From positions 1 through 64,000 of the forward strand of contig JAFIFY010000183.1 of NCBI GenBank assembly GCA_020831765.1: a stretch of DNA of 64,000 bases, read 5' to 3'. Made by a program: the position numbers and the translations under genes. Source of the DNA: Phycisphaeraceae bacterium (lineage in GTDB: Bacteria > Planctomycetota > Phycisphaerae > Phycisphaerales > Phycisphaeraceae). Below are positions 1 to 64,000 of this stretch, piece by piece (the stretch's first letter is position 1; every line of letters starts with the position of its first letter). The notes under the pieces were generated by a model. That model saw only the letters and a list, made by a program, of their open reading frames with translations, did no database searches and had not been told where the DNA came from.

Positions 1-35
1 GGATGGAATCGAAACCGATTCACGGGTACTCTGAT

Positions 36-359
36 TCATGGTGGCGTACTCCTGCCCGCGTGGGCGGTTGGGGGGTTTACAGCAACCCCAAGGTACGCCG
101 CCTTTTTCAATTCGTCATCCACAACTTTGGGGTATATCTCCTGGCTCTTGAGGTATTTCTCAAAGGCAACGGCCTTGGCCTTTTCGCGGAATGCCACGGC
201 CGATTCGATCCGCCAAGGCGCAAACTTTAATGTATGCGGGACTTTGAGGGCGTTGTTGGCCTTGAGGCGAGCGGCAAGGTTTCCGGTCATCCCGACGTAC
301 CAGTGTCCGGGCGGGTCGATGCTTTGGAGCATGTACACGTACCAGAATTGGCCATCCAT
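36..359 (-). CDS. GIY-YIG nuclease family protein
   Basis: A 107-residue protein of the small GIY-YIG (UvrC N-terminal-like) family, often annotated as a predicted endonuclease containing only the nuclease domain. The GIY half is seen as YVYMLQS (residues 7-13) and the YIG half as YVG (about 21-23). A downstream Arg (AARLKA) and the EKYLKS segment near 66-71 also fit the family. Its substrate is not known. The ATG at 359 begins MDGQFWYVYM. It lies on the chromosomal side of the left attachment repeat, so it belongs to the host and not to the integrated element. The last 15-20 residues are low complexity and may not be part of the fold. Confidence 0.8.
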   Translation of the reverse strand: MDGQFWYVYMLQSIDPPGHWYVGMTGNLAARLKANNALKVPHTLKFAPWRIESAVAFREKAKAVAFEKYLKSQEIYPKVVDDELKKAAYLGVAVNPPTAHAGRSTPP

Positions 360-443
360 GGCTCGTTCTCGCCGGCCTGCCGAGACGTAGTTCGCCGCGC
401 TGGGCGGAACGGATGCCCGTCTTCGCCCGCGGCTACGACGTGG

Positions 444-488
444 CAGTCTTGGTTCGCCGCGAGACAGATTCGCGGCGAACGAAGACTG
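444..488 (-). terminator. Hairpin next to left att repeat; probable original tRNA-Ala terminator
   Basis: A long inverted repeat pairs 444-450 with 482-488 and 453-462 with 470-479, separated by a 2-nt mismatch and a 7-nt loop. It overlaps the first bases of the left attachment repeat. If the element were removed, this hairpin would lie directly after the 3' end of the minus-strand tRNA-Ala, where a processing or termination structure is expected. There is no clear T-tract, so the terminator role is inferred from position. Confidence 0.45.
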
Positions 489-512
489 GAGCGGAGGGGG
501 CTCGAACCCCTA
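484..512. repeat. Left attachment repeat (displaced tRNA-Ala 3' end)
   Basis: Identical over 29 bases to 6670-6698. It starts 3 bases beyond the tRNA 3' end and runs through the acceptor 3' strand and T-arm. After 512 it departs from the tRNA sequence, so no complete tRNA is present here. Confidence 0.9.
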
Positions 513-726
513 TTCACCTGTTGAAATCATTGAGAAAGCGGGGGTTTTGGGTGGGCGCGCTGCGGATTGCGCTGCAGGGGGCGCTGCTTCGGGTGGGGTT
601 GTGGAGGCCGAAGGGGAGCGGGTGGGGCTGGAAAAGCGGCTGCTTGTCCAGCGGTGGGACCGGCTTCCCGAGGCGGTACGCTTGGCCATCCTGGAGCAGG
701 TCATCTCGGCCACGGAGGACCGCTGA
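511..726 (+). other. Displaced 3' coding segment of the element integrase
   Basis: Reading on from the left repeat in the frame used by the integrase at the right repeat gives 71 sense codons ending at the TGA at 724-726. The sequence starts YSPVEIIEKAGVLGG and ends WDRLPEAVRLAILEQV then ISATEDR, an amphipathic helix-like tail of a kind I recall from planctomycete phage integrases. It has no start codon of its own. In the circular form it would be joined in frame to the integrase gene after Pro439. In the integrated chromosome it is an orphan 3' end with no visible means of translation. Confidence 0.7.
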
Positions 727-825
727 CCGGGCACCTGGGGACCGCAGCGCTTTATGATGAGCCAACCACACGCCGACGGGCCACCTTCCGGCCATCGCCG
801 GCCAACACATCACAGGGAGCATGTC

Positions 826-1068
826 ATGGCGAAGATCACACGGACGGACCATCCACCGCAGCCGGGGCCGGGAACGGCTCGAACGAGCCCCCCTTCGGAT
901 GCCGGGGGGAACGAGGCGGCGATGCTGGCACGGATCGAAAAGCACGCGGCGGAGGCGGCCAAGGCAGCGCGCCAATCCGAGCGGCATCTGGCGGGGATTC
1001 GGTTTCTCATGCTGGTGATGCCGCTTGCGCTGATCGTGGTGCTGGCGGTGATGATGGCTTCGCAGTAG
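826..1068 (+). CDS. Small single-pass membrane protein of the element
   Basis: An 80-residue protein of unknown function. Residues 1-30 are polar and Pro/Gly rich. Residues 31-56 form an Ala/Glu/Arg-rich helix (AAMLARIEKHAAEAAKAARQ), and residues 59-77 form a hydrophobic segment (FLMLVMPLALIVVLAVMMA) ending in SQ, so it is probably tail-anchored. The ATG at 826 follows an AGGGAG ribosome site. A start at 754 in the same frame would add a less convincing leader. It is the first gene after the left end of the element. A holin-like or surface role is possible but not shown. Confidence 0.6.
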   Translation: MAKITRTDHPPQPGPGTARTSPPSDAGGNEAAMLARIEKHAAEAAKAARQSERHLAGIRFLMLVMPLALIVVLAVMMASQ

Positions 1069-1615
1069 CGATCAGGGCACCGATCACATTCTGAGAAGGC
1101 GGCTCGGGTCCTCCGGAAGAGGGTTCCATGATCCCCCCGACGGAAGAAAATCAGGGCGCAAGGTAGTGTTTGCTTTACGCCTAAGGTACTCCGGAACGAC
1201 CTGTCCATCCGCTGATGCAAAGGGGGCCAGCGGGGCTTATTTGATTCGGACTCGGCCGCTGCCGGGGAAAACATTACCGCGCGCGGCTGATCCTCCCTTG
1301 CCAAGGTGGGCACCGGCTCGGCCAGGAGGACCCGGCGGGCATCGTGAGCCGGGATAACGGGCCGGTGGACGGCAGCGCTGGGTGAGGGCATCGACGGCCA
1401 TTTTTCGCTACGCCGAAACCATCGCGCGCCGGGGCTGATGGTGCGGGGTTCCGCTTGCTCGACCGATCCATCCGGCCAGGGGCGAAGCCGTGGAGCCGGC
1501 GGTAAAATGGCGATGCGGCAGCCCGGCCAGGCTGAAGAGGCTCGGGAGCCTACCCCGGCAATCGTCCCGCCAGGATGGCTCCCGAGTCGTCCCGCATCTC
1601 TCCAGGGACGAACCG
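1069..1615. other. 547-bp region without a convincing gene; contains a 10-bp inverted repeat
   Basis: No open frame here has a ribosome site or protein-like composition. The clearest structure is a perfect inverted repeat, CTCGGGAGCC at 1541-1550 and GGCTCCCGAG at 1577-1586, with a 26-base loop, about 30 bases before the next gene. It could be an operator or an mRNA leader hairpin. Confidence 0.5.
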
Positions 1616-2353
1616 ATGACCGACGGTTGCGACGATGACATCACCGATGCCGAGGTGATGCTAGTTCTGGCGGCGGAGTTCGAGCAGTTCGCATCGGCCG
1701 GGCTCGACGACTGCGAGAAGATTGATGAATTGAGGCTGGAGACAGGGGAGTTTCTGGTTCGTCTTGGGTTTCTCCCATCGAAGTGGAAAGACTGGAGCAG
1801 TTCCCGCCATCTCCCGATGATCTGGGACGACATCATCGACTCGATCGTGGAAAAGCATCCATCGGTTCATCATGAGAATGATCTGATCACGCAGGCAAAC
1901 GCTTGCCGGCATATCGCGGAATTTCTCGAACCGGGGATCATCTCGGCAAACAAGCGGGAGATGGGTCCATCATCTGATCCCGCAATGGCCAAGACAGCAT
2001 CGTCTGAGGCACCGGCCGAAGATTCAACGCCAGCGGATGCCAACGGCGATGCACCACAGGCCGACGGCGCAAGGGTGCCAAGCAAGCCCGATCCCTTCAT
2101 GCCGGCGGCATGGTTCAAGAGTCCCTTGAGGCACGACCGCTACCTGCGTCAATTGTCTGACGCCGTCAAGGCCAAGACGCCATCCAAGCGGATCAGGCGT
2201 CGGGGTGAGAAGGGGGCATATCTCTACTCGGTACGGGATGCGATGCGAGCTTGGCCGGATAAAGTGGCACTTCAAAAGGCAGGCCGTGAGGCGATCGAGG
2301 AATCCAAGGCATCGACCACGAGCGTAGACCGTTCGCGGGAGAGTCCGAAATAG
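1616..2353 (+). CDS. Hypothetical protein of the element
   Basis: A 245-residue protein I do not recognise. The N-terminal 110 residues are acidic and helical. Residues 115-155 are a disordered Ala/Pro/Asp-rich linker. The C-terminal part has a basic motif (KRIRRRGEKGAYLYSV, about 201-216) followed by DAMRAWP, resembling the wing of small winged-helix or excisionase-like DNA-binding domains. The ATG at 1616 follows an AGGGA site at about 8 bases; an in-frame upstream extension to 1490 lacks one. The stop codon lies inside the first copy of the phased repeat array. A DNA-binding accessory role is only a guess. Confidence 0.6.
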   Translation: MTDGCDDDITDAEVMLVLAAEFEQFASAGLDDCEKIDELRLETGEFLVRLGFLPSKWKDWSSSRHLPMIWDDIIDSIVEKHPSVHHENDLITQANACRHIAEFLEPGIISANKREMGPSSDPAMAKTASSEAPAEDSTPADANGDAPQADGARVPSKPDPFMPAAWFKSPLRHDRYLRQLSDAVKAKTPSKRIRRRGEKGAYLYSVRDAMRAWPDKVALQKAGREAIEESKASTTSVDRSRESPK

Positions 2354-2411
2354 TCCGAAATAGTCCGAAATCTATCCGATTTTGACTCCGATTCCATCCG
2401 AAACCATCCGG
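2344..2411. repeat. Helically phased TCCG array (candidate iterons)
   Basis: Seven TCCG cores start at 2344, 2354, 2364, 2375, 2387, 2397 and 2407, so spacings are 10, 10, 11, 12, 10 and 10 bases. The first three are exact 10-bp tandem copies (TAGTCCGAAA); the later ones appear as ATCCGA, CTCCGA, ATCCGA and ATCCGG. The array sits between the unknown gene and the excisionase-like/replication operon. Phased short repeats are typical of replication initiator or excisionase binding sites. Confidence 0.65.
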
Positions 2412-2562
2412 TGCATGCCCTGATCGCGGTTTCTTGCGGTCGGGCGCTGCTATCTCATGGCTCAGCGACTGCGATTCGACCGCGCATCCTGCTTTCAAGG
2501 GCCAAGTGGATGGTCCGGCACGGTGCGCGGCCGGTCGCAGCGCTGACCCGGAGATTTGAATC

Positions 2563-2802
2563 ATGGACGACACTTCCAAGGGGCCGGAGCGGCCGACATT
2601 TCACGATGCCTCAGATGCAGCCCAGTTGCTCGGGGTGACAAGGTCATGGTTGATCGAGAAAGCCAAGGCGGGAGTGATTCCAGCGCTGAAGGTCAACCAG
2701 CACTACCGCTTTCACGTTCCGACGTTGGAGCAGGCACTGCTCCAACGCCAGCGAGAGACGATTCAAGAGCGCCCGGCGGGTGCCGAGGAGGCGAGCCGAT
2801 GA
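2563..2802 (+). CDS. Excisionase/MerR-type helix-turn-helix protein
   Basis: A 79-residue protein with a small winged helix-turn-helix domain of the excisionase (Xis/AlpA-like) kind. The pattern DAAQLLGVTRSWLIEKAKAG (about 18-37) is the helix-turn-helix, and VIPALKVNQHYRFHVPTLEQ is the wing and following helix. It probably binds DNA near the attachment sites or the repeat array to direct excision or to regulate the operon. The ATG at 2563 has a GGAG site upstream. Its stop overlaps the next start (ATGA), so the two genes are translationally coupled. Confidence 0.8.
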   Translation: MDDTSKGPERPTFHDASDAAQLLGVTRSWLIEKAKAGVIPALKVNQHYRFHVPTLEQALLQRQRETIQERPAGAEEASR

Positions 2803-3206
2803 TTCAGCGACCATCCCGCCAGAATGTCCACCACGGCCAGGAGATCACCACCGGGCCGACATCACCACCGGCGGCTCCATCGGCTGGCCAGACGGCCGGG
2901 AGCGGTTCCAGGGGCACTTCCCGGGGCTCCGGGGGTTCCGGCACTTCCGGCACTTCCGGCAATTCCGGGGGTGGTTCCGGGGGATCGCATCCGGAGCTTG
3001 AGTTGTTGACGCAGGATGATGCTTCGCGGCTTCTGAAGATCAGCCGGCGGCAGGTTCAGATCGAGATCGCCGAGGGCCGGCTGCCGGCGGTGCGGATCGG
3101 TCGTCGGTGTCTGCTAAGGCCGATCGACTTGTCCAACTTCATCTCGGCCAGGCTCCGACGCGAGCGCAGCCAGGGACAGGCTCCAGGCCGGGAGGGGCAG
3201 GCATGA
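2799..3206 (+). CDS. Excisionase-type HTH protein with Gly/Ser-rich N-terminus
   Basis: A 135-residue protein in two parts. Residues 1-65 are low complexity, with Gly-Ser runs encoded by a TTCCGGGG/ACTTCCGG repeat at 2904-2982. Residues 68-120 form a second excisionase-like winged helix: LTQDDASRLLKISRRQVQIE, then RLPAVRIGRRCLLRPIDLSN. It overlaps the genes on both sides by ATGA. Having two related HTH proteins in tandem suggests an excisionase plus a repressor, or one origin-binding protein; the sequence does not decide which. The flexible linker looks like a recent repeat expansion. Confidence 0.75.
   Translation: MIQRPSRQNVHHGQEITTGPTSPPAAPSAGQTAGSGSRGTSRGSGGSGTSGTSGNSGGGSGGSHPELELLTQDDASRLLKISRRQVQIEIAEGRLPAVRIGRRCLLRPIDLSNFISARLRRERSQGQAPGREGQA
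2904..2982. repeat. In-frame TTCCGGGG/ACTTCCGG repeat inside a coding region
   Basis: Short degenerate units (GGTTCCAGGGGCACTTCC, CTCCGGGGGTTCCGGC, then ACTTCCGGC twice) encode the Gly/Ser/Thr linker of the second HTH protein. The same core occurs at 5183-5236 and in intergenic spacers elsewhere in the window. Confidence 0.7.
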
Positions 3207-5251
3207 CCGGGACGGCCACCACCAACGGGACGAGCGCTGCGCAGGCTGATGCGATCCTGACAGCGCGGGGGCTGGAGCCGATCGACAGCCAGCGCGATGA
3301 GCGGGAAATCCTGGGCGCTGCGCTGCTGGACTTGAGGGCCTATCGGGCGATCCGGGGCCTGGGCATCACCGCTTCGATGTTCAGTGATTCAGCGCACGCG
3401 GCCATCTGGCGCAGCATCCACAAGGCCGAGCGTGAGCTGGGCGAGGGCGCTGAGGACATCGCCGACGATCCGGAAAAGGGCATGAGATCGCGGTGGATCG
3501 AACACTGCCAGCGCGCTGTTCAGGCGATCATGAAGGTCACTGCTCAAGAGGCTCGCACGCTATGCCTTGGCTTTGCTGAACTGGTCGTGTCGCCGGCATC
3601 CGTAGTCAGGATCGCAGCGCCGGGTTTGCTCGAAGCGCATCGCCGGCGTGAGGAACTTCTGGCGGCTCATGCCGCGATGGAGGCCGCGCTTGAAGATCGG
3701 CCGACGGAGAACGCAGCGCTGCGCCTGATGAGTCTGGAACGGCCGTTGAAACGGGATCGGACGGCCGCGCCGAAGCGCCGGGGGTTTCCCGTGGATCAAC
3801 TTCCGGCGGGTGTGGCTCGTTTCGTTTCGGAGATGACTTCGGCGCTGGGCCTGGAAGATGCGAGCTTCACGGCGGTCGCATGCCTGGGTGTTGTGGCCGG
3901 GGCGTGTGGCGGTCGATGGTCAGTGACGATCAAGCGGGGATACACGGTCCCGCTGACGTTGTGGGTGGGGCTCGTGGGCGAATCGGGCTCGAAGAAATCG
4001 CCAGCGCTGGAGGCGTGCCTGAAACCGCTGCGCGATATTCAGAGTCGGCACTGGGCGGCTCACCGCGAAGCACAGGCCACCTTCGAGCGGGAGCAGAAAT
4101 CCCGCCGGCGGTCCCGGGATGCGGCGATGGATGCATCGGTCGAACCCGAAGCGCCGATCGCGTGGCGCTGTCTGGCCGACGATGCCACGGTGGAGGCTTT
4201 GGGCCGCATCCTCCAGGACAATGCGCACGGTGTGCTGATCGCAGCCGATGAACTGGGCGGCTTTTTGATGGGGTTGGGCCGATACACCAACGCCAGGGGC
4301 GCGGATGAAGGCCGGATGCTCGGCTGCTTCGATGGCAGCGCATTGACCGTGGATCGCAAGGGCGATGGGACGGTCCATATCCCCCGGGCTTGCGTTTCGA
4401 TTCTCGGGGGCATCCAGCCGGGCACGCTGACAAGGGCTTTCGGGCCGGCACAGCGGGATGGTGGGATGTTGGCGCGGTTTCTTCTGGTTCATCCGCCTGA
4501 TCGAGCCGGGCGGTGGTCGGATGCCGAGCCATCCATCAAGGCGATCGAGGGCTGGGCGCTGACCATCGAGGCTCTGGCCGGGATCGCGTGCGATGGTGAT
4601 GAGCAGGACCGACCGATGCCGCATCGCCTGGAACTGGAGCCCGAAGCGCGGGAGATGCTGGCACGCTTCCATGATGAGATCGCGGTGGTGATGGATGCCA
4701 CCGACGATGGCCACCTTCGGTCCCACCTGAGCAAGCTGCGCGGCGGGATCGTGCCTCGACTGGCGGGGCTGCTTCACTTGATCGGCGTGGTGGAGCGTGG
4801 CGGCGATCCTCTGGCACCGGAGGCACGGACCATCACGGCGGCGACGATGAGCGCGGCGGTGGAAATCGGCCGCTGGTTTCGAGCCGAGGCCGAGTTGATC
4901 TATGGGCGTTTTCACGAGCCGGAGCAGGAGGCGCTGGAGCGCTCTCTGGTTGAATACATCCAGCGCCAGGAGGGAGGACGCATCACCGCGCGCGGCCTCC
5001 ATCGCGGCATGAGCAAGCGGTTTAAGAACACGGAGCAGGCCGATCGTGCGCTGCGGGAGCTGGCCAAGGCCGGCCGGGGCCGTTTCGAGATGGTCCAGGG
5101 CAAGACCGGCAGGCCGGCCACGTGGTTCATCCTCAAGGATGAGAACCCGGAGATGGCCGGCGAGGGTGACGATACGGGCGAAGGTTCCGGGGGTTCCGGG
5201 GGTGGCTCCGGGGGTTCCGGGGGTTCCGGGGGTGGTGAAACTTCACGCTGA
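3203..5251 (+). CDS. DnaB-N/DUF3987 replication-like protein
   Basis: A 682-residue protein, probably the replication protein of the element. Residues 33-75 (REILGAALLDLRAYRAI...) resemble the N-terminal domain of replicative helicase DnaB. Residues 195-560 match the DUF3987 (YfjI-like) family, a P-loop-type domain in phage and island replication genes, with a Walker A-like GESGSKKS at 259-266 and a Walker B-like VLIAADE at 344-350. The C-terminal 90 residues look like a winged helix followed by a Gly-Gly-Ser tail encoded by the TTCCGGGGG repeat. The ATG overlaps the previous stop. A strong terminator follows. Primase or helicase activity is inferred. Confidence 0.8.
   Translation: MTGTATTNGTSAAQADAILTARGLEPIDSQRDEREILGAALLDLRAYRAIRGLGITASMFSDSAHAAIWRSIHKAERELGEGAEDIADDPEKGMRSRWIEHCQRAVQAIMKVTAQEARTLCLGFAELVVSPASVVRIAAPGLLEAHRRREELLAAHAAMEAALEDRPTENAALRLMSLERPLKRDRTAAPKRRGFPVDQLPAGVARFVSEMTSALGLEDASFTAVACLGVVAGACGGRWSVTIKRGYTVPLTLWVGLVGESGSKKSPALEACLKPLRDIQSRHWAAHREAQATFEREQKSRRRSRDAAMDASVEPEAPIAWRCLADDATVEALGRILQDNAHGVLIAADELGGFLMGLGRYTNARGADEGRMLGCFDGSALTVDRKGDGTVHIPRACVSILGGIQPGTLTRAFGPAQRDGGMLARFLLVHPPDRAGRWSDAEPSIKAIEGWALTIEALAGIACDGDEQDRPMPHRLELEPEAREMLARFHDEIAVVMDATDDGHLRSHLSKLRGGIVPRLAGLLHLIGVVERGGDPLAPEARTITAATMSAAVEIGRWFRAEAELIYGRFHEPEQEALERSLVEYIQRQEGGRITARGLHRGMSKRFKNTEQADRALRELAKAGRGRFEMVQGKTGRPATWFILKDENPEMAGEGDDTGEGSGGSGGGSGGSGGSGGGETSR
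5183..5236. repeat. TTCCGGGGG repeat at the 3' end of the DUF3987 gene
   Basis: Tandem units of 9 and 12 bases (GGTTCCGGG, GGTGGCTCCGGG) encode the C-terminal Gly/Ser tail. It has the same core as the linker repeat at 2904-2982. Confidence 0.75.
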
Positions 5252-5266
5252 CACGATGACAGAAGC

Positions 5267-5309
5267 CAGAACCCCGAAAAAATCAGGGAAAATCGGGGTT
5301 CTGTCTTTT
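5267..5309 (+). terminator. Rho-independent terminator after the replication operon
   Basis: A perfect 11-bp stem pairs CAGAACCCCGA (5267-5277) with TCGGGGTTCTG (5293-5303) around a 15-nt A-rich loop, followed by TCTTTT. It separates the HTH/DUF3987 operon from the integrase gene. Confidence 0.8.
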
Positions 5310-5315
5310 GTCAAC

Positions 5316-5345
5316 TTGTCATGGCGAGAAATCGTTGGTTAGACT
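5316..5345 (+). promoter_or_regulatory. Candidate sigma70 promoter of the integrase
   Basis: TTGTCA (5316-5321), an 18-base spacer and TAGACT (5340-5345) lie just after the terminator and 34 bases before the integrase ATG. Both boxes differ from consensus, so this is moderate evidence. Confidence 0.45.
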
Positions 5346-5379
5346 TCGAGCGGCCACATTTGCATCAAGGGACGAAATC

Positions 5380-6699
5380 ATGGCGAGCATCACCACACGC
5401 AGGACCGGCTCCCGGGCGGTTCAGTTCACCGGCATTGATGGCAAGCGGAGGACGGTATCCCTGGGCAGGCTCCCAGCGCGCCAGGCTGCGGGCTGGCCGG
5501 GTCACATCGAGGCGATCCTTCAGGCTCAACGGTACGGTGGAGCCGTTCCCGATCAGACGGCGGCATGGATCACCGCGCTTGGGGATGAACAGCATGAGCG
5601 GCTGGCTCAGGCCGGGCTGCTGGTTTCGCGCAGGCCGACGATGCCGGCGATGGCCGAGCGTCTGGAGCGGCATCTGCGGGATCGTGAGCAGGCCGGGGAG
5701 ATCAAGCCATCGTCCATCGTGAAGCTGCGCCAGACGGCGGGGCTGCTGGTTGAACACTTCGGCCGGACTCAGCGCCTGGAGCGGATCACGCCGAAGATGG
5801 CTCGGGCCTGGAGCGTGTGGCTCGTTCGCGATCGAGGACTGAGCAAGGCAACGCAGCGCATTCACCACGGCAATGCACGGAGCATGTATCGGGCGGTGGC
5901 GGGCCGGCGGGCCGAGAACCCGTTCGAGGGGCTGCCGGCTCGAACCACGGCCAGCGACTATCGGCGCTTTGTCACCGAAGCGGAGATCGAGCGGGTCATC
6001 GAGCAGGCACCGACGGCCGAGTGGCGGCTGTTGCTGGGTCTGGCTCGATATGCGGGGCTTCGGTGTCCATCGGAGACGCATCTGCTGAGTGTGGGCGATA
6101 TCGACTTCGACCGCCGGCGTATGGTGGTTCGATCGCCCAAGACCGAACGGCATGAAGGGCACGAGAGCCGGCTCGTTCCGATCGACCCCCGGTTGCTTCG
6201 GTTGCTGCTGGATCGACTGGAGACGATGGAGCCGGGCGAGGACAGGCTTATCTCCGGTCTGGGTGTTCAGAGTTCCAGGGAGCGGAGCATCCGGCGATTC
6301 TGCTTGCGGGCCGGCGTGGAGCCGTGGCTCCGAGCGTGGCAGACGTTGCGATCCTCAGCCGAGATCGACTGGGCGCAGCGGTTCCCGCAGTTCGCGGTGT
6401 CGCGTTGGATCGGTCATTCGATGCAGATCAGCGAGCGGCACTACGCCAACCATGTACCGGATGAAATCTTCGACCGGGCAACGGGCGTGCCTGATCCGGC
6501 CAAGGCGGCACCGAAGCCGAGCCGCGCGCTGCAGAATGCGCTGCAACGGGTGCGCGCAGCGGGGCGCAGCGACGCAAACCGGGATGAACAGGGCATAAAT
6601 CGCAAATCCGATAAGGAATTACTATTCGAGGACTTGCGCCCTGATGCGCGTACCTTCGGGCCTATCACGGACTGGAGCGGAGGGGGCTCGAACCCCTAA
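5380..6699 (+). CDS. Tyrosine integrase of the tRNA-Ala element
   Basis: A 439-residue tyrosine recombinase. The N-terminus (MASITTRRTGSRAVQFTGID) matches the style of planctomycete phage integrases. A SAM-like core-binding domain spans about 85-180 and the catalytic domain about 195-365. The visible catalytic residues are Arg228 (AGLRCPSE), Lys254 (SPKTER), Arg324 (WQTLRSS, with Gln in the usual first His position), His346 (WIGHS) and Tyr355 (ERHYANH). The ATG at 5380 follows AAGGGA; in-frame upstream codons lack a ribosome site. Codons 431-439 (DWSGGGSNP) are exactly the attachment repeat, and the TAA uses the first base past it. In the circle the frame would continue for 71 codons. Confidence 0.9.
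   Translation: MASITTRRTGSRAVQFTGIDGKRRTVSLGRLPARQAAGWPGHIEAILQAQRYGGAVPDQTAAWITALGDEQHERLAQAGLLVSRRPTMPAMAERLERHLRDREQAGEIKPSSIVKLRQTAGLLVEHFGRTQRLERITPKMARAWSVWLVRDRGLSKATQRIHHGNARSMYRAVAGRRAENPFEGLPARTTASDYRRFVTEAEIERVIEQAPTAEWRLLLGLARYAGLRCPSETHLLSVGDIDFDRRRMVVRSPKTERHEGHESRLVPIDPRLLRLLLDRLETMEPGEDRLISGLGVQSSRERSIRRFCLRAGVEPWLRAWQTLRSSAEIDWAQRFPQFAVSRWIGHSMQISERHYANHVPDEIFDRATGVPDPAKAAPKPSRALQNALQRVRAAGRSDANRDEQGINRKSDKELLFEDLRPDARTFGPITDWSGGGSNP
6670..6698. repeat. Right attachment repeat inside intact tRNA-Ala
   Basis: Identical to 484-512. It covers the 3' end of tRNA-Ala and encodes the last nine residues of the integrase. Confidence 0.9.
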
Positions 6700-6745
6700 C
6701 CCCGGCCTTGCAAAGGCCGTGCTCTCCCAATTGAGCTACCGCCCC
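6673..6745 (-). tRNA. tRNA-Ala(UGC)
   Basis: A 73-nt cloverleaf on the minus strand. The acceptor pairs GGGGCGG with CCGCTCC. The D-arm is GCTC...GAGC. The anticodon stem is CGGCC/GGCCG with loop TTTGCAA, giving anticodon TGC. The T-arm is AGGGG TTCGAGC CCCCT, and the discriminator is A. No CCA is encoded. Its 3' part serves as the attachment site of the integrated element. Confidence 0.95.
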
Positions 6746-6959
6746 GAGGGGGAGCGATAGTTTAGCTGGCGGCTGGGGGATTCTCCAGCCGTCGGCCGCG
6801 CCGCCACCACGAGCAGCCCCGGGGGGACACCTCCACGGAGTTGAACATGGGGACATTTCTACTTGAGTCGCGGCAGGAGGATTGCGCATCTTGGCCGCGC
6901 GGCGGGGCGATGGTTATGCTGGAAGGCTCGGGCACGGAACGCCCAAACCAACGCGGAGC

Positions 6960-7571
6960 ATGCTTTTGAGAATCATCGCCGGACGCTTTCGATCGCGCAA
7001 GCTGCTGGGACCGGCGGATGAGGGGCCGACCCGGCCCATCACCGATCGGATCAAGGAGTCGATCTTCAACCGGCTGATGACGCGCGGCCTGCCGGGCGAT
7101 GGTCCGGTGCTGGATGTCTTCGCGGGCATCGGCAGTTTCGGGCTTGAAGCGATGTCACGCGGGGCCGAACAATGCACCTTCATCGAGCGCGATACCGAAG
7201 CCCGTCGCCGATTGTCGGCCAATATCCGAACGCTCGGGCTTGAGGAGCACTGCCGGGTGCTGAACATCGATGCCCTGACGCCTTCCTGGATAAAGCACCT
7301 GGAGCAGGCCCCGTTTCAGCTTGGCTTCCTCGACCCGCCCTACGACCTGATGCGGCAGGCCGAGATGCGCCAGCGCATCCTCATGCAGCTTCCAGCGCTC
7401 TATGAACTGTTCGTGCCGGGTAGTGCTGTGATCCTGCGGGCGACGCGCGATATCGGAGAGATCGAGCCCGGCCCATGGCTGATCGAAGATGACTTCAACG
7501 CCGGAAAAATGCGCATCTGGATGCTCTATCGTGAAGATGAAGATGACGCCGAACTTTCAACCCAGGCCTGA
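6960..7571 (+). CDS. rsmD: 16S rRNA (guanine(966)-N(2))-methyltransferase RsmD
   Basis: A 203-residue methyltransferase that modifies G966 of 16S rRNA using S-adenosylmethionine. The family start RIIAGRFRSRKL is at residues 4-15, followed by RPITDRIKESIFN. The SAM-binding motif VLDVFAGIGSFGLEAMSRGA is at about 49-68, and the catalytic DPPY-type motif FLDPPYDL at about 123-130. The length is normal. The ATG at 6960 gives the canonical N-terminus; the open frame from 6882 would add an unlikely leader. A short lipoprotein gene follows closely on the same strand. Confidence 0.93.
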   Translation: MLLRIIAGRFRSRKLLGPADEGPTRPITDRIKESIFNRLMTRGLPGDGPVLDVFAGIGSFGLEAMSRGAEQCTFIERDTEARRRLSANIRTLGLEEHCRVLNIDALTPSWIKHLEQAPFQLGFLDPPYDLMRQAEMRQRILMQLPALYELFVPGSAVILRATRDIGEIEPGPWLIEDDFNAGKMRIWMLYREDEDDAELSTQA

Positions 7572-7578
7572 TCGACGC

Positions 7579-8145
7579 ATGAGCCGCGCGGCCGTGCCGT
7601 GCATCATGCTTCTGGTCCTCGGTCTGACCGGTTGCGCCACCGGCCCGGCATGGGTTGATCGGGAACCGGGGCATCGATATCGCCACACAACCCTTGAGCA
7701 GGAAGCCGGATGGTCCGCCAGCGAAGAGCGCACCGAAGCGGAGTATGCGCGGCTGCCGACTTCGATCGCCCGCGCTGTGCGGCAAATGGAATGGGGCCTG
7801 CTGCGAATCGATGGCTGGGAGAAGAACCCGACGCTCGACCCGCTGCCCGAAACCGGCGTCTTCCGCGCCTGGGCGCTGACCCCCGAAGGCCGCCGCGTCA
7901 CCATCCTGGCCGGACCGCCCGAGAACCTGGATGTCGCCCAGGATCTGGCCCAACCGACGGATTCAAACAAGGGCCAGATCGCCATCACCGCCCGCGTCGG
8001 CCATTTCGGCGACCAGGAACTGGAGCGGCGATTCCTCCAAGCGCTTGAGGCCGAGCTGCACACCCGCGATCAACCCCCGCGATTCCGCCTCTTCCTTCTG
8101 CCCCGCATGTTGACCGACCGGGTGCTTGAGTTGCTGGACCCTTGA
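7579..8145 (+). CDS. Predicted lipoprotein of unknown function
   Basis: A 188-residue protein with a lipoprotein signal (MSRAAVPCIMLLVLGLTGC, lipobox LTGC), so it should be anchored at an outer envelope membrane. The mature part is acidic and Arg-rich; I do not recognise the family. DQELERRFLQALEAEL near residues 145-160 is a predicted helix. An alternative ATG at 7543 would overlap the end of rsmD and add 12 residues. The 7579 start gives a cleaner signal peptide but has only a weak ribosome site. Co-transcription with rsmD is likely because the gap is only 7 bases. Confidence 0.65.
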   Translation: MSRAAVPCIMLLVLGLTGCATGPAWVDREPGHRYRHTTLEQEAGWSASEERTEAEYARLPTSIARAVRQMEWGLLRIDGWEKNPTLDPLPETGVFRAWALTPEGRRVTILAGPPENLDVAQDLAQPTDSNKGQIAITARVGHFGDQELERRFLQALEAELHTRDQPPRFRLFLLPRMLTDRVLELLDP

Positions 8146-8324
8146 ACCCGGGGCCGAGCGGCGCATTGAATCGTCCCCAGCTTGACCCACTGATTTTTGT
8201 TCGTAAAATGTTCGGCATTGGGGCGATGCGGCGTTGACACGGTTTTCAGGCACGATTCCCCGGGCTGGTCCGGCGGGTGTTCCGCCGGTTGGGCTGGGGT
8301 TGAACTTATCGAAGGTGGTGGCAA

Positions 8325-8720
8325 ATGGCGGACGATGTGCTGAGCGTTGGCAGGGAGCTGGTGAAGCTTTGCCAGGAGGGGCGGCATCTTGAGGCGATCG
8401 AACGGTTGTACGACCCGGCGATCGTCAGCACCGAAGTGTGCGGGGATGAAACCATGCCCGCCCGCATGGAGGGCATCGAGGCGATCAAGGGCAAGAATGC
8501 CTGGTTCTTGGAGAATCACGAGATTCACGGCGGGGAGCTTCGCGGGCCGTTTCCCCATGGCCAACAGTTCGCCGTTTATTCGGTCATGGAGGTCACGGCG
8601 AAAGTCGGCCCAATGGCGGGCAAGCGGATGAAGCTTGAAGAGGTGGCGCTTTACACCGTCGCCTCGGGGAAGATCGTCGAAGAGCGATTCTTCTACGACA
8701 TGAGCGACATGGGCGGCTGA
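8325..8720 (+). CDS. NTF2/SnoaL-like family protein
   Basis: A 131-residue protein with the pattern of the SnoaL-like (nuclear transport factor 2) fold. The start has helices LVKLCQEGRHLEAIERLYDP, then STEVCGDETMPARMEGIEAI (45-64) corresponds to the usual G-x-x-A-I segment. Alternating hydrophobic strands follow (FAVYSVMEVTAK, LEEVALYTVASGKIVEERFFYD). Such proteins include isomerases, hydrolases and stress-related binding proteins, so no reaction can be assigned. The ATG has a good AAGGTGG site. It stands alone, between the lipoprotein gene and a convergent aldo/keto reductase. Confidence 0.75.
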   Translation: MADDVLSVGRELVKLCQEGRHLEAIERLYDPAIVSTEVCGDETMPARMEGIEAIKGKNAWFLENHEIHGGELRGPFPHGQQFAVYSVMEVTAKVGPMAGKRMKLEEVALYTVASGKIVEERFFYDMSDMGG

Positions 8721-8845
8721 TCACGGGGAAGCTCAGGGCAGGGTCGCTGTGGTTGATTTGCGCCATGGGCGGCGGAGGGTGTATCAGTGCGGTCCAAGTG
8801 CGCTCGAACGCGGTGTGCGGCTTTCAGCCGGATGTGCTGGGCCGA

Positions 8846-9763
8846 TCAGATGCCCCAGATGCGGTTGAGCAGCGTAACCTGCTCATCGGTGAGCTTGAGT
8901 TCGGCGGCGGCCGCGGAATCTTCGAGGTTGCGGATTCGCCTCGCCCCGGGAATGGGAAAGACCATCGGCCCCTGGGCAAGCTCCCACGCCAGCGCCAGGC
9001 GTTGCGGCGTCACGCCCAGGTCGCCGGCCAGGGCCGCGGCTTCGGCATGCTCGCCGCCCACCGAATCGGCCCGGCCCATGCCACCGAGGGGGCACCAGCA
9101 CAGGAACGCGATATCCCGCTGGCGGGTGTATTCCAGCGTGCCGGCGATGTTGGGATCGAGCTTGGCATCGGCCTCGCTCACCGGCCGCGCTGCGGTCACC
9201 TTGAACGGGCTGAACTCATTCTGCACGCTGACCACCTTGACATAACGCGCGGCTTCCTCGAGTTGATCGACACCGAAGTTGCTCACGCCCACGTGCTCGA
9301 TCTTGCCCTCGCGCTGGAGCTCGGCGAGGGTCGTGAGGCTCTCCTCGATCGGAACCTTCAGGTCGATCCGGTGAAACTGGTACAGGCTGATCCGATCGAT
9401 GCGCAGGTTCTTGAGTGATTGCTCGCACACCGTTCGCAGGTGCGCCGCCGAGCCGTCGCGTTCCCAGCGCCGCTCGGGCCGGATCAACCCGCCCTTGGTG
9501 GCCACGAACATCGCATCACGCTGCCTGGCCGGGAGCAGCGACACCGCTTTGCCGATCAGCCGTTCATTGTGCCCCGCCTCGGAGCTGTCCAGGCAATAGG
9601 AATCGGCCGTATCAATGAGCGTGATACCCAGGTCCACCGCGCGGTGGAGCACGCGGATGGCCTCGTCCTCCGAGGGCCGGTCATCCTTGAGCGAAAGCGG
9701 CATACCCCCATAGCCGATCGCGCTGAGTTGACGACCGGTCGAGCCGAAATTCCGATATTGCAT
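8846..9763 (-). CDS. Aldo/keto reductase
   Basis: A 305-residue TIM-barrel NAD(P)H-dependent oxidoreductase. The start MQYRNFGSTGRQLSAIGYGG is typical. The catalytic tetrad is visible as Asp and Tyr in DTADSYCLDSS (about 50-60), Lys in FVATKGG (about 86-92) and His in LYQFHRID (about 124-131). The cofactor-binding end is FPIPGARRIRNLEDS. The substrate is unknown. The ATG at 9763 gives the family start; the frame extends another 60 codons upstream, but those codons read as non-protein. It is convergent with the NTF2-like gene. Confidence 0.9.
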   Translation of the reverse strand: MQYRNFGSTGRQLSAIGYGGMPLSLKDDRPSEDEAIRVLHRAVDLGITLIDTADSYCLDSSEAGHNERLIGKAVSLLPARQRDAMFVATKGGLIRPERRWERDGSAAHLRTVCEQSLKNLRIDRISLYQFHRIDLKVPIEESLTTLAELQREGKIEHVGVSNFGVDQLEEAARYVKVVSVQNEFSPFKVTAARPVSEADAKLDPNIAGTLEYTRQRDIAFLCWCPLGGMGRADSVGGEHAEAAALAGDLGVTPQRLALAWELAQGPMVFPIPGARRIRNLEDSAAAAELKLTDEQVTLLNRIWGI

Positions 9764-9975
9764 GGCTGTTTCTCCAGTGCGGTTGGCGGCTCGGGCCCGA
9801 TCCCGGTCGGCACCGCATCGAAACGGTAATCTACCCGGGAATCGTGAAATACACCTGACGACCGGCGCGTTCTCAATAAGAACCCGGCGAACACAACGTC
9901 CTGGCCGGGTTTCAAGCTCAACCTGCCGCGCCGCATCTGACAACCCGGCCGAACACCCTCCATCGAGTGCCCATC

Positions 9976-11190
9976 ATGTTACGAACCAAAGCCCTGATCA
10001 TCGCCTGCCTGTTGATCATTCCGGCCCTGGCCCTGACCCTGATCGCCGACCCCGCCGCGCAACCGCTTCGCCAGAACCTTTCCAATGGCGATTCCCTGGA
10101 GATCATCAGGGAAAACCAGGTGCCGCGCCAGGTCATTCAGGGCGGCCGCCTTCGGGCCTACCAGGCCGACTACACCGATGTGGGCGTTCACTTCAAGCCC
10201 GGCCGGGAGATGAAGGTTTCGATGCAGTTGAACGCGGCCAATGCCGTGGCCACCACCATCATGGGTGTGCATGGTCAGGGATCGCATGTCCGCTACTCGG
10301 GCTATTGGCAGGGGGATGCCACCAGCGGCTTTCCCTTCCTGGTGCTCACCGATGGCGGCAGAATGACCTGGGAAGCCGATGCCCGGATCGACTTTGTCAT
10401 GCCCAGCAATTTCTTCACGCGCCAGCTCTGGGTCCACGGCGACGGCACGGGAACCCTGGAACTGGTCGAGGATTTCGTCAGCGATCGCACCCGGGACGGC
10501 ACCGTGGCCGACGGCATGGGCACCATTCGCCTCGGTGGCGCGAATCTGATCACCCATCACTCTCAGTCGCTGCCTTACAACTCGCGTCCCGACGGGCGCG
10601 GCGGCATCTACCACAACGGCCACGTGGTCTTTGAGAACCGGCCCGGCTCGGTCTGGAGCATCCGCACCAACCAGCACATCTACTCGGCACAGATCGATTT
10701 CGATGTGGATGGAACCCTCGATTGCCGCGCTCCCCTGACGCACAACGGGCATCGCCGCGATTGCCTCCAGGTCGGCAACGGCGGCCCCTTCATCTCGACC
10801 GGTGCCTTTAGAACCACCAGCGAGAACGTCACCATCACCAAGACCGGCCCGGCCATGCTCTCGCTGGAGGGTCAGCAGAGCTACTTTCCCGGCTCGAAGC
10901 TGGTGATCGAGGAGGGCCTGGTTCGAATCTACACCGATCCCGGCCTCGGCGCTCGGGTCTCGAACCGAGCCGGCCCGTATCTGCACATTGAAGTCAAGGA
11001 AGGCGGCAAGCTGCACTTTGCAGCGCCCCTGGCGCGGCTGAAGTCCATCGACCTGCACGACGGCGCCCGGATGACCGTCGAGAGGGATTCGATCGTTGAA
11101 ATCTCCGATGCCATCACCGTCCGCAAGGGCGCGACGCTGGTGCTTGAAGGCGGGGAGATCCGCGGCAAAGTCGATCGCCACGACGAGTAA
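9976..11190 (+). CDS. Exported protein with beta-rich repeats, unknown function
   Basis: A 404-residue protein with a signal peptide (ALIIACLLIIPALALTLIA, about 5-23). The rest is rich in short hydrophobic strands, Gly and Asn turns (GTIRLGGANLITHHSQ, GKLHFAAPLARLKSIDLHDG, GATLVLEGGEI), suggesting a beta-helix or beta-solenoid such as those of polysaccharide-binding or autotransporter-like passenger proteins. No catalytic motif is recognised. An in-frame GTG at 9967 is an alternative start. It is divergent from the aldo/keto reductase and followed by sthA on the same strand after 199 bases. Confidence 0.6.
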   Translation: MLRTKALIIACLLIIPALALTLIADPAAQPLRQNLSNGDSLEIIRENQVPRQVIQGGRLRAYQADYTDVGVHFKPGREMKVSMQLNAANAVATTIMGVHGQGSHVRYSGYWQGDATSGFPFLVLTDGGRMTWEADARIDFVMPSNFFTRQLWVHGDGTGTLELVEDFVSDRTRDGTVADGMGTIRLGGANLITHHSQSLPYNSRPDGRGGIYHNGHVVFENRPGSVWSIRTNQHIYSAQIDFDVDGTLDCRAPLTHNGHRRDCLQVGNGGPFISTGAFRTTSENVTITKTGPAMLSLEGQQSYFPGSKLVIEEGLVRIYTDPGLGARVSNRAGPYLHIEVKEGGKLHFAAPLARLKSIDLHDGARMTVERDSIVEISDAITVRKGATLVLEGGEIRGKVDRHDE

Positions 11191-11389
11191 TCGCCCCGGT
11201 CACCGGTGATTGGGATGGATGGGTCCACCGCGGCGGTGCGGGGTTGCCGCACGTCCGAGAACGCTTCACAACCATCCGAAACCGCCTGCCCGCATCGTCC
11301 GCATGGTCGATGAGTGATATGCTTTGCGGGCGATCACCTGTGAGTCCCTCCCATCGCCCGACCTGACTCCAGATGGGAATCGGCGACAC

Positions 11390-12841
11390 ATGAACCATTA
11401 TGACCTTGTAGTGATCGGCACCGGCCCTTCGGGCCAGAAAGCGGCGATTCAGGGTGCCAAGCTCGGCAAGCGCACCGCGATCATCGAAAAAGGCAGCGTC
11501 CTGGGCGGCGCCCAGATCAATACCGGAACCATCCCCTCCAAGGCTCTGCGTGAGGCGGCGATGCACCTGACCGGCACATCGCGCCAGGGCCTGTTCGGCG
11601 AGAGTTACCGCGTCAAGCGAACCGTGACCATCTCGGACCTGGTCGGCGTCGCATCGCAGGTGATCCGCCATGAATGGAACACCATCCGCGATCAGTTCGA
11701 CCGCAACGGCATCGACCTGGTCTGGGGCGAGGCGCGATTCGAGGGGCCCAATCTGCTTCTGGTCGAGCGGCCCGGCGGTTCGGAGATGCTCACGGCCGAT
11801 AAGTTCCTCCTGGGGGTGGGCACACGGCCGGCGAAGCCGGAGAACATCCCCTTCAACGAGGCGTCGGTCTTCACCTCGGACACGATCCTGCAACTTCAGA
11901 ACCTGCCGCGCAGCATGATCGTGGTCGGCGGCGGCGTCATCGGAACCGAATACGCCTGCGTCATGGCCACCCTGGGCGTCCGCGTCACGCTGATCGAAGG
12001 GCGCAACCAATTGCTGGGGTTTCTGGATCAGGAAATCTGCGAGGCATTCCAGTACTTCATGCGCCAGGCCGGCATCACCCTGCGATTGGGCGAGAAGGTT
12101 GAATCGATCCGCCAGATCTCCGCCGAGGATCGCAATGGAAAGGAGTCGGGCAACCCGGCGGTCGAGGCCGTGCTGGAATCGGGCAAGCGCCTTCGGGCGG
12201 AAACGCTGCTCTACGCCGTCGGACGACAGGGTGTCTGCGGCCGGCTCGGCCTGGAAAACGTCGGCGTGAGCTTTGACGACCGCGAGCGGCTGCGCGTCAA
12301 CGAGCATTACCAGACACTGGGGCGTGATGCCGAAGGTCAGGAACGGGTGGTGGAACATGTCTACGCGGCCGGCGATGTGATCGGCTTTCCGGCGCTGGCC
12401 TCGACCAGCATGGAACAGGGCCGCCGCGCGGTCTGCCACGCGTTTGGCCGCTACGAAGGCAACTACAACATCGACCTGTTCCCCTACGGCATCTATGCGG
12501 TTCCCGAGATCAGCATGGTGGGCAAGACCGAGGAGAAACTCACCGAAGAGGGCGTGCCGTACGAGGCGGGCATCGCCAACTATCGCGAATTGGCGCGCGC
12601 ACAGCTACTGGGCGATGACCGGGGCATGCTCAAGCTGCTGATCCATCAGCAGGACCACCGCATCCTCGGCGTCCACGTGATCGGAACCGGCGCCACGGAA
12701 CTGATCCACATCGGCCAGACCGTGATGGCCTTCAACGGGGCCGCCGAGTTCTTCATCAACAACGTTTTCAACTTCCCGACACTGGCCGAGGCGTACAAGG
12801 TGGCGGCTTACAACGGCCTGAACAAGCTGGCGCACGTGTAG
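11390..12841 (+). CDS. sthA: Soluble NAD(P)+ transhydrogenase (SthA-type)
   Basis: A 483-residue FAD flavoprotein of the pyridine nucleotide-disulfide oxidoreductase family, expected to exchange reducing equivalents between NADPH and NAD+. The FAD site is DLVVIGTGPSGQKAA (about 5-19). The active-site region reads GGAQINTGTIPSKALREA, without the CxxxxC disulfide of lipoamide or glutathione reductases, as expected for a transhydrogenase. The NAD(P) motif is VVGGGVIGTEYA (about 182-193), the second FAD motif is YAAGDVIGFP, and the dimerisation domain follows (about 360-483). The ATG at 11390 gives the normal N-terminus. Confidence 0.88.
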   Translation: MNHYDLVVIGTGPSGQKAAIQGAKLGKRTAIIEKGSVLGGAQINTGTIPSKALREAAMHLTGTSRQGLFGESYRVKRTVTISDLVGVASQVIRHEWNTIRDQFDRNGIDLVWGEARFEGPNLLLVERPGGSEMLTADKFLLGVGTRPAKPENIPFNEASVFTSDTILQLQNLPRSMIVVGGGVIGTEYACVMATLGVRVTLIEGRNQLLGFLDQEICEAFQYFMRQAGITLRLGEKVESIRQISAEDRNGKESGNPAVEAVLESGKRLRAETLLYAVGRQGVCGRLGLENVGVSFDDRERLRVNEHYQTLGRDAEGQERVVEHVYAAGDVIGFPALASTSMEQGRRAVCHAFGRYEGNYNIDLFPYGIYAVPEISMVGKTEEKLTEEGVPYEAGIANYRELARAQLLGDDRGMLKLLIHQQDHRILGVHVIGTGATELIHIGQTVMAFNGAAEFFINNVFNFPTLAEAYKVAAYNGLNKLAHV

Positions 12842-12904
12842 TCAAGATCAGAAAAGCGTCCGCCCGAGATGACCGGACCATCCCGCCCGGTTGCGAACAC
12901 CGCC

Positions 12905-13213
12905 CTATCGATGCGCTGCCTCGCGGCCGCTCCCGCCGATGATGCCCAGATCGACCAGCACGGCGACGACCACCAGAACCAGGTAAAACCCGCTGATCGT
13001 GCCCTGCTGATTCATCCCAAAGGCGTAGGCCAGCGTCGTCAGCGGCATGAAGATGAAGCCCAGCACCGGCCAGATCGTGGTCTGGTAAGCGGTGACCAGA
13101 TAGTCGCTGAAGAGAAACAGCAGGATCAGCGCAATACGCGGAAACAGCAGAGCCAGAATGGCGACAAGGCAACCCATGCCCATCAGTATGGGAAAGTTTC
13201 CTCCCCCGGGCAA
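12905..13213 (-). CDS. Small multi-pass membrane protein
   Basis: A 102-residue hydrophobic protein with three or four membrane segments (about 8-25, 27-45, 48-65 and 74-93). The central WPVLGFIFMPLTTLAYAFG is a recurring pattern in small bacterial inner-membrane proteins of unknown function. The best start is a TTG at 13213 preceded by GGTGG; an ATG at 13180, which gives MGMG, is an alternative. It ends convergently with sthA, and its start lies 28 bases after the end of hslU on the same strand, so it may be co-transcribed with hslU. Confidence 0.65.
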   Translation of the reverse strand: MPGGGNFPILMGMGCLVAILALLFPRIALILLFLFSDYLVTAYQTTIWPVLGFIFMPLTTLAYAFGMNQQGTISGFYLVLVVVAVLVDLGIIGGSGREAAHR

Positions 13214-13241
13214 GCCACCAATTAAGAGCCCGGTACCGCCG

Positions 13242-14717
<1,476 letters not shown>

Positions 14718-14894
14718 CGGATCGCACCGGATTTATCGATCGCGCCGCCTGGAACACGCGGGCGTTCGGGGCAACCGGGCTAAACCATGCGCCGCGATCC
14801 GTCGATTTTCCTGAGGAAGCATCTCCAGCGGAGTGCTCCTCAACCATCACGGGCGCTCTGACCGGCGCTCGACTGCAGGAGGTAGGTGAAGACC

Positions 14895-16154
14895 ATGGCC
14901 TGGGGTCTGGGAAAAACCCGATACTCGCCGATCGGTATTGATTTCGGCGTGGACCGTCTGAAGCTGATCCAGATTCTGCCGGGCAATCCCCCGCAGTTGG
15001 TCGCCATGGCCTCGGCGCCGATTCCGCCCGAGTTTCGACAGAACCCGGCCGCCCGTCGAGGCGCTGTCGCCGCGCTGCTCAAGGACCTGGTCAAGCGCGG
15101 CGGGTTCAAGGGCAAGAAAGCCCTCTGCTCCATTTCCTCGCTGTACACCCTCGTCCAGCACGTGCCCATCGGCAAGGCGGAAACCGACGAGGACATTCGC
15201 GAACAGATCGACCTGCACCTGCGCCAGCGGCTCAACGTCGAGCCGTCGCGGATGGTGGTTCGGCACATTCCGATCATGCCCCAGGCTCAGGAAGGCGCTT
15301 CACGCCGCGAGGTGATCTGCATCGCGGTCAACCGCGATGCGGTCATGAACCACCTGGAGATGGCCCACCAGGCCCGCCTGGAGATCGTGGGCATGCATGC
15401 GGAGGTCAACGCCCTGGTCAAGGCGTTCGAGCATCTGTATCGAACCGCCGAGGATCAGCAGAACACCACCATGTTCATCGACATAGGCGCCGCCACGACC
15501 AAGGCCGTGGTCACGCAGGGCAGCCGGGTCGTCTTCGCCCGGATGATCCATTCGGCCGGCGACCATCTGACGCGGGCGCTGGCCCAACGGTTGGGCGTGG
15601 AGTTCGCCGAGGCCCGTCGGCGGCGCATCGAGGGCGAGGAACAGACCCGCGTGGAGCCGGCGGTCACACGCGTACCGACCGTCAAGCCCATGCTGCGCGC
15701 CCCTCAGCGGACCGCCGGCGGCTTCGCCCTGCTGGATTCGCAGATTCCCGACCTCGATGACCTTGAGGAACTGGGCGGGTCGGTCGCGACCAAGGCGATG
15801 GATGAACCGGTGCCGACGGCGAACGAGCCCCCGGCGGAAACACCAATCGATGGCTGTTACAGCGAGCCGATGGAATGCCTGATCGATGAGCTTCAGCTCT
15901 CGGTGCGGTACTACCAGGGCATATTCCCCGGGCGTCCCATCCAGAAACTGGTCTTCCTCGGCGGCGAATCGCATCACACCGAACTGTGCCAGCACATCGC
16001 CCGCAGCCTCCGCATCGGTGCCCAACTCGGCGATCCGCTGGCGCGGCTGACCAAGGACGTCCTGAAGATCAAGTCTGACGATGTCGACCTGCGCAAGCCA
16101 CAGCCCGGCTGGGCGGTCGCGCTGGGTCTTAGCCTCAGCGAGCCGAACCTCTAG
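14895..16154 (+). CDS. pilM: Type IV pilus assembly protein PilM
   Basis: A 419-residue actin-like cytoplasmic protein that links PilN to the pilus motor. The family start IGIDFGVDRLKLIQI is at about 12-26. The phosphate-binding region TTMFIDIGAATTKAVVTQGS is at about 192-211, and LVFLGGESHHTELCQ near the end is the second nucleotide-binding loop. An insertion with low-complexity Pro/Glu residues lies at about 255-320. The ATG at 14895 follows AGGAGGT; a GTG at 14886 is too close to that site. It is the first gene of the pilM-N-O-P-B set, divergent from hslU. Confidence 0.9.
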   Translation: MAWGLGKTRYSPIGIDFGVDRLKLIQILPGNPPQLVAMASAPIPPEFRQNPAARRGAVAALLKDLVKRGGFKGKKALCSISSLYTLVQHVPIGKAETDEDIREQIDLHLRQRLNVEPSRMVVRHIPIMPQAQEGASRREVICIAVNRDAVMNHLEMAHQARLEIVGMHAEVNALVKAFEHLYRTAEDQQNTTMFIDIGAATTKAVVTQGSRVVFARMIHSAGDHLTRALAQRLGVEFAEARRRRIEGEEQTRVEPAVTRVPTVKPMLRAPQRTAGGFALLDSQIPDLDDLEELGGSVATKAMDEPVPTANEPPAETPIDGCYSEPMECLIDELQLSVRYYQGIFPGRPIQKLVFLGGESHHTELCQHIARSLRIGAQLGDPLARLTKDVLKIKSDDVDLRKPQPGWAVALGLSLSEPNL

Positions 16155-16199
16155 CCCGATGGGCAGCCAACCAGGCCCCGCCCCGAACGAGAGTGCATC

Positions 16200-16991
16200 A
16201 TGCCCAGAAACGACGACTTCCTGCCTTCGGAATACATGGAAATTCGCCTGCAGCGAAGGACCAACTTCATCAGCCTGACGCTCTTTGTGATCGTGCTGGG
16301 CGCGGTGGTCTCGGCCTATCTGGTCACCGACCGCCAGAGGACGGCCATCAAGGAACAGCAGCATATCGTCGCTCAGCAGTTCACCCGTGCCGCCGAGCAG
16401 CTCAATGAGCTGGACCGGCTTCAAAGGCACAAGCAGGAAATGCTGCGCAAGGCCGATGTGACCGCGCAGCTCAAGGAGCGGCCCAACCGCACGCTCGTGC
16501 TTTCGGAACTGATCAATCGCATGCCGGCGACGCTCTCGCTGCTGAGCTTCGACATGCAGACCCGCCTCGATCGCCGGGCACAGGCGGCCCGCACCGCGAT
16601 GGAACGCGAGCGACAGCGAACCCAGAACCGCCGCCGGCCGACGGACAACACGCCGTCCGAACCTGAAATCCAGATCGATCCGACCACCGTCGGAATCGAG
16701 CTGGTCGGCGTGGCACCCACCAACGGCGAGTTGTCGGTCTTTCTCTCGACCCTCAAGGATTGCGCGCTGTTCCAGAATGTGAACATGGTCCTGAGCGAGC
16801 AGGTCCAGATCGAGAACCAGAGCATGATCCGGTTCCGCCTCACCATGGAGTTGAACCAGCATGTCAATCTGGCCTCTTACCAGCCGATCCGGATGGAGAG
16901 GAATCTTCGTCAGAACCCGATGTCACCGACGATGCAGTTCGGCGGCGAAGACTTGATGGTGATACCCCAGAATCCCCCTGGAAAAGATTGA
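16200..16991 (+). CDS. pilN: Type IV pilus assembly protein PilN-like
   Basis: A 263-residue bitopic protein. A short cytoplasmic N-terminus (PSEYMEIRLQRRTN), the part that normally binds PilM, is followed by a membrane segment (FISLTLFVIVLGAVVSAYLV, about 23-42). Then come a coiled coil (about 45-95) and a ferredoxin-like periplasmic domain containing LVGVAPTNGELSVFLSTLKD (about 167-186). A charged Arg/Gln insertion lies at about 120-150. The length is above that of enterobacterial PilN. It lies 45 bases after pilM and before pilO, so it belongs to the alignment complex. Confidence 0.82.
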   Translation: MPRNDDFLPSEYMEIRLQRRTNFISLTLFVIVLGAVVSAYLVTDRQRTAIKEQQHIVAQQFTRAAEQLNELDRLQRHKQEMLRKADVTAQLKERPNRTLVLSELINRMPATLSLLSFDMQTRLDRRAQAARTAMERERQRTQNRRRPTDNTPSEPEIQIDPTTVGIELVGVAPTNGELSVFLSTLKDCALFQNVNMVLSEQVQIENQSMIRFRLTMELNQHVNLASYQPIRMERNLRQNPMSPTMQFGGEDLMVIPQNPPGKD

Positions 16992-16994
16992 ACA

Positions 16995-17120
16995 CCGGCT
17001 GAAGCCGGAGAAGGTAGAGCGTAGAGAGTGGAAAGTCGAGAGTAGAGCGTGGAAGTACCCGAACGTCCGATCCCATCTCCACTCCACTTTCTCCTTTCGA
17101 CCCACTAGCCCCGTCGGGGC
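16995..17120. repeat. Purine-rich repeat spacer with hairpins inside the pil operon
   Basis: The 152-base gap between pilN and pilO contains a CCGGC-TGAA-GCCGG hairpin (16995-17008), two copies of GTAGAGCGT flanking GAGAGTGGAAAGTCGAGA, a pyrimidine-rich opposite-strand counterpart (CTCCACTCCACTTTCTCC) and a GCCCC-GTC-GGGGC hairpin near 17108-17120. The composition is unlike coding DNA. It looks like a dispersed intergenic repeat. Confidence 0.55.
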
Positions 17121-17143
17121 TTGCGACTTCAACCACGAGGACC

Positions 17144-17707
17144 ATGACCATGCGACTGGGTATTCGAGAATTGCTCTTCTTCACGATGCTGCTGGCTCTG
17201 CCGGTCGCATCCTACTTCTTCGTGTTCGAGCCGCGCAATCAGGAAATCAACGCGGCGCAGGCGGAGATCACGAACAAGCAGGACAAGCTTCGTCAACTGG
17301 AGCGGGCCACCCGCATCCAGAACGATCTCCAGGCCGAGATCGAGAAGCTGGGCACCGCGATTCAGATTTTCGAGGAGAAGCTTCCCACCCGCGACCGCTT
17401 CGATGTCGTGCTGCACGAGGTCACCGACCTGGCGACCCGGCAGAAACTGACGATGTCGAGGGTTGAACGTCAACGCGTGGAGGTGCTCAATCACTTCACC
17501 GAGGCCCCCATCCGCGTGAGCCTGCGCGGCGATTTCGACGGTTTTTACCGCTTCCTGAGCGATCTGGAACGATTAAGCCGGATTATCCACGTCAAGGACA
17601 TGAAGATCGTCCGCGTCCGGGAGCGGAACCGCGATACCGACCAGATGCAGGCCGATCTTCGATTGAGCATCTTTTATGAGACGTCGGGCGCCGGCTCGAC
17701 ACGGTAA
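17144..17707 (+). CDS. pilO: Type IV pilus assembly protein PilO-like
   Basis: A 187-residue bitopic protein with a membrane segment at about 10-27 (LLFFTMLLALPVASYFFV), a coiled coil at about 32-80 and a periplasmic ferredoxin-like domain containing VSLRGDFDGFYRFLSDLERL (about 126-145), the typical PilO signature. It would heterodimerise with PilN in the inner-membrane alignment complex. The ATG at 17144 follows GAGGA. A second ATG two codons later is possible. The pilP-like gene follows after 15 bases. Confidence 0.87.
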   Translation: MTMRLGIRELLFFTMLLALPVASYFFVFEPRNQEINAAQAEITNKQDKLRQLERATRIQNDLQAEIEKLGTAIQIFEEKLPTRDRFDVVLHEVTDLATRQKLTMSRVERQRVEVLNHFTEAPIRVSLRGDFDGFYRFLSDLERLSRIIHVKDMKIVRVRERNRDTDQMQADLRLSIFYETSGAGSTR

Positions 17708-17722
17708 CCGGAGAGCATTCCG

Positions 17723-18487
17723 ATGAGCGATTTCGATCATGATGATTCAGCACCGGGAACGACACCCGGCCAGGAGGATGACGCCGAGCGAACCATGCCG
17801 CTTTCGGCCATGGGGGCTGAGGACCTGCCCCATGCCGACGACGGTGATTATCAATCCGTCCGAAAGTCCAGCAAGCTGTTCAGCCACGGGTCGATGCTGC
17901 TGGTGCTCGTGGCGGTGATCGCCGCCGGCGCCATCTTCGCCATGCGCCAGACCACCACGGTGGGCACCGGCCATACCGTGGACCGCGCGGTCGAAGCCAA
18001 GATCGAACAGGCCCTGGCCAAGCTGAGCCGTCCGCACGCGATGTCCCCCGACGATCCGCTGGCGCCGGACAACCTCAGCACGATGAACCAGGAGACCGAT
18101 GCGATCGTCGCTTTGTTCCACGACGATGTCACCGAGCGACAGGTTCCCCTGGAGTATGTCCAGAAGGATCCGTTCGTCCTCTATCAGCCGCCGGCCGAGA
18201 TCGAGGTCTCCGTCGGCCCCCAGGGCCCCAGTCTCGAAGAAATCGAGGCACAGAAGCGGGCCGCGGCCATCGCCGCCCGGGAACGAGCCCTGCGCGAGGA
18301 ACTCAGGCGAATGCGCTGTGATGCGATCATGGGCGATCTGGTGATGATCAATGGCACCGCGCTGCGTCGCGGCATGACCATCGGCAGCTTCACCATCGTC
18401 GAAGTCCGCCGTTCGTCGGTCATCCTCAGGGCCGATGACTTTGGCTTTCGACTGCACATGAACGGTGATGTCGAAACGCTCGACTGA
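17723..18487 (+). CDS. PilP-like pilus assembly protein, single membrane segment
   Basis: A 254-residue protein. Residues 1-50 are acidic and cytoplasmic, with a membrane segment at about 57-73 (SMLLVLVAVIAAGAIFA). The periplasmic part has the motif QKDPFVLYQPP (about 146-156), like the KDPF of PilP, then an Ala/Arg/Glu helix (about 170-200) and a small beta domain (MINGTALRRGMTIGSFTIVE...VETLD) resembling the HR or PilP C-terminal fold. By position and motif it is the PilP counterpart linking PilN/O to the secretin, although it is membrane-spanning and not a lipoprotein. Confidence 0.65.
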   Translation: MSDFDHDDSAPGTTPGQEDDAERTMPLSAMGAEDLPHADDGDYQSVRKSSKLFSHGSMLLVLVAVIAAGAIFAMRQTTTVGTGHTVDRAVEAKIEQALAKLSRPHAMSPDDPLAPDNLSTMNQETDAIVALFHDDVTERQVPLEYVQKDPFVLYQPPAEIEVSVGPQGPSLEEIEAQKRAAAIAARERALREELRRMRCDAIMGDLVMINGTALRRGMTIGSFTIVEVRRSSVILRADDFGFRLHMNGDVETLD

Positions 18488-18571
18488 TCCGAATCCCCCG
18501 ACGCCGCGCGCCCCGACGCGGCCCGATACAGGCGAACCACGACGTCGGCTCGATTTCAGGAACGATCATCC

Positions 18572-20398
18572 ATGCTGGGTAGCGAACTCGAAGACTGGCT
18601 CAAAGACCCCGAATCGTCGCCACCACCGGCGCAATTCGTGCGCGATACCAGCTCGCTGTCGGACCTGTGGGTGCCCGAGCACAATGCGCCGGCGCGCCAG
18701 AGCACCGATCTGGGCGAGTTGCTGCTGGATCAGACCAGGATCACGCCAGGCCAGCTCAGTCAGGCCAGACAACTCCAGACCAAGAATCCCAATACGCCAC
18801 TGGCCGACATTCTTTATGAGATGGGCCTTGATGAGGATGTCCTGCAACGGGCCGTGGCCACGCTCTCGGGGCTTCCCTACGAGGAAATCGAGGATGACAA
18901 CCTCGAAGGCTCCAGGTACCTCCAGAAGCTGGGCGTTGATTTCTGCCGTGAACGCATGGTCCTCCCCCTCCGCGCCACCGGAACCCGGCTCACCCTCGGT
19001 GTGGTTCATCCTGATGACATGGTGATGCTCGAAGAAGTGCGCATGCGCATCGGCATGCCGGTCAAACCGGTCATCGTCCGGCGCAGCGCCATCAACGCCA
19101 TCCTCGAAAAGCTCCGCGAGGAAAGCACGCCCGAAGTGGCCATGAGCGTCGATGAAATCGTCGCGGACATCGATGAAGATGATGTCGAGGTCGTCCAGCA
19201 GGACAAGGAAGAGCTGGACTTGGAGAAAATGGCCGGTGAAAGCCCGGTCATCCGCCTGGTGAACTACATCATCTTCACCGCGGTCAAGGAGGGCGCCAGC
19301 GATATCCATATCGAGCCGGGCGAGAAGAAGCTCAAGGTCCGGTACCGCATCGATGGCGTTCTGTTCGAATCGATGAGTCCGCCCCATCCCATGCACCCGG
19401 CCATCATCTCGCGTCTGAAGATCATGGCCAATCTCGACATCTCCGAGCGCCGCCTGCCCCAGGATGGCCGCATCCGCGCCATGATCCACGGCCGCAAGCT
19501 GGACCTTCGACTTTCCACCCTACCCACGGCCTATGGTGAGAAGGCGGTCATGCGTATCCTCGATACGCGATCGATCTCCGTGCCGCTGGATGAGCTGGGC
19601 ATGAACGAGGATGAACTGCTGATGTGGAAGCGGCAGATCGATCAGCCGCACGGCATCATCCTGGTCACCGGCCCGACCGGCAGCGGTAAGACGACGACGC
19701 TGTACGCCTCGCTCGGGCAGATGGATCGAACGAGCCTGAACATCTCCACCGTCGAGGATCCGGTGGAATACAACTTGAGCGGCATCACCCAGACGCAGAC
19801 GCACGAGTCCATCGGCATGAGCTTCGCCGCGGCGCTCAAGTCGCTGCTCCGCCAGGATCCGGATGTGATCATGGTCGGCGAAATCCGCGACAAGGAAACG
19901 GCCACCATCGCGATCCAGGCATCGCTGACCGGCCACCTGGTGCTCTCAACGCTTCACACCAACGATGCGCCCAGCTCCATCACGCGACTGATCAACATCG
20001 GCGTCGAGCCCTACCTGATCGCCACGGCCGTCAACGCCTGTCTGGCCCAGCGGCTGGTTCGCCGCATCTGCCAGCACTGCGCCACGCAGGTTCCGCCCGA
20101 TGAAGTCATCGCCGAGCATCTGTCCATGCACGGAGTCGCCATCGACCAGATCTGGAAGGGCGCCGGCTGCGATCGGTGCCGCAACACGGGATACACGGGC
20201 CGTGTCGGTCTCTATGAATTGCTGGTTATGGACGATCGCCTCCGCGACCGGGTGGCGAGCAACCCCAATGTCACCGAGTTCCGCCGCATCTGCATCGAAC
20301 GGGGCATGAAGACTCTTCGCGAGGATGGGTTCTACAAGGTGGGCCAGGGCCGGACCACGGTGGACGAAGTGCTTCGCGTGACCGAAGCGACGATCTGA
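18572..20398 (+). CDS. pilB: Type IV pilus/type II secretion assembly ATPase (PilB/GspE)
   Basis: A 608-residue hexameric ATPase. It has the N-terminal GspE/MshE-type domain (about 48-180), the N2 domain from about 215 (VIRLVNYIIFTAVKEGASDI, IHIEPGEKKLKVRYRIDG), Walker A GPTGSGKTTTLY (about 366-377), Asp-box IHIEP, Walker B VIMVGEIRD (about 430) and a His-box TLHTND. A tetracysteine zinc motif (CQHC near 500 and CDRC near 531) is typical of extension ATPases (PilB/GspE) and not of PilT. It is the last gene of the pil set; pilC, pilT and pilin genes are not in the window. Confidence 0.92.
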   Translation: MLGSELEDWLKDPESSPPPAQFVRDTSSLSDLWVPEHNAPARQSTDLGELLLDQTRITPGQLSQARQLQTKNPNTPLADILYEMGLDEDVLQRAVATLSGLPYEEIEDDNLEGSRYLQKLGVDFCRERMVLPLRATGTRLTLGVVHPDDMVMLEEVRMRIGMPVKPVIVRRSAINAILEKLREESTPEVAMSVDEIVADIDEDDVEVVQQDKEELDLEKMAGESPVIRLVNYIIFTAVKEGASDIHIEPGEKKLKVRYRIDGVLFESMSPPHPMHPAIISRLKIMANLDISERRLPQDGRIRAMIHGRKLDLRLSTLPTAYGEKAVMRILDTRSISVPLDELGMNEDELLMWKRQIDQPHGIILVTGPTGSGKTTTLYASLGQMDRTSLNISTVEDPVEYNLSGITQTQTHESIGMSFAAALKSLLRQDPDVIMVGEIRDKETATIAIQASLTGHLVLSTLHTNDAPSSITRLINIGVEPYLIATAVNACLAQRLVRRICQHCATQVPPDEVIAEHLSMHGVAIDQIWKGAGCDRCRNTGYTGRVGLYELLVMDDRLRDRVASNPNVTEFRRICIERGMKTLREDGFYKVGQGRTTVDEVLRVTEATI

Positions 20399-20466
20399 CC
20401 GGCACGGCGCCGACCCAGCAAGGCCGTGGCCATGCCCCGCGATACGCCCCGCGAGCCGCTTCCCAC

Positions 20467-21372
20467 TCAGGCCAGTTTCAATGCGCGGGCCATGGTGGTT
20501 CCCAGGTCCGCCGGGCTCTGGGCGATCACGCAGCCGGCTTCCTCGAGCTTCTGAATCTTGGCTTCCGCGCCGCCTTCACCGCCGCTGATGATCGCTCCGG
20601 CATGTCCCATGCGCCGGCCCGGAGGCGCGGTTCGACCGGCGATGAAGGCCACCACGGGCTTGTTGACGTGCTTCTGGATGAACGTCGCCGCCTGCTCCTC
20701 ATCGGAACCGCCGATCTCACCGATCAGCAGGACGCCATCGGTCTCCGGGTCGGTGTTGTAAAGCGCCAGGCAGTCGATGAAGTTCATGCCGCGGACCGGG
20801 TCGCCGCCGATGCCGATGCACGTCGTCTGCCCGATGCCGAGGTTGGCCGTCTGCCAGACCGCCTCGTAGGTCAGGGTGCCGCTGCGGCTGATGATGCCGA
20901 CCGCGCGTCGGGTTTCGGACTGTTCGGCGGACTTGTGGATGTAGCCGGGCATGATCCCGATCTTGCACTGGCCCGGGGTGATGATGCCCGGGCAGTTGGG
21001 ACCGATAAGACGCACGCCCCGATAATGCGCATCGAGCACGCGCCGGACCCGCACCATATCCAGAACCGGGATGCCCTCGGTGATGCAGACGATCAGTTCG
21101 ATGCCCGCATCGGCGGCTTCGAGGATCGCATCGCTGGCAAACGCCGGGGGCACGAAGATCATGGTGGCGGTGGCGGCGGTGGCCTGGACGGCCTCATCGC
21201 AGGTATTGAAGATGGGCAGGCCGTTGGGGTCGGTCATGCCGCCCTTGTTGGGCACCACGCCACCGACCATCTGGGTGCCGTATTCCAGGCACGCCTTGGT
21301 GTGAAAGGCGCCCGCCGCGCCGGTGATGCCCTGGCAGATCACGCGGGTGTTGCGATCGACAAGAATGCTCAT
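20467..21372 (-). CDS. sucD: Succinate-CoA ligase (ADP/GDP-forming) subunit alpha
   Basis: A 301-residue alpha subunit that binds CoA and carries the phosphohistidine of succinyl-CoA synthetase in the TCA cycle. The start [19 protein letters not shown] is canonical. The CoA-binding region is [18 protein letters not shown], the central motif is [13 protein letters not shown], and [16 protein letters not shown] and GIGGDPVRG follow. The active-site His is in [12 protein letters not shown] (about 242-253). The ATG at 21372 is chosen by homology; no clear ribosome site precedes it. The beta subunit gene sucC is not adjacent. Confidence 0.94.
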
Positions 21373-21721
21373 GGGAAGGAGTTCCGGGTATGGACGTTCA
21401 AACGCACCAGCGCAAATCGGCATGCGCGGGGGGTAGAGAGCATACCGATTCGCGGCCGCCAAAGCCAGATCAGCCACGGCCGCCGCGCCATCCACCGACC
21501 TGGCCAAGGTCCGGAATTCCCGGCCTGACCCCTCGACACGTTTCGCTCGCATCCGGACCCGCGCCCCGGCGCTCGCGCCCAGCCCCCGGGGCTCGACGGT
21601 CCAACGCCGCCAACCCGCCCGGCCACTGGCCGATCCGATGGCCGCGGGTCGATAAATCCCATGGTTCGGCGATGCTTCCCCGACGGGAGCGGCGATCGCC
21701 CGGACCGGGAGTTTTTTTACC
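21373..21721. other. 349-bp intergenic region between divergent sucD and nucleotidyltransferase genes
   Basis: It must hold the promoters of both genes, but I see no strong sigma70 match. The frames that cross it are out-of-frame extensions with no ribosome sites. Confidence 0.4.
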
Positions 21722-22813
21722 ATGCTTGACTGGCGGCAAGCCTGCATTCCGCTCAAGTCCTCGATCCTCGAAGCGATCGCCATCATCGACCGGGCCGCGA
21801 TGGGCCTGGGATTGGTGGTCGATCCGCACCATCGGCTTCACGGCACCATCACCGATGGCGATGTACGCCGGGGTCTGTTGCGCGGCGTGGGCATGGATCA
21901 GCCGGTCGCCGAGATCATGAACCCCATGCCCATCGTCGCCGAGCAGGATGAAAACCGCGATGTGGTCATGACCCGGATGCGCGAAAAATCCATCCGCCAC
22001 ATGCCCGTGGTCGATGGGCTCGGGCGGCTGATCGATGTCTGGCTGCTGGATCAACTGGCCCGGACGGCCGGGCCGGACAACTGGGTCGTCCTCATGGCCG
22101 GCGGCCAGGGGATGCGCCTCCGTCCGCTGACCGAGGACCTGCCCAAGCCGCTGTTGGCCGTCGGCGAGAGACCCATCCTTCAGACCATCCTCGAAGGGCT
22201 GATCGATGCCGGCTTCCGCCGCTTCTTCTTCAGCGTCAACTACAAGGCCGAGATGATCGAATCGATCTTCGGCAACGGCGAAAACTGGGGCGTCGAGATT
22301 CAATACCTGCGGGAGTGCGAGCCGCTGGGCACGGCCGGCTCCCTTCGACTGCTGCCGGAAACGCCAACGCGGCCGCTGCTGGTGATGAACGCCGATCTCC
22401 TGACACGCGTCGATTACGTCAAGCTGCTGGATTTTCACACCCTGCACAAAGCCGCCGCCACCATGTGCGTGCGCGGCTATGACCTTGAAGTCCCCTACGG
22501 CGTGGTGCGGACCGATGAACATCACCTGGTCGGCATCGAAGAAAAACCCAGGCGACAGTTCCTGGTCAACGCCGGCATCTACGTCCTGAACCCGGATGTT
22601 CTGGAACTGATCCCCTCCGGTGGCCATATGGACATGACAGCCCTCTTCGAGCAGGTCCGCGAAACGGGGCGGCCCGCGACGGTCTTTCCCATCCGCGAAT
22701 ACTGGATGGACATCGGCCGGATGGATGACTTCCAGCAGGCCAACCAGGATTACCCCCACATCTTCAAGGCCCGACTTCCCAACCCCAACGAACCGAAATT
22801 CGACGCGGCATGA
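21722..22813 (+). CDS. CBS-domain sugar-1-phosphate nucleotidyltransferase
   Basis: A 363-residue fusion. Two CBS domains (about 1-115: [55 protein letters not shown]) are followed by a nucleotidyltransferase (about 120-350). Its signature is [20 protein letters not shown] then [10 protein letters not shown], plus [13 protein letters not shown] and [16 protein letters not shown]. This architecture is known in PtmE/LegF-type and mannose-1-phosphate guanylyltransferase relatives that supply nucleotide sugars for glycan synthesis. The exact sugar cannot be told. The CBS pair may sense adenylates. The gene stands alone. Confidence 0.85.
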
Positions 22814-22835
22814 TCCACACCAGGCCCGGGCATCA

Positions 22836-22880
22836 CCCGGAGTCGCCCCCGGATCGCCCCCGGAGTCGCCCCCGGAAACG
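22836..22880. repeat. CCCGGAGTCGCCC short tandem repeat
   Basis: Three to four copies of a 12-13 base unit (CCCGGAGTCGCCC, CCGGATCGCCCC, CGGAGTCGCCCC, CGGAAACGG) fill the gap between the nucleotidyltransferase and mod genes, which are convergent. The minus strand reads TTCCGGGGGCGACTCCGG, which matches the core of the repeat at 30572-30630 on the other side of the restriction-modification module. Confidence 0.7.
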
Positions 22881-22887
22881 GACATCA

Positions 22888-25800
22888 TCACTCCACCCGG
22901 AACACCTTCATCACCTCATCGCCCAGGTGATTGATCACCTTCACCGCGATCCGGCCGCCCTCGGGCTTGTCGAACGGGCGGGAGGTGTCGCTGTGCAGCG
23001 TCTCCCAGGCATCCTCGTTGATCTCGGCCTTGAGTGTCGTCTTAAGGCTCTTGTAAGGGTCGTTAGCGCCCAGGAAGTAGGCGTGGCGGACGAAGAAGCT
23101 CTCGCCGTTGTAGTCGGTGTCGATGAACCAGCAGGCTATCCCGGAGGCCCCGTCGCTGCGGACCTCGCCGGTGTTCGGGTGGAACACATCCACGCCGTTG
23201 ATCCGCACCTGAATCTGGCCGCTCGTGCCGCCGGAGCCCTGCGAAGACGCATCCTCAGCCTCGCCGCCCTCAGCCGGGAAGATGTCGATGTCCGGCTCGC
23301 CGAAGATCACGAACAGGTTGCCCTTGCCGGTGTTCTTAAGATCGTCGGCCATGTGCAGGTCGGCGTTCATCCGGGCCTTGAGCACCGGGATGCGGCCGAG
23401 CTTGTCGAACTCCGATGAGTGGGCATCATAGTTGAACGCGCAGGCGATCAGGACATCAAAGCCCGCATCACCGGCCTCCCGCGCTGCCAGCACCAGGTCC
23501 TGGCGGCTGACCGTGCCGAACTCCGGCCCGATGAAGATGCCCGCCCGACGCGCATCACCCCCGGAACCCCCCTTGCCGTCGGCATACAGGCCCTCAGCGC
23601 AGATGTAATTGCCCGGCCAGCCCTTGATGCTGCTGAAATCGATCTTGTCTTCCTTGTGCGCCTGCTGCACGCCGGCCGTCCTGAGGTTCTCCAGGATCAT
23701 CTCGACGAAGCCGCCACCGTCGGCCACCGGTTCGGAGCCGGCCTGCTGCGGGTCGATCAGTTCATCGTTCTCGTCCACACCCATCACGCGGTGCGGACTG
23801 AGCGACTCGACCGTGAACGGACCGGCGACACGGACCTTGCTCCGGTCCTCGTAGGGCTTGTCGTAGAGGTATTCGTAGTCGGCCTTGGCGGCGATGGAGG
23901 CGTCGATCTCCTTCTGCCGGGCGATGCGAGCCTTCCAGAACGCCTCCAGCGCCTGCTTCGCGCCATCTGGCCAGCCGTCGGGCGCTTCGCGCGGGACTTC
24001 CCATTCCAGCAGCGCCCCGGTCGGGGCATCCTCGCCGGAGGGCAACTTGACCGTCTTGCCCTCGGGCGCTGCGAAGTCAACGGCCTTGCCCGACCGGCCG
24101 CCGGTGGAGACCTCAAAGGGCTTAGGCGGATTCTTGCGAAGCGCGGCATTCAGGTCGGCCAGCGCGTTCTCCACCACCGGCTGCGTCTGCTCCCAGATCA
24201 CGTCAATTTCGGCGTTGCGCACAATCGAGCTGAGCATGATGTGCGGGACACGCTCGTAGACGAATCCTTGGCGAATGTTCCCGCGCGTGGATGCATTCGA
24301 AGGTTCACTTCGGCTGATCTCGGCTTCCTTGACCTGACCCTCGGGCGAGTCGGCCAGCAGGTAGTACGGATACCTGGCCCCCATGATCCGTGCACGAGCC
24401 AATGCTAATGAAACTCGGGATGTGTCGATCGTAATCCATCGACGGCCCCATTGCTCGGCGACAAAGGCGGTGGTGCCTGAACCGCAAGTCGGATCGAGCA
24501 CGAGATCGCCAGGGTCGGTGACCATGAGAATAGCCCGGGCAACCACCTTTTCTGATGTTTCCACCACATATCGCTTCTCAGACGTGAAGCCGGCAACTCC
24601 TGTGTCGGACCAGACATTATCCTCTGCAATAGCGGCGAAGTCGTCGAAGAATCGGACGTAGTACAAACCATTGGCAGTAGCGCTCAATCGATCTGCTTTC
24701 TTCAGTCGATCCATGCCAACTTCATTTGTCTTCCACCGAACGCGATCCGACGGGCGAATAGTTCTTCCCTCAAAACCTACGCCAAACCATGAAGCAGCGC
24801 CCTCACCCTTGTCTCGACCAACACTCTGGCTTGTGAGGTTGTCGATTCTGAAGACTTTGCCGTCTTCGGGAATCGGCTCCAGGCCCGCCTGTTCGGCTGA
24901 ACTGAGCTTCCGCTCACTCAGGTCTGGAAGACGAAGCTTCGTATACGCTGATCCGCCCGATCCGCCAACTTGCTTGACTGCGAATGGCTGGCGGTATTTC
25001 AGCTTCTGACGGTCTTTGGCGTACATCAGCAGCATGTCGTATGTGCCAGCAATGAACTCTGATGTTGCCCCTGCAGTCTTAGAGAAGACGATCTGAGAAA
25101 CGAGATTGTCGGCCCCAAAGACTTCATCGAGCAGGGCACGAACTAAATGGCTGTTCTCTTCGCCTATCTGAACCAGTATTGCCCCCGAAGAATGCAGCAG
25201 ATCTCGACCGACGGTCAGTCGGTCACGAAGGTAGGTCAGGTACGAATGGATACCGTCCCGCCACGTGTCACGGAATGCCTTGACCTGCTCGGGCTCGCGG
25301 GTGATGTGTTCGACGTTGCCGTCCTTGACATCACGGCTGGTGGTGGACCACTGGAAGTTGGAATTGAACTTGATGCCGTAGGGCGGGTCGATGTAGATGC
25401 ACTGCACCTGGCCGCGCAGCCCTTCGCGCTCGGCCAGTGAGGCCATCACCTGGAGCGAATCGCCCAGGATCATGCGGTTGGTCCAGTTGGCATCGTGCTG
25501 GTAGAACTCGGTGCGGGCGTTGGCATCGGGCAGGCCGTTGAAGTCGGCGAACAGGTCGGGGAAGAGGCTGGGCTCGTCCTTCTCCGCTTGCTCTCGTTCC
25601 TTGCGTTGTGTGCGACGGATGAGGTCGTCGACGAGTACCTTGGGGTGGACCTTCTCCTGGATATAGAGCGGCGGCGCGTGGACGATCAGGTCCGACCAGT
25701 CCTGCTCATCCTTACCCCGCCAGACGAGCTGGGGGTCCAGATCGCGGTTGCGGCCGGCCTTTTCCTCGTCCAGCCCGGCCGCATCTCGCGGGTAGGCGAC

Positions 25801-25929
25801 CCTGATCGGCCGCGCCTGGTCCTCCGGCACCACCGATTCAAGCTCGGCCGTCGGGATATTCCGCCGCGATGATTCCTCGTGGGTGAGCGTCTCGACGGTC
25901 TTTTTTCTTGTCGTTTTCTTCTTGGCCAT
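22888..25929 (-). CDS. Type III-like site-specific DNA methyltransferase (Mod)
   Basis: A 1013-residue probable adenine-N6 methyltransferase. The catalytic motif IYIDPPYGIKF (DPPY at 181-184) precedes the SAM-binding motif LVLDPTCGSGTTAFVAEQWG (477-496), the beta-class order used by type III Mod proteins. The likely target-recognition region is 285-460 between them. The C-terminal 480 residues are an unusually long extension of unknown role. The ATG at 25929 follows GGGAG. Positions about 24390-25200 have roughly 50 percent G+C against 65-75 percent on both sides, suggesting a swapped specificity segment. It is the last gene of res-DUF3800-mod. Confidence 0.88.
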   Translation of the reverse strand: MAKKKTTRKKTVETLTHEESSRRNIPTAELESVVPEDQARPIRVAYPRDAAGLDEEKAGRNRDLDPQLVWRGKDEQDWSDLIVHAPPLYIQEKVHPKVLVDDLIRRTQRKEREQAEKDEPSLFPDLFADFNGLPDANARTEFYQHDANWTNRMILGDSLQVMASLAEREGLRGQVQCIYIDPPYGIKFNSNFQWSTTSRDVKDGNVEHITREPEQVKAFRDTWRDGIHSYLTYLRDRLTVGRDLLHSSGAILVQIGEENSHLVRALLDEVFGADNLVSQIVFSKTAGATSEFIAGTYDMLLMYAKDRQKLKYRQPFAVKQVGGSGGSAYTKLRLPDLSERKLSSAEQAGLEPIPEDGKVFRIDNLTSQSVGRDKGEGAASWFGVGFEGRTIRPSDRVRWKTNEVGMDRLKKADRLSATANGLYYVRFFDDFAAIAEDNVWSDTGVAGFTSEKRYVVETSEKVVARAILMVTDPGDLVLDPTCGSGTTAFVAEQWGRRWITIDTSRVSLALARARIMGARYPYYLLADSPEGQVKEAEISRSEPSNASTRGNIRQGFVYERVPHIMLSSIVRNAEIDVIWEQTQPVVENALADLNAALRKNPPKPFEVSTGGRSGKAVDFAAPEGKTVKLPSGEDAPTGALLEWEVPREAPDGWPDGAKQALEAFWKARIARQKEIDASIAAKADYEYLYDKPYEDRSKVRVAGPFTVESLSPHRVMGVDENDELIDPQQAGSEPVADGGGFVEMILENLRTAGVQQAHKEDKIDFSSIKGWPGNYICAEGLYADGKGGSGGDARRAGIFIGPEFGTVSRQDLVLAAREAGDAGFDVLIACAFNYDAHSSEFDKLGRIPVLKARMNADLHMADDLKNTGKGNLFVIFGEPDIDIFPAEGGEAEDASSQGSGGTSGQIQVRINGVDVFHPNTGEVRSDGASGIACWFIDTDYNGESFFVRHAYFLGANDPYKSLKTTLKAEINEDAWETLHSDTSRPFDKPEGGRIAVKVINHLGDEVMKVFRVE

Positions 25930-26239
25930 GTTGTTCTGGCTCCCGGCCCCGAGTCCGCTTGATCTGTCGAGCATCAAATAAACCGGATGGCCACTGGCCC
26001 AATATATCGGGGGTTTTGCAAGCTCAGCGCCCCAGATGTAGTGGGTGTCGATAATTCAGTCAAATAACCGTCAAATAAACGGCCTGTGGCGGGCTTCCAT
26101 CCTTACTCGCGCGGCCAATGGTTCTCACGGGCGCCATGCTTGACAGTGTCAACCCTGGGGCCTACGTTAATTGTGCGGGTTCGGCCAAGGAACTGCCACG
26201 GTGGTTCCGAGGGCATTACCCGCTTTTTTCTGCGCCGAG
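25930..26239. promoter_or_regulatory. 310-bp mod upstream region with TCAAATAA repeats and a palindrome
   Basis: Three copies of TCAAATAA(A)CCG lie at 25974-25986, 26060-26070 and 26071-26082. A near-perfect palindrome TTGACA-G-TGTCAA lies at 26140-26152. On the plus strand TTGACA is followed after 17 bases by TACGTT (26163-26168), a weak promoter pointing antisense into the DUF3800 gene. No gene was seen here. The repeats could be operator sites controlling mod. Confidence 0.45.
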
Positions 26240-27106
26240 TCATCTCGCATCATAGAGATCGGGGACGAAGAACGTGCCATACGTGGTGAACGTTTTGCCG
26301 TCGCGGTACCCATCTCCGTGCCAGAAGGCTTTCTTCATGATCCGGACGAATGGCTCGATCTCCGGGCGCGTGGGTTCGGTCATCTGATCCGCAAGCCGCC
26401 AGCCCCAGTTCAGGCAATAGATGCACAAATCGGCGGCCTGAACACCGTAAGCCATATCCGATTCGACGAACAACGGCACGGGAACGATCCATTGGGTTCT
26501 CTGTCGACCGGTTTGCGTCAACGTGAAATACCGTTCCATGCACCGCACCATCTGGTGATCGGTCCGCTTCTGGGTTACATCCATGACCAGCAAGCCCATT
26601 TCCTGATTGCCTTCCAGGAAATAGAAGAACCTTTCAAGCAGGAACACAATGTCTTTTCGCAGCATATCCGGTGATCTGCGTGAAGGCTTGGCATGGCGTG
26701 GCACGATCGCGGCGAATATCCGGGCATCATGGCTGTTGAGCAGTTCGATCACCCCTTCGGCCATGGCAATGCAGGCCTGCCCGTAGGCTGCGAACTGTTC
26801 AGCCCGGGGCCTGCGCTTCTGCTTGCCATTGTTCAGAAAGTTCAGAGCATGCTTGCGCCGCAAAGCCGCGTCCATGCGGTCTTGCTGCTTCTCCCATCTG
26901 AAACATCGCGTTCGCAATAGCTTGCCGCCCTTGATCTCCAGGCCGTATTCGCGGAGGTTCGCCCCAAAGATGGATTGTTCAAGATTGCGTACCGCCAGGA
27001 TGAACGGCCAGAGTTTTCGGGCATGGATGGCAAAGCCGCCATGGACCTCGTAGGGTGCTTTCTTGTGATCATGCCCGCTTTCATCAAGGAATAGAAGCCA
27101 ACTCAT
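26240..27106 (-). CDS. DUF3800 family protein
   Basis: A 288-residue member of DUF3800, an RNase H/transposase-like fold family found in defence islands. The signature FLDESGH (residues 5-11) supplies the first acidic residue. LLVMDVTQKR (about 166-175) holds another Asp, and GVQAADLCIYCLNW (about 213-226) carries the QxADL motif. A nuclease function is proposed for the family but not established. Its ATG overlaps the TGA of the res gene, so it is translationally coupled to it. The G+C content (about 53 percent in the parts counted) is lower than that of res, which hints at separate acquisition. Confidence 0.8.
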   Translation of the reverse strand: MSWLLFLDESGHDHKKAPYEVHGGFAIHARKLWPFILAVRNLEQSIFGANLREYGLEIKGGKLLRTRCFRWEKQQDRMDAALRRKHALNFLNNGKQKRRPRAEQFAAYGQACIAMAEGVIELLNSHDARIFAAIVPRHAKPSRRSPDMLRKDIVFLLERFFYFLEGNQEMGLLVMDVTQKRTDHQMVRCMERYFTLTQTGRQRTQWIVPVPLFVESDMAYGVQAADLCIYCLNWGWRLADQMTEPTRPEIEPFVRIMKKAFWHGDGYRDGKTFTTYGTFFVPDLYDAR

Positions 27107-30100
27107 GCTCGCGCTCCCTGAGCGGTCTGCGCGGCGATCGAATCCATCAAACTGTCGAACTCGGCTTCGACCCGTTCATCAAAGTCGCTGCTGATCTGGT
27201 AGACATCCTTGAACTCCGCAAAGGCCCACCGGCCGTGGGTCTTGAGGTTGTTGACGCCGGGCACCCAGTAGGTGTCCATGGTGGTTTTCTTTTCCTTGGC
27301 ATCCTCGCCGCGATAGCCCTTGATCTCGACGATCAGGTGGAGCGGGTCATCCTCGCCGCGCCCATCGTCGACCAGGACGATGAAGTCGGGGATGTAGGTC
27401 CGCATGGTCGATCCATGGCGGTAGGGAACCTCCAGCCCGAGATTATGGTTCTTGATGTAGGCCCGCACGCGGCGATGGCTCTCGGCCACGCGGCAGAACT
27501 CGGCCTCCCAGTCGCTGTCGAGGATGATCCAGTTGATGTGGCAGCGGCGCGGGTCCGCCTGCCAGCGGTCCTTTCTGGACGTGTTGAAGTTGACAAAGGC
27601 CGATGAGCCGGTGGGGTTGTACGGATCGAGCACGGCCTTGATCGGACGCTCATCGCTGAACGACCGGGTGATCGCCGCGGAGATGCGCTGGCAGGCCATG
27701 TCGGCCAGTTCCTGGTACATCAGCATGGCCGGATAGGTATCGCCCCGGCATTCCAGACAGGTGTCCAGCCACTGCCGGGTGATCCGCTTGAGCTGACCGA
27801 AGAGATGGAGCTTGGGTTCCTCGCCCGGGTCGCGCCAATGGGTGTAGAGCAGGCGCTTGGCCAGGTGGAACAAGAGCGTGCTGCTGCGCAGGTCATCGAG
27901 ATGCTCGATGCTCAGGTCCACATCCTCGCCGATGATGCCCGCGTTCTTCGTGATCGAGGGGCCGACAAGGTCCGGCGTCAGTTCGAGAATCGAATCATCG
28001 TCGAATTCGGCGCTCAATCGTTCCTCGGGCAACTCGACGCGATAGCCGGTGACGCGGGGGAAGGTGATCTCCAGCGCATCGCGTTCAGGGCGAACCGCCT
28101 TGACCCGCACCGTCTCGCGGGGCGGTTGGGGCGGCGCGATGACGGGCTTGGCCGTGAAGTCGAACGGGATGCCCAGCACATCGGCATACTCGACGTTGAA
28201 GAGCCCCTCCTCGTTAAGGTCATACGACTGGCGGCGCAGTGCCCGGCCGATGACCTGCTCGCAGAGCAGTTGCGTGCCGAACGCCCGCACGCCCAGCACG
28301 TGGGTCACCGTATTGGCGTCCCATCCCTCGGTGAGCATGGAAACCGAGACCACGCAGCGGATGGATTCGCCCAGGCGGCCCTCCCTGCCGACGGTGTTCA
28401 TGACCTCGCGGAGCAGATCCTGGTCCGAGAGGTTCTCGGCCTGTCGGCGGTCGCCGGTGCGCTCGATGATCTCGCGCCGGAAACGGTCGATCTCATCCGA
28501 GGCCAGTTCGCGGAAGTTCGTGTCCAGGGCATCGCCCGATTCGAGTTGCTCACTGTCGATCAGAAGCGTGCGCGGCCGGGCGATCGCGTTGCCGTGCTCA
28601 TCAAAGTTCCGGAACAGTTCCAGCCTGCCGTTCTCCAGCGTGGTCGAGCCGTCCTCGTTCTCGCGATGGAAGCCGGAGATGTAGTCATGGACAAGCTTGG
28701 AGGTGGAGGTGTTGTTGCAGACCACGATGAAGCATGGCGGAACCCGGATACCGGCCTCTCGCCAGAGCTCGAAGGTCTTGGCGTAGTGACCGTAGAGAGC
28801 CTCCAGGGCGGTCTGGAGTTCGACAGGAATGCTCAGCGGGTCGAGCGTCTTGGCCTTGGCGCGCCCTTTCCTGGGCATGCGTTTGCCGATGTGCTCCCAG
28901 AGGTTGCGGAACTTGGGCATCTCCTGTCCGGGGATATTGTCGGCCACCGGCACGCGGGGCAGCTTGACGATGCCGCATTCAATGGCATCCATCAGGGAAA
29001 AATCGCTCATCGTCCAGGGAAACAGCGTTCCCTCGGCGTATCCGGAGCCTCGTAGAAAAAACGGTGTCGCCGAGAGGTCCACCACCTGTGCCAGTCCGAG
29101 CTTGCGATTGACCGCTTCCAGCCCTGATATCCAAATGCGGGCCGCCTCGTTGTTCTTCTCGGCTTCCACGCGGTCATCGCCCGTGAGTTCGCCTTCATCC
29201 TCGCCGCCGGGCTTCCGTCGATAGCAGTGGTGGCCTTCATCGTTCAGCGCCAGGATGTTCTTCATGCCCATCAGGTCCGGCATGACCCGCTGAAGCATCT
29301 GGCCCTCGGTTTCCAGCGTGTTCAGTTCTTCGCCTCGACCCTGAAGCAGCGATCGGCCGCCCTTGGACAGGTCCAACCGTTCGCGGCGCTTGAAGGCATG
29401 GAAGTTGGTGATGACGATTTTCGCCCGGTCGAGATCAGCAAGCATGTCGCCGGGCACCAGCTCGCGGGACTGGTAGTAGCTGTCCGGGTCGTTGGGCTTT
29501 AGAACGCGAAGGCGATCCCGAATCGTGATGCCGGGTGTGACGATGAGGAACCCGCGGGTGAACCGCTTGCTGTTGGGTCGGCGAACCGCGTTGATCGTCT
29601 GCCAGGCGATGAGCATGGCCATGACGGTGGTCTTCCCCGCGCCGGTGGCCAGCTTCAGGGCCATGCGGAGCAGTTCCGGGTTGGCCTGCTCGTTGGCGGC
29701 CGTGAGATGGCCGAGAAACTGACGGTCGGTCTTGCTGATCTTCGGCGCGACTTCCCAAAGCCAGATCGCCGTTTCCACCGCTTCGATCTGGCAGAAAAAC
29801 GGGCGGTATCCGCTGAACTTGTGATGCCGCCAATGCTGCAACAGTCGAGCCGTCTCCGGGGTGACCTGCCAATTGGCGGCATTCGGCCAGGACCGCCAGC
29901 GCTCGACCTCCTCACGCAGCGCATTGATCATCGAGGTGGTGTCATACTGCTGTGCCGCCGTGGACAGCCCCTGCCCTTCATCAAACACCAGTTCCGCCTC
30001 CGGCTCGGCCTGCTTTCGTTTTCTGGGTTTGGGAATGGGTGTGATGAACTCGGCCCGACGGCGGCGGTCGATGATCTTCTGGGTGGGTTGACCGTGGGTG

Positions 30101-30174
30101 TCCATTTCCCAATGACGCCCCGGGCGCGCGTAAGGGGAGTTGAGGATGGGCTGCTTGAAGAATCGATCTTCCAT
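27103..30174 (-). CDS. Type III-like restriction endonuclease subunit (BPTD_3080-like)
   Basis: A 1023-residue superfamily 2 helicase-nuclease. Walker A is LATGAGKTTVMA (about 175-182), the DEAH-type box appears as LNDEGHHC, motif III is LSATPFFLRGS, and motif VI is EQVIGRALRRQSYD. The C-terminal nuclease is the PD-(D/E)xK pattern PDFIVLVDDG...HLIVEIKGYRG (about 925-955). This combination fits the Res subunit of type III-like systems, best matching BPTD_3080-type enzymes. The ATG at 30174 has a GAGGA site at 8 bases, better than the TTG at 30189. It is the first gene of the module, overlapping DUF3800 by ATGA. Confidence 0.88.
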   Translation of the reverse strand: MEDRFFKQPILNSPYARPGRHWEMDTHGQPTQKIIDRRRRAEFITPIPKPRKRKQAEPEAELVFDEGQGLSTAAQQYDTTSMINALREEVERWRSWPNAANWQVTPETARLLQHWRHHKFSGYRPFFCQIEAVETAIWLWEVAPKISKTDRQFLGHLTAANEQANPELLRMALKLATGAGKTTVMAMLIAWQTINAVRRPNSKRFTRGFLIVTPGITIRDRLRVLKPNDPDSYYQSRELVPGDMLADLDRAKIVITNFHAFKRRERLDLSKGGRSLLQGRGEELNTLETEGQMLQRVMPDLMGMKNILALNDEGHHCYRRKPGGEDEGELTGDDRVEAEKNNEAARIWISGLEAVNRKLGLAQVVDLSATPFFLRGSGYAEGTLFPWTMSDFSLMDAIECGIVKLPRVPVADNIPGQEMPKFRNLWEHIGKRMPRKGRAKAKTLDPLSIPVELQTALEALYGHYAKTFELWREAGIRVPPCFIVVCNNTSTSKLVHDYISGFHRENEDGSTTLENGRLELFRNFDEHGNAIARPRTLLIDSEQLESGDALDTNFRELASDEIDRFRREIIERTGDRRQAENLSDQDLLREVMNTVGREGRLGESIRCVVSVSMLTEGWDANTVTHVLGVRAFGTQLLCEQVIGRALRRQSYDLNEEGLFNVEYADVLGIPFDFTAKPVIAPPQPPRETVRVKAVRPERDALEITFPRVTGYRVELPEERLSAEFDDDSILELTPDLVGPSITKNAGIIGEDVDLSIEHLDDLRSSTLLFHLAKRLLYTHWRDPGEEPKLHLFGQLKRITRQWLDTCLECRGDTYPAMLMYQELADMACQRISAAITRSFSDERPIKAVLDPYNPTGSSAFVNFNTSRKDRWQADPRRCHINWIILDSDWEAEFCRVAESHRRVRAYIKNHNLGLEVPYRHGSTMRTYIPDFIVLVDDGRGEDDPLHLIVEIKGYRGEDAKEKKTTMDTYWVPGVNNLKTHGRWAFAEFKDVYQISSDFDERVEAEFDSLMDSIAAQTAQGARA

Positions 30175-30702
30175 ATTGAGGTTCCTCAACGATGCGCTGC
30201 CATCAAGCCGAGCCGATATCGCTCACGGCTTTTGAGCGAGCTTTCGGGGACTCCTTTCGGATCGCATCACATCACATGATCCGATTCCCGGCCGCGCGGT
30301 TCAGGATACCCGCTGATGGGATGTCGGTCATCAGCGGATTGATTCAACGGGGGGGCGATGGGTTCGCGTGGGATTCGATGATTTGGGATCGGATGCATCG
30401 CATGGCGTGATGTTGCCATGCCGGGGGACAGGATGAGCCGGAAACCGGAACGTCGGCGCGCTGCGCGGCGACCGCCCTGGAACGGCGGACGTTTTCGGGG
30501 CTGTTTGGGTAGACTGGATCGCTCGGCGTTGCGCGGCCGTTTCCGGGGATGGTTCCGGAGGCGGTTCCGCGGGCGGAACACTTCCCGGGGGCGGGACACT
30601 TCCGGGGGCGGGACACTTTCGGGGGCGGGGGCGAGGGCGTCGGGCTGGACCGTCTGACTTGCCTGTGTTTGCATCGCGATCGGCCTCGGGCCGGAAGATT
30701 CC
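30175..30702. other. 528-bp intergenic region between divergent res and sigma factor genes
   Basis: It presumably contains the promoters of res (minus) and the ECF sigma factor (plus). The right half is dominated by G-rich TTCCGG repeats (30540-30630). No convincing promoter pair or gene was seen in 30175-30540; the open frames there read as repeat translations. Confidence 0.45.
30572..30630. repeat. GGGCGGGACACTTCCGG tandem repeat, 17-bp units
   Basis: Units lie at 30572-30589, 30590-30606 and 30607-30623, plus a partial unit to 30630, preceded by degenerate TTCCGG copies from 30540. The core TTCCGGGGGCG is shared with the spacer at 22836-22880 (in inverted orientation) and with other spacers in the window. 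Confidence 0.75.
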
Positions 30703-31311
30703 ATGGCAGCCAATCCCCAAGAGCACACGGGTCGGCCCGAGGAGCCGGTGAGTCAGGCGGAGTTGCGCCGGCTTGCGTTGGATGAGTTGGATGCGGTTCA
30801 CCGCATGGCCATGACGCTCTGCCGCGATCAGGATGAGGCTGAGGAGCTGGTTCAGGAGACTTATGTCAAGGCCCTCTCTGCCCTGCCGCGCTTCGAGCTT
30901 CGCGATCACGGCATCCGGCCGTGGCTCTTTCGCATTCTGCACAATGTTTTTTATGGCCGGCTGGATAAGGCCCGTCGCGCTCCACGCGCTTCGGAGATGC
31001 TCGACACGCTCATCGATGAGCGGTTCAACGATGCCGAGCCGGCCTGGGACCTGGCCAGCCTCGACTGGGAGCAGGTGGATGAACGGATCAAGCAGGCGAT
31101 CGATGAACTGGACCCGCGATTCCGCGAGGTGCTGCTGCTCTGGTCGGTCGAGGGCATGAAATATCGCGAGATCGCCAAGACACTGGAGCTTCCGATCGGC
31201 ACCATCATGAGCCGGCTGTATCGTGCCCGGGCCTTTCTGGTGCGGCACCTGTCGGAACTGGCCAAGGAGTACAGGATCGCCGACTCCCAAGACGGTCAGG
31301 CCAACGTATGA
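30703..31311 (+). CDS. ECF-family RNA polymerase sigma factor
   Basis: A 202-residue sigma70-family factor with only regions 2 and 4. Region 2 is LDAVHRMAMTLCRDQDEAEELVQETYVKAL (about 27-56) and continues to RPWLFRILHNVFYGRLDKAR (about 74-93). Region 4 is FREVLLLWSVEGMKYREIAK (about 141-160), followed by PIGTIMSRLYRARAFLVRHL. It would redirect RNA polymerase to a stress or envelope regulon. The ATG at 30703 follows GGAAG. No anti-sigma gene is visible after it: the short frame beginning inside its stop region ends after 25 codons. Confidence 0.92.
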   Translation: MAANPQEHTGRPEEPVSQAELRRLALDELDAVHRMAMTLCRDQDEAEELVQETYVKALSALPRFELRDHGIRPWLFRILHNVFYGRLDKARRAPRASEMLDTLIDERFNDAEPAWDLASLDWEQVDERIKQAIDELDPRFREVLLLWSVEGMKYREIAKTLELPIGTIMSRLYRARAFLVRHLSELAKEYRIADSQDGQANV

Positions 31312-31577
31312 GTCCACTGGATCGAGGCGCGCGACAGCGCGGCCGGGGCGTCACCCCATGGCCCCCGGAAGCCCGATGCCCATGAGCAACAGCCCCGCTT
31401 CGATCGCCATGCATGGCTTCATCCCGGCACGCGACCGGAACCGCCGGACCGGTTGCCACGAGTGACGGACCGGACGTTCCATCTCGTCCGAAAGCATTCG
31501 AATGAACCGCTGCCCGGCCTGTCGGAGCCACGTCCGCCACGGATGCGAACGCGCGTGTCGCGGCGGGTCGCGGTATC

Positions 31578-32540
31578 TCACCGTCGGGCGCGCCCGCGCC
31601 GACCGATGGCCAGCGCTCCGATGCCCAGCAGCGTGATCGATGCCGGCTCGGGGATCACCAACAGCGTCCACGAGCCTTCCAGTCCGATCGCGGATGTGTC
31701 AATCACGCGCTGCAGGGCGAAAGTATCGCCATCGAGATGATACACGCCCGGCTCTCGGTGGCCCGTCACGTAGAGGTCACCGTCGAGTGCGAACGTCAGG
31801 CCGGAACTCTGGGTCAGCCCCGGGATGTGGATCGCACCGAGGTCAGCGCCCGTCTGGCCATCGAACCGGTAGACGTAACTGTCGTGGCCCGTAATGTACA
31901 CGTTGCCATCGGGTCCGATCGTCATGTTCCCCGCACGGCTCGCTCCGCTGAGACTCGCGAACACCCCTTCAAACGCCAGCGTTGTCGCGTTCCAAGCGAT
32001 AATGTTCGTCCGCTCATGGTTCGCCATCAGCAGTTGCCCGTGACCATTGAGGTGCGCATCCCACGGCCACCAGATCGTCGCGTTGTCCATCACGGGTGTC
32101 TGCCCGGTCACCGCGCCCGTCAACGCATCCAGGTGGTGGATGCGTTTGGCGGAGCGGTCGGGTACGTAAAAGCTGCCGTCGGCATAGGTCAGCCCGGTCG
32201 GCAGGTTGAAACCGTCGGCAAACGTCCCGAGAAAGGCACCGGTGTGGGCATCGTATTTCAGCACGCTGCCCGTCCACGCACTGGACACATACAGCGCGCC
32301 GTCCGGCCCGAGCGCCATGCCGATCGGCTCGTCCAGCCCGCCACTCCCCGCCGGCACCAGCATTCCCACAAATCCACCTGTGGTCAGGTCATACTCGGCA
32401 ATGAAGTCGCCATAGGTCGACCCGACGATCAGGCGGTTTGCGCCACCCGCCGGCGCTGACCCCGCAAGCAAGAATGCCAGCCCACACGCCGCCGCCACGA
32501 AGAAGTGGAGTTTGCACACCGAGGAAGAAAATGTTCGCAT
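31578..32540 (-). CDS. PEP-CTERM protein with NHL-like beta-propeller
   Basis: A 320-residue exported protein. The signal peptide is at about 9-34 (LHFFVAAACGLAFLLAGSAPA). Repeated blades of the type GPDGALYVSSAWTGSVLKYD, DGSFYVPDRSAKRIHHLDAL, GPDGNVYITGHDSYVYRFDG and ALDGDLYVTGHREPGVYHLD indicate an NHL/SMP-30-like beta-propeller. The C-terminus IPEPASITLLGIGALAIGRR is a PEP-CTERM sorting tag for exosortase, so the protein is probably cut and attached to the envelope or extracellular matrix. The ATG at 32540 has a GGAGG site. Its role is unknown; such propellers often bind ligands. Confidence 0.87.
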   Translation of the reverse strand: MRTFSSSVCKLHFFVAAACGLAFLLAGSAPAGGANRLIVGSTYGDFIAEYDLTTGGFVGMLVPAGSGGLDEPIGMALGPDGALYVSSAWTGSVLKYDAHTGAFLGTFADGFNLPTGLTYADGSFYVPDRSAKRIHHLDALTGAVTGQTPVMDNATIWWPWDAHLNGHGQLLMANHERTNIIAWNATTLAFEGVFASLSGASRAGNMTIGPDGNVYITGHDSYVYRFDGQTGADLGAIHIPGLTQSSGLTFALDGDLYVTGHREPGVYHLDGDTFALQRVIDTSAIGLEGSWTLLVIPEPASITLLGIGALAIGRRGRARR

Positions 32541-32954
32541 GAAAGAGCCTCCAGCAGGACACAGACGCACACAACAGCGATCTCTGCATCATCCCGCTCG
32601 AACTGGCTCTCTAAGACTTCCCCCGCGAATCGTTCTATCCGGCACCCTGAACGGCGTCAAATGGCACATGACTCGTCCACTGCACGAAGCTGTGCAGCCA
32701 GGCGAGGCTTACCGGTGCAGTGAATCAGGCTGTTTGCCCATAGCGCGAAGCTGCGCGAGCCTGGCCGACGTTTGCGATGAGATTTTCGGAAGTGGCGGTC
32801 CCGATCAGCGGCGTGGGTTCGGCGCGATTCGCCTCGATGTCGTGGCTGACCGTTTCGCGAAGGGGCTCAAGCCGTCAGATTGACGCAAAAACTATAATAA
32901 AAGATATTTTTTGAGGAATTACGTCGGAATTTGGGGAAAATCGGGCGATAGGGG

Positions 32955-32982
32955 TTGACATGCCGGAAGAACCGTGTAATCT
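32955..32982 (+). promoter_or_regulatory. Strong sigma70-type promoter of the sRNA candidate
   Basis: A perfect TTGACA (32955-32960), a 16-base spacer and TAATCT (32977-32982) are preceded by an A+T-rich stretch like an UP element (32882-32940), striking in this G+C-rich region. Confidence 0.7.
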
Positions 32983-32987
32983 GGATA

Positions 32988-33058
32988 TGCCGCTTCGGGA
33001 CTTTAGAGAGAGACTCGTGGCAAGAGAGAGGGTACCGCAAGGTGCCTTCTCTTTTTTT
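32988..33058 (+). ncRNA. Candidate small RNA, about 71 nt
   Basis: A start site about 6 bases after the -10 box and a terminator ending in seven T at 33052-33058 define a short transcript with no reading frame of note. The next gene downstream is on the opposite strand, so this is not an mRNA leader. The 5' part (32988-33024) is purine-rich (TTAGAGAGAGACTCG) and could pair with pyrimidine-rich targets. The 3' half is the terminator hairpin with a GCAA tetraloop. I do not recognise a known RNA family. Confidence 0.6.
33025..33058 (+). terminator. Rho-independent terminator with GNRA tetraloop
   Basis: A 12-bp stem AGAGAGGGTACC (33025-33036) pairs with GGTGCCTTCTCT (33041-33052), including two G-U pairs, around a GCAA loop, followed by a T run to 33058. 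Confidence 0.9.
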
Positions 33059-33228
33059 GTGTCCACGCTTTGTCCGTGTCCGCGCCTTGTCCGTGCCGAG
33101 TGGCCATCTCTCTGAATCAAATCCCATTCCAATGAATTGTTTGGGGCCGCATCCTGCGCTTGCAGGGTGCGTGGATGCCGTCGCTGCGCGGCCGATACGG
33201 CTTGGCGGGTGTAATCGCCGCTGGCCTG

Positions 33229-33642
33229 CTAACACACCAACTCTTCGGGGATGCGCTGCGGCTTGCCGTCCGGGCGGATGCAGACCAGCGTGGTGCTCGC
33301 CTCGGTGAGCAGTTCTTCGCCGCGCAGAATGCGATAGGTGTGATCGATCAGCGATCCCCCGCCCCGCACCGTCTGAACCTCAATGCGTACCACATCGTCA
33401 TACCGCGCCGGCTTGCGATAGCGAAGCTGCATCCTGCCCACGACGAACCAGACGCCTTCGGATTCCATCGTGCGATAGTCGCGCCCGACCTGGCGCAGCA
33501 GTTCGGTGCGCGCCATCTCCATCCATATCGGATAGACCGAATGATGGGCAAAGCCCTGAGCATCACACTCGGCATACCGAACCCGCACATCGATGCTCGT
33601 GCCGGGCTTGTCCTTCACCGGTGGCCGCTCGGGCTTATCCAT
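33229..33642 (-). CDS. Acyl-CoA thioesterase, YbgC/4HBT family
   Basis: A 137-residue hotdog-fold thioesterase. The signature VRVRYAECDAQGFAHHSVYP (about 18-37) includes the catalytic Asp of the 4-hydroxybenzoyl-CoA thioesterase group. WMEMARTELLRQVG and LRYRKPARYDDVVRIEV follow as in YbgC. It hydrolyses acyl-CoA or acyl-ACP thioesters in the cytosol; its substrate is unknown. The ATG at 33642 has a TGAGG site; an ATG at 33657 is an alternative and lies 3 bases after the previous stop. It is the last gene of the minus-strand ABC operon. Confidence 0.87.
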   Translation of the reverse strand: MDKPERPPVKDKPGTSIDVRVRYAECDAQGFAHHSVYPIWMEMARTELLRQVGRDYRTMESEGVWFVVGRMQLRYRKPARYDDVVRIEVQTVRGGGSLIDHTYRILRGEELLTEASTTLVCIRPDGKPQRIPEELVC

Positions 33643-33660
33643 CGGATCAAACCTCATCCA

Positions 33661-35517
33661 TCAGCGAAGCGCGTTGATAAAGAAATCCTCTTCGATGATG
33701 CGCATCGGAACCTCTGGCAGCTCACCACCGATCTGCCCGATTGCCCATGATGCTTCCGGAGCGATCCAGAGCTGCTCGACGTATCGCTCCAGCGCGGGCA
33801 GCGCGGCCCGCGCACGCATGCGACCGAGGCTGACCGCCGCCATCCGCCGCACTTCTTCACGCTCCGGCTCCTGGATGGATTCATCGGTCAGCCGTCCCTG
33901 GAGCAGGTTGACCGTCCGTGAATATTCCGGCGAAGGCTCGGGAACAAAACCCAGTGTTAATTCGCTGGCCCCCACAAAACCCAGCGCCCAGATGGCCGAT
34001 ACGCGAAATTCGGTCTGCCCGCCGTAGTCGAGGTAGGTCTTGGCCGCCAGCCGCCTGGCCAGATCAAACCCCGCCGCCTCGCCCAACCTCCCCATGGCCT
34101 GCATCGCAAGGTCCAGTTCATCGCCAAGCCGATCGCGTTGCGCCGCCGTGGCCACGGTCACATCGAACCGGCCCAATCGCTCGAGCAGCCCCTCGGCGTG
34201 CCGGACCAGCATTTCCGCGGCGCGATCATCGCCGATCACACCCAGCGCGGGGATCACGGCCCGCCGCACCTCGATGCGTTCATGGCCCAGATGCGTCGCA
34301 ACGGCATCACTCAGCGCCCGTTCCTCGATCATGGCGGCGAGCATCACCCCTTCACTGATGGTTCGCCACGACTCGGATTCCAGGGCGCTTCGGGCGATGT
34401 CCACCACCGACTCGCGGTTCGCACGGACACCAGCCCATTGCGCCAGGCCCCGGGATGCCAACCGTCGCACCATGGCCGCGCGGTCATCGAGCAGATCGGC
34501 GAGCATGTCGGGCGCGCGTGGGTCGCGGTTCTGGATCAACGTCTTGACAAGGGTTGCGCGGACATTGGCCGATCGGTGGTTCCGCATCAGCTCGATGTGT
34601 ACCAGCAGCCGCTCAGGAGCGCTTCCGGCCAGCGTCGCCGCCGCCGCGCCCGCCACCGCCGCATCCGGATCAGCCAGCAGACGTTCCAACAGCGGCCCTC
34701 GCTCAGCGATCCAGCCCCCGCCAAGCAGGCGCGCGGCCATCCATCGCTCGATCACCTCGCCTTCGGCCAATCGCTCGAGCCGTTGAAACTCCGGAGCGTG
34801 GGTGAACATGGCCAACGCCTCGGTCGCGGCGATCCGAACGGCGATCGGCTCGCCCAGTCGATCGACGATGTCCATCAGGACCGTCTCCGCCGGCCGATGA
34901 TTGATGTGGGCCAAAGCTTCCATCGCCGAACGGCGAAGGATCGGCGACCGATCCGAGCGCGCGATCCGTTCCATCCAGTGTTCGATCGCCCGCTCATCAC
35001 CATGAAGCGCCATGGCCCGATCCAGCGGGAGGACGATCTCCGGCGCTGAATCGAGCAGTTCGATGATCCCGGTGTCCCTGGTCGCATCTTCGCCGCCGAC
35101 CCTGAGAAACACCTCGAGCGCAGCGGCCCGAACATCCAGCGATTGCGAAGCATCGGTGGCCAGTCGCCTGAGCGAATCGCGGGCCCAACGCATTTCCTCA
35201 AAGCCCGAGAGCCGTTTCATGGAATCCAGCGCGGCCAGTTGCATGCCGCGATCGGGGCCTTCGGCCATCTGTCGAAAACGCAGCGGCTGCTCCTCCTGAA
35301 CCACCCTGGCCTCCATCACCGGCCAGATGTAGGGGTCCTCCAATCGAGGCCGGGGATCGGGCGGCTGGGGCCAATCGTTCTCCGCCCGGGCGGGTCCGCA
35401 TGGCAGCAGGAACATCGCGGCCAACAGCACCGGCACCAGGATGAATCGCGATCGGCTCAGCGCGCAAGCCTTCGGATCAGGAAGCGAAGGGGAATCAGGT
35501 TCATGAAACGGGGGCAT
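33661..35517 (-). CDS. HEAT-repeat exported protein
   Basis: A 618-residue protein with an N-terminal hydrophobic segment (SRFILVPVLLAAMFLLPCGP, about 23-42) then Pro-rich residues. The rest consists of repeated antiparallel helix pairs of HEAT/PBS-lyase type, such as SPILRRSAMEALAHI, IAVRIAATEALAMF, ANVRATLVKTLIQN and MVRRLASRGLAQWA. It is probably a periplasmic or membrane-tethered scaffold. The ATG at 35517 follows GGAGAA; a start at 35559 lies 4 bases after the permease stop. Its tight packing with ABC genes suggests a partner role. Confidence 0.75.
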   Translation of the reverse strand: MPPFHEPDSPSLPDPKACALSRSRFILVPVLLAAMFLLPCGPARAENDWPQPPDPRPRLEDPYIWPVMEARVVQEEQPLRFRQMAEGPDRGMQLAALDSMKRLSGFEEMRWARDSLRRLATDASQSLDVRAAALEVFLRVGGEDATRDTGIIELLDSAPEIVLPLDRAMALHGDERAIEHWMERIARSDRSPILRRSAMEALAHINHRPAETVLMDIVDRLGEPIAVRIAATEALAMFTHAPEFQRLERLAEGEVIERWMAARLLGGGWIAERGPLLERLLADPDAAVAGAAAATLAGSAPERLLVHIELMRNHRSANVRATLVKTLIQNRDPRAPDMLADLLDDRAAMVRRLASRGLAQWAGVRANRESVVDIARSALESESWRTISEGVMLAAMIEERALSDAVATHLGHERIEVRRAVIPALGVIGDDRAAEMLVRHAEGLLERLGRFDVTVATAAQRDRLGDELDLAMQAMGRLGEAAGFDLARRLAAKTYLDYGGQTEFRVSAIWALGFVGASELTLGFVPEPSPEYSRTVNLLQGRLTDESIQEPEREEVRRMAAVSLGRMRARAALPALERYVEQLWIAPEASWAIGQIGGELPEVPMRIIEEDFFINALR

Positions 35518-35563
35518 GGGTCTATTCTCCGGCTCGGGCGCGATCCCGCCGGTCTTCATCGGG

Positions 35564-37258
35564 TCATTGCGGCCTCGTCAGTCGCCAGGTCCGCACGGTC
35601 AGGATCACCAGCAAGCCCAGCGAGGCGAAGATGAGGAACCACCAGTTGAACGGTACGAGTCGATAGTCCGTGAACCCGGGCGACTCGATCACCTGCAACG
35701 CCGCGGCCACCGGGTTGAACGCCAGCGCGGTCTCGACGGTGGATCGATTGAACGGCGAGCCCTCGGCCAGCCAGAAGAGCATCGTTCCGCCGCACAGCCC
35801 GACCAGCGCGCCATAACTGACCGCCGTGGCCGTGGCCGTCCGCTTGAACAGACTGCTGACCGTGGCGCTGAGCAGGAGCGCGAACAAGGCCGTGAGGCTG
35901 AGCGTGACCACCACATCCAGTACCCGAAGCGCCCGATTCAAATCCGCCACCACCAGCACCGCATAGCCCGGAAGCGTCGCCACCAGAATCAGCAGCAGCA
36001 CCACACCAACACTCAACAGCTTGCCCAGCACGATCCGCCATGGGCTGAGCACGGTCAATTGCAGGAGATACCAGCCGCCGCTTTCGCGCTCCTGGCTGAT
36101 CAGTCCCGCGGCCAGCGCGGGCGTCAGCAGGACCACCAGCGCTGTTTGCAGCAGCACGATGATGCCGCCCAGCCGCTCGATGCCGCGATACTCCGCCGCC
36201 ACGTGCGCCCCGGCGCTGTAGCTGGCCAGCAGCATCAGTCCCAGCGAAGCGACCAGGCAGAACGCGATCATGCGCAAGAGCCAACCCGATCGCCCGAAGC
36301 GGCGCGAGCGGAACTCCTTGATCATCACCGGGTTCACCAGCGGCCCGATCAACTCGCTACGGCGGCTGGGATCGAAGAACCAGAGAAACAGGAACCGGCG
36401 GAACGCCTGCTGCGATGTCGATCGGTCATCGGTCACTTTGCCGGTGGGGCGCGGCGTATCGAGCATGCGCTGGCTCAGCCGACGGAGGGTCAGCGCCGCG
36501 AAGACCACGCTGCTGATCACCGCCAGGATCATGAACCGCCCGGAAAGATCGGCATCGCTCCGCATGACCCCAGCGCCCAGCTCCACACCCAGCAGATGGC
36601 CCACCGCGGTGATGGAGGACAACGAACGAATCCAATCCAGCACCTCGGAGCCGAACACACCGGTGAACGCGCCGGCGAACTGATGCGGCCCCAGCGAAAG
36701 CACGGCCAGCACCAGCACACCGCCATAGGTCAGCCTCAGCGATGAATCGCTGCCCGATGCGTGGCAGCTCACCCAGAGACCCAGCGTGCTGTATTGCAGC
36801 GCAGCCAGGATCAGAACCAGGTAAAGCCCGGCGATCGCGCCAAACGACACACCGCCCATGGCAAAGCTCGCCGCGCCCAGCGGCAGCATCAGCGCCAGCA
36901 ACACGACCACCAGGCCCATCGAGGCGACCAGCTTGCCCAAGTAGATCGCCGCGGGTGAAAGCGGTGAATTGAGCAGAAGCGCAAGCGTCCCCCCCTGCTT
37001 CTCGCGAACCACGCTCACCGCCGCGAACGCCGGCGACATCAGCAGAATGGCCGCCAGCGCCCCGAAGCCGAACACGCGAAGCACATCCAAGGCCTGCGCC
37101 GCCGACCGCTCACCGACCGCCGAAACCTGCGCATCCGACGGCCAGCGAACCACAAGCACCAGGCCCAATACGGCCACGAGCAACACCATGAGGATGATGG
37201 TGCGCGGCGTGCGCAGGGTACCGACCAGTTCACGTTGGATCACCGGGTTGAGGATCAT
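35564..37258 (-). CDS. ABC-2 type transporter permease, duplicated
   Basis: A 564-residue integral membrane protein with about twelve membrane segments in two homologous halves. Each half begins with a characteristic N-terminal region (NPVIQRELVGTLRTPRTI at 4-21; NPVMIKEFRSRRFGRSGW at about 310-327) and then carries an SxxREKQGGTLALLLNSPLSP or ISQERESGGWYLLQLTVLSP motif. This matches ABC-2 permeases of gliding/ABC exporter type. It overlaps the ATPase gene by ATGA, so the two are coupled. The exported substrate is unknown. Confidence 0.87.
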   Translation of the reverse strand: MILNPVIQRELVGTLRTPRTIILMVLLVAVLGLVLVVRWPSDAQVSAVGERSAAQALDVLRVFGFGALAAILLMSPAFAAVSVVREKQGGTLALLLNSPLSPAAIYLGKLVASMGLVVVLLALMLPLGAASFAMGGVSFGAIAGLYLVLILAALQYSTLGLWVSCHASGSDSSLRLTYGGVLVLAVLSLGPHQFAGAFTGVFGSEVLDWIRSLSSITAVGHLLGVELGAGVMRSDADLSGRFMILAVISSVVFAALTLRRLSQRMLDTPRPTGKVTDDRSTSQQAFRRFLFLWFFDPSRRSELIGPLVNPVMIKEFRSRRFGRSGWLLRMIAFCLVASLGLMLLASYSAGAHVAAEYRGIERLGGIIVLLQTALVVLLTPALAAGLISQERESGGWYLLQLTVLSPWRIVLGKLLSVGVVLLLILVATLPGYAVLVVADLNRALRVLDVVVTLSLTALFALLLSATVSSLFKRTATATAVSYGALVGLCGGTMLFWLAEGSPFNRSTVETALAFNPVAAALQVIESPGFTDYRLVPFNWWFLIFASLGLLVILTVRTWRLTRPQ

Positions 37259-38238
37259 CCGGCCGACGCCTCCTCACGGGCGCGGGCCTCATCGGCCCGG
37301 GTCACGCTCAGAAAAGCATCTTCAAGATCAACCGGCACCTCGCGGTACTGGGCCACCTCGATGCCCCGTCCCACCGCGCCGGCAAGCAGCGCGGCCAGCC
37401 TGGTCTCATCAAACGCCGTGCTGAAGCGGATTTCGCGCTCCTGCTCGCTGATGGTGACTTCCGTCTCCGAGCCCACCTGATCCCGGAGCAGTTGGGCCAT
37501 GACTGGAAGTTGCTCGGCTCGGACAAGCTGAACCTCGATCATCCGCTGCTGCCGAAGCGACCGCATGATCTGGTCCAGGGTTCCAAAGGCCCGCAGCTTG
37601 CCCTGGGTCATGATCGCGACCGTGTCACAGATGCGCGAAAGCTCGGGCAGGATGTGGCTGGTCACGATCAGCGTCTTGCCCAGCTCGGCAAGGCGAAGCA
37701 ATATCCGGCGCATCTCGATCCGCGCGGTGGGATCGAGCCCATTGGCCGGTTCATCCAGGATGAGCACTTCCGGATCATGCAGCATCGTCCGGCAGAGCCC
37801 GACGCGCTGCTTCATGCCGTGGCTCAGGGCCTCGACGTATCGATCCTTCATCCAGGTCGCGCCGCAAAGCTCCATGACCTCCTCGATCCGCCGCGTGCGG
37901 ACCGGGCGCGGAATGCGATACGCCGCGCCGAAGAAATCCAGATATTCACGCACGCGCATGTTGTCATAGCTGCCGAAAGTGTCGGGCATGTAGCCGACCA
38001 GGCGCTTGATGCGGGTGGTATCGCGGGTGCAATCGCAACCGGCGATGCTCGCCTTGCCCGAGGTCGGGCGCGCCAGACCCACAAGGATGCGGATGGTTGT
38101 GGTCTTGCCCGCGCCGTTGGGGCCGATGAAGCCCAGGATGCGGCCGCGCATCAGTGAGATGGTCAAATCATCCAGCGCGGTGAAATCCCCATATCGCTTG
38201 GTCAGATTCTGAACATCCACGACCGGCTGATCACTCAT
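37255..38238 (-). CDS. ABC transporter ATP-binding protein
   Basis: A 327-residue ATPase. Walker A is GPNGAGKTTT (about 37-46), the Q-loop region is LVGYMPDTFGSYDNMRVREY, the signature is ALSHGMKQRVGLCRTML (about 131-147), Walker B is VLILDEPANGLDP, and the switch His is in TSHILPELS. A C-terminal regulatory domain follows (about 220-327). It resembles the GldA and CcmA/NatA group of exporters. The ATG at 38238 follows GGAAGGAG; it overlaps the upstream gene by 8 bases and the permease by 4, giving an exporter operon. Confidence 0.92.
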   Translation of the reverse strand: MSDQPVVDVQNLTKRYGDFTALDDLTISLMRGRILGFIGPNGAGKTTTIRILVGLARPTSGKASIAGCDCTRDTTRIKRLVGYMPDTFGSYDNMRVREYLDFFGAAYRIPRPVRTRRIEEVMELCGATWMKDRYVEALSHGMKQRVGLCRTMLHDPEVLILDEPANGLDPTARIEMRRILLRLAELGKTLIVTSHILPELSRICDTVAIMTQGKLRAFGTLDQIMRSLRQQRMIEVQLVRAEQLPVMAQLLRDQVGSETEVTISEQEREIRFSTAFDETRLAALLAGAVGRGIEVAQYREVPVDLEDAFLSVTRADEARAREEASAG

Positions 38239-40852
38239 GAACCAACTCCTTCCAACCACCGGGGACGATCATCGACAGGCCCGGCGCTGTATCCCGGCCC
38301 GGCGTCCGCGCGGCGACCTCGAGGCGCGGCCGATCCATCCACCAGGTCGATTGCTCAAGGTCACCATCCAGGCCACCCACCTCGACCACCACATCCCATC
38401 GGCCGGTGCGCGGAAGGTCCAGTGATTCAAGCGCCTCACCTTCCAACCGCAACTCGATCGACGATGCGGTGCGATTGAACGGCACAGAGCGGAAAACATC
38501 ATCATCGCCGCGGACATAAACGCGAATCTCGCGCCTCAGCGCCTCGATATCCAAGCCAAATCGCAGCGATTCAACGTCCATCGGCGTCAGCGAGCGCGGC
38601 GCGCTGAACCGCATCACCGTGAAGCCGGCCGATTGCCGATCCCGGACAAAGCGGCCGTTCTCCCATGCCATGGCATCCACATTGACCGGACTCAAGCGCG
38701 GCCCCTCGATGCGCACCCGGCTCACCGGCGTCACCGAAAAATCCCAGATGAACCAGGGAACGGTGAACTCCGTGCCCGGCGCGGGGCGCACGATGCGAAC
38801 GGGCACATCATGAAGAATGCTGCTCCGCGTCACCCGGTCGCGTGCCGTATCGTCTTCGGCGCCGCCCAATCGCCCCACAGGCAACCCATCGGGCGTTGAC
38901 CAGTTCAACCATCGCAGACCCGCCATCCCCGGCCAGTCGGCCCCCCGGCTCCATGTGGCCAGCAGTTCCTGCCGCCTTTGTTGAAGCCCGCTCAACTGCG
39001 CTGCGCGGGAAAATTGCCCGGCTGGCGGTGTGCGATGGCCGGCGCGCAGGCGCCACAAACCCTCACCGTCCGGCTCGGGCAGCAGCCAACCCAGCGCAAA
39101 GACCAGCACGGGGTCCTCGATGGTGACGCCGCGCGGCGATGACAGGCGAACCGAAGCGCCCTGCCGGTCCAGCTCCACCCGTGCTTCAACCGGGTGCTCA
39201 TAACGGCCGACCCAGGTTCCGCTGCTGATTGCCGCGCGCCCCGGTGGCAGCTCGTAATCGCTCCAAATCTCCATCCCATCACGCGTACGCAGCAGGCGAT
39301 GGGTTCGCATGGTGCCATCGGCGGCTGTCCAGGTGCCCGCCGGTGCCATGTCGATGCCGGCCACCGCACCGGGCCGCAGGTCCGTTCGCTCCGGCGCATA
39401 GTAGGCCACAACGCCCCGAGCCTCGTAGCTGAGCCCATCATCCAGCACACGGCTCAACACCACCGTCGAACTGGTCAGCGGAGCGGACCGGCGCGCCGTC
39501 AGGCCCACCGTCAGGACCACAAGACTGACCAGGATCGCCACCACCGGGCCGACCACCGCCATGCGTTCCAGTTGCCCGCGGCCGTGCAGCAATAGCCCGC
39601 CGACGGCGAGCAGCCCGACGAACAGGGTCAAAAGCCCGGCCACGACCATGCGCGAGACCACCTGGTAGCCGATCTGGTCCTCGGCCATCCGCCCGATCGA
39701 TTCATCGAGCGTCTGCTCGGCCTGCCGTCGGGCCATGCGGATGGTGCCGGTGCGTGGCCCGCCGTCCACCAGCCATCGGGCCAGTTCATGCAGCGGCTCG
39801 CCGGCCCCCTGGCGCAGCGCTTCGGGCCATCCCGCTTCGCCCAGGGTCGTCAGCAGGATGCGCCCCTGACCATGCGAACGAATCAGCGATGCCGGCCAGC
39901 CATCGACCTCGTGCAGCGGCTCGAAACCCTCGGCGACGATGCGCGCCATCGCCACCGGATCATCGATCTCCAGCAGCGGATGTTCTTCGCCCGCCGCCGA
40001 CCGCATCTGGATGCGGTCCAGCTCGATGCGCTCGACGACGCTGACCATGCCGATCGAGCCCAACAACCATCCGATCCACTCGGGATCGACCTGTTCCACC
40101 TGAATCCAGAGCAGCCCTCCACCAGCCAGCCAATGGCGGATCGCGCCGGCCTGTGCCGCCGAAAGATCATCGTCCGTGCGCGTGATCACCAGCACGCCGA
40201 TGCGCTCCAGCGCCCGAGGCTCGACCGGAACATGCCGCCGGCCCATCGAGCCGATCGACAATGCCAGCTCATCAGCCCCCAGCCCGGTGCCCGGACGGTC
40301 CAGCAATCGCTCCAACTCGGGATCGAACTGCCGATCGCGCAGGCCGCCCATCAATCGGCGGATCAGCGCCGGCGGCTCCGGCTCGGCCGAAAGGGTGAAG
40401 AACGGGATGTTCTGGCGCTGCTCGCCGAGCAGGACGCTCTGTGAGCCCAGGCGAAGCTCCCGGCCGGGTCTGCGCTCCAGCAGATCGACCTGGACCTCGA
40501 ACGTTGAAACGACCCGTCGCTCCGCGTCGGCCCGACGCACGGGCACGCGCACATCGACGGGAACCTCGAGCGTGGTTCGGGCCGGCACCATGGCATCGCG
40601 GACAAAGTGAACCCTGCTGTCATCAGCCGGGTCGGGGAAGCGCACCAGGACCGTGAGGTTTCGATCTTCTTCACCGCTGTTGGTGATGCGGGCCACCACC
40701 GTCGCCCACCGTGATGGGCTCACCTGACCCGGCCCGCTGTACCAGCCGCGCGGCGAAGCGGTGAACCGGATCGTCTCGGCGGCCGCGGAACGAGCCTCCA
40801 GCCAGCCCCCGAGCGCGACCATCAGAATCAGCAGGAATCGGCCCAACTTCAT
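38231..40852 (-). CDS. Large exported/membrane protein of the ABC operon
   Basis: An 873-residue protein. The signal sequence is MKLGRFLLILMVALGGWLEA. A periplasmic N-terminal domain follows (about 25-400), then two membrane segments (LLTLFVGLLAVGGLLLHGRG near 425 and VVGPVVAILVSLVVLTVGLT near 452) and a second soluble domain (about 470-870). No catalytic motif is recognised. Its N-terminal part has a GATase-like Rossmann pattern (RIGVLVITRTDDDLSAAQAG, RHWLAGGGLLWIQVEQ), as in GldG-neighbour proteins. No ribosome site precedes 40852; the start rests on the signal peptide. It is the first gene of the operon. Confidence 0.7.
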   Translation of the reverse strand: MKLGRFLLILMVALGGWLEARSAAAETIRFTASPRGWYSGPGQVSPSRWATVVARITNSGEEDRNLTVLVRFPDPADDSRVHFVRDAMVPARTTLEVPVDVRVPVRRADAERRVVSTFEVQVDLLERRPGRELRLGSQSVLLGEQRQNIPFFTLSAEPEPPALIRRLMGGLRDRQFDPELERLLDRPGTGLGADELALSIGSMGRRHVPVEPRALERIGVLVITRTDDDLSAAQAGAIRHWLAGGGLLWIQVEQVDPEWIGWLLGSIGMVSVVERIELDRIQMRSAAGEEHPLLEIDDPVAMARIVAEGFEPLHEVDGWPASLIRSHGQGRILLTTLGEAGWPEALRQGAGEPLHELARWLVDGGPRTGTIRMARRQAEQTLDESIGRMAEDQIGYQVVSRMVVAGLLTLFVGLLAVGGLLLHGRGQLERMAVVGPVVAILVSLVVLTVGLTARRSAPLTSSTVVLSRVLDDGLSYEARGVVAYYAPERTDLRPGAVAGIDMAPAGTWTAADGTMRTHRLLRTRDGMEIWSDYELPPGRAAISSGTWVGRYEHPVEARVELDRQGASVRLSSPRGVTIEDPVLVFALGWLLPEPDGEGLWRLRAGHRTPPAGQFSRAAQLSGLQQRRQELLATWSRGADWPGMAGLRWLNWSTPDGLPVGRLGGAEDDTARDRVTRSSILHDVPVRIVRPAPGTEFTVPWFIWDFSVTPVSRVRIEGPRLSPVNVDAMAWENGRFVRDRQSAGFTVMRFSAPRSLTPMDVESLRFGLDIEALRREIRVYVRGDDDVFRSVPFNRTASSIELRLEGEALESLDLPRTGRWDVVVEVGGLDGDLEQSTWWMDRPRLEVAARTPGRDTAPGLSMIVPGGWKELVHE

Positions 40853-41000
40853 CGAAGAACATCTCGAGTGAGGAAAGAACATCTCGAAGCGGCACATCAT
40901 AGTGCAATTCGCGGCAGCGGTCGGACCCGGGCAAACCGGCCGATGCGCTGGCCAGGCATGCTTCCGGCGGACCACGCCGGATGAAGCCGGGTCGGTACTG

Positions 41001-41035
41001 GAAAAAGGGCCGGCATGAGCTGCCGACCCTTTTTC
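41001..41035. terminator. Bidirectional Rho-independent terminator
   Basis: A 15-bp stem GAAAAAGGGCCGGCA (41001-41015) pairs with TGCCGACCCTTTTTC (41021-41035) with one G-U pair. The stem ends in A and T runs that work on both strands. It ends the minus-strand secretin transcript before the ABC operon. Confidence 0.85.
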
Positions 41036-41067
41036 TGGAGTTCAAAATCCTATGTCACCCGACCGGA

Positions 41068-44000
41068 TTACTGCATCGCGCGGCCCACGCGGAATGCTCG
41101 CGGATTATCCAGCAGACCGGGGAAGTTCAAGTCCTCAAGCTCATCCATGATGATGATCGTGGGCTTGACCAGGATCAGCAGCGTCTGCTCATCCTTGACC
41201 GTGGTCTTGTTGGAAAATAGCCGGTTGAGAATCGGAATCTTGGAGAGAATCGGCACGCCGGATTCGACTTCGATCTCGCGGACCAGGCGCTGGCCGCCCA
41301 GAAGCAGGGTTCCGCGATCGGGCACACTGACCGTCGTGCGCAGCTCGGTCTGATCACGCTGTGGCAGCGTCACAGTATTTTCAATGACTCCAGGCTCGCC
41401 CACTTCGCCGCCGATGACACCGGTGCCCGTGCCGGTGGCCGGCACGCCCTGCTGGACCGTCTGCTGATTGGATAGATCGGCATCGAAGACTCGGGGGAAG
41501 ATGTCCAGGGTCACAAAGCGACGATCGGCACTGATGGTGCCACGGACGGTCAGCGACACACCCGAGTCGGCCGAGTCAATATCCGTATCCGCACCGGCGG
41601 TTCCGGAAACCGGCGACAGGTTGCCGATGTAATCCTGCCGCGAAGCGATGGTGATGTAGACCTGCTGGCCGTTGAAGAATGTGATGCGCGGCGCTGAGAG
41701 GTTGACGCTGGTGCGGCTGGCCTGCGTGGCGCGGAGCAGCAGCGTCACCTCGACATCATCCAGGTAAGCCGCGCTCAGGTCCAGCGCCCGGCCACTGCCC
41801 ACAAAGCCGCGAATTGGATCAAAAGCCCCGCTTGCGGGCACTGGCGGATCGGCCTCGGGATCGCCTGGATCGCCCTGGAACACCTGGTACGTCGGCAATG
41901 CCGCCGGCCCGAAGCCGCCCGGCAGTCCGGTCTGTGGCCGCGCGGTCATGCCGAAGCTGTCCTGGGCAATGCCCACATCGCCCCAGCGCCCGGTATTCTG
42001 AATGTTGATGTCCAGGTCGATTCCGACTTCGTGGAGGAAATTCTGCGTGACGGTCAGGAAGCGCGCTTCCAAGTGAATCTGATCCGCCTGGGTCGCTCGC
42101 AGCCGGCCCAGAAGTTGTCGAATCTCACGGTGATTGGCCGCGGTGGTTCGAACGATCAGCACGCCCTGGCGATGGCTGATCTCGCCCGAGCCCAGTTCCC
42201 AGTCGCCCACGCGGCCGACGGTCTGCTCGATGAGGGTACGCAGTTCCTGGACCGCATCCTCCATGACCTGTTGCGGATCGCCCGGATCGCCGCCAAACCC
42301 GCCGCCGAAGAGGCCGCCGCCGGCACCGCCACCACCTGCGCCCGTTCCCGTGCCCGTGCCCGTCCCGCCGAGTTCACCCACCGCCGGGGCATCGTGATCG
42401 CGCGGCGGGAAGAGCATGTCACGCACATCGTAAGTTTGAAGCTCAAGGCGTCCGCGAAGGTCATCGAGCGATGAAATGCGCACGATGCCATCCTCGATCA
42501 CATAGCCCAGTTCCGGCGAGGCGTTCTCCAGCACCAGTCGAAGCGCCCGGTCCATGGGCACATTGCGCAAGGGCACCCGGACCGTATCGTCGCGGCGGAA
42601 GAACTGCTCGATTTCGGCCCAGTTGGGCAGGATGTTCAATCCGCTGGTGTCGCGGAACTCGCGGATCATGTCATCCAGCGGCCGTTCCTCATCCAACAAC
42701 GTCACCGTGGTCATCTGCAAGGTGTTCTGCGTTCGCAGATCGGCCTCGGATTCAACCTCGGCATCGGCCAGGCCGCGCCAGCGACGAATGCTCAGTTCGC
42801 GCCAGTCGCTGGGGAAGGTCACCAGTTCATCGTGCGGCGTGGTGGCTTCGAGGTTTTCGACATGGTGACGGTGGATGTATTGATCGCGGCGGATGCGATG
42901 GGAACGCAACAGCGCCATGTTGCGGCTTTCTTCAAGCGTATCGCGGAAGAAGCGTGCGGGCAGATTGGTTGGATCCAGGAACAGCGCCTGATCGACCAGC
43001 TCGATCGCCTCATCATAGCGCTGCTGCATGCGGAGCTGATTGGCCCGGCTGAGCTGGCTGTAAACCTGCTCGCGATGCCTGGCCTGGCCCTGAAGCTCCT
43101 CAAGCCGGGCAATCCGATCGGCATCGGCATCCCGTTCAGCCAGCCGCTCGGCTTCGCGCTGTTCACGGCTGCGGTCGATGCTCACCCTCAGGTCACTGGC
43201 CCGCTGAACCAGCGCGGCGTATTGATCGCGCGGCACGTTCGGGTTTCGGTCCAAGGCGATCCGCGCTTCGCTGACCAGCCGGGTGGCGGCGTCGAACTCG
43301 CCTTCGCGGAGCCTGGCCCGGGCCTCTTCCATCCGGTCGTTGTATTCCACCAGCGTCCGCTGAATGCCCAAACGCACCGCTTCGGTCTGCACGTCCGAAA
43401 GATCGCGGCGGACGGTGACATCGCCATAATCCCGCTGGACCGTCTGCAATTCACGGGCGGCATCGCGGTTGGTCGGATCGACCTGCATCGCGTGGCGGAA
43501 CTTCTCGGCGGCAAGACGCGGATTCGGAATGTCCTGAGCCAGAGCCTGCCGACCTTCGGCCACCAGCCGCTGCGATTGAGCCCGGGCGATCGGGTCGGGC
43601 CGTTCCTCGGTGGCCGGCGTGGGCTCGACCTGGGCCGCCGCCTCACCGTTGGCCGTAGGGGCCTCACCGTTGCCCGCCGGGACCGGAAGGTCATTTTCCC
43701 GCGGCGCTTCGGCCAGTCGGTCATTCTCAAGCGGCACATCATCCCAACCGTTGGTCAAGTCCGCCGGACGCTGGGCGGGCTCATCGTTTCCGTTGACTTC
43801 GTTGACCGGCATGCGCCGCTGTTCGATCTCCTCGACCCGGCGGATGAGGCTGGCCATGTGCTGGGTATCAAAGCGGCCCAGGGCAAGTCCGGATGCCTGG
43901 ACTTCTGAGAGCAGGGTTCGGGCACGGGCCACTTCGCCTCGCGTCAGCGCGGCTTCGGCACGGGCGATGTTCTGCCGCGCCTCTTCCAGCCGCATGCTCA

Positions 44001-44418
44001 ACTGCCGCCTGGCCGAGGCCAGACCGGCCTCCGCGGTCGAACGCTGCTGAGGCGTGGCCCGGTCGCTGCCGGCCACCTGGCTGTACCGCTCGGCCGCGCG
44101 ATTGAACCGGCGCGCGGACATGTCCGCCTCGGCTTCCCGAAGAAGCTGGGCCGGGTCGGCGGTTTCACCGGTGAGCCGACGCTCGATCTCCATCACCGTC
44201 TGGTGAAGGTTCGTCTGCTTGTCGCGGGGCAACTGCAGCGGATCAAGCCGCCGATAGGTCTGAAGCGCCCCCTCGTAATCCTCGCTCTGGACCTGCTGGA
44301 GGAACTGCTGATACATCTGCTCAGCGGTTCGAGGGGTGGCATCGGTTGCGGCGGTGGCCGTGGACGCCCAGATCAACCCACAAACCAGAACGACGGCGGG
44401 AATCGTGCGCTTGGACAA
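41068..44418 (-). CDS. Secretin-like protein (PilQ/GspD family) with long helical N-terminus
   Basis: A 1116-residue outer-membrane secretin. The signal is at about 4-24 (RTIPAVVLVCGLIWASTATA). The N-terminal half (25-600) has TPR-like helical repeats and acidic linkers. STN/N0- and N1-like domains follow (LDDMIREFRDTSGLNILPNW; VRIPLRN-type segment near 640). The secretin domain carries VSVPDRGTLLLGGQRLVREI and VPILSKIPILNRLFSNKTTV near the C-terminus. The start is a TTG at 44418 with AGGAGG six bases upstream; ATG codons further up lack a site. It probably forms the pore for the type IV pilus encoded at 14895-20398. Confidence 0.88.
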   Translation of the reverse strand: MSKRTIPAVVLVCGLIWASTATAATDATPRTAEQMYQQFLQQVQSEDYEGALQTYRRLDPLQLPRDKQTNLHQTVMEIERRLTGETADPAQLLREAEADMSARRFNRAAERYSQVAGSDRATPQQRSTAEAGLASARRQLSMRLEEARQNIARAEAALTRGEVARARTLLSEVQASGLALGRFDTQHMASLIRRVEEIEQRRMPVNEVNGNDEPAQRPADLTNGWDDVPLENDRLAEAPRENDLPVPAGNGEAPTANGEAAAQVEPTPATEERPDPIARAQSQRLVAEGRQALAQDIPNPRLAAEKFRHAMQVDPTNRDAARELQTVQRDYGDVTVRRDLSDVQTEAVRLGIQRTLVEYNDRMEEARARLREGEFDAATRLVSEARIALDRNPNVPRDQYAALVQRASDLRVSIDRSREQREAERLAERDADADRIARLEELQGQARHREQVYSQLSRANQLRMQQRYDEAIELVDQALFLDPTNLPARFFRDTLEESRNMALLRSHRIRRDQYIHRHHVENLEATTPHDELVTFPSDWRELSIRRWRGLADAEVESEADLRTQNTLQMTTVTLLDEERPLDDMIREFRDTSGLNILPNWAEIEQFFRRDDTVRVPLRNVPMDRALRLVLENASPELGYVIEDGIVRISSLDDLRGRLELQTYDVRDMLFPPRDHDAPAVGELGGTGTGTGTGAGGGGAGGGLFGGGFGGDPGDPQQVMEDAVQELRTLIEQTVGRVGDWELGSGEISHRQGVLIVRTTAANHREIRQLLGRLRATQADQIHLEARFLTVTQNFLHEVGIDLDINIQNTGRWGDVGIAQDSFGMTARPQTGLPGGFGPAALPTYQVFQGDPGDPEADPPVPASGAFDPIRGFVGSGRALDLSAAYLDDVEVTLLLRATQASRTSVNLSAPRITFFNGQQVYITIASRQDYIGNLSPVSGTAGADTDIDSADSGVSLTVRGTISADRRFVTLDIFPRVFDADLSNQQTVQQGVPATGTGTGVIGGEVGEPGVIENTVTLPQRDQTELRTTVSVPDRGTLLLGGQRLVREIEVESGVPILSKIPILNRLFSNKTTVKDEQTLLILVKPTIIIMDELEDLNFPGLLDNPRAFRVGRAMQ

Positions 44419-44717
44419 GGCAAGCCTCCTGAAGTCTGCTTCCACCCCGGGGCGGGAACAACTCGCGAACACCAGAATCACCGAAACGATGGAGGATCAT
44501 CATCCTGGCGATCCATTCGCTCGGGCACTTGGGGGGTGGTGCCAAAGGTCGCCGGACAGTGTAAACCTGCCTCGTCAGCGCTGCAAGTGCGAGATGCGTT
44601 CAATCGAGAATCGACTCTCCATCCGGCCCGGCCCCGCGCTGTGGCCGCGCCCGCCGGGCCGATGGACCCACCCGGTCGGCGGCGGGCACCGGCGGCGTCC
44701 GAACCTGCCTGGCCGGG

Positions 44718-45854
44718 CTAAAGCCCTTCGACACCGCCTTGATCCGGCACCGTATCCGGGGCTTCGAATTCCGGCTCGGGATGGCCCGCGCCGTAGTAAG
44801 CCAACGCCAGGGCCGAAACCGGTGCCCATGCCTCATCCGAAGCCAGGATCGCCCTCCGCGGGTCCGGTTCGGCCGAGATGCGGCTCTCCAGTCGCCAACT
44901 GCGGAAAAACGCCTCGTCGTGCCGGTAAATCTGCCGATAGAGATCGCGGCTTCGCCAGGCTTGACGCACATCCGGCGGCCGCGCCTCGATGGCCAGAACC
45001 GGGCGAATCCGTGCCATCTGCATCGGGGGCAGCGGCGACCAGCCGATCCGCTCGATGTCCTCACCGGTGACGCCGATGCCCTTGAGGATGATGCTGGCGA
45101 TGATGGTGTGACCCTGTTCGGTGGGCATTTCTCCACCCATCGTCAAGGGCGCGCCGCCACTGGCATTCGAGGCGATCCATGCCCGGCGCGTGTGGTCAAA
45201 GAGATTGATCCAGCCCACCTGCTGCCGCTCGGCCACCTGCCGCGAGCTTTCGCTCAGCAACGACAACACCCGATTAAAGCCCACCGGCGGAGCCTCCTCG
45301 ACCAGCGGCGTGGCCACCGGCACGGGGCTGAGCACCACCACCTGCCGCACACCCCGGCGCGCCTTGACCCGCTCGATCAACCGCTCCAAGCCCTCCTCAA
45401 ATGCCCGCTTCGCCAGCTCGGCCTCTTCAAACGCCTTGCCATCACGGAGCCCAAAATGCAGGAAGACCACCGTCGGCTCGGCCAGGTCCATCAGGCCATC
45501 AATCCACTCCAACGCCTCGGCGGCGGTCGAACCGCGACGGCCACCATTGAAGATGCGAAGTTGATAGCGCGGCAGGGTGGCCAGCAGAGCCGCGCCGGTC
45601 GCCTGGGTGTAGAACCACTGCTGCGTGAGGTCATCGCCCACGAAGAGCACCCGGTCCAACGGGCGGATCACCCGCGTCAGCCGGTCATCTTCAGGGCGCT
45701 GGATCAGGGGAACCTCGTCGCCCGCGCCGCGGTCCCGCGCCGGATCGCTCCGCCAGGCCCCGCCCGTGGGCTGGGCAGCTCCGCCCGCGCACCCAGCCTG
45801 CGGCAGAAACGCCAGAATCAACATCAACCCGATCGCGGTTAGCTCTTTGCCCAT
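44718..45854 (-). CDS. SGNH/GDSL-like lipoprotein
   Basis: A 378-residue lipoprotein (signal MGKELTAIGLMLILAFLPQA then GC). It resembles the SGNH hydrolase fold: RVLFVGDDLTQQWFY (about 66-80) stands where GDS(L) is expected, with Asp in place of the nucleophile Ser. RIFNGGRRGSTAAEAL holds the Gly block, and FLHFGLRDGKAFEEAELAKR (about 131-150) replaces GxND. MPTEQGHTIIASIIL carries a possible His. With the nucleophile apparently missing it may be a non-catalytic relative. It ends 299 bases after the secretin start and precedes pdxJ with its own start. Confidence 0.65.
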   Translation of the reverse strand: MGKELTAIGLMLILAFLPQAGCAGGAAQPTGGAWRSDPARDRGAGDEVPLIQRPEDDRLTRVIRPLDRVLFVGDDLTQQWFYTQATGAALLATLPRYQLRIFNGGRRGSTAAEALEWIDGLMDLAEPTVVFLHFGLRDGKAFEEAELAKRAFEEGLERLIERVKARRGVRQVVVLSPVPVATPLVEEAPPVGFNRVLSLLSESSRQVAERQQVGWINLFDHTRRAWIASNASGGAPLTMGGEMPTEQGHTIIASIILKGIGVTGEDIERIGWSPLPPMQMARIRPVLAIEARPPDVRQAWRSRDLYRQIYRHDEAFFRSWRLESRISAEPDPRRAILASDEAWAPVSALALAYYGAGHPEPEFEAPDTVPDQGGVEGL

Positions 45855-45893
45855 GAATCATTATTCCGCCCGCCCGGTGGACCGACTTGAAAA

Positions 45894-46634
45894 TCACCGG
45901 CCCTCGATCAATCGCACCATCTCGGCCACCGCCTGTCGAATGCCGACAAACACCGCGCGGCTGATGATCGCATGGCCGATGTGCAGCTCGAACAAATCCG
46001 GTATCGCCAGCACCGGGCCGATGTTCAGGTAATTGAGCGCATGCCCGGCATTCAGGCGCATCCCCGCCCCGACCACCGCATCACCGGCCGCCCGAAGACG
46101 CTCCAACTCCAGCCCGACCGGCGGCGCATCGAGCAACCCGCCCGACTCATGCCACGCCCGGGCATACGGCCCGGTATGCAGCTCGCACATCTCGAATCCC
46201 GCCGCCCCGGCGGCCTGAATCTGCCCGATATCCGGATCGACAAACGCGCTGGGACGCACGCCCGCCTCGCGAAGTCGGCCAACCGCCTCGGCAAGCTCCC
46301 GTTGCTGGGCAACGATATCCAGACCGCCCTCGGTGGTGATCTCCAGCCGGCCCTCGGGCACCAGCGTCGCCATCGTGGGCTTGGCGTGGCAGGCGATCCC
46401 GACCATCTCCTCGGTCGCGGCCATCTCAAGGTTCAGTCGCACCTGGCACACCGCCGCGACCCGCTCCAGATCGTGATCCTGGACATGGCGGCGATCCTCC
46501 CGCAAATGCAGCGTGATCACCCGCGCCCCGGCAAGTTGGCCTTCCACCGCCGCCCAGACCGGGTCCGGCTCGTAAGTCCGCCTCGCCTGACGCAGCGTGG
46601 CCACGTGATCAATATTAAGTCCCAATTCAGGCAT
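45894..46634 (-). CDS. pdxJ: Pyridoxine 5'-phosphate synthase
   Basis: A 246-residue TIM-barrel enzyme that condenses deoxyxylulose 5-phosphate with 3-amino-2-oxopropyl phosphate to form pyridoxine 5'-phosphate. The start LGLNIDHVATLRQARRTYEP is canonical, followed by ITLHLREDRRHVQDHD (catalytic His), CHAKPTMATLVPEGRLEITT, SAFVDPDIGQI, ELHTGPYA and the phosphate-binding LNAGHALNYLN and ELHIGHAIISRAVFVG. The length is normal. The ATG at 46634 is chosen by homology; the open frame upstream to 46787 reads as repeat-rich non-coding DNA. Confidence 0.95.
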   Translation of the reverse strand: MPELGLNIDHVATLRQARRTYEPDPVWAAVEGQLAGARVITLHLREDRRHVQDHDLERVAAVCQVRLNLEMAATEEMVGIACHAKPTMATLVPEGRLEITTEGGLDIVAQQRELAEAVGRLREAGVRPSAFVDPDIGQIQAAGAAGFEMCELHTGPYARAWHESGGLLDAPPVGLELERLRAAGDAVVGAGMRLNAGHALNYLNIGPVLAIPDLFELHIGHAIISRAVFVGIRQAVAEMVRLIEGR

Positions 46635-46891
46635 GGTAAGCAATAGCCTATCGCCCACGCCACCAGCGCGGCAAACCCCAACCCACCACCAGCCAGCCCG
46701 CCTCCCGTCAACGGGCCTCAACCAACCGCCGATCAACCCATCGCCAACCGGTATACTCCACCAGACCAACAACCCGAATCGGCCCACCCCCGCCCCGGAA
46801 GTTCCCCCGGAAACCTGGCCCCCCGGCCTCCGGCCCCTGGACCCCCGGAGTACTCGGTGAACCGCAAGCGGGAAATCGGGCCAAACCCCAC

Positions 46892-46978
46892 GGTGGGGTG
46901 GCAGAGTGGTCTATTGCACCGGTCTTGAAAACCGGAGTACGCTTCGGCGTACCGTGGGTTCGAATCCCACCCCCACCG
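46892..46978 (+). tRNA. tRNA-Ser(UGA)
   Basis: An 87-nt class II tRNA. The acceptor pairs GGTGGGG with CCCCACC, discriminator G. The anticodon stem ACCGG/CCGGA encloses the loop with anticodon TGA. The long variable arm is GTACG-CTTCG-CGTAC-like (GTACGCTTCGGCGTAC), and the T-arm is GTGGG TTCGAAT CCCAC. No CCA is encoded. Confidence 0.95.
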
Positions 46979-47477
46979 TTTCATTTTCAGCGCACCGCGT
47001 CGCACCGGCTCGCATGGAATCGCCAGGAAAGCCCGTATTTTCTTGGGTTTGCTCATCGTCGCCGATTTGCCGATTGCGGCCGCTCCCGCTCATTTCATCG
47101 CACCGCGCTAAATCGGACCGATCATCCGATCGCACCTCGTTCCGGGGGCCGTTCCGGGGGCCGTTCCGGGAACTGTTGCGGGGTCTACTGCTGGTGTACC
47201 GCCGTCCGTTCCCGTCGCGGTGGCCGTCACCGGCTCGGCCCTGACCACTCCCTGACTTCAACGCGGCCCGGTAAATCCGTCGTAAGCGCCCAATCGCCAT
47301 GGGCTGGAGCGCAACCGGCGGGTGGTCCAGGTTTGATCGAACCCGTACAGCACCGGAAGAGATTCAACCACGAACCGCCTTGACTCCGAACGTGCCACTG
47401 GCCGAACGCTGAAGCTCGACTCCGAACAGCGACAACTTGATGACCTGTTCCACTGAGCGGGTGTTCCGATGCTGAAG
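46979..47477. other. 499-bp region after tRNA-Ser, no gene; TTCCGGGGGCC repeat
   Basis: GTTCCGGGGGCC occurs in tandem at 47139-47150 and 47151-47162 with a partial third copy to 47170. The rest has no convincing gene, promoter or terminator. No integrase is near the tRNA and no second copy of its 3' end was seen in the window. Confidence 0.5.
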
Positions 47478-48782
47478 TCAGGGGCGCTGGCCGTACTCGT
47501 CCAGCACGTCGCCATCTTCGGAGACGGCCAGCACATGCCGGTTCTCGCCGTGCAGTGTCACGATCAGGGCGTGGCGCTCGCTTGCGAATTGCTCGATGTA
47601 CCAGGCATCGCGATTGTCGCCTTCGCGGGTGCGGACACCCCACGCCCCATCGCCGATATAGACCACGCCATCATCATGCCGCCGGCCATCGCGGATGGGG
47701 ACGGTGCGCTTGTAAGTATGGTCGTGGTTCTCAAAGGCGAGGCGGATGTTGTACCGGTCGAACAGCGGTGTCCACAACTCGCGGACGCGCGACTCGACGT
47801 GACCTTCCATGTCGCGATGCGATGGATAGGCCGGCACGTGATACACCGGGAAGACGTGCGGCCGCGCAGCGCGTCGCTCGAGCACCTCTTCCAGCCACCG
47901 GGTCTGGACACCGTCGACGGGGTTGCTGTGATCAGTGTCCAGGATCACCACGCTCAGATAGTCGCCAAAATCCAGCACGCCGTAGCCGGGCTGACCGGGG
48001 AACGCGAACAGGCCGTAGAAGAACGGCGCGATCCGCCGACGGAACGCATCGGTCTGCTCGTAATCCTCGTGGCGATGGATGTAACCGCCGCGAATCTCAT
48101 GGTTGCCAATCCCCACGATGATCGGAATCACCCGCCCCTCCTCGGTGATCAGCGTGTTCATGATCGCATCGAACCACTCATACCAGCGTCCGATGCGATC
48201 CGGCCGGCCGTCGGCATAGGCCAGGTCGCCGCCCCAGACGATGAAGCTCGGTTCATACCGCATCGCGACCGAATTGGTCCGCTCCATCCATTCCTGATCG
48301 TGGCGCGTGTCCCCACCGGTGGCGAAGACCAACGGCTCGGTCAACTCCGCGGGCACGGTCTTGAACGAGAACGGCCGCGCGAACCGCTCAAGCTGGAATC
48401 GATACTCAGCCCCGGGCTCAAGGCCGGTGAGTTCGACGCGATGGATGGTTCGATCCGAATGCGGGAAGGGAATGGATTCGCCCCGCACGGTGCGCCATGC
48501 CTCATCACCGACGGCCTTGTAGCGCAACACCGGCCGATACGCGGCCGTGGTGCCCTTCACCGGCGGCGTGTGCCAGTCGATGGTCATGGTGGTCGTCGGG
48601 TCGCGCTGCCAGGTCAGATAGAGGCCCAGGGGCCGCTCCGCCCGGCGATGCTCAACAAAACCATCACGCTGAACCGAAGCGCAAGCCGTGATCGAAAACA
48701 ACAGGGCCGAGATCGCAACCCCCAGAAGCAGTGGCGATGTGATGCGGCGAAGGTGAGCGCAATTGGGTTGAGTCCAGGTCAT
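47478..48782 (-). CDS. Purple acid phosphatase-like metallophosphoesterase lipoprotein
   Basis: A 434-residue lipoprotein (lipobox SITAC at about 30-34). A fibronectin-like N-terminal domain (about 50-145, LTGLEPGAEYRFQL) precedes a calcineurin-like phosphoesterase domain. Metal motifs are FATGGDTRHD, WGGDLAYADG, GIGNHEIRGG, VYHVPAYPSH and FENHDHTYKR, the order seen in purple acid phosphatases. It would hydrolyse phosphate esters at the cell surface or periplasm. The gene ends near the low-complexity region after tRNA-Ser and is divergent from the SGNH/dockerin gene. Confidence 0.9.
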   Translation of the reverse strand: MTWTQPNCAHLRRITSPLLLGVAISALLFSITACASVQRDGFVEHRRAERPLGLYLTWQRDPTTTMTIDWHTPPVKGTTAAYRPVLRYKAVGDEAWRTVRGESIPFPHSDRTIHRVELTGLEPGAEYRFQLERFARPFSFKTVPAELTEPLVFATGGDTRHDQEWMERTNSVAMRYEPSFIVWGGDLAYADGRPDRIGRWYEWFDAIMNTLITEEGRVIPIIVGIGNHEIRGGYIHRHEDYEQTDAFRRRIAPFFYGLFAFPGQPGYGVLDFGDYLSVVILDTDHSNPVDGVQTRWLEEVLERRAARPHVFPVYHVPAYPSHRDMEGHVESRVRELWTPLFDRYNIRLAFENHDHTYKRTVPIRDGRRHDDGVVYIGDGAWGVRTREGDNRDAWYIEQFASERHALIVTLHGENRHVLAVSEDGDVLDEYGQRP

Positions 48783-49103
48783 GTCCAGTCCTTTTATACG
48801 GAATGATCGGAAAAAGTGTAACCAACCCGCATGAGGGCCGGGGCGGCCGTGTGACCATGACCATGGCCCGACCCTACGCCGATTTCCTCACCGCACAACG
48901 ACCCACACCGCTGAAGAAGCGTGGAGATTCACGCCCGGCGCTTCGCCCACCAGAGCGCTGAGACCGGGAACCGCGTGCCAAAATCGCTCCGGAAGGCTTG
49001 ACTCATCAACGTTATGGGGTAGACTTCAATAACGTTCCGGGGATGTCTTTCCATTGCTTCTCCGGAAAAACCGGGCCATCAAACTCCGGAGAGGAATTAC
49101 ATC
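48783..49103. other. 321-bp divergent intergenic region
   Basis: It lies between the phosphatase lipoprotein (minus) and the SGNH/dockerin gene (plus). The right part carries the promoter and operator listed at 48998-49036. Nothing else was recognised. Confidence 0.5.
48998..49036 (+). promoter_or_regulatory. Sigma70 promoter with inverted-repeat operator
   Basis: TTGACT (48998-49003), a 16-base spacer and TAGACT (49020-49025). AACGTTAT (49008-49015) and ATAACGTT (49029-49036) form a perfect inverted repeat flanking the -10 box. Each arm contains the palindrome AACGTT, typical of LacI-family half sites. The gene downstream is therefore probably repressed by a LacI-type regulator. Confidence 0.65.
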
Positions 49104-50672
49104 GTGCAGTTACCGGGACCATTTCGGGTCGTGGCTCTGGCCGCGCTGTTGCTGTCGAGCCGGATCGCCGTCGCCGAGTTCGAGTTTGACCACTACATGG
49201 ATGTCCCGCTCGTCGTGGCGCAGGACCCATCCCTTTTCCAGGGCATCTGGGCCGAAGGTCACGAGCGCACTGTTCGGGTTGCGCTGTTCGGCGATTCACA
49301 GGAGACCAATCCCGGCGGGCAGGGAGGGATATTCGTTCCCCGGCTCAATTTCGAGTTCGCCCGGCATTACGGCAATGCGCCGGCCAGCCAGTTCATCGCC
49401 GCATCCCAGCACAACAACCACTGGCTTGGGGCAAGCGCCTTTGCCAGCCGACACCCTTCGAGCATTCCAGTCACGAAGCTGCTGCCCGGCATGGTCGCCA
49501 ATTACTGGACGAACTCGCCGGCAAGTCACGGACACCTCGCCCGCCTGGAGACCACGGCGTCCGGCGTTCCCAGCGTTCCCGACCAGACCTATTTCATAGG
49601 GAACCAGGCGGTCGTCGAGGTGCTGCTCGCCACCATGCCCGGCTCTGGCGATCTGGCCTATCGGGCCGTGGCCACCAACGCGGCCAAGGGCTACCACAAC
49701 GGCACGGACGTTGCCGGTGTTGTACACGTCGATCTGGACAGCGATGAACTGGCCTTCCACAAGATCACGCTGGGACCATTCAACATCAATGGCTTCAACA
49801 ATATTGAAGTGGTGATGCGCGGTACCAACGAAACCGGCGTCACCATCCTCGGCTCCCAGTTCATCAACGTCGATAACCCGCACGGCGTCGTGATCGATCC
49901 GATCTCCGCCGGCGGCTGGCGCGCCAGCTCCCTGACATCGTTCCGCCCGGACGCCGGCATGGCCCTGCGTGCCCGAGGGCCGTACGACGTGGCCATCCTG
50001 CACTACGGGGCCAACGACGGCGCATATGTCAATCCGGACCAATATATGCTGAACGTGATGCAACTCATCAGCGATCTGAGAAGCGACGATTGGTCGGGCG
50101 ATCCCGACCTGCCGATCATCATCATCACCGATCCCGAACGGACCTTCCCCCCGCCGCATGGATCGGTTGCCATTGATCGGTACAGCCAATATGCGGCGGT
50201 GGGCGCGGCGATCGCTGAAGCCGACCCGCGTGTCATGGCGATCAACTCCCGGCGCGCGGCGGTCGAATGGGGCTGGCACCCGGATTCGCCGTACATCAGC
50301 GATTACCTGTCCGATGATGTTCATTACTCGGTCACCGGCGGCAAATTGCTTGCCGCGATCGAGGCTTCGCTGATGCTCGGCCTGCCCGGTCCGCGTTGGG
50401 GCGATCTGAACCTTGATGGATATGTGGATGATGTGGATCTTGCGGTCCTGCAGGCCAACCTCGGCTTGAGCGGAATGACCTACGACCAGGGCGATCTGAC
50501 CGGCTCCCGCACCGTTGGGCTGCGCGATGCGTTCGTGCTGCTGGAAGCCTACGGCCATGGCACACCGCACACAACGATCGTTCCCGAGCCCGCCACCCTC
50601 GCCCTGATCATGCCCGCCGCGCTCCTGATCGCCACGAGACGGCGAACCCGAACCCCGCGCGCAACCGGCTGA
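49104..50672 (+). CDS. Exported SGNH-type hydrolase with dockerin and PEP-CTERM
   Basis: A 522-residue exported protein. The signal is at about 8-24 (RVVALAALLLSSRIAVA). The SGNH esterase core shows VALFGDSQETNPGG (GDS near 61), ILHYGANDGAY (GxND near 301) and SDDVHYS (DxxH near 403). A type I dockerin pair follows: GDLNLDGYVDDVDLAVLQAN (about 432-451) and GDLTGSRTVGLRDAFVLLEA. The C-terminus VPEPATLALIMPAALLIATR is a PEP-CTERM tag. It probably deacetylates or binds polysaccharide. The GTG at 49104 follows GGAGAGGA; the promoter at 48998 carries an operator. Confidence 0.85.
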   Translation: MQLPGPFRVVALAALLLSSRIAVAEFEFDHYMDVPLVVAQDPSLFQGIWAEGHERTVRVALFGDSQETNPGGQGGIFVPRLNFEFARHYGNAPASQFIAASQHNNHWLGASAFASRHPSSIPVTKLLPGMVANYWTNSPASHGHLARLETTASGVPSVPDQTYFIGNQAVVEVLLATMPGSGDLAYRAVATNAAKGYHNGTDVAGVVHVDLDSDELAFHKITLGPFNINGFNNIEVVMRGTNETGVTILGSQFINVDNPHGVVIDPISAGGWRASSLTSFRPDAGMALRARGPYDVAILHYGANDGAYVNPDQYMLNVMQLISDLRSDDWSGDPDLPIIIITDPERTFPPPHGSVAIDRYSQYAAVGAAIAEADPRVMAINSRRAAVEWGWHPDSPYISDYLSDDVHYSVTGGKLLAAIEASLMLGLPGPRWGDLNLDGYVDDVDLAVLQANLGLSGMTYDQGDLTGSRTVGLRDAFVLLEAYGHGTPHTTIVPEPATLALIMPAALLIATRRRTRTPRATG

Positions 50673-50841
50673 AGCTCGAACCACCCAAACGAAAACGCAG
50701 GCCGCCACGACCTTGCGCGGCGGAGCCGCCAGCCTCGCCGTGATCGCACGGGTCGCGAGTTGCACATGCGCGGCCCCGTCCATCGCGCCATCACAATCGG
50801 ATTCAACCCCGACGATGGACCGGCCCGTCGGTGCGATCGGC

Positions 50842-50877
50842 TTGACAGCCGTTCATTTATTAGTTATCTTTCCTAAT
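50842..50877 (+). promoter_or_regulatory. Promoter and operator of the ROK operon, probably leaderless
   Basis: TTGACA (50842-50847), a 17-base spacer and TATCTT (50865-50870). The ATG at 50879 is 8 bases after the -10 box, so transcription should start at or next to the start codon. ATTAG (50859-50863) and CTAAT (50873-50877) form an inverted repeat across the -10 box, the expected place for ROK autorepression. Confidence 0.75.
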
Positions 50878-50878
50878 T

Positions 50879-52108
50879 ATGTCCGCCACGCCCGCCACAC
50901 TGCGACGGATCAACCGGAGGCGAATCTTCGCGCGCCTCTGGCGGAATGGGCCCTCCTCACGCGCTATGCTCGCTCGCGAGCTGGATATCAGTCCGCCCAC
51001 CACATCCAAGATCGTCGATCAGCTCATCGCCGAGGGGTTGCTTCAGCCTTGCGAGCCGCCGGCTCGTGATGACGCTTGCTCCGATGGCGAGTCGGTCCAG
51101 CCCGGGCGGCCGGCGGGGTATTTGAGCGTCGAGCGAGATCGGCCTCGCATCGGGGCGGTGCAGCTTGGTGTGCGGCATACGCGACTGGCTTTTCTGCCGC
51201 TCATCGGGCCGCGCGATGAGCATTGGCCCGAGGCGTTCGACACGCCGCGCGATATGAACCGATGGATCAAGCAGATTGCGATGCGGCTGAAGGCCGGCGC
51301 GGCCAGCGGCCCGGAGGTCATCGTTGTCAGTGTGCCCGGTGTTGTGGATGAACAGCGCGGGCGGGTGCTGTTTTCGCCCAATCTGCATGATTCTGAATCG
51401 CTGAACCTGCGCGACCGGTTAACCGAGGCCACGGGCCTGCCCACGATTCTTGTTCAGGAGATTCGGGCGCTGGCCCTGGGGCATCGGCTGATGTTTCCCG
51501 GGGATGATGATTTTCTGCTGGTGGATATCGGCGAAGGGGTCGGCGCGGCGATGATGATGGACGGCCGGCTCTTTCAGGGGCCGGGCAGCTTGAGCGGTGA
51601 GATCGGACACGTGCCGATCAGCGGCAACGCGCGGCCATGCGGATGCGGCCGCGACGGATGCCTGGAAACCCTGCTCGGGCGCGAGGGATTGATCCGCAGC
51701 GCCCGCGAAGCGCAACGCGGTTCACGACGCCAACGCGCTGTTGAAGACCACGACATATGGCGGGCCCTGGGCGAATCGATCGGCCGGGGAGCTTTGCCCG
51801 CATGGCTCGATCGCACGCTGGCCCACGCCGGAAGGGTGATCGCCACAGCGCTGAACCTGACCGGGCAGGATCGCGTGATCATCACCGGCGCGCTGGCCGA
51901 GCTGGGCGGCGGGCTCGAGGCACGGCTGAGCCGGCACATCAACGCCATGGCGATGCTCGGCCGATTCGGCAACGTTCGCGTGAGCCTGGCGGTGCGCTAT
52001 CGTGCCGCCGGCCTGGTCGCCGCGGCCATCGAGCGCCACTGGTTCGCCCAGAGCCAGACCGACGCTGATTCGGTCACGGCATCCGGCCAGGGGATCGATC
52101 ATCCATGA
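50879..52108 (+). CDS. ROK-family transcriptional repressor/sugar kinase-like protein
   Basis: A 409-residue NagC/XylR-type regulator. An N-terminal winged helix is at about 10-58 (AMLARELDISPPTTSKIVDQ). The ROK domain has FLLVDIGEGVGAAMMMDGRL and the zinc/ROK signature EIGHVPISGNARPCGCGRDG (about 241-260) then CLE. It probably senses a sugar or sugar phosphate and represses this operon. It overlaps the GHMP kinase start by ATGA. Nothing in the sequence fixes the inducer. Confidence 0.88.
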   Translation: MSATPATLRRINRRRIFARLWRNGPSSRAMLARELDISPPTTSKIVDQLIAEGLLQPCEPPARDDACSDGESVQPGRPAGYLSVERDRPRIGAVQLGVRHTRLAFLPLIGPRDEHWPEAFDTPRDMNRWIKQIAMRLKAGAASGPEVIVVSVPGVVDEQRGRVLFSPNLHDSESLNLRDRLTEATGLPTILVQEIRALALGHRLMFPGDDDFLLVDIGEGVGAAMMMDGRLFQGPGSLSGEIGHVPISGNARPCGCGRDGCLETLLGREGLIRSAREAQRGSRRQRAVEDHDIWRALGESIGRGALPAWLDRTLAHAGRVIATALNLTGQDRVIITGALAELGGGLEARLSRHINAMAMLGRFGNVRVSLAVRYRAAGLVAAAIERHWFAQSQTDADSVTASGQGIDHP

Positions 52109-53550
52109 ACCGCGCTGACCCACACCATCGGTCGCTTCCACCGTCCGCGGCTCGACTGCTCGAGCGCCTCGGCCGCGCTGCGCCGTCGCATGTCGGACCC
52201 ATTCGCCTCGCCGCCGCGCCCGGCAGGCTGGATGTCATGGGCGGCATCGCCGATTACATGGGCTGCCGGGTGTGCCAGTGGCCGCTGGATATCCGTGCCG
52301 CGGCCTGCGCATGGCAGACCGGCACGAACAGCATCGAGCTTCACAGCGCCCAGCAGGATCGCCCGTTCGAGATCCCGATGGATGCATTGCGCGCCGATGA
52401 CCCGCGTTCGCTTGCCCGGCGGGTTCCCGACGATCAATCCTGGGCGCGATATCCCCTGGGCTGTGCGTGGTGGATGATCCGGCAAAGCGAATCGCTCAAG
52501 GGGCACGGCATGGCCCTGTGGCTGGATAGCGATGTGCCGCAGGGAGCGGGCGTATCCAGTTCGGCGGCGATCGAGATCAGCGCGCTGGGCGCCTTGGCCG
52601 ATCTGCTATCCGTTAGGCTCACGCCGCTGGAGCTGGCCCAAGCCGGGCAGGAGGTGGAGAACCGCGTCGTCGGCGCGCCGTGCGGCATCATGGACCAGGT
52701 CGCTTCATGCATGGGGCTGGCCGAGCATCTGGTCGTGCTGCTCTGCCGGCCTTCGGTGATTGAATCATGGCTGCCCATGCCCGCCGGTTATGCGGTGCAA
52801 GGCATTCACAGTGGCGTGCATCATGCGGTCAGCGGCAATCCATACATCCGCTCGCGCACCGCCGCATACATGGGCCTGGCCATCATCAACGCCGCCCGAG
52901 CGGACGACCGCGAATATCAATACCTCACCGAGATCGAGCCGGATCACTTTGCCCGCGATCTTGAGCCGCTCCTGCCCGAACTCATGACCGGCCGCGCGTT
53001 CATCGATCAGTATGGCGGCACGCGCGACGCGGTCACCACGGTGCAACCCGATCGCGAGTACCCGATCCGCAACGCCGCGAGACACCATGTCCACGAAATG
53101 GCCCGGGTCACCCGCTTCGTCGAGTTGCTCGGGTCCGGGCCGGGCGAGCTCGATGGGGCCATGCTCGAAGCCGGCCGATTGATGAACCAGAGCCACCAGA
53201 GCTACGGCGAGAACGCCGGGCTGGGCCATGAGGCGACCGACTTGCTGGCCCAACTGCTGACCTCGGGCGGGCCGGAGTCCGATGTCCTGGGCGCGAGGAT
53301 CACCGGCGGCGGCAACGGCGGAACCGTGGCGGTGCTGCATCGCGACACGCCACGCGCTGAAGCGCATATCGACGAAGCCGCGCGGGCCTACACCGCACGG
53401 GCCGGGCTTCAGACCCGGCGGTTCGAGGGCGGCGGCGATGGCCTGGCGCGGCAAGGCGTCTGGCGGCTGGAACGCTGGGACGCGCCCGCGCAACCGTGCG
53501 AGCCTCCGCTCTCGGCCGATCAAACCCAACCAACAAGGAGCCGGCCATGA
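52105..53550 (+). CDS. GHMP-family sugar kinase (galactokinase/arabinokinase-like)
   Basis: A 481-residue GHMP kinase. Motif 1 is AAPGRLDVMGGIADYMG (about 36-52), where galactokinases have APGRVNLIGEHTDY. The ATP loop is DVPQGAGVSSSAAIEIS (about 144-160), and motif 3 is ITGGGNGGTVAVL (about 398-410). The first motif, with GGIADYMG, is closer to L-arabinokinase-type enzymes than to GalK. It is expected to make a sugar 1-phosphate. It is coupled by ATGA overlaps to the ROK gene upstream and the IMPase-like gene downstream. Confidence 0.83.
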   Translation: MNRADPHHRSLPPSAARLLERLGRAAPSHVGPIRLAAAPGRLDVMGGIADYMGCRVCQWPLDIRAAACAWQTGTNSIELHSAQQDRPFEIPMDALRADDPRSLARRVPDDQSWARYPLGCAWWMIRQSESLKGHGMALWLDSDVPQGAGVSSSAAIEISALGALADLLSVRLTPLELAQAGQEVENRVVGAPCGIMDQVASCMGLAEHLVVLLCRPSVIESWLPMPAGYAVQGIHSGVHHAVSGNPYIRSRTAAYMGLAIINAARADDREYQYLTEIEPDHFARDLEPLLPELMTGRAFIDQYGGTRDAVTTVQPDREYPIRNAARHHVHEMARVTRFVELLGSGPGELDGAMLEAGRLMNQSHQSYGENAGLGHEATDLLAQLLTSGGPESDVLGARITGGGNGGTVAVLHRDTPRAEAHIDEAARAYTARAGLQTRRFEGGGDGLARQGVWRLERWDAPAQPCEPPLSADQTQPTRSRP

Positions 53551-54605
53551 ACAGCCCCACCACCCGCAACAACGAACCAGCCCACCAGTGGGCGGATGTG
53601 CTGCTGGATGTGGTCGACCGGCTGCGCGCGATGATCCAGGAGGGCCGCGCCGGGCAAGGCGGATGGGCCACGCCCGTCGCCCAGGAGGGTGGCGATACGA
53701 TCTATGCCATTGACCGGGATGTCGAAGCCATCCTGCTCGATCAACTTTCCCGCGCGGCCGATGAACTGGGATCGATCGAATTGATCGCCGAGGGGCTGGG
53801 CCGTGATGGTCGGATGCGCCTGGGCCGTGAGGGCCCCATCGCCGCGCACCTGATCATTGACCCGATCGATGGCACGCGAAACCTGATGTACGACAAGCGC
53901 TCGGCCTGGTTCCTGGCGGCATTGGTTCCGGCCGGCCAACCGGGCAGTTCGACCAGCGAACCGCGCCTGACCCGGAGCATCCTTTCCATCGCCGCCGAAC
54001 TGCCCACCAGCAAGGCCGGATGGATCGATACGTTCATTGCCATCCGGCCCGATGGTTTGCGGGCCTTGCGCAGCCGGGTGGACGGTGGAAAGGCCAAGCC
54101 GATCCCGGTTCGGCCCAGCGAATCGGACACGCTCGAGCATGGCTGGGCACAGGTGTCGAACTTTTTTCCCGGCACCAAGGTGCTTGCCTCGCAACTGATG
54201 GAGCGGATCGCCGATCGAGTCATGGGCGAGCGGCGACCGGGCGAATCGTTGATCTTCGACGACCAGTATCTCTCGACTGGCGGGCAGATGGTTGAACTGG
54301 CATGCGGCCGCGACCGCTTCTGCTGCGATCTTCGGCCGCTGTTTTATGACATTGCCTGGCAGCGCCTCGGGGCCGGAAGGCAGCGCGGCCTGGAATGTCA
54401 TCCTTACGACCTGGCCGGTTGGATGGTCGCCCAGCAAGCGGGCGTGATCCTCACCGACGGCTGGGGCCGGCCGCTGGATGCGCCACTGGATGTTCAAAGC
54501 CCCGTTCACTGGTGCGGCTATGCCAACGCGCGCATCCGCGAACGCGTCGAGCCGGTGATCCACGAGTTTCTGCGTGAACACAACCTTCAACCCCCCAACA
54601 CATGA
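53547..54605 (+). CDS. Inositol monophosphatase family protein
   Basis: A 352-residue member of the Mg-dependent IMPase/FBPase fold. The metal motif IIDPIDGTRNLMY (about 103-115) and the distal DLAGWMVAQQAGVILTDGWG (about 290-309) are present. The upstream Glu-rich metal site is represented only by LIAEGLG, so one acidic residue may be missing. It probably acts on a sugar phosphate made or used by the neighbouring kinase and uridylyltransferase, but the reaction is not known. The ATG at 53547 follows AAGGAG and overlaps the kinase stop. Confidence 0.8.
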   Translation: MNSPTTRNNEPAHQWADVLLDVVDRLRAMIQEGRAGQGGWATPVAQEGGDTIYAIDRDVEAILLDQLSRAADELGSIELIAEGLGRDGRMRLGREGPIAAHLIIDPIDGTRNLMYDKRSAWFLAALVPAGQPGSSTSEPRLTRSILSIAAELPTSKAGWIDTFIAIRPDGLRALRSRVDGGKAKPIPVRPSESDTLEHGWAQVSNFFPGTKVLASQLMERIADRVMGERRPGESLIFDDQYLSTGGQMVELACGRDRFCCDLRPLFYDIAWQRLGAGRQRGLECHPYDLAGWMVAQQAGVILTDGWGRPLDAPLDVQSPVHWCGYANARIRERVEPVIHEFLREHNLQPPNT

Positions 54606-54659
54606 ACAGGTGCTTCGCGCCCGGCGATCGCCGGCGCGGATCAGGCAGGAGAAGATTCC

Positions 54660-55664
54660 ATGAACAGTCAACACCCGGTCCGAAAAGCCGTGATCACCGC
54701 CGCCGGCCGCGGCACGCGCCAATATCCAGCCTCCAGCGCGGTGCAGAAGGAGATGTTCCCGATCGTCGATGTCGATGGCCTGGCCAAGCCGGTGATCCAG
54801 ATCATCGGCGAGGAGGCGATCGCCGCCGGCGTCGAGGAAATCTGCATCGTCACACAACCCGGCGAAGAAGACCAGTATCGCCAGTATTTCCGCAACATGA
54901 CCGAGGAGACGCTCAAGGCCTTCGAGGGCAAGGCATGGGCCATCGAGGCCGGGCGCAAGCTCGAGGATTTCGGCAACCGGCTGCGCTTCGTCAGCCAGCC
55001 GACCCCTGAAGGCTATGGCCACGCGGTCTATCAGGCCCGCGAATTCGTGGGTGATGATCCGTTTCTGCTCATGCTCGGCGATCACATCTACATCTCAGCC
55101 AACCACAAGCCCTGCGCCACGCAATTGATCGAGCACTACGCCTTGCGCGGCTTCTCGGCCATGAGCGCGGTCCAGGCCACGCCGGGCGATCAACTGCACC
55201 TCTTTGGCACATTGCGCGGCAGGCCCGTGGATGAGAACGGCGAATTGTTTGAAGTCGAAGCGATCGTCGAGAAGCCCGATCCCGACTACGCCCGGGCGAA
55301 TCTGCGAACACCGGGGCTCGGCAACGGCCAGTACCTTTGCCACTTTGGCATGCACGTATTCCCACCGGCGATCTTCGAAGCTCTGGAACATTTCATCAAG
55401 AACGACATCCGCCAGAAAGGCGAAATCCAACTCACCACCGCACAGGAATACATGCGCGGTCACCTGATTCCCCAGCGCAAGGTGGGCGGTTACGGTGCCT
55501 GCACCATCGAAGGCAAGCGATTCGACACCGGCATTCCCTACGGGCTGATGGAAAGCCAATTGGCGCTTGCGCTGGCCGGTCGGCACCGGACGCGGATCGT
55601 CGAGGCCATCGCGCGTCTGCTCAGCGAGCAACTGCACAGTCTTTCCGCGCGGCATGAAGCGTGA
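54660..55664 (+). CDS. UTP-glucose-1-phosphate uridylyltransferase (GalU-like)
   Basis: A 334-residue nucleotidyltransferase. The signature KAVITAAGRGTRQYPASSAV (about 9-28) with KEMFPIVD (30-37), FLLMLGDHIY, the sugar-binding VEKPDPDYARANLRTPGLGN and RFDTGIPYGLMESQLALAL fit GalU. GalU normally has KxxLPIVDKP, so the pattern KEMFPIVDVDGLAKP is slightly atypical. It probably makes UDP-sugar from the sugar 1-phosphate of the GHMP kinase. The ATG follows AGGAG. It is the last gene of the operon; XylR-type regulator transcription converges on it. Confidence 0.87.
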   Translation: MNSQHPVRKAVITAAGRGTRQYPASSAVQKEMFPIVDVDGLAKPVIQIIGEEAIAAGVEEICIVTQPGEEDQYRQYFRNMTEETLKAFEGKAWAIEAGRKLEDFGNRLRFVSQPTPEGYGHAVYQAREFVGDDPFLLMLGDHIYISANHKPCATQLIEHYALRGFSAMSAVQATPGDQLHLFGTLRGRPVDENGELFEVEAIVEKPDPDYARANLRTPGLGNGQYLCHFGMHVFPPAIFEALEHFIKNDIRQKGEIQLTTAQEYMRGHLIPQRKVGGYGACTIEGKRFDTGIPYGLMESQLALALAGRHRTRIVEAIARLLSEQLHSLSARHEA

Positions 55665-55711
55665 AGGCTGGTTGGTCGGCCTTGGCCCGGCCCCCGGCTC
55701 CCGGCCCGTGC

Positions 55712-56887
55712 TCAGGCCGGAACGGATTTGCGGAAGCGGGTGCGGAATTCGCTGGGCGTGAGATTCAGCTCGCGGCGGAAGACCATGCGCAGCAGCCGGT
55801 CGGAATCGAACCCGGAGCGCGAAGCGACTTCGGGAAGCGAAAGATCCGTATCCACCAGGAGCCGCTTGGCCAGGTCCAGGCGCACGCGGCGAAGCTCCTC
55901 GGCCGGACTTCGGCCCAGCGCCTCGCGGAAACGGCGCTCCAAAGTCCGCCGGGACATGCTGAAGTTCTTGAGCAGGCCCTCGACGTTCATCCGCTCGCCG
56001 GCACGCTCATTAATCAGCGTCAGAGCGCGGCCGACATCCGGATCGACCGCCGCGCGCATCCCCGTCGAGCCCCGCGCCACCAACCCCGTGGGAGCGATCC
56101 GTGTCAACGGCGGAATCGGCTCACCGAGCGCGATGTGCTGATGCAACAGCCGCGCGGCGGTCTCACCCACCATCCGAGCCGAAGTATCGATGCTGGAGAT
56201 GGCCGGATCGGTCAACTGGCAAAGCAGGTCACCGTTGTCCACCCCCAGAATGCTGACCTCACCGGGCACGTCCAGAGAGACTTCCTGACACGCATGCACC
56301 AGACTGCGCGCCCGCATGTCGTTGCAGGCCAGAACGCCAAGCGGCTTGGGCATATCCCGCAGCCATCGACCAAACCGCTCAAGCTGCCCACTCCAGTCCG
56401 TCGGTTCGCCACCTTCAAACGCGTGGCAGGTGATCCCGGCCTCGGTCAGAACCCGCTCAAACCCAGCCCGTCGATCCCTCGAATAACCGTGATGCGCAAT
56501 GCCCAGGAAGGCCAGATGTTTGAAGCCCTGACCCAGGAAATACTGCGCGGCCATTTGCCCAACCTGATCATCATCAACCAGTACCCGGGGCAGGACATCA
56601 CAATCGTAATTGGATGAGACGTTGATCGCCGGAATCCCGTGTTTCACGACGCCATCAACCATCTCCGGCCCGAACACGCTGATCACAATCCCATCCAGCC
56701 GAAACTGGCTCAGGTCCGGCAGCGTTTCCCCCTGCATGCCGATCAACATCGGCGAGAGCGAATGCGCGCTGCAATAACGGGCTGCACCCAGGGCGACGCC
56801 TCGAAAATGATCCCACTCGGCCGGAACCGTCACACCGATGCGAATGGCTGTTCCGTTACGACGTTCCTGTTCCATGGTTCCGATCAT
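55712..56887 (-). CDS. XylR-type transcriptional regulator (LacI-like sensor, AraC-type HTH)
   Basis: A 391-residue regulator. The N-terminal periplasmic-binding-like domain (about 15-285: IRIGVTVPAEWDHFRGVALG, PLGVLACNDMRARSLVHACQ, VSILGVDNGDLLCQLTDPAI) has the fold of LacI/XylR sensors. The C-terminal AraC DNA-binding domain (about 292-391) shows FSMSRRTLERRFREALGRSP and SLPEVASRSGFDSDRLLRMV. It is typical of XylR regulators of pentose and other sugar genes. It may control the adjacent sugar operon or the operator at 48998-49036. The ATG at 56887 or 56875 is possible. Confidence 0.88.
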   Translation of the reverse strand: MIGTMEQERRNGTAIRIGVTVPAEWDHFRGVALGAARYCSAHSLSPMLIGMQGETLPDLSQFRLDGIVISVFGPEMVDGVVKHGIPAINVSSNYDCDVLPRVLVDDDQVGQMAAQYFLGQGFKHLAFLGIAHHGYSRDRRAGFERVLTEAGITCHAFEGGEPTDWSGQLERFGRWLRDMPKPLGVLACNDMRARSLVHACQEVSLDVPGEVSILGVDNGDLLCQLTDPAISSIDTSARMVGETAARLLHQHIALGEPIPPLTRIAPTGLVARGSTGMRAAVDPDVGRALTLINERAGERMNVEGLLKNFSMSRRTLERRFREALGRSPAEELRRVRLDLAKRLLVDTDLSLPEVASRSGFDSDRLLRMVFRRELNLTPSEFRTRFRKSVPA

Positions 56888-57335
56888 TTTATTTCACCCG
56901 TTTGCCCGCCGTTCACCCGGCGAAAAGTTGCTCAGGACACTGGCCGGCTGACGCTCCCGGCCGATGGCCTTGATTTATCGTTATTCTACGCAACTTACCC
57001 GGAACTTTCTTGCCAAGCCCGAACCCCTGCTCAACCGTGCCAAATAAAGATGAGGCAGGCAAGACCCATCGCGGGCAAGCCGCATTTTCGCATCCCGTTA
57101 CGGCAGATTTCACCCGCCACAGCAATTAATGCGCAAGCCTATCGAATTATTGCCAACGGCATCGCCTTGTCAAAACCAAGAAAACTCCGGAAATACCCGT
57201 CGATCGCAACGCCCGCCGTCGGGGAGACCGCAAGCGATGGACGCGGCCGACAACGCACGGCAGGCCTTCCCGGCCCGCTTGAGAACGAGCCCCCCTGTTA
57301 CGCCCGCACCCGACCCCAAGCCCGCTTCTGCAACA
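56888..57335. other. 448-bp intergenic region, no gene seen
   Basis: It lies upstream of the XylR-type gene and downstream of purA, both on the minus strand. The central part (56970-57190) is relatively A+T-rich and should contain the regulator promoter, but no clear -35/-10 pair or terminator was found. Confidence 0.45.
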
Positions 57336-58748
57336 TCACCCCGCCGCCGGAACCGGCAGCATCTGCTCACGCGCCGGCCCGACACAGACCGCCCGCACCG
57401 GAACCTCCACAAACCTGGCGATCTCCCGGACGAACCGACGCGCTGCCTCGGGCAGGTCCTCGTAGCGCCGGCAATCCGAGATCGACTCCTCGAAGCCGGG
57501 AAACTCCGCGTAGCCCGGCTCGACCCGCCATAAGTCATCGGCGCTGTAAGGAAACTCGGTCAGCACCTTGCCCGCCAGGCGGTATTCCGTGGCCGCGCGG
57601 ATCGTCTTCAGGCCCGAGAGCACCGCAAGACCCGTGCAGACCAGCCCGGTACAGCCATTGAGCTGCGCGGCGTAACGAACCGCCATCAGATCCAGCCAGC
57701 CGATGCGCCGCGGACGACCCGTCGTCGTGCCGAACTCGTTGCCCACCTTACGCAGATGATTGGCCGTCTCATCGTCGAACTGCGTGGCACTGGGACCGCC
57801 GCCCACCCGCGAGGTGTAGCACTTGACCACACCCAGCACATCGCTCACCGAACCACCGGGAACCCCCGCCCCCGCGTGGATGCCAAGCGCTGTGGTATTG
57901 CTCGATGTCACAAACGGAAACGTACCGTGATCCACATCCAGCAGCGCTGCGTTGGCCCCTTCAAAGAGCACCCGTCTGCCTTCGCGCATGGCTTGGCGCA
58001 GTAGCGCTGATGTATCGCATAGGTGCGGCGCAAGCCGCCGAGCCTGTCCGAGGAGCGTTTCATGAAGTTGCCTTGGCTCGAACGGCTCAAACGGCTCATC
58101 AAGATGCGCCGCCAGCGCCGCCAGCATCACGTTCTTGACACTCGCCGCGCCTTGAAGCTGACGGAGGAGCAAATCAGGATGGAGCAGATCGCCCATGCGC
58201 ACGGCGGTGCTTCGCTGCGCCTTATCGGCGTAACACGGCCCGATGCCACGACCGGTCGTGCCGATCGTGTCCTGCTCGCCCCGGCTCTTGTGCAACGCCA
58301 GCTCCATCAATCGGTCCTGCGTCTTGTGCCAGGGCAGAACCACGTGCGCCCGCGTGCTGATCTTGAGGTTCTCCCCCACCGCCACGCCACGCGATACCAG
58401 CCCATCGATCTCCGCCAGGATGCCCTCGGGATCGACCACCACGCCGTTGCCGATGACGTTGATCGCCGACGGATTGAGAATGCCCGAGGGGATCAGGTGC
58501 AGGGCGAACTTCTGATCTCCGATTCGAACCGAATGCCCCGCATTGTTCCCCCCGTTGAATCGCGTGACATAGTCGAAGCGGTCGGTGATCGCATCAACGA
58601 TCTGACCCTTGCCTTCATCGCCGAACTGCAACCCCACGACACAGGCATTCCGCCCGGAGGGAACCAGACGCTCCCAGGCACCGGCGCCACGCTCACGGGG
58701 CGCATCGCCGGGCCGCGACGAATCAGCGACATCGGGAACCATGGACAT
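57336..58748 (-). CDS. purA: Adenylosuccinate synthetase
   Basis: A 470-residue enzyme of AMP synthesis that joins IMP and aspartate using GTP. The P-loop appears as VVGLQFGDEGKGQIVD (about 37-52), with Phe and Gln where most enzymes have Trp and Lys (QWGDEGKGK). FNGGNNAGHSVR, GTTGRGIGPCYADKAQRSTA, ALLDVDHGTFPFVTSSNTTA, KVGNEFGTTTGRPRRIGW and LSGLKTIRAATEYRL follow the family. The N-terminus is about 32 residues longer than usual, so a start nearer the P-loop is possible. Confidence 0.94.
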   Translation of the reverse strand: MSMVPDVADSSRPGDAPRERGAGAWERLVPSGRNACVVGLQFGDEGKGQIVDAITDRFDYVTRFNGGNNAGHSVRIGDQKFALHLIPSGILNPSAINVIGNGVVVDPEGILAEIDGLVSRGVAVGENLKISTRAHVVLPWHKTQDRLMELALHKSRGEQDTIGTTGRGIGPCYADKAQRSTAVRMGDLLHPDLLLRQLQGAASVKNVMLAALAAHLDEPFEPFEPRQLHETLLGQARRLAPHLCDTSALLRQAMREGRRVLFEGANAALLDVDHGTFPFVTSSNTTALGIHAGAGVPGGSVSDVLGVVKCYTSRVGGGPSATQFDDETANHLRKVGNEFGTTTGRPRRIGWLDLMAVRYAAQLNGCTGLVCTGLAVLSGLKTIRAATEYRLAGKVLTEFPYSADDLWRVEPGYAEFPGFEESISDCRRYEDLPEAARRFVREIARFVEVPVRAVCVGPAREQMLPVPAAG

Positions 58749-58973
58749 CAGATATCAATCCTCCACAACACCGGCCACAAGCCGGATACCGGATACGTTC
58801 AATCACGCCTCAAAACCCCCGCCGCCGCCGGCCAGATGCACTGGCCGGTCAACGCGGAGCAGGAACTCAGCCAAACCCAACAGTCTAGCAGGTTCCCAGG
58901 AGGTGGCCCCCGGGTTTGGACAGCCGGTCGGTCGGCCTCGCCGGATCATCGCGTCCCGGCGGGACTGGATTCA

Positions 58974-58995
58974 GTATCATATCGTGATATCATAC
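58974..58995 (+). promoter_or_regulatory. Operator-like palindrome and promoter of hicAB
   Basis: The arms GTAT/ATAC and ATATC/GATAT surround a GT centre just before the hicA ATG, with ATCATA repeated directly. TATCAT could serve as a -10 box. This is the expected location for HicB autoregulation. Confidence 0.55.
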
Positions 58996-58999
58996 TTCC

Positions 59000-59251
59000 A
59001 TGGGCAAGCATGATCGGACGCTCAAGGCCATCTTCGCCGATCCGGTACGGTCGGGCATTCGATGGTCGGACATCCAGGCCATGCTCGTCGCACGCGGCGC
59101 GGCGATCAGCGAGGGCAGCGGCTCGCGCATCCGCATCGCGTTAAATGGGGTGCGAGCGGTATTTCACCGCCCGCATCCGAAGAAGGAAACGGACAAGGGC
59201 GCCATCAAATCCATGCGGCGTTTTCTGACCGAAGCGGGAGTCGTGCCATGA
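59000..59251 (+). CDS. hicA: HicA-type toxin (mRNA interferase)
   Basis: An 83-residue HicA family protein. The double-stranded RNA-binding-like core shows GSGSRIRIALNGVRAVFHRP (about 40-59) and HPKKETDKGAIKSMRRFLTE (about 60-79); the active His is probably His57 in VFHRPHP. It would cleave mRNA when free of antitoxin. Its ATG is 5 bases after the operator palindrome. Its stop overlaps the hicB start (ATGATG), the usual toxin-first order of HicAB. Confidence 0.88.
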   Translation: MGKHDRTLKAIFADPVRSGIRWSDIQAMLVARGAAISEGSGSRIRIALNGVRAVFHRPHPKKETDKGAIKSMRRFLTEAGVVP

Positions 59252-59667
59252 TGGAACACAAGGGCTATCTCGGCAAGGTTGAATTCGATGCGGAAGCGGG
59301 CATCCTTCACGGCGAGGTGGTCGGCATCCGTGATGTGGTGACCTTTCAGGGCGAATCGGTGGAGGAAGTCGAAGAGGCGTTCCGCCAATCCATTGACGAT
59401 TATCTTGCGTTCTGCAAAGAGCGCGGCGAGGAACCCGACAAGCCATGCTCGGGCAGGTTCGTCGTACGGATCGATTCGGAACTGCACCGCAAGTTGAACC
59501 TGGCCGCGACCGCCGCGGGCGAAAGCCTGAACAGTTGGGTGTCACAACGCTTGGCTGAAGCGGTCGCCGACCGATTTCCGATTCGCAAGGTATCCCGGTC
59601 ATCGCGCCCGCCAAAGAAAGCGGCCATGGCAAGATCAAATCAATCCAAGGCGCGATCATCGCGGTAA
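59248..59667 (+). CDS. hicB: HicB-type antitoxin
   Basis: A 139-residue antitoxin. The HicB fold spans about 1-60 (YLGKVEFDAEAGILHGEVVG, VEEVEEAFRQSIDDYLAFCK). A C-terminal ribbon-helix-helix-like domain (SGRFVVRIDSELHRKLNLAA, ESLNSWVSQRLAEAV, about 72-110) provides DNA binding. The final 25 residues are basic. It neutralises HicA and represses hicAB. It is coupled to hicA by overlap. Confidence 0.88.
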   Translation: MMEHKGYLGKVEFDAEAGILHGEVVGIRDVVTFQGESVEEVEEAFRQSIDDYLAFCKERGEEPDKPCSGRFVVRIDSELHRKLNLAATAAGESLNSWVSQRLAEAVADRFPIRKVSRSSRPPKKAAMARSNQSKARSSR

Positions 59668-59911
59668 CCGGAAAGGCAACATCTGAAACCGCCGCCCGCC
59701 GATTCTGGAGCCCCCGCGACCGCACTACCGCGACGAGTGGACAGTGGCATGATTCGGATGGGAAACGGGCAGTGAGTCGGAGATGGCGCACCAGACCCCG
59801 GGGCAGGATGCGGGCGATCTCCCGCAATGCCGGGGTGTTCCCAGCAGTTCGTCAGGCTGACCTGCCTGAAAACCATTTACCAGCCCGTCTGAAAGTCTGT
59901 TGCTCCCGCCG

Positions 59912-60328
59912 TCACGACTCCATGGCCGCGAGAAACTCTTCCGGCGTCAGTACCGGCAGGTCCGCTTGGCGGTAGTGCTTCAGGTCGCGGGTGATGATGC
60001 AGTCCGCCTGGCCATGAATGGCGCTCTGGTATCGGATGGCGTCCTCAAAGTCGCGCACCGGCGAATCGAGGGCTTGGCGGATCGTCTTCTCATCCATGCC
60101 GACCACATCAAAGACATCGAGGACCATGCGCAGCCCGCGTTGAGCGGCTCGCGCATCGGAAACACGGCGAAGCAGGTAGTAGAGCGTGCTGAACGTGTCC
60201 GCGGAGACCAGGGCGCGAATCTGTCTGCGCTCCGCCGACGTCCATATCCGCGACGAGCTGACATGATGCGGTTCACGTTGGCTTAGCACATCCAACAGGA
60301 CATTCACGTCCACCAGGGGCTGGCGCAT
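59912..60328 (-). CDS. PIN-domain toxin (VapC-like)
   Basis: A 138-residue PIN ribonuclease. Acidic active-site residues appear in LVDVNVLLDVLSQRE (Asp7, Asp12), SPVRDFEDAIRYQSAI (about 89-104) and ADCIITRDLKHY (about 108-119). It would cut RNA and be held inactive by the preceding gene. Its start overlaps the stop of the antitoxin (TAATG). No other toxin of this family is in the window. Confidence 0.87.
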   Translation of the reverse strand: MRQPLVDVNVLLDVLSQREPHHVSSSRIWTSAERRQIRALVSADTFSTLYYLLRRVSDARAAQRGLRMVLDVFDVVGMDEKTIRQALDSPVRDFEDAIRYQSAIHGQADCIITRDLKHYRQADLPVLTPEEFLAAMES

Positions 60329-60582
60329 TATCGCTTGTACCTCTCAATGATGGCCTCTTCGATCAGTTCCCGGTACGACTTATCAGGCGGCAGCTTGACC
60401 AGGCCCATCGCCTTGCGGGTAATCGGTCCGAGGCGATCACGGGGGGCAGGCCCCTGGTCGGCGGATGCCATGTTCTCCACGAACTGGCTGAACATGGCCG
60501 AAACGCTGGTGCCGCGCTCTTTGGCCAACTGCTTGGCCTTCTCGATCACATCCTTATCGGCGCTGAGCGTGAGCTTGGGCAT
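60328..60582 (-). CDS. Antitoxin partner of the PIN toxin
   Basis: An 84-residue protein. The N-terminal 35 residues have the ribbon-helix-helix pattern of DUF6364-like antitoxins (PKLTLSADKDVIEKAKQLAK, ERGTSVSAMFSQFVENM). The C-terminus (DKSYRELIEEAIIERYKR) is the toxin-binding tail. The ATG at 60582 follows TAGGAG; a longer start at 60612 is unlikely because the promoter -10 box lies there. It is co-transcribed with the toxin. Confidence 0.85.
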   Translation of the reverse strand: MPKLTLSADKDVIEKAKQLAKERGTSVSAMFSQFVENMASADQGPAPRDRLGPITRKAMGLVKLPPDKSYRELIEEAIIERYKR

Positions 60583-60960
60583 GGCATGGCTCCTACACGT
60601 ACTGATTGCCAACCATTATACGTATCGGATGACCGCCCGGCAAACTTTCCCCGGTCGAAGTGTCGAGGTGAGGGCATGACCGCGGCCGCCGCGCAGGAGC
60701 GCGCCCCGCCGTGATTCGGCGCGATATCTCGCGCAACTTCATCATCCAAATGGAAGCGTCCACCGGGCTGCTGGCCATCGAGCCGCCGTTTGCGGGCTGG
60801 CGCGGCGAAAACGCCAATCGTTCGCCCCGAGTTCCAGCGCTGCGCCATCGGGCCCTGCTGATCGCGCGTTACAGGTTCGTCGCCGTGGCGTGATCGGCCC
60901 GGCGAGTCGGGCTTGCGGTTTGAACCCGCCACTTTCGAACCGCAAGCGTCATGCCGGGCT
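60583..60960. other. 378-bp region upstream of the VapBC-like operon
   Basis: Besides the promoter at 60615-60643, it contains no gene with a ribosome site. The left end holds the antitoxin leader. Nothing else was recognised. Confidence 0.5.
60615..60643 (-). promoter_or_regulatory. Sigma70 promoter of the VapBC-like operon
   Basis: On the minus strand a perfect TATAAT (60615-60620) follows TTGCCG (60638-60643) after 17 bases. It is 33 bases before the antitoxin ATG. GTACGT and ATACGTAT nearby are small palindromes that may be operators. Confidence 0.75.
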
Positions 60961-62973
60961 TCAATCGCGAAGGTCCAGCCAGGCGACTTCCTTTGGCGTC
61001 AGTTCCACGGTGAGGCCGCGGAAACTGCTTCGTGTTTCCTCGATTGTCCGTGGGCCGATCAAGGGGAAGGTCGGGAACGGCTGCGAGAGGACATAGGCCA
61101 GGGCGATGTGAATGGCATCACAGCCCTTCTTCGCGGCCAGTTCAACAGCGCGCTGGCGTCGCTTGAAGTTGTCATCGCTGTACCAGCAGCGGACGAGGCT
61201 GGCATCTTCGCGCTTATCCGGGCCGGCGCGGTCGGTGAAGAAGCCGCGCGCCTGGCTGGACCAGGGCATCAGCGGCAGTTTGTTTTTCTCGAACCACTGA
61301 CGCTGATCATCATCCGAGGCGGCGACACAGCCCGCCCAGACCGGCTGCACCATTCGGGCGAGGCTGAAGTTGTTGCTGGCCGCGGTCATGGGGCGAAGGC
61401 CCTTGCTCGCGGCGTACTGGTTGGCCTCTTCGATTCGCTTGACCGACCAGTTCGAGCCGCCAAAGGCGCGGATTCGCCCGGCCGCATGATGGGCGTTGAG
61501 CACATCCATGAACTCGCCGACGGGGATCGCTTCGTTATCCCGATGCATCATGTAGATGTCCAGGTGTTCCAACCCCAACCGCTCCAGCGAAGTCATGAGC
61601 TGCGAGGTCAGGCTGTCCGGATCGCAGTGCGGCGTATGGGCACCCTTGCCCAGGACGACGATCTGATCACGGATGCCGCGATTGGCGATCCACTGTCCGA
61701 GCACCTTTTCGCACAGGCCGCCACGATAGACGAACGCGGTGTCAAAGGCGTTGCCGCCGCGCTCGAAGTAGTCATCGAACATGGCCGTCGCGTGGCTGAT
61801 CTCGGTCTGGTTATCCACACCCATGACCAGTCGCGCCACCTCTTTCTCCAGGCCATCGATCCGGCCGTACGGCATGGCCGCATCCTTCCGTCGCGCCAGA
61901 GGTCGGCCGGTCAACGTCTCGGTCAGGTTTTCGGGCTTCTCGGCTTCGTAGATCACGCCGATCTTCTGACGCCATTGGTCCAGGGTCATCGCATTGCCCA
62001 GCGAATCATCAAGGCTCATGGCCGGTGCGGGCGCTTCGGTTTTGCCGGCCAGGATGGCCTGGGCGACCAGATCGGCCTCGTAGGTGAATGCCGGTACCTG
62101 GGTTTCGGTCGTGACCGTCTCGGTCTCCTGGCCGCGCCGGTGAATCTCGATCGTCGTGGTATCGCCAGCGTCGCGCCCGTGAACCCAGGGCTTGGCGATC
62201 ACCAGCGAACCGGTCGAGCCGAAGATGCGCAAGGCGCTGTCCAGTTGACACTGCACGCCCGTGGCGACCTGGGCGACGATTCCGTTTTCGAACCGGAGCG
62301 CTGCGGCCGCCCAGCCATCGACGCCCGTCTCGGTGAGCTTGCCTTCAGCGCTGACCGAAACCGGATCGGCGAATGGTCGGCCCATCGCCGCGCCGGCGAT
62401 CAGCCGCGCGTAGGAGACCGGGTAACAGCCGACATCGAGGATGCCGCCACCACCCAATGCATTGGCGAACAGGCGGCTTTCGGGATTGAATCCGGCGTTG
62501 AAGCCGAAGGAGCCCTGGATCATGCGTACTTCACCGATCGCTCCCTTCTGGATCAGTTCAACCACCTTGGCCGTTTGCGGATGGCAGCGGTACATGAAGC
62601 CTTCCATGAGGAAGACCTTGCGCTCCCGCGCCTTGTTGACCATGGCCATGACCTGGGCATGGTTGAGCGCCAGGGGCTTCTCGCAGAGGACGTGCTTGCC
62701 CGCTTCGATGGCCAGGATGGTCCAGCGCGCGTGCAGCGGATGGGGTGTGGCGATGTAGACCGCATCCACGGCATCGGAAGCCAGAAGCTCCTCGTAGCTT
62801 CCCAGCGCCTCGACATCGCCCTGGCCGAACTTCTCCGCGAACTGACGGGCCTTCTCGACATCGCGGCTGGCCACGGCCGCCAGCGTGCCGTGCTCGCTCC
62901 TGGCGACCGCCTTGGCGAAAGTGGATGCGATCTGACCGGTGCTCAAAATGCCCCAACGAATCTTGGATTTCAT
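60961..62973 (-). CDS. Fused Gfo/Idh/MocA oxidoreductase and aldo/keto reductase
   Basis: A 670-residue two-domain oxidoreductase. Residues 1-340 are a Gfo/Idh/MocA enzyme: nucleotide site WGILSTGQIASTFA, AVYIATPHPLHARWTILAIE, catalytic region HVLCEKPLALN (Lys of EKP) and GGGGILDVGCYPVSYARLIA. Residues about 366-670 are an aldo/keto reductase: AFDTAFVYRGG (Asp, Tyr), VVLGKGAH (Lys), IYMMHRDN (His) and PLIGPRTIEE. The two activities may act in series on one sugar. The ATG at 62973 starts the first domain; no good ribosome site is seen. An internal ATG near 61875 could start the second domain alone. Confidence 0.88.
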   Translation of the reverse strand: MKSKIRWGILSTGQIASTFAKAVARSEHGTLAAVASRDVEKARQFAEKFGQGDVEALGSYEELLASDAVDAVYIATPHPLHARWTILAIEAGKHVLCEKPLALNHAQVMAMVNKARERKVFLMEGFMYRCHPQTAKVVELIQKGAIGEVRMIQGSFGFNAGFNPESRLFANALGGGGILDVGCYPVSYARLIAGAAMGRPFADPVSVSAEGKLTETGVDGWAAAALRFENGIVAQVATGVQCQLDSALRIFGSTGSLVIAKPWVHGRDAGDTTTIEIHRRGQETETVTTETQVPAFTYEADLVAQAILAGKTEAPAPAMSLDDSLGNAMTLDQWRQKIGVIYEAEKPENLTETLTGRPLARRKDAAMPYGRIDGLEKEVARLVMGVDNQTEISHATAMFDDYFERGGNAFDTAFVYRGGLCEKVLGQWIANRGIRDQIVVLGKGAHTPHCDPDSLTSQLMTSLERLGLEHLDIYMMHRDNEAIPVGEFMDVLNAHHAAGRIRAFGGSNWSVKRIEEANQYAASKGLRPMTAASNNFSLARMVQPVWAGCVAASDDDQRQWFEKNKLPLMPWSSQARGFFTDRAGPDKREDASLVRCWYSDDNFKRRQRAVELAAKKGCDAIHIALAYVLSQPFPTFPLIGPRTIEETRSSFRGLTVELTPKEVAWLDLRD

Positions 62974-63243
62974 ACAGGTGTCTCGATTCAAGGTATCGCC
63001 CGTCACCCAATCGTGACGGGCTTGAACGTTATCTGGTGTTGGTTCCGAGTCCCGCCGGGATGTCCGTACGACGGACAACTTCGTTATACCCGAAGCCCGA
63101 AAAACCGCAACACGGCTTGGGGTACCCAGAAATTGATGCGCGGCCGATCGGGTTCAGCCTACCGCGATCGCTTACGGCTTCAGGCCAGCGCCACCGGGCT
63201 TTGCGTTCGGCTTGCCGATACCATGTTGCCCAAGGGAGCGACG

Positions 63244-64000
63244 ATGTCCGAAGCGTGGACACAACTACTATCACTGGCCGTCTGGGTTGGCTTTGTCGCC
63301 TGGACGGTGTTTTCCGTCGGGCTTGTCGTCCGCCGCCGCTGGGCATCAGCCGAGGCGCTGCCCCGACGTATCGATACCCACCTCAATGGGCTGGACATTC
63401 TCGTTGCGGTCTTCATTCTGTTGATCGGCTCGGAGCTGGCCCGTCGGCTGGGGCACGCCTGGGGTTGGGTGCCCGATGATGCCGAGCCATCGGACATCGA
63501 GCCGTACTACTACCTGTTGGCGTCGCTGCTGACCTTCGGGCTGGTCTGTATCTATCTGGTGATTCGCTGCGGCGGGCCGAGGCACCTGGCCAGGCTGGGT
63601 CTGCAACGCCTCAGGATGGTGCGCGATTCAGGCCTTGCTCTCGGGGCGCTTCTGATTTCCGCCGGACCGATGCTGCTCTATGGCAGCCTGCTGGCGGTGA
63701 TCATGTATCTGTTGGGCCGGGAAATGCCGACGGTCGGCCACAGTCTGCTCGAGGATCTGGTGACCTCGCCCGATGTCCATTCAAAGCTCCTGCTGATCGG
63801 GATGGTCATCATTCTGGCACCGATTCTCGAGGAGATCATCTTCCGGGGGATGATGCATCAGTCCATCGGGAGCATGATCGGAACCGATCATCGCCGGCTT
63901 GTGCTCATCATGGCCGCGCTGGCTTTCACGGTGGTCCACTTACCGGCCCTGCACACGCCCTGGATGATGGGGCAACTGTTCATCCTCGCCCTGGCGCTGG
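63244..64000 (+). CDS. CPBP-family intramembrane protease (cut by window end)
   Basis: At least 252 residues, open at the window end. It has several membrane segments (about 8-27, 50-65, 90-107, 128-153 and 178-195). The CPBP signature is present: APILEEIIFRGMMHQ (EExxxR near 194-200) and FTVVHLPALHTPW (the HxxP-type His near 225). Such proteins are membrane proteases acting on membrane-bound or prenylated substrates, or serve in bacteriocin immunity. The ATG at 63244 follows AAGGGAG; an in-frame ATG at 63223 is an alternative. Confidence 0.85.
   Translation, partial: MSEAWTQLLSLAVWVGFVAWTVFSVGLVVRRRWASAEALPRRIDTHLNGLDILVAVFILLIGSELARRLGHAWGWVPDDAEPSDIEPYYYLLASLLTFGLVCIYLVIRCGGPRHLARLGLQRLRMVRDSGLALGALLISAGPMLLYGSLLAVIMYLLGREMPTVGHSLLEDLVTSPDVHSKLLLIGMVIILAPILEEIIFRGMMHQSIGSMIGTDHRRLVLIMAALAFTVVHLPALHTPWMMGQLFILALAL

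Follow-up and report, generated by a model that had tools for sequence, protein, structure and literature searches.

The tyrosine integrase gene at positions 5380-6699 (plus strand) of the window carries the attP core inside its coding sequence, and the C-terminus of the enzyme is replaced on integration, as in the Mx8-type self-modifying integrases. The window is the 64,000 bp stretch of Phycisphaeraceae bacterium contig JAFIFY010000183.1 analyzed here. The same anatomy recurs throughout a family of related integrases, the tail which is lost is conserved, and the full-length form is carried by free circles of relatives. The first-pass annotation had proposed that integration swaps a coherent C-terminal tail for an immediate stop, and this was strongly supported by homologues, free circular forms and codon-level conservation. 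The swap itself is established for Mx8; we regard the planctomycete case as a new, family-wide variant of it.

The integrase belongs to a 6.2 kb element (484-6698) bounded by a 29 bp direct repeat, GACTGGAGCGGAGGGGGCTCGAACCCCTA, with positions 484-512 identical to 6670-6698. This sequence corresponds to the 3' end of tRNA-Ala(TGC), an identity that was not named in the first-pass annotation. ARAGORN and the repeat match placed the intact tRNA, the integration target, at 6673-6745 (minus strand) and a displaced 29 bp 3' fragment of the same tRNA at 484-512, which is the att copy on the tail side. The copy on the integrase side (6670-6698) is the attP core in the circle and encodes integrase codons 431-439 (DWSGGGSNP). 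The stop takes the first base past the repeat, the TAA lying at 6697-6699 with its final base just outside. Joining 6698 to 513 keeps the frame open for 71 added codons up to a TGA at 724-726. The repeat codons, the stop and the join had all been described earlier, and each was reproduced exactly. The orphaned tail, comprising codons 440-510 of the circular-form integrase and the TGA, is located at 511-726 (plus strand) by the in-frame join. A GIY-YIG protein is encoded just outside the element at 36-359 (minus strand), adjoining the displaced tRNA fragment.

The remaining genes of the element are all on the plus strand. A small ORF of 104 aa (754-1068) had no match in Pfam and an ORF of 287 aa (1490-2353) had none in Pfam or PHROG. 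Two HTH_17 proteins are encoded at 2563-2802 (PF12728, E 3e-7), a candidate excisionase or regulator, and at 2799-3206 (PF12728, E 5e-8). A DUF3987 protein at 3203-5251 resembles primase/helicase-like replication proteins (PF13148, E 4e-73; PHROG DNA helicase, E 2e-37). An HTH_17 gene and the DUF3987 gene have in common a repetitive Gly-Ser coding stretch of GGTTCCGG-like units, located at 2904-2986 and 5183-5240 respectively. No virion genes were recognized among the element proteins searched. The region 484-6698 may be a satellite or a small integrative element capable of its own replication.

The integrase enters tRNA-Ala from the opposite strand and stops inside the tRNA. The integrated short form is 439 aa while the predicted circle form is 510 aa. 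A Phage_integrase domain was detected (PF00589, E 2e-7), and R228, K254, R324, G345-H and Y355 were conserved in an 11-member alignment. Every conserved catalytic residue precedes att (residues 431-439) and the short form keeps them all. Judged from its sequence, the short form retains the catalytic, core-binding and arm-binding parts, and is altered rather than destroyed. An AlphaFold model of the relative L130, rather than of the window protein, had an N-terminal three-stranded sheet plus helix with a mean pLDDT of about 90-95, and its best PDB matches were 1z1b/1z1g, lambda integrase. The full-length L130 model continued with a disordered linker and then the tail. The window integrase had no match at 1e-5 among phage and plasmid records. 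Viral contigs in IMG/VR gave no matches when scanned with the single window protein, but an alignment query did find relatives there.

At the junctions of the 22 related elements for which both att copies were found, the joined frame was open for 41-92 codons in 22/22, compared to 4/22 and 4/22 for the other two frames. The repeat pairs of L043, L128, L135, L136 and L141 were judged spurious and were left out of the att counts. When the window was withheld from training, the tail HMM still put the window tail at the top of the 203 six-frame ORFs (E 1.1e-6; next-best ORF 0.0067). Leave-one-out HMMs placed 24 of the 27 tails at the top of their own locus. Of the 50,261 ORFs of all loci, 38 matched the tail HMM at E<1e-3, and every one of these lay on the same strand as the integrase. 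Sequences weakly resembling the tail in the window's own genome (L013-L016) were rejected as unrelated on inspection.

The shared part of the tail is a hairpin with the consensus DPxLxxLVxAWPxLPxxVRAxILAxV. AlphaFold modeled the window tail as a two-helix hairpin in the last ~38 residues, with a pLDDT of 91-97 in residues 41-70. The tail is not uniform, as the W..LP hairpin was absent from the tails of L099, L101, L103, L216, L222 and L110. No convincing match to the tail was found in Pfam or among PDB sequences. Differences between closely related tails were mostly at third positions. The pN/pS of such closely related tail pairs, which are not independent, was 0.52 in frame compared to 1.20 and 2.35 in the shifted frames; the window tail is without a close relative and these figures come from the tails of other elements. 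The first-pass annotation had suggested looking for the same tail in homologues and circular forms. The hairpin was shared by homologues, the full-length enzyme was present in circular contigs and the relatives' tails were conserved at codon level; neither a consistent lack of a similar tail nor a lack of codon-level conservation was encountered.

The long integrase was carried by four IMG/VR contigs whose direct end repeats mark them as circular assemblies. It was contiguous in L132 (69 bp end repeat; 505 aa from its own ATG), in L118/G434 (44 bp) and in L134/G438 (80 bp), and spanned the contig ends in L122 (123 bp). Contiguous long forms were also present in L130/L133, L117 and L136, contigs without end repeats; the tail of L136 had a weak tail-HMM score (E 2.8). 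No tRNA was found on these long-form contigs in the stretches examined. As predicted, the integrase is long in free copies and mostly short in chromosomal ones, the circles being those of relatives.

Related loci were drawn from family and class genomes, IMG/VR and GTDB genomes. The GTDB records were nearly all labelled Planctomycetota, and the three with another label may be mis-binned. The window's genome encodes five paralogous integrases that are 31-36% identical. They adjoin the tRNA genes Val-TAC, Lys, Val-GAC, Asn and Glu, and all point into the 3' end and stop inside the tRNA. The second att copy was present for the Val-GAC element, and there too the join was open, with a 61-codon tail. 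This genome (G000; the window and L007-L011) holds six elements with one integrase family in six different tRNA genes. Of 147 non-redundant related integrases, 76 terminate within a tRNA or tmRNA gene, covering 22 RNA types, with 23 of the 76 in tmRNA. The rest comprised four which run through the RNA gene, two near one in another arrangement, 50 without an intact RNA gene and 15 which end with the contig.

Short repeats flank the core on both sides. GCGCTGC recurs with a 12 bp period to the left of the core at 6526 and 6538 (6526-6544, plus strand, within the linker coding sequence) and in the tail coding sequence at 557, 569 and 581 (557-587, plus strand), and 16 of 18 bases are common to the left and tail copies. 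It was absent from the integrase body (5380-6470). Most copies of the family arm motif, GCnnnGCARAATSCGnnnGCA, were about 105-165 bp to the left of the core or 35-90 bp to its right. The motif reached at least 10 bits in 19/27 left and 18/27 right arms, compared to 5/145 integrase-body blocks and 11/950 blocks from the rest of the elements. Left and right copies were more alike within an element than between elements (0/20,000 permutations as good); this test took the wrong repeat for L009 and L204, an error which should weaken rather than favor the result. The two copies are usually in different codon phases, reading as AQNxAQ-like in the linker and GAESGA-like in the tail, which argues for selection on the DNA. 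The simplest reading is that the flanking repeats are probably arm-type integrase sites, putatively P in the linker and P' in the tail. New here are tandem 7-8 bp repeats on both sides of the core, inside coding sequence and usually in different frames. The integrase linkers of L117 and L118 contain more than one copy of the arm-type repeat peptide (AAQNAAH ... AAQNPAQ), which suggests a variable number of putative arm sites.

The closest precedent is the Myxococcus phage Mx8, which was absent from the first-pass annotation. According to reviews, integration of Mx8 replaces a 112-residue C-terminus of the integrase with 13 residues and the enzyme becomes less active (PMC4701971; also PMC6070905), and PMC6070905 describes a modified specificity of the Mx8 integrase. 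The original work on Mx8 Int/IntX is that of Tojo 1996 and Magrini 1999, cited here through these reviews. On that account both systems have a tyrosine integrase whose long C-terminus is swapped for a short one with the catalytic part intact. The two integrases are only remotely related, with no match by BLASTP and an hhalign probability of 70, and the planctomycete tail HMM gave no match to the tail of Mx8. Mx8 is a 49.5 kb phage whereas the window element is 6.2 kb without recognized virion genes, and the planctomycete trait spans a family that shares a tail and targets 22 types of RNA gene. The window integrase works like that of Mx8, to judge from these comparisons, and stands outside the Mx8 integrase subfamily.

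Other systems were less close. The first-pass annotation had likened the swap to the split integrases of SSV-type viruses. In those the gene is broken into Int(N) and Int(C), the latter catalytic, neither of which is considered active, and self-disrupting integrases are exclusively archaeal according to the same review (PMC8371274). The likeness holds for an attP within int and a tRNA target but fails for the separation of the catalytic domain, since the conserved residues of the window integrase all precede att and only the tail is lost, leaving the arm-binding, core-binding and catalytic regions intact; the analogy is loose. The comparison with integration-dependent mycobacteriophage repressors was sound as a principle. 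There too attP lies in a coding sequence and a stop formed at the junction truncates the C-terminus, but the altered protein is a repressor, not an integrase, and in many cases the part removed is a degradation tag resembling ssrA (PMC8092301, PMC4557955). Streptococcal ICEs in rumA likewise have the att site in the integrase gene, giving two C-termini, but with serine integrases and a protein-gene target (PMC4701971). That certain integrases reach across attP had already been pointed out by the Islander authors, who cited Mx8 and SSV (PMC4383910). No report of an integrase C-terminus swap in Planctomycetes was found in a literature search limited to open-licence papers.

Only a handful of cases, such as phage Mx8, had been known in which an integrase is modified by the reaction it catalyzes, and the trait was not known for a whole bacterial family. 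In this class of Planctomycetota it appears to be the usual condition of an integrase family, with many targets and a conserved tail domain unmatched in Pfam. Whenever such an element inserts into a tRNA or tmRNA gene, the enzyme loses a conserved C-terminal mini-domain.

The model we consider probable is that of a tRNA-Ala element with attP within its own integrase gene, a 510 aa circle form converted to 439 aa, and a long form which is the better integrator. The attP, core plus putative arm sites on both sides, would lie entirely within the 3' part of the gene. The free circle would encode the arm-binding, core-binding and catalytic domains, a flexible linker encoded by attP and the helical-hairpin tail. 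The long protein made from the circle would integrate the element into the 3' end of tRNA-Ala. Core recombination would strand the tail, together with one arm, at the opposite end of the element, and the tRNA would supply the stop that closes the short form. The two proteins may differ in function, and by analogy with Mx8 the long form would be better at integration, whereas the short form would have a lower activity or a bias in direction. In this way integration would down-regulate its own enzyme and help to lock the element in. The earlier suggestion that integration lowers or alters integrase activity or stability is plausible on this analogy. More tentatively, the tail following attP may be a dedicated sensor of integration state, with attP (core and both arms) doubling as the coding sequence of the flexible linker, and the hairpin may set direction, its loss being the main directionality switch beside any excisionase, in a large family of Planctomycetota phages and small elements. 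The long and short forms are at hand for a direct comparison of whether the record of integration in the enzyme's sequence sets the direction of recombination.

An inhibitory or partner-binding tail, which would restrain the long form or limit it to attP and leave the short form competent for excision, is less likely. In the models a folded hairpin on a flexible linker suits protein-protein contact, the short form retains every catalytic residue and the HTH_17 candidate excisionases lie within the element; the Mx8 precedent is the opposite, the prophage form being the less active one (PMC4701971). We think it improbable that the tail is an instability tag, giving a short-lived integrase from the circle and a stable one after integration. 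The geometry is that of the mycobacteriophage repressors, the gene containing attP and, once integrated, ending at a stop directly beyond the core (PMC8092301, PMC4557955), but conservation sits in the folded hairpin and not in the last residues. The tail ends are not ssrA-like (for example ATEDR, AAGER, IVRSD, TTTDR), and among the tails listed only that of L007 ends in GAA; an ssrA-like degron was judged unlikely from these ends. That the tail is kept only for a P' arm in its DNA, with an incidental open frame in GC-rich DNA, is largely refuted and very improbable: the arm motif does fall in tail DNA and some control frames are long, but the hairpin lies beyond the arm site, and the frame-specific openness, pN/pS and shared protein motif require translation. 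The reading in which the translated tail makes the long form the better integrator is preferred to all three.

Orphan tails were also searched for directly, using the tail only. The tail was present in 174/298 genomes of the class, at up to 12 copies per genome. Orphan tails were nearly always in a short frame, with three of more than 400 codons among the matches listed. A tRNA T-arm signature was found upstream in 22/29 orphan-tail loci compared to 4/202 control windows; this search used no integrase, and some of the 29 loci are elements already in the set. Orphan tails can serve as a marker for the far ends and remnants of such elements. Two cautions for annotation follow: integrases of this family read from chromosomes are without the C-terminus of the free form, and orphan tails resemble small hypothetical proteins beside tRNA fragments. 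In L076, L113, L176, L193 and L215 the integrase, att core and tail are adjacent in a genome contig and in different frames; these are apparently decayed copies in the circular arrangement.
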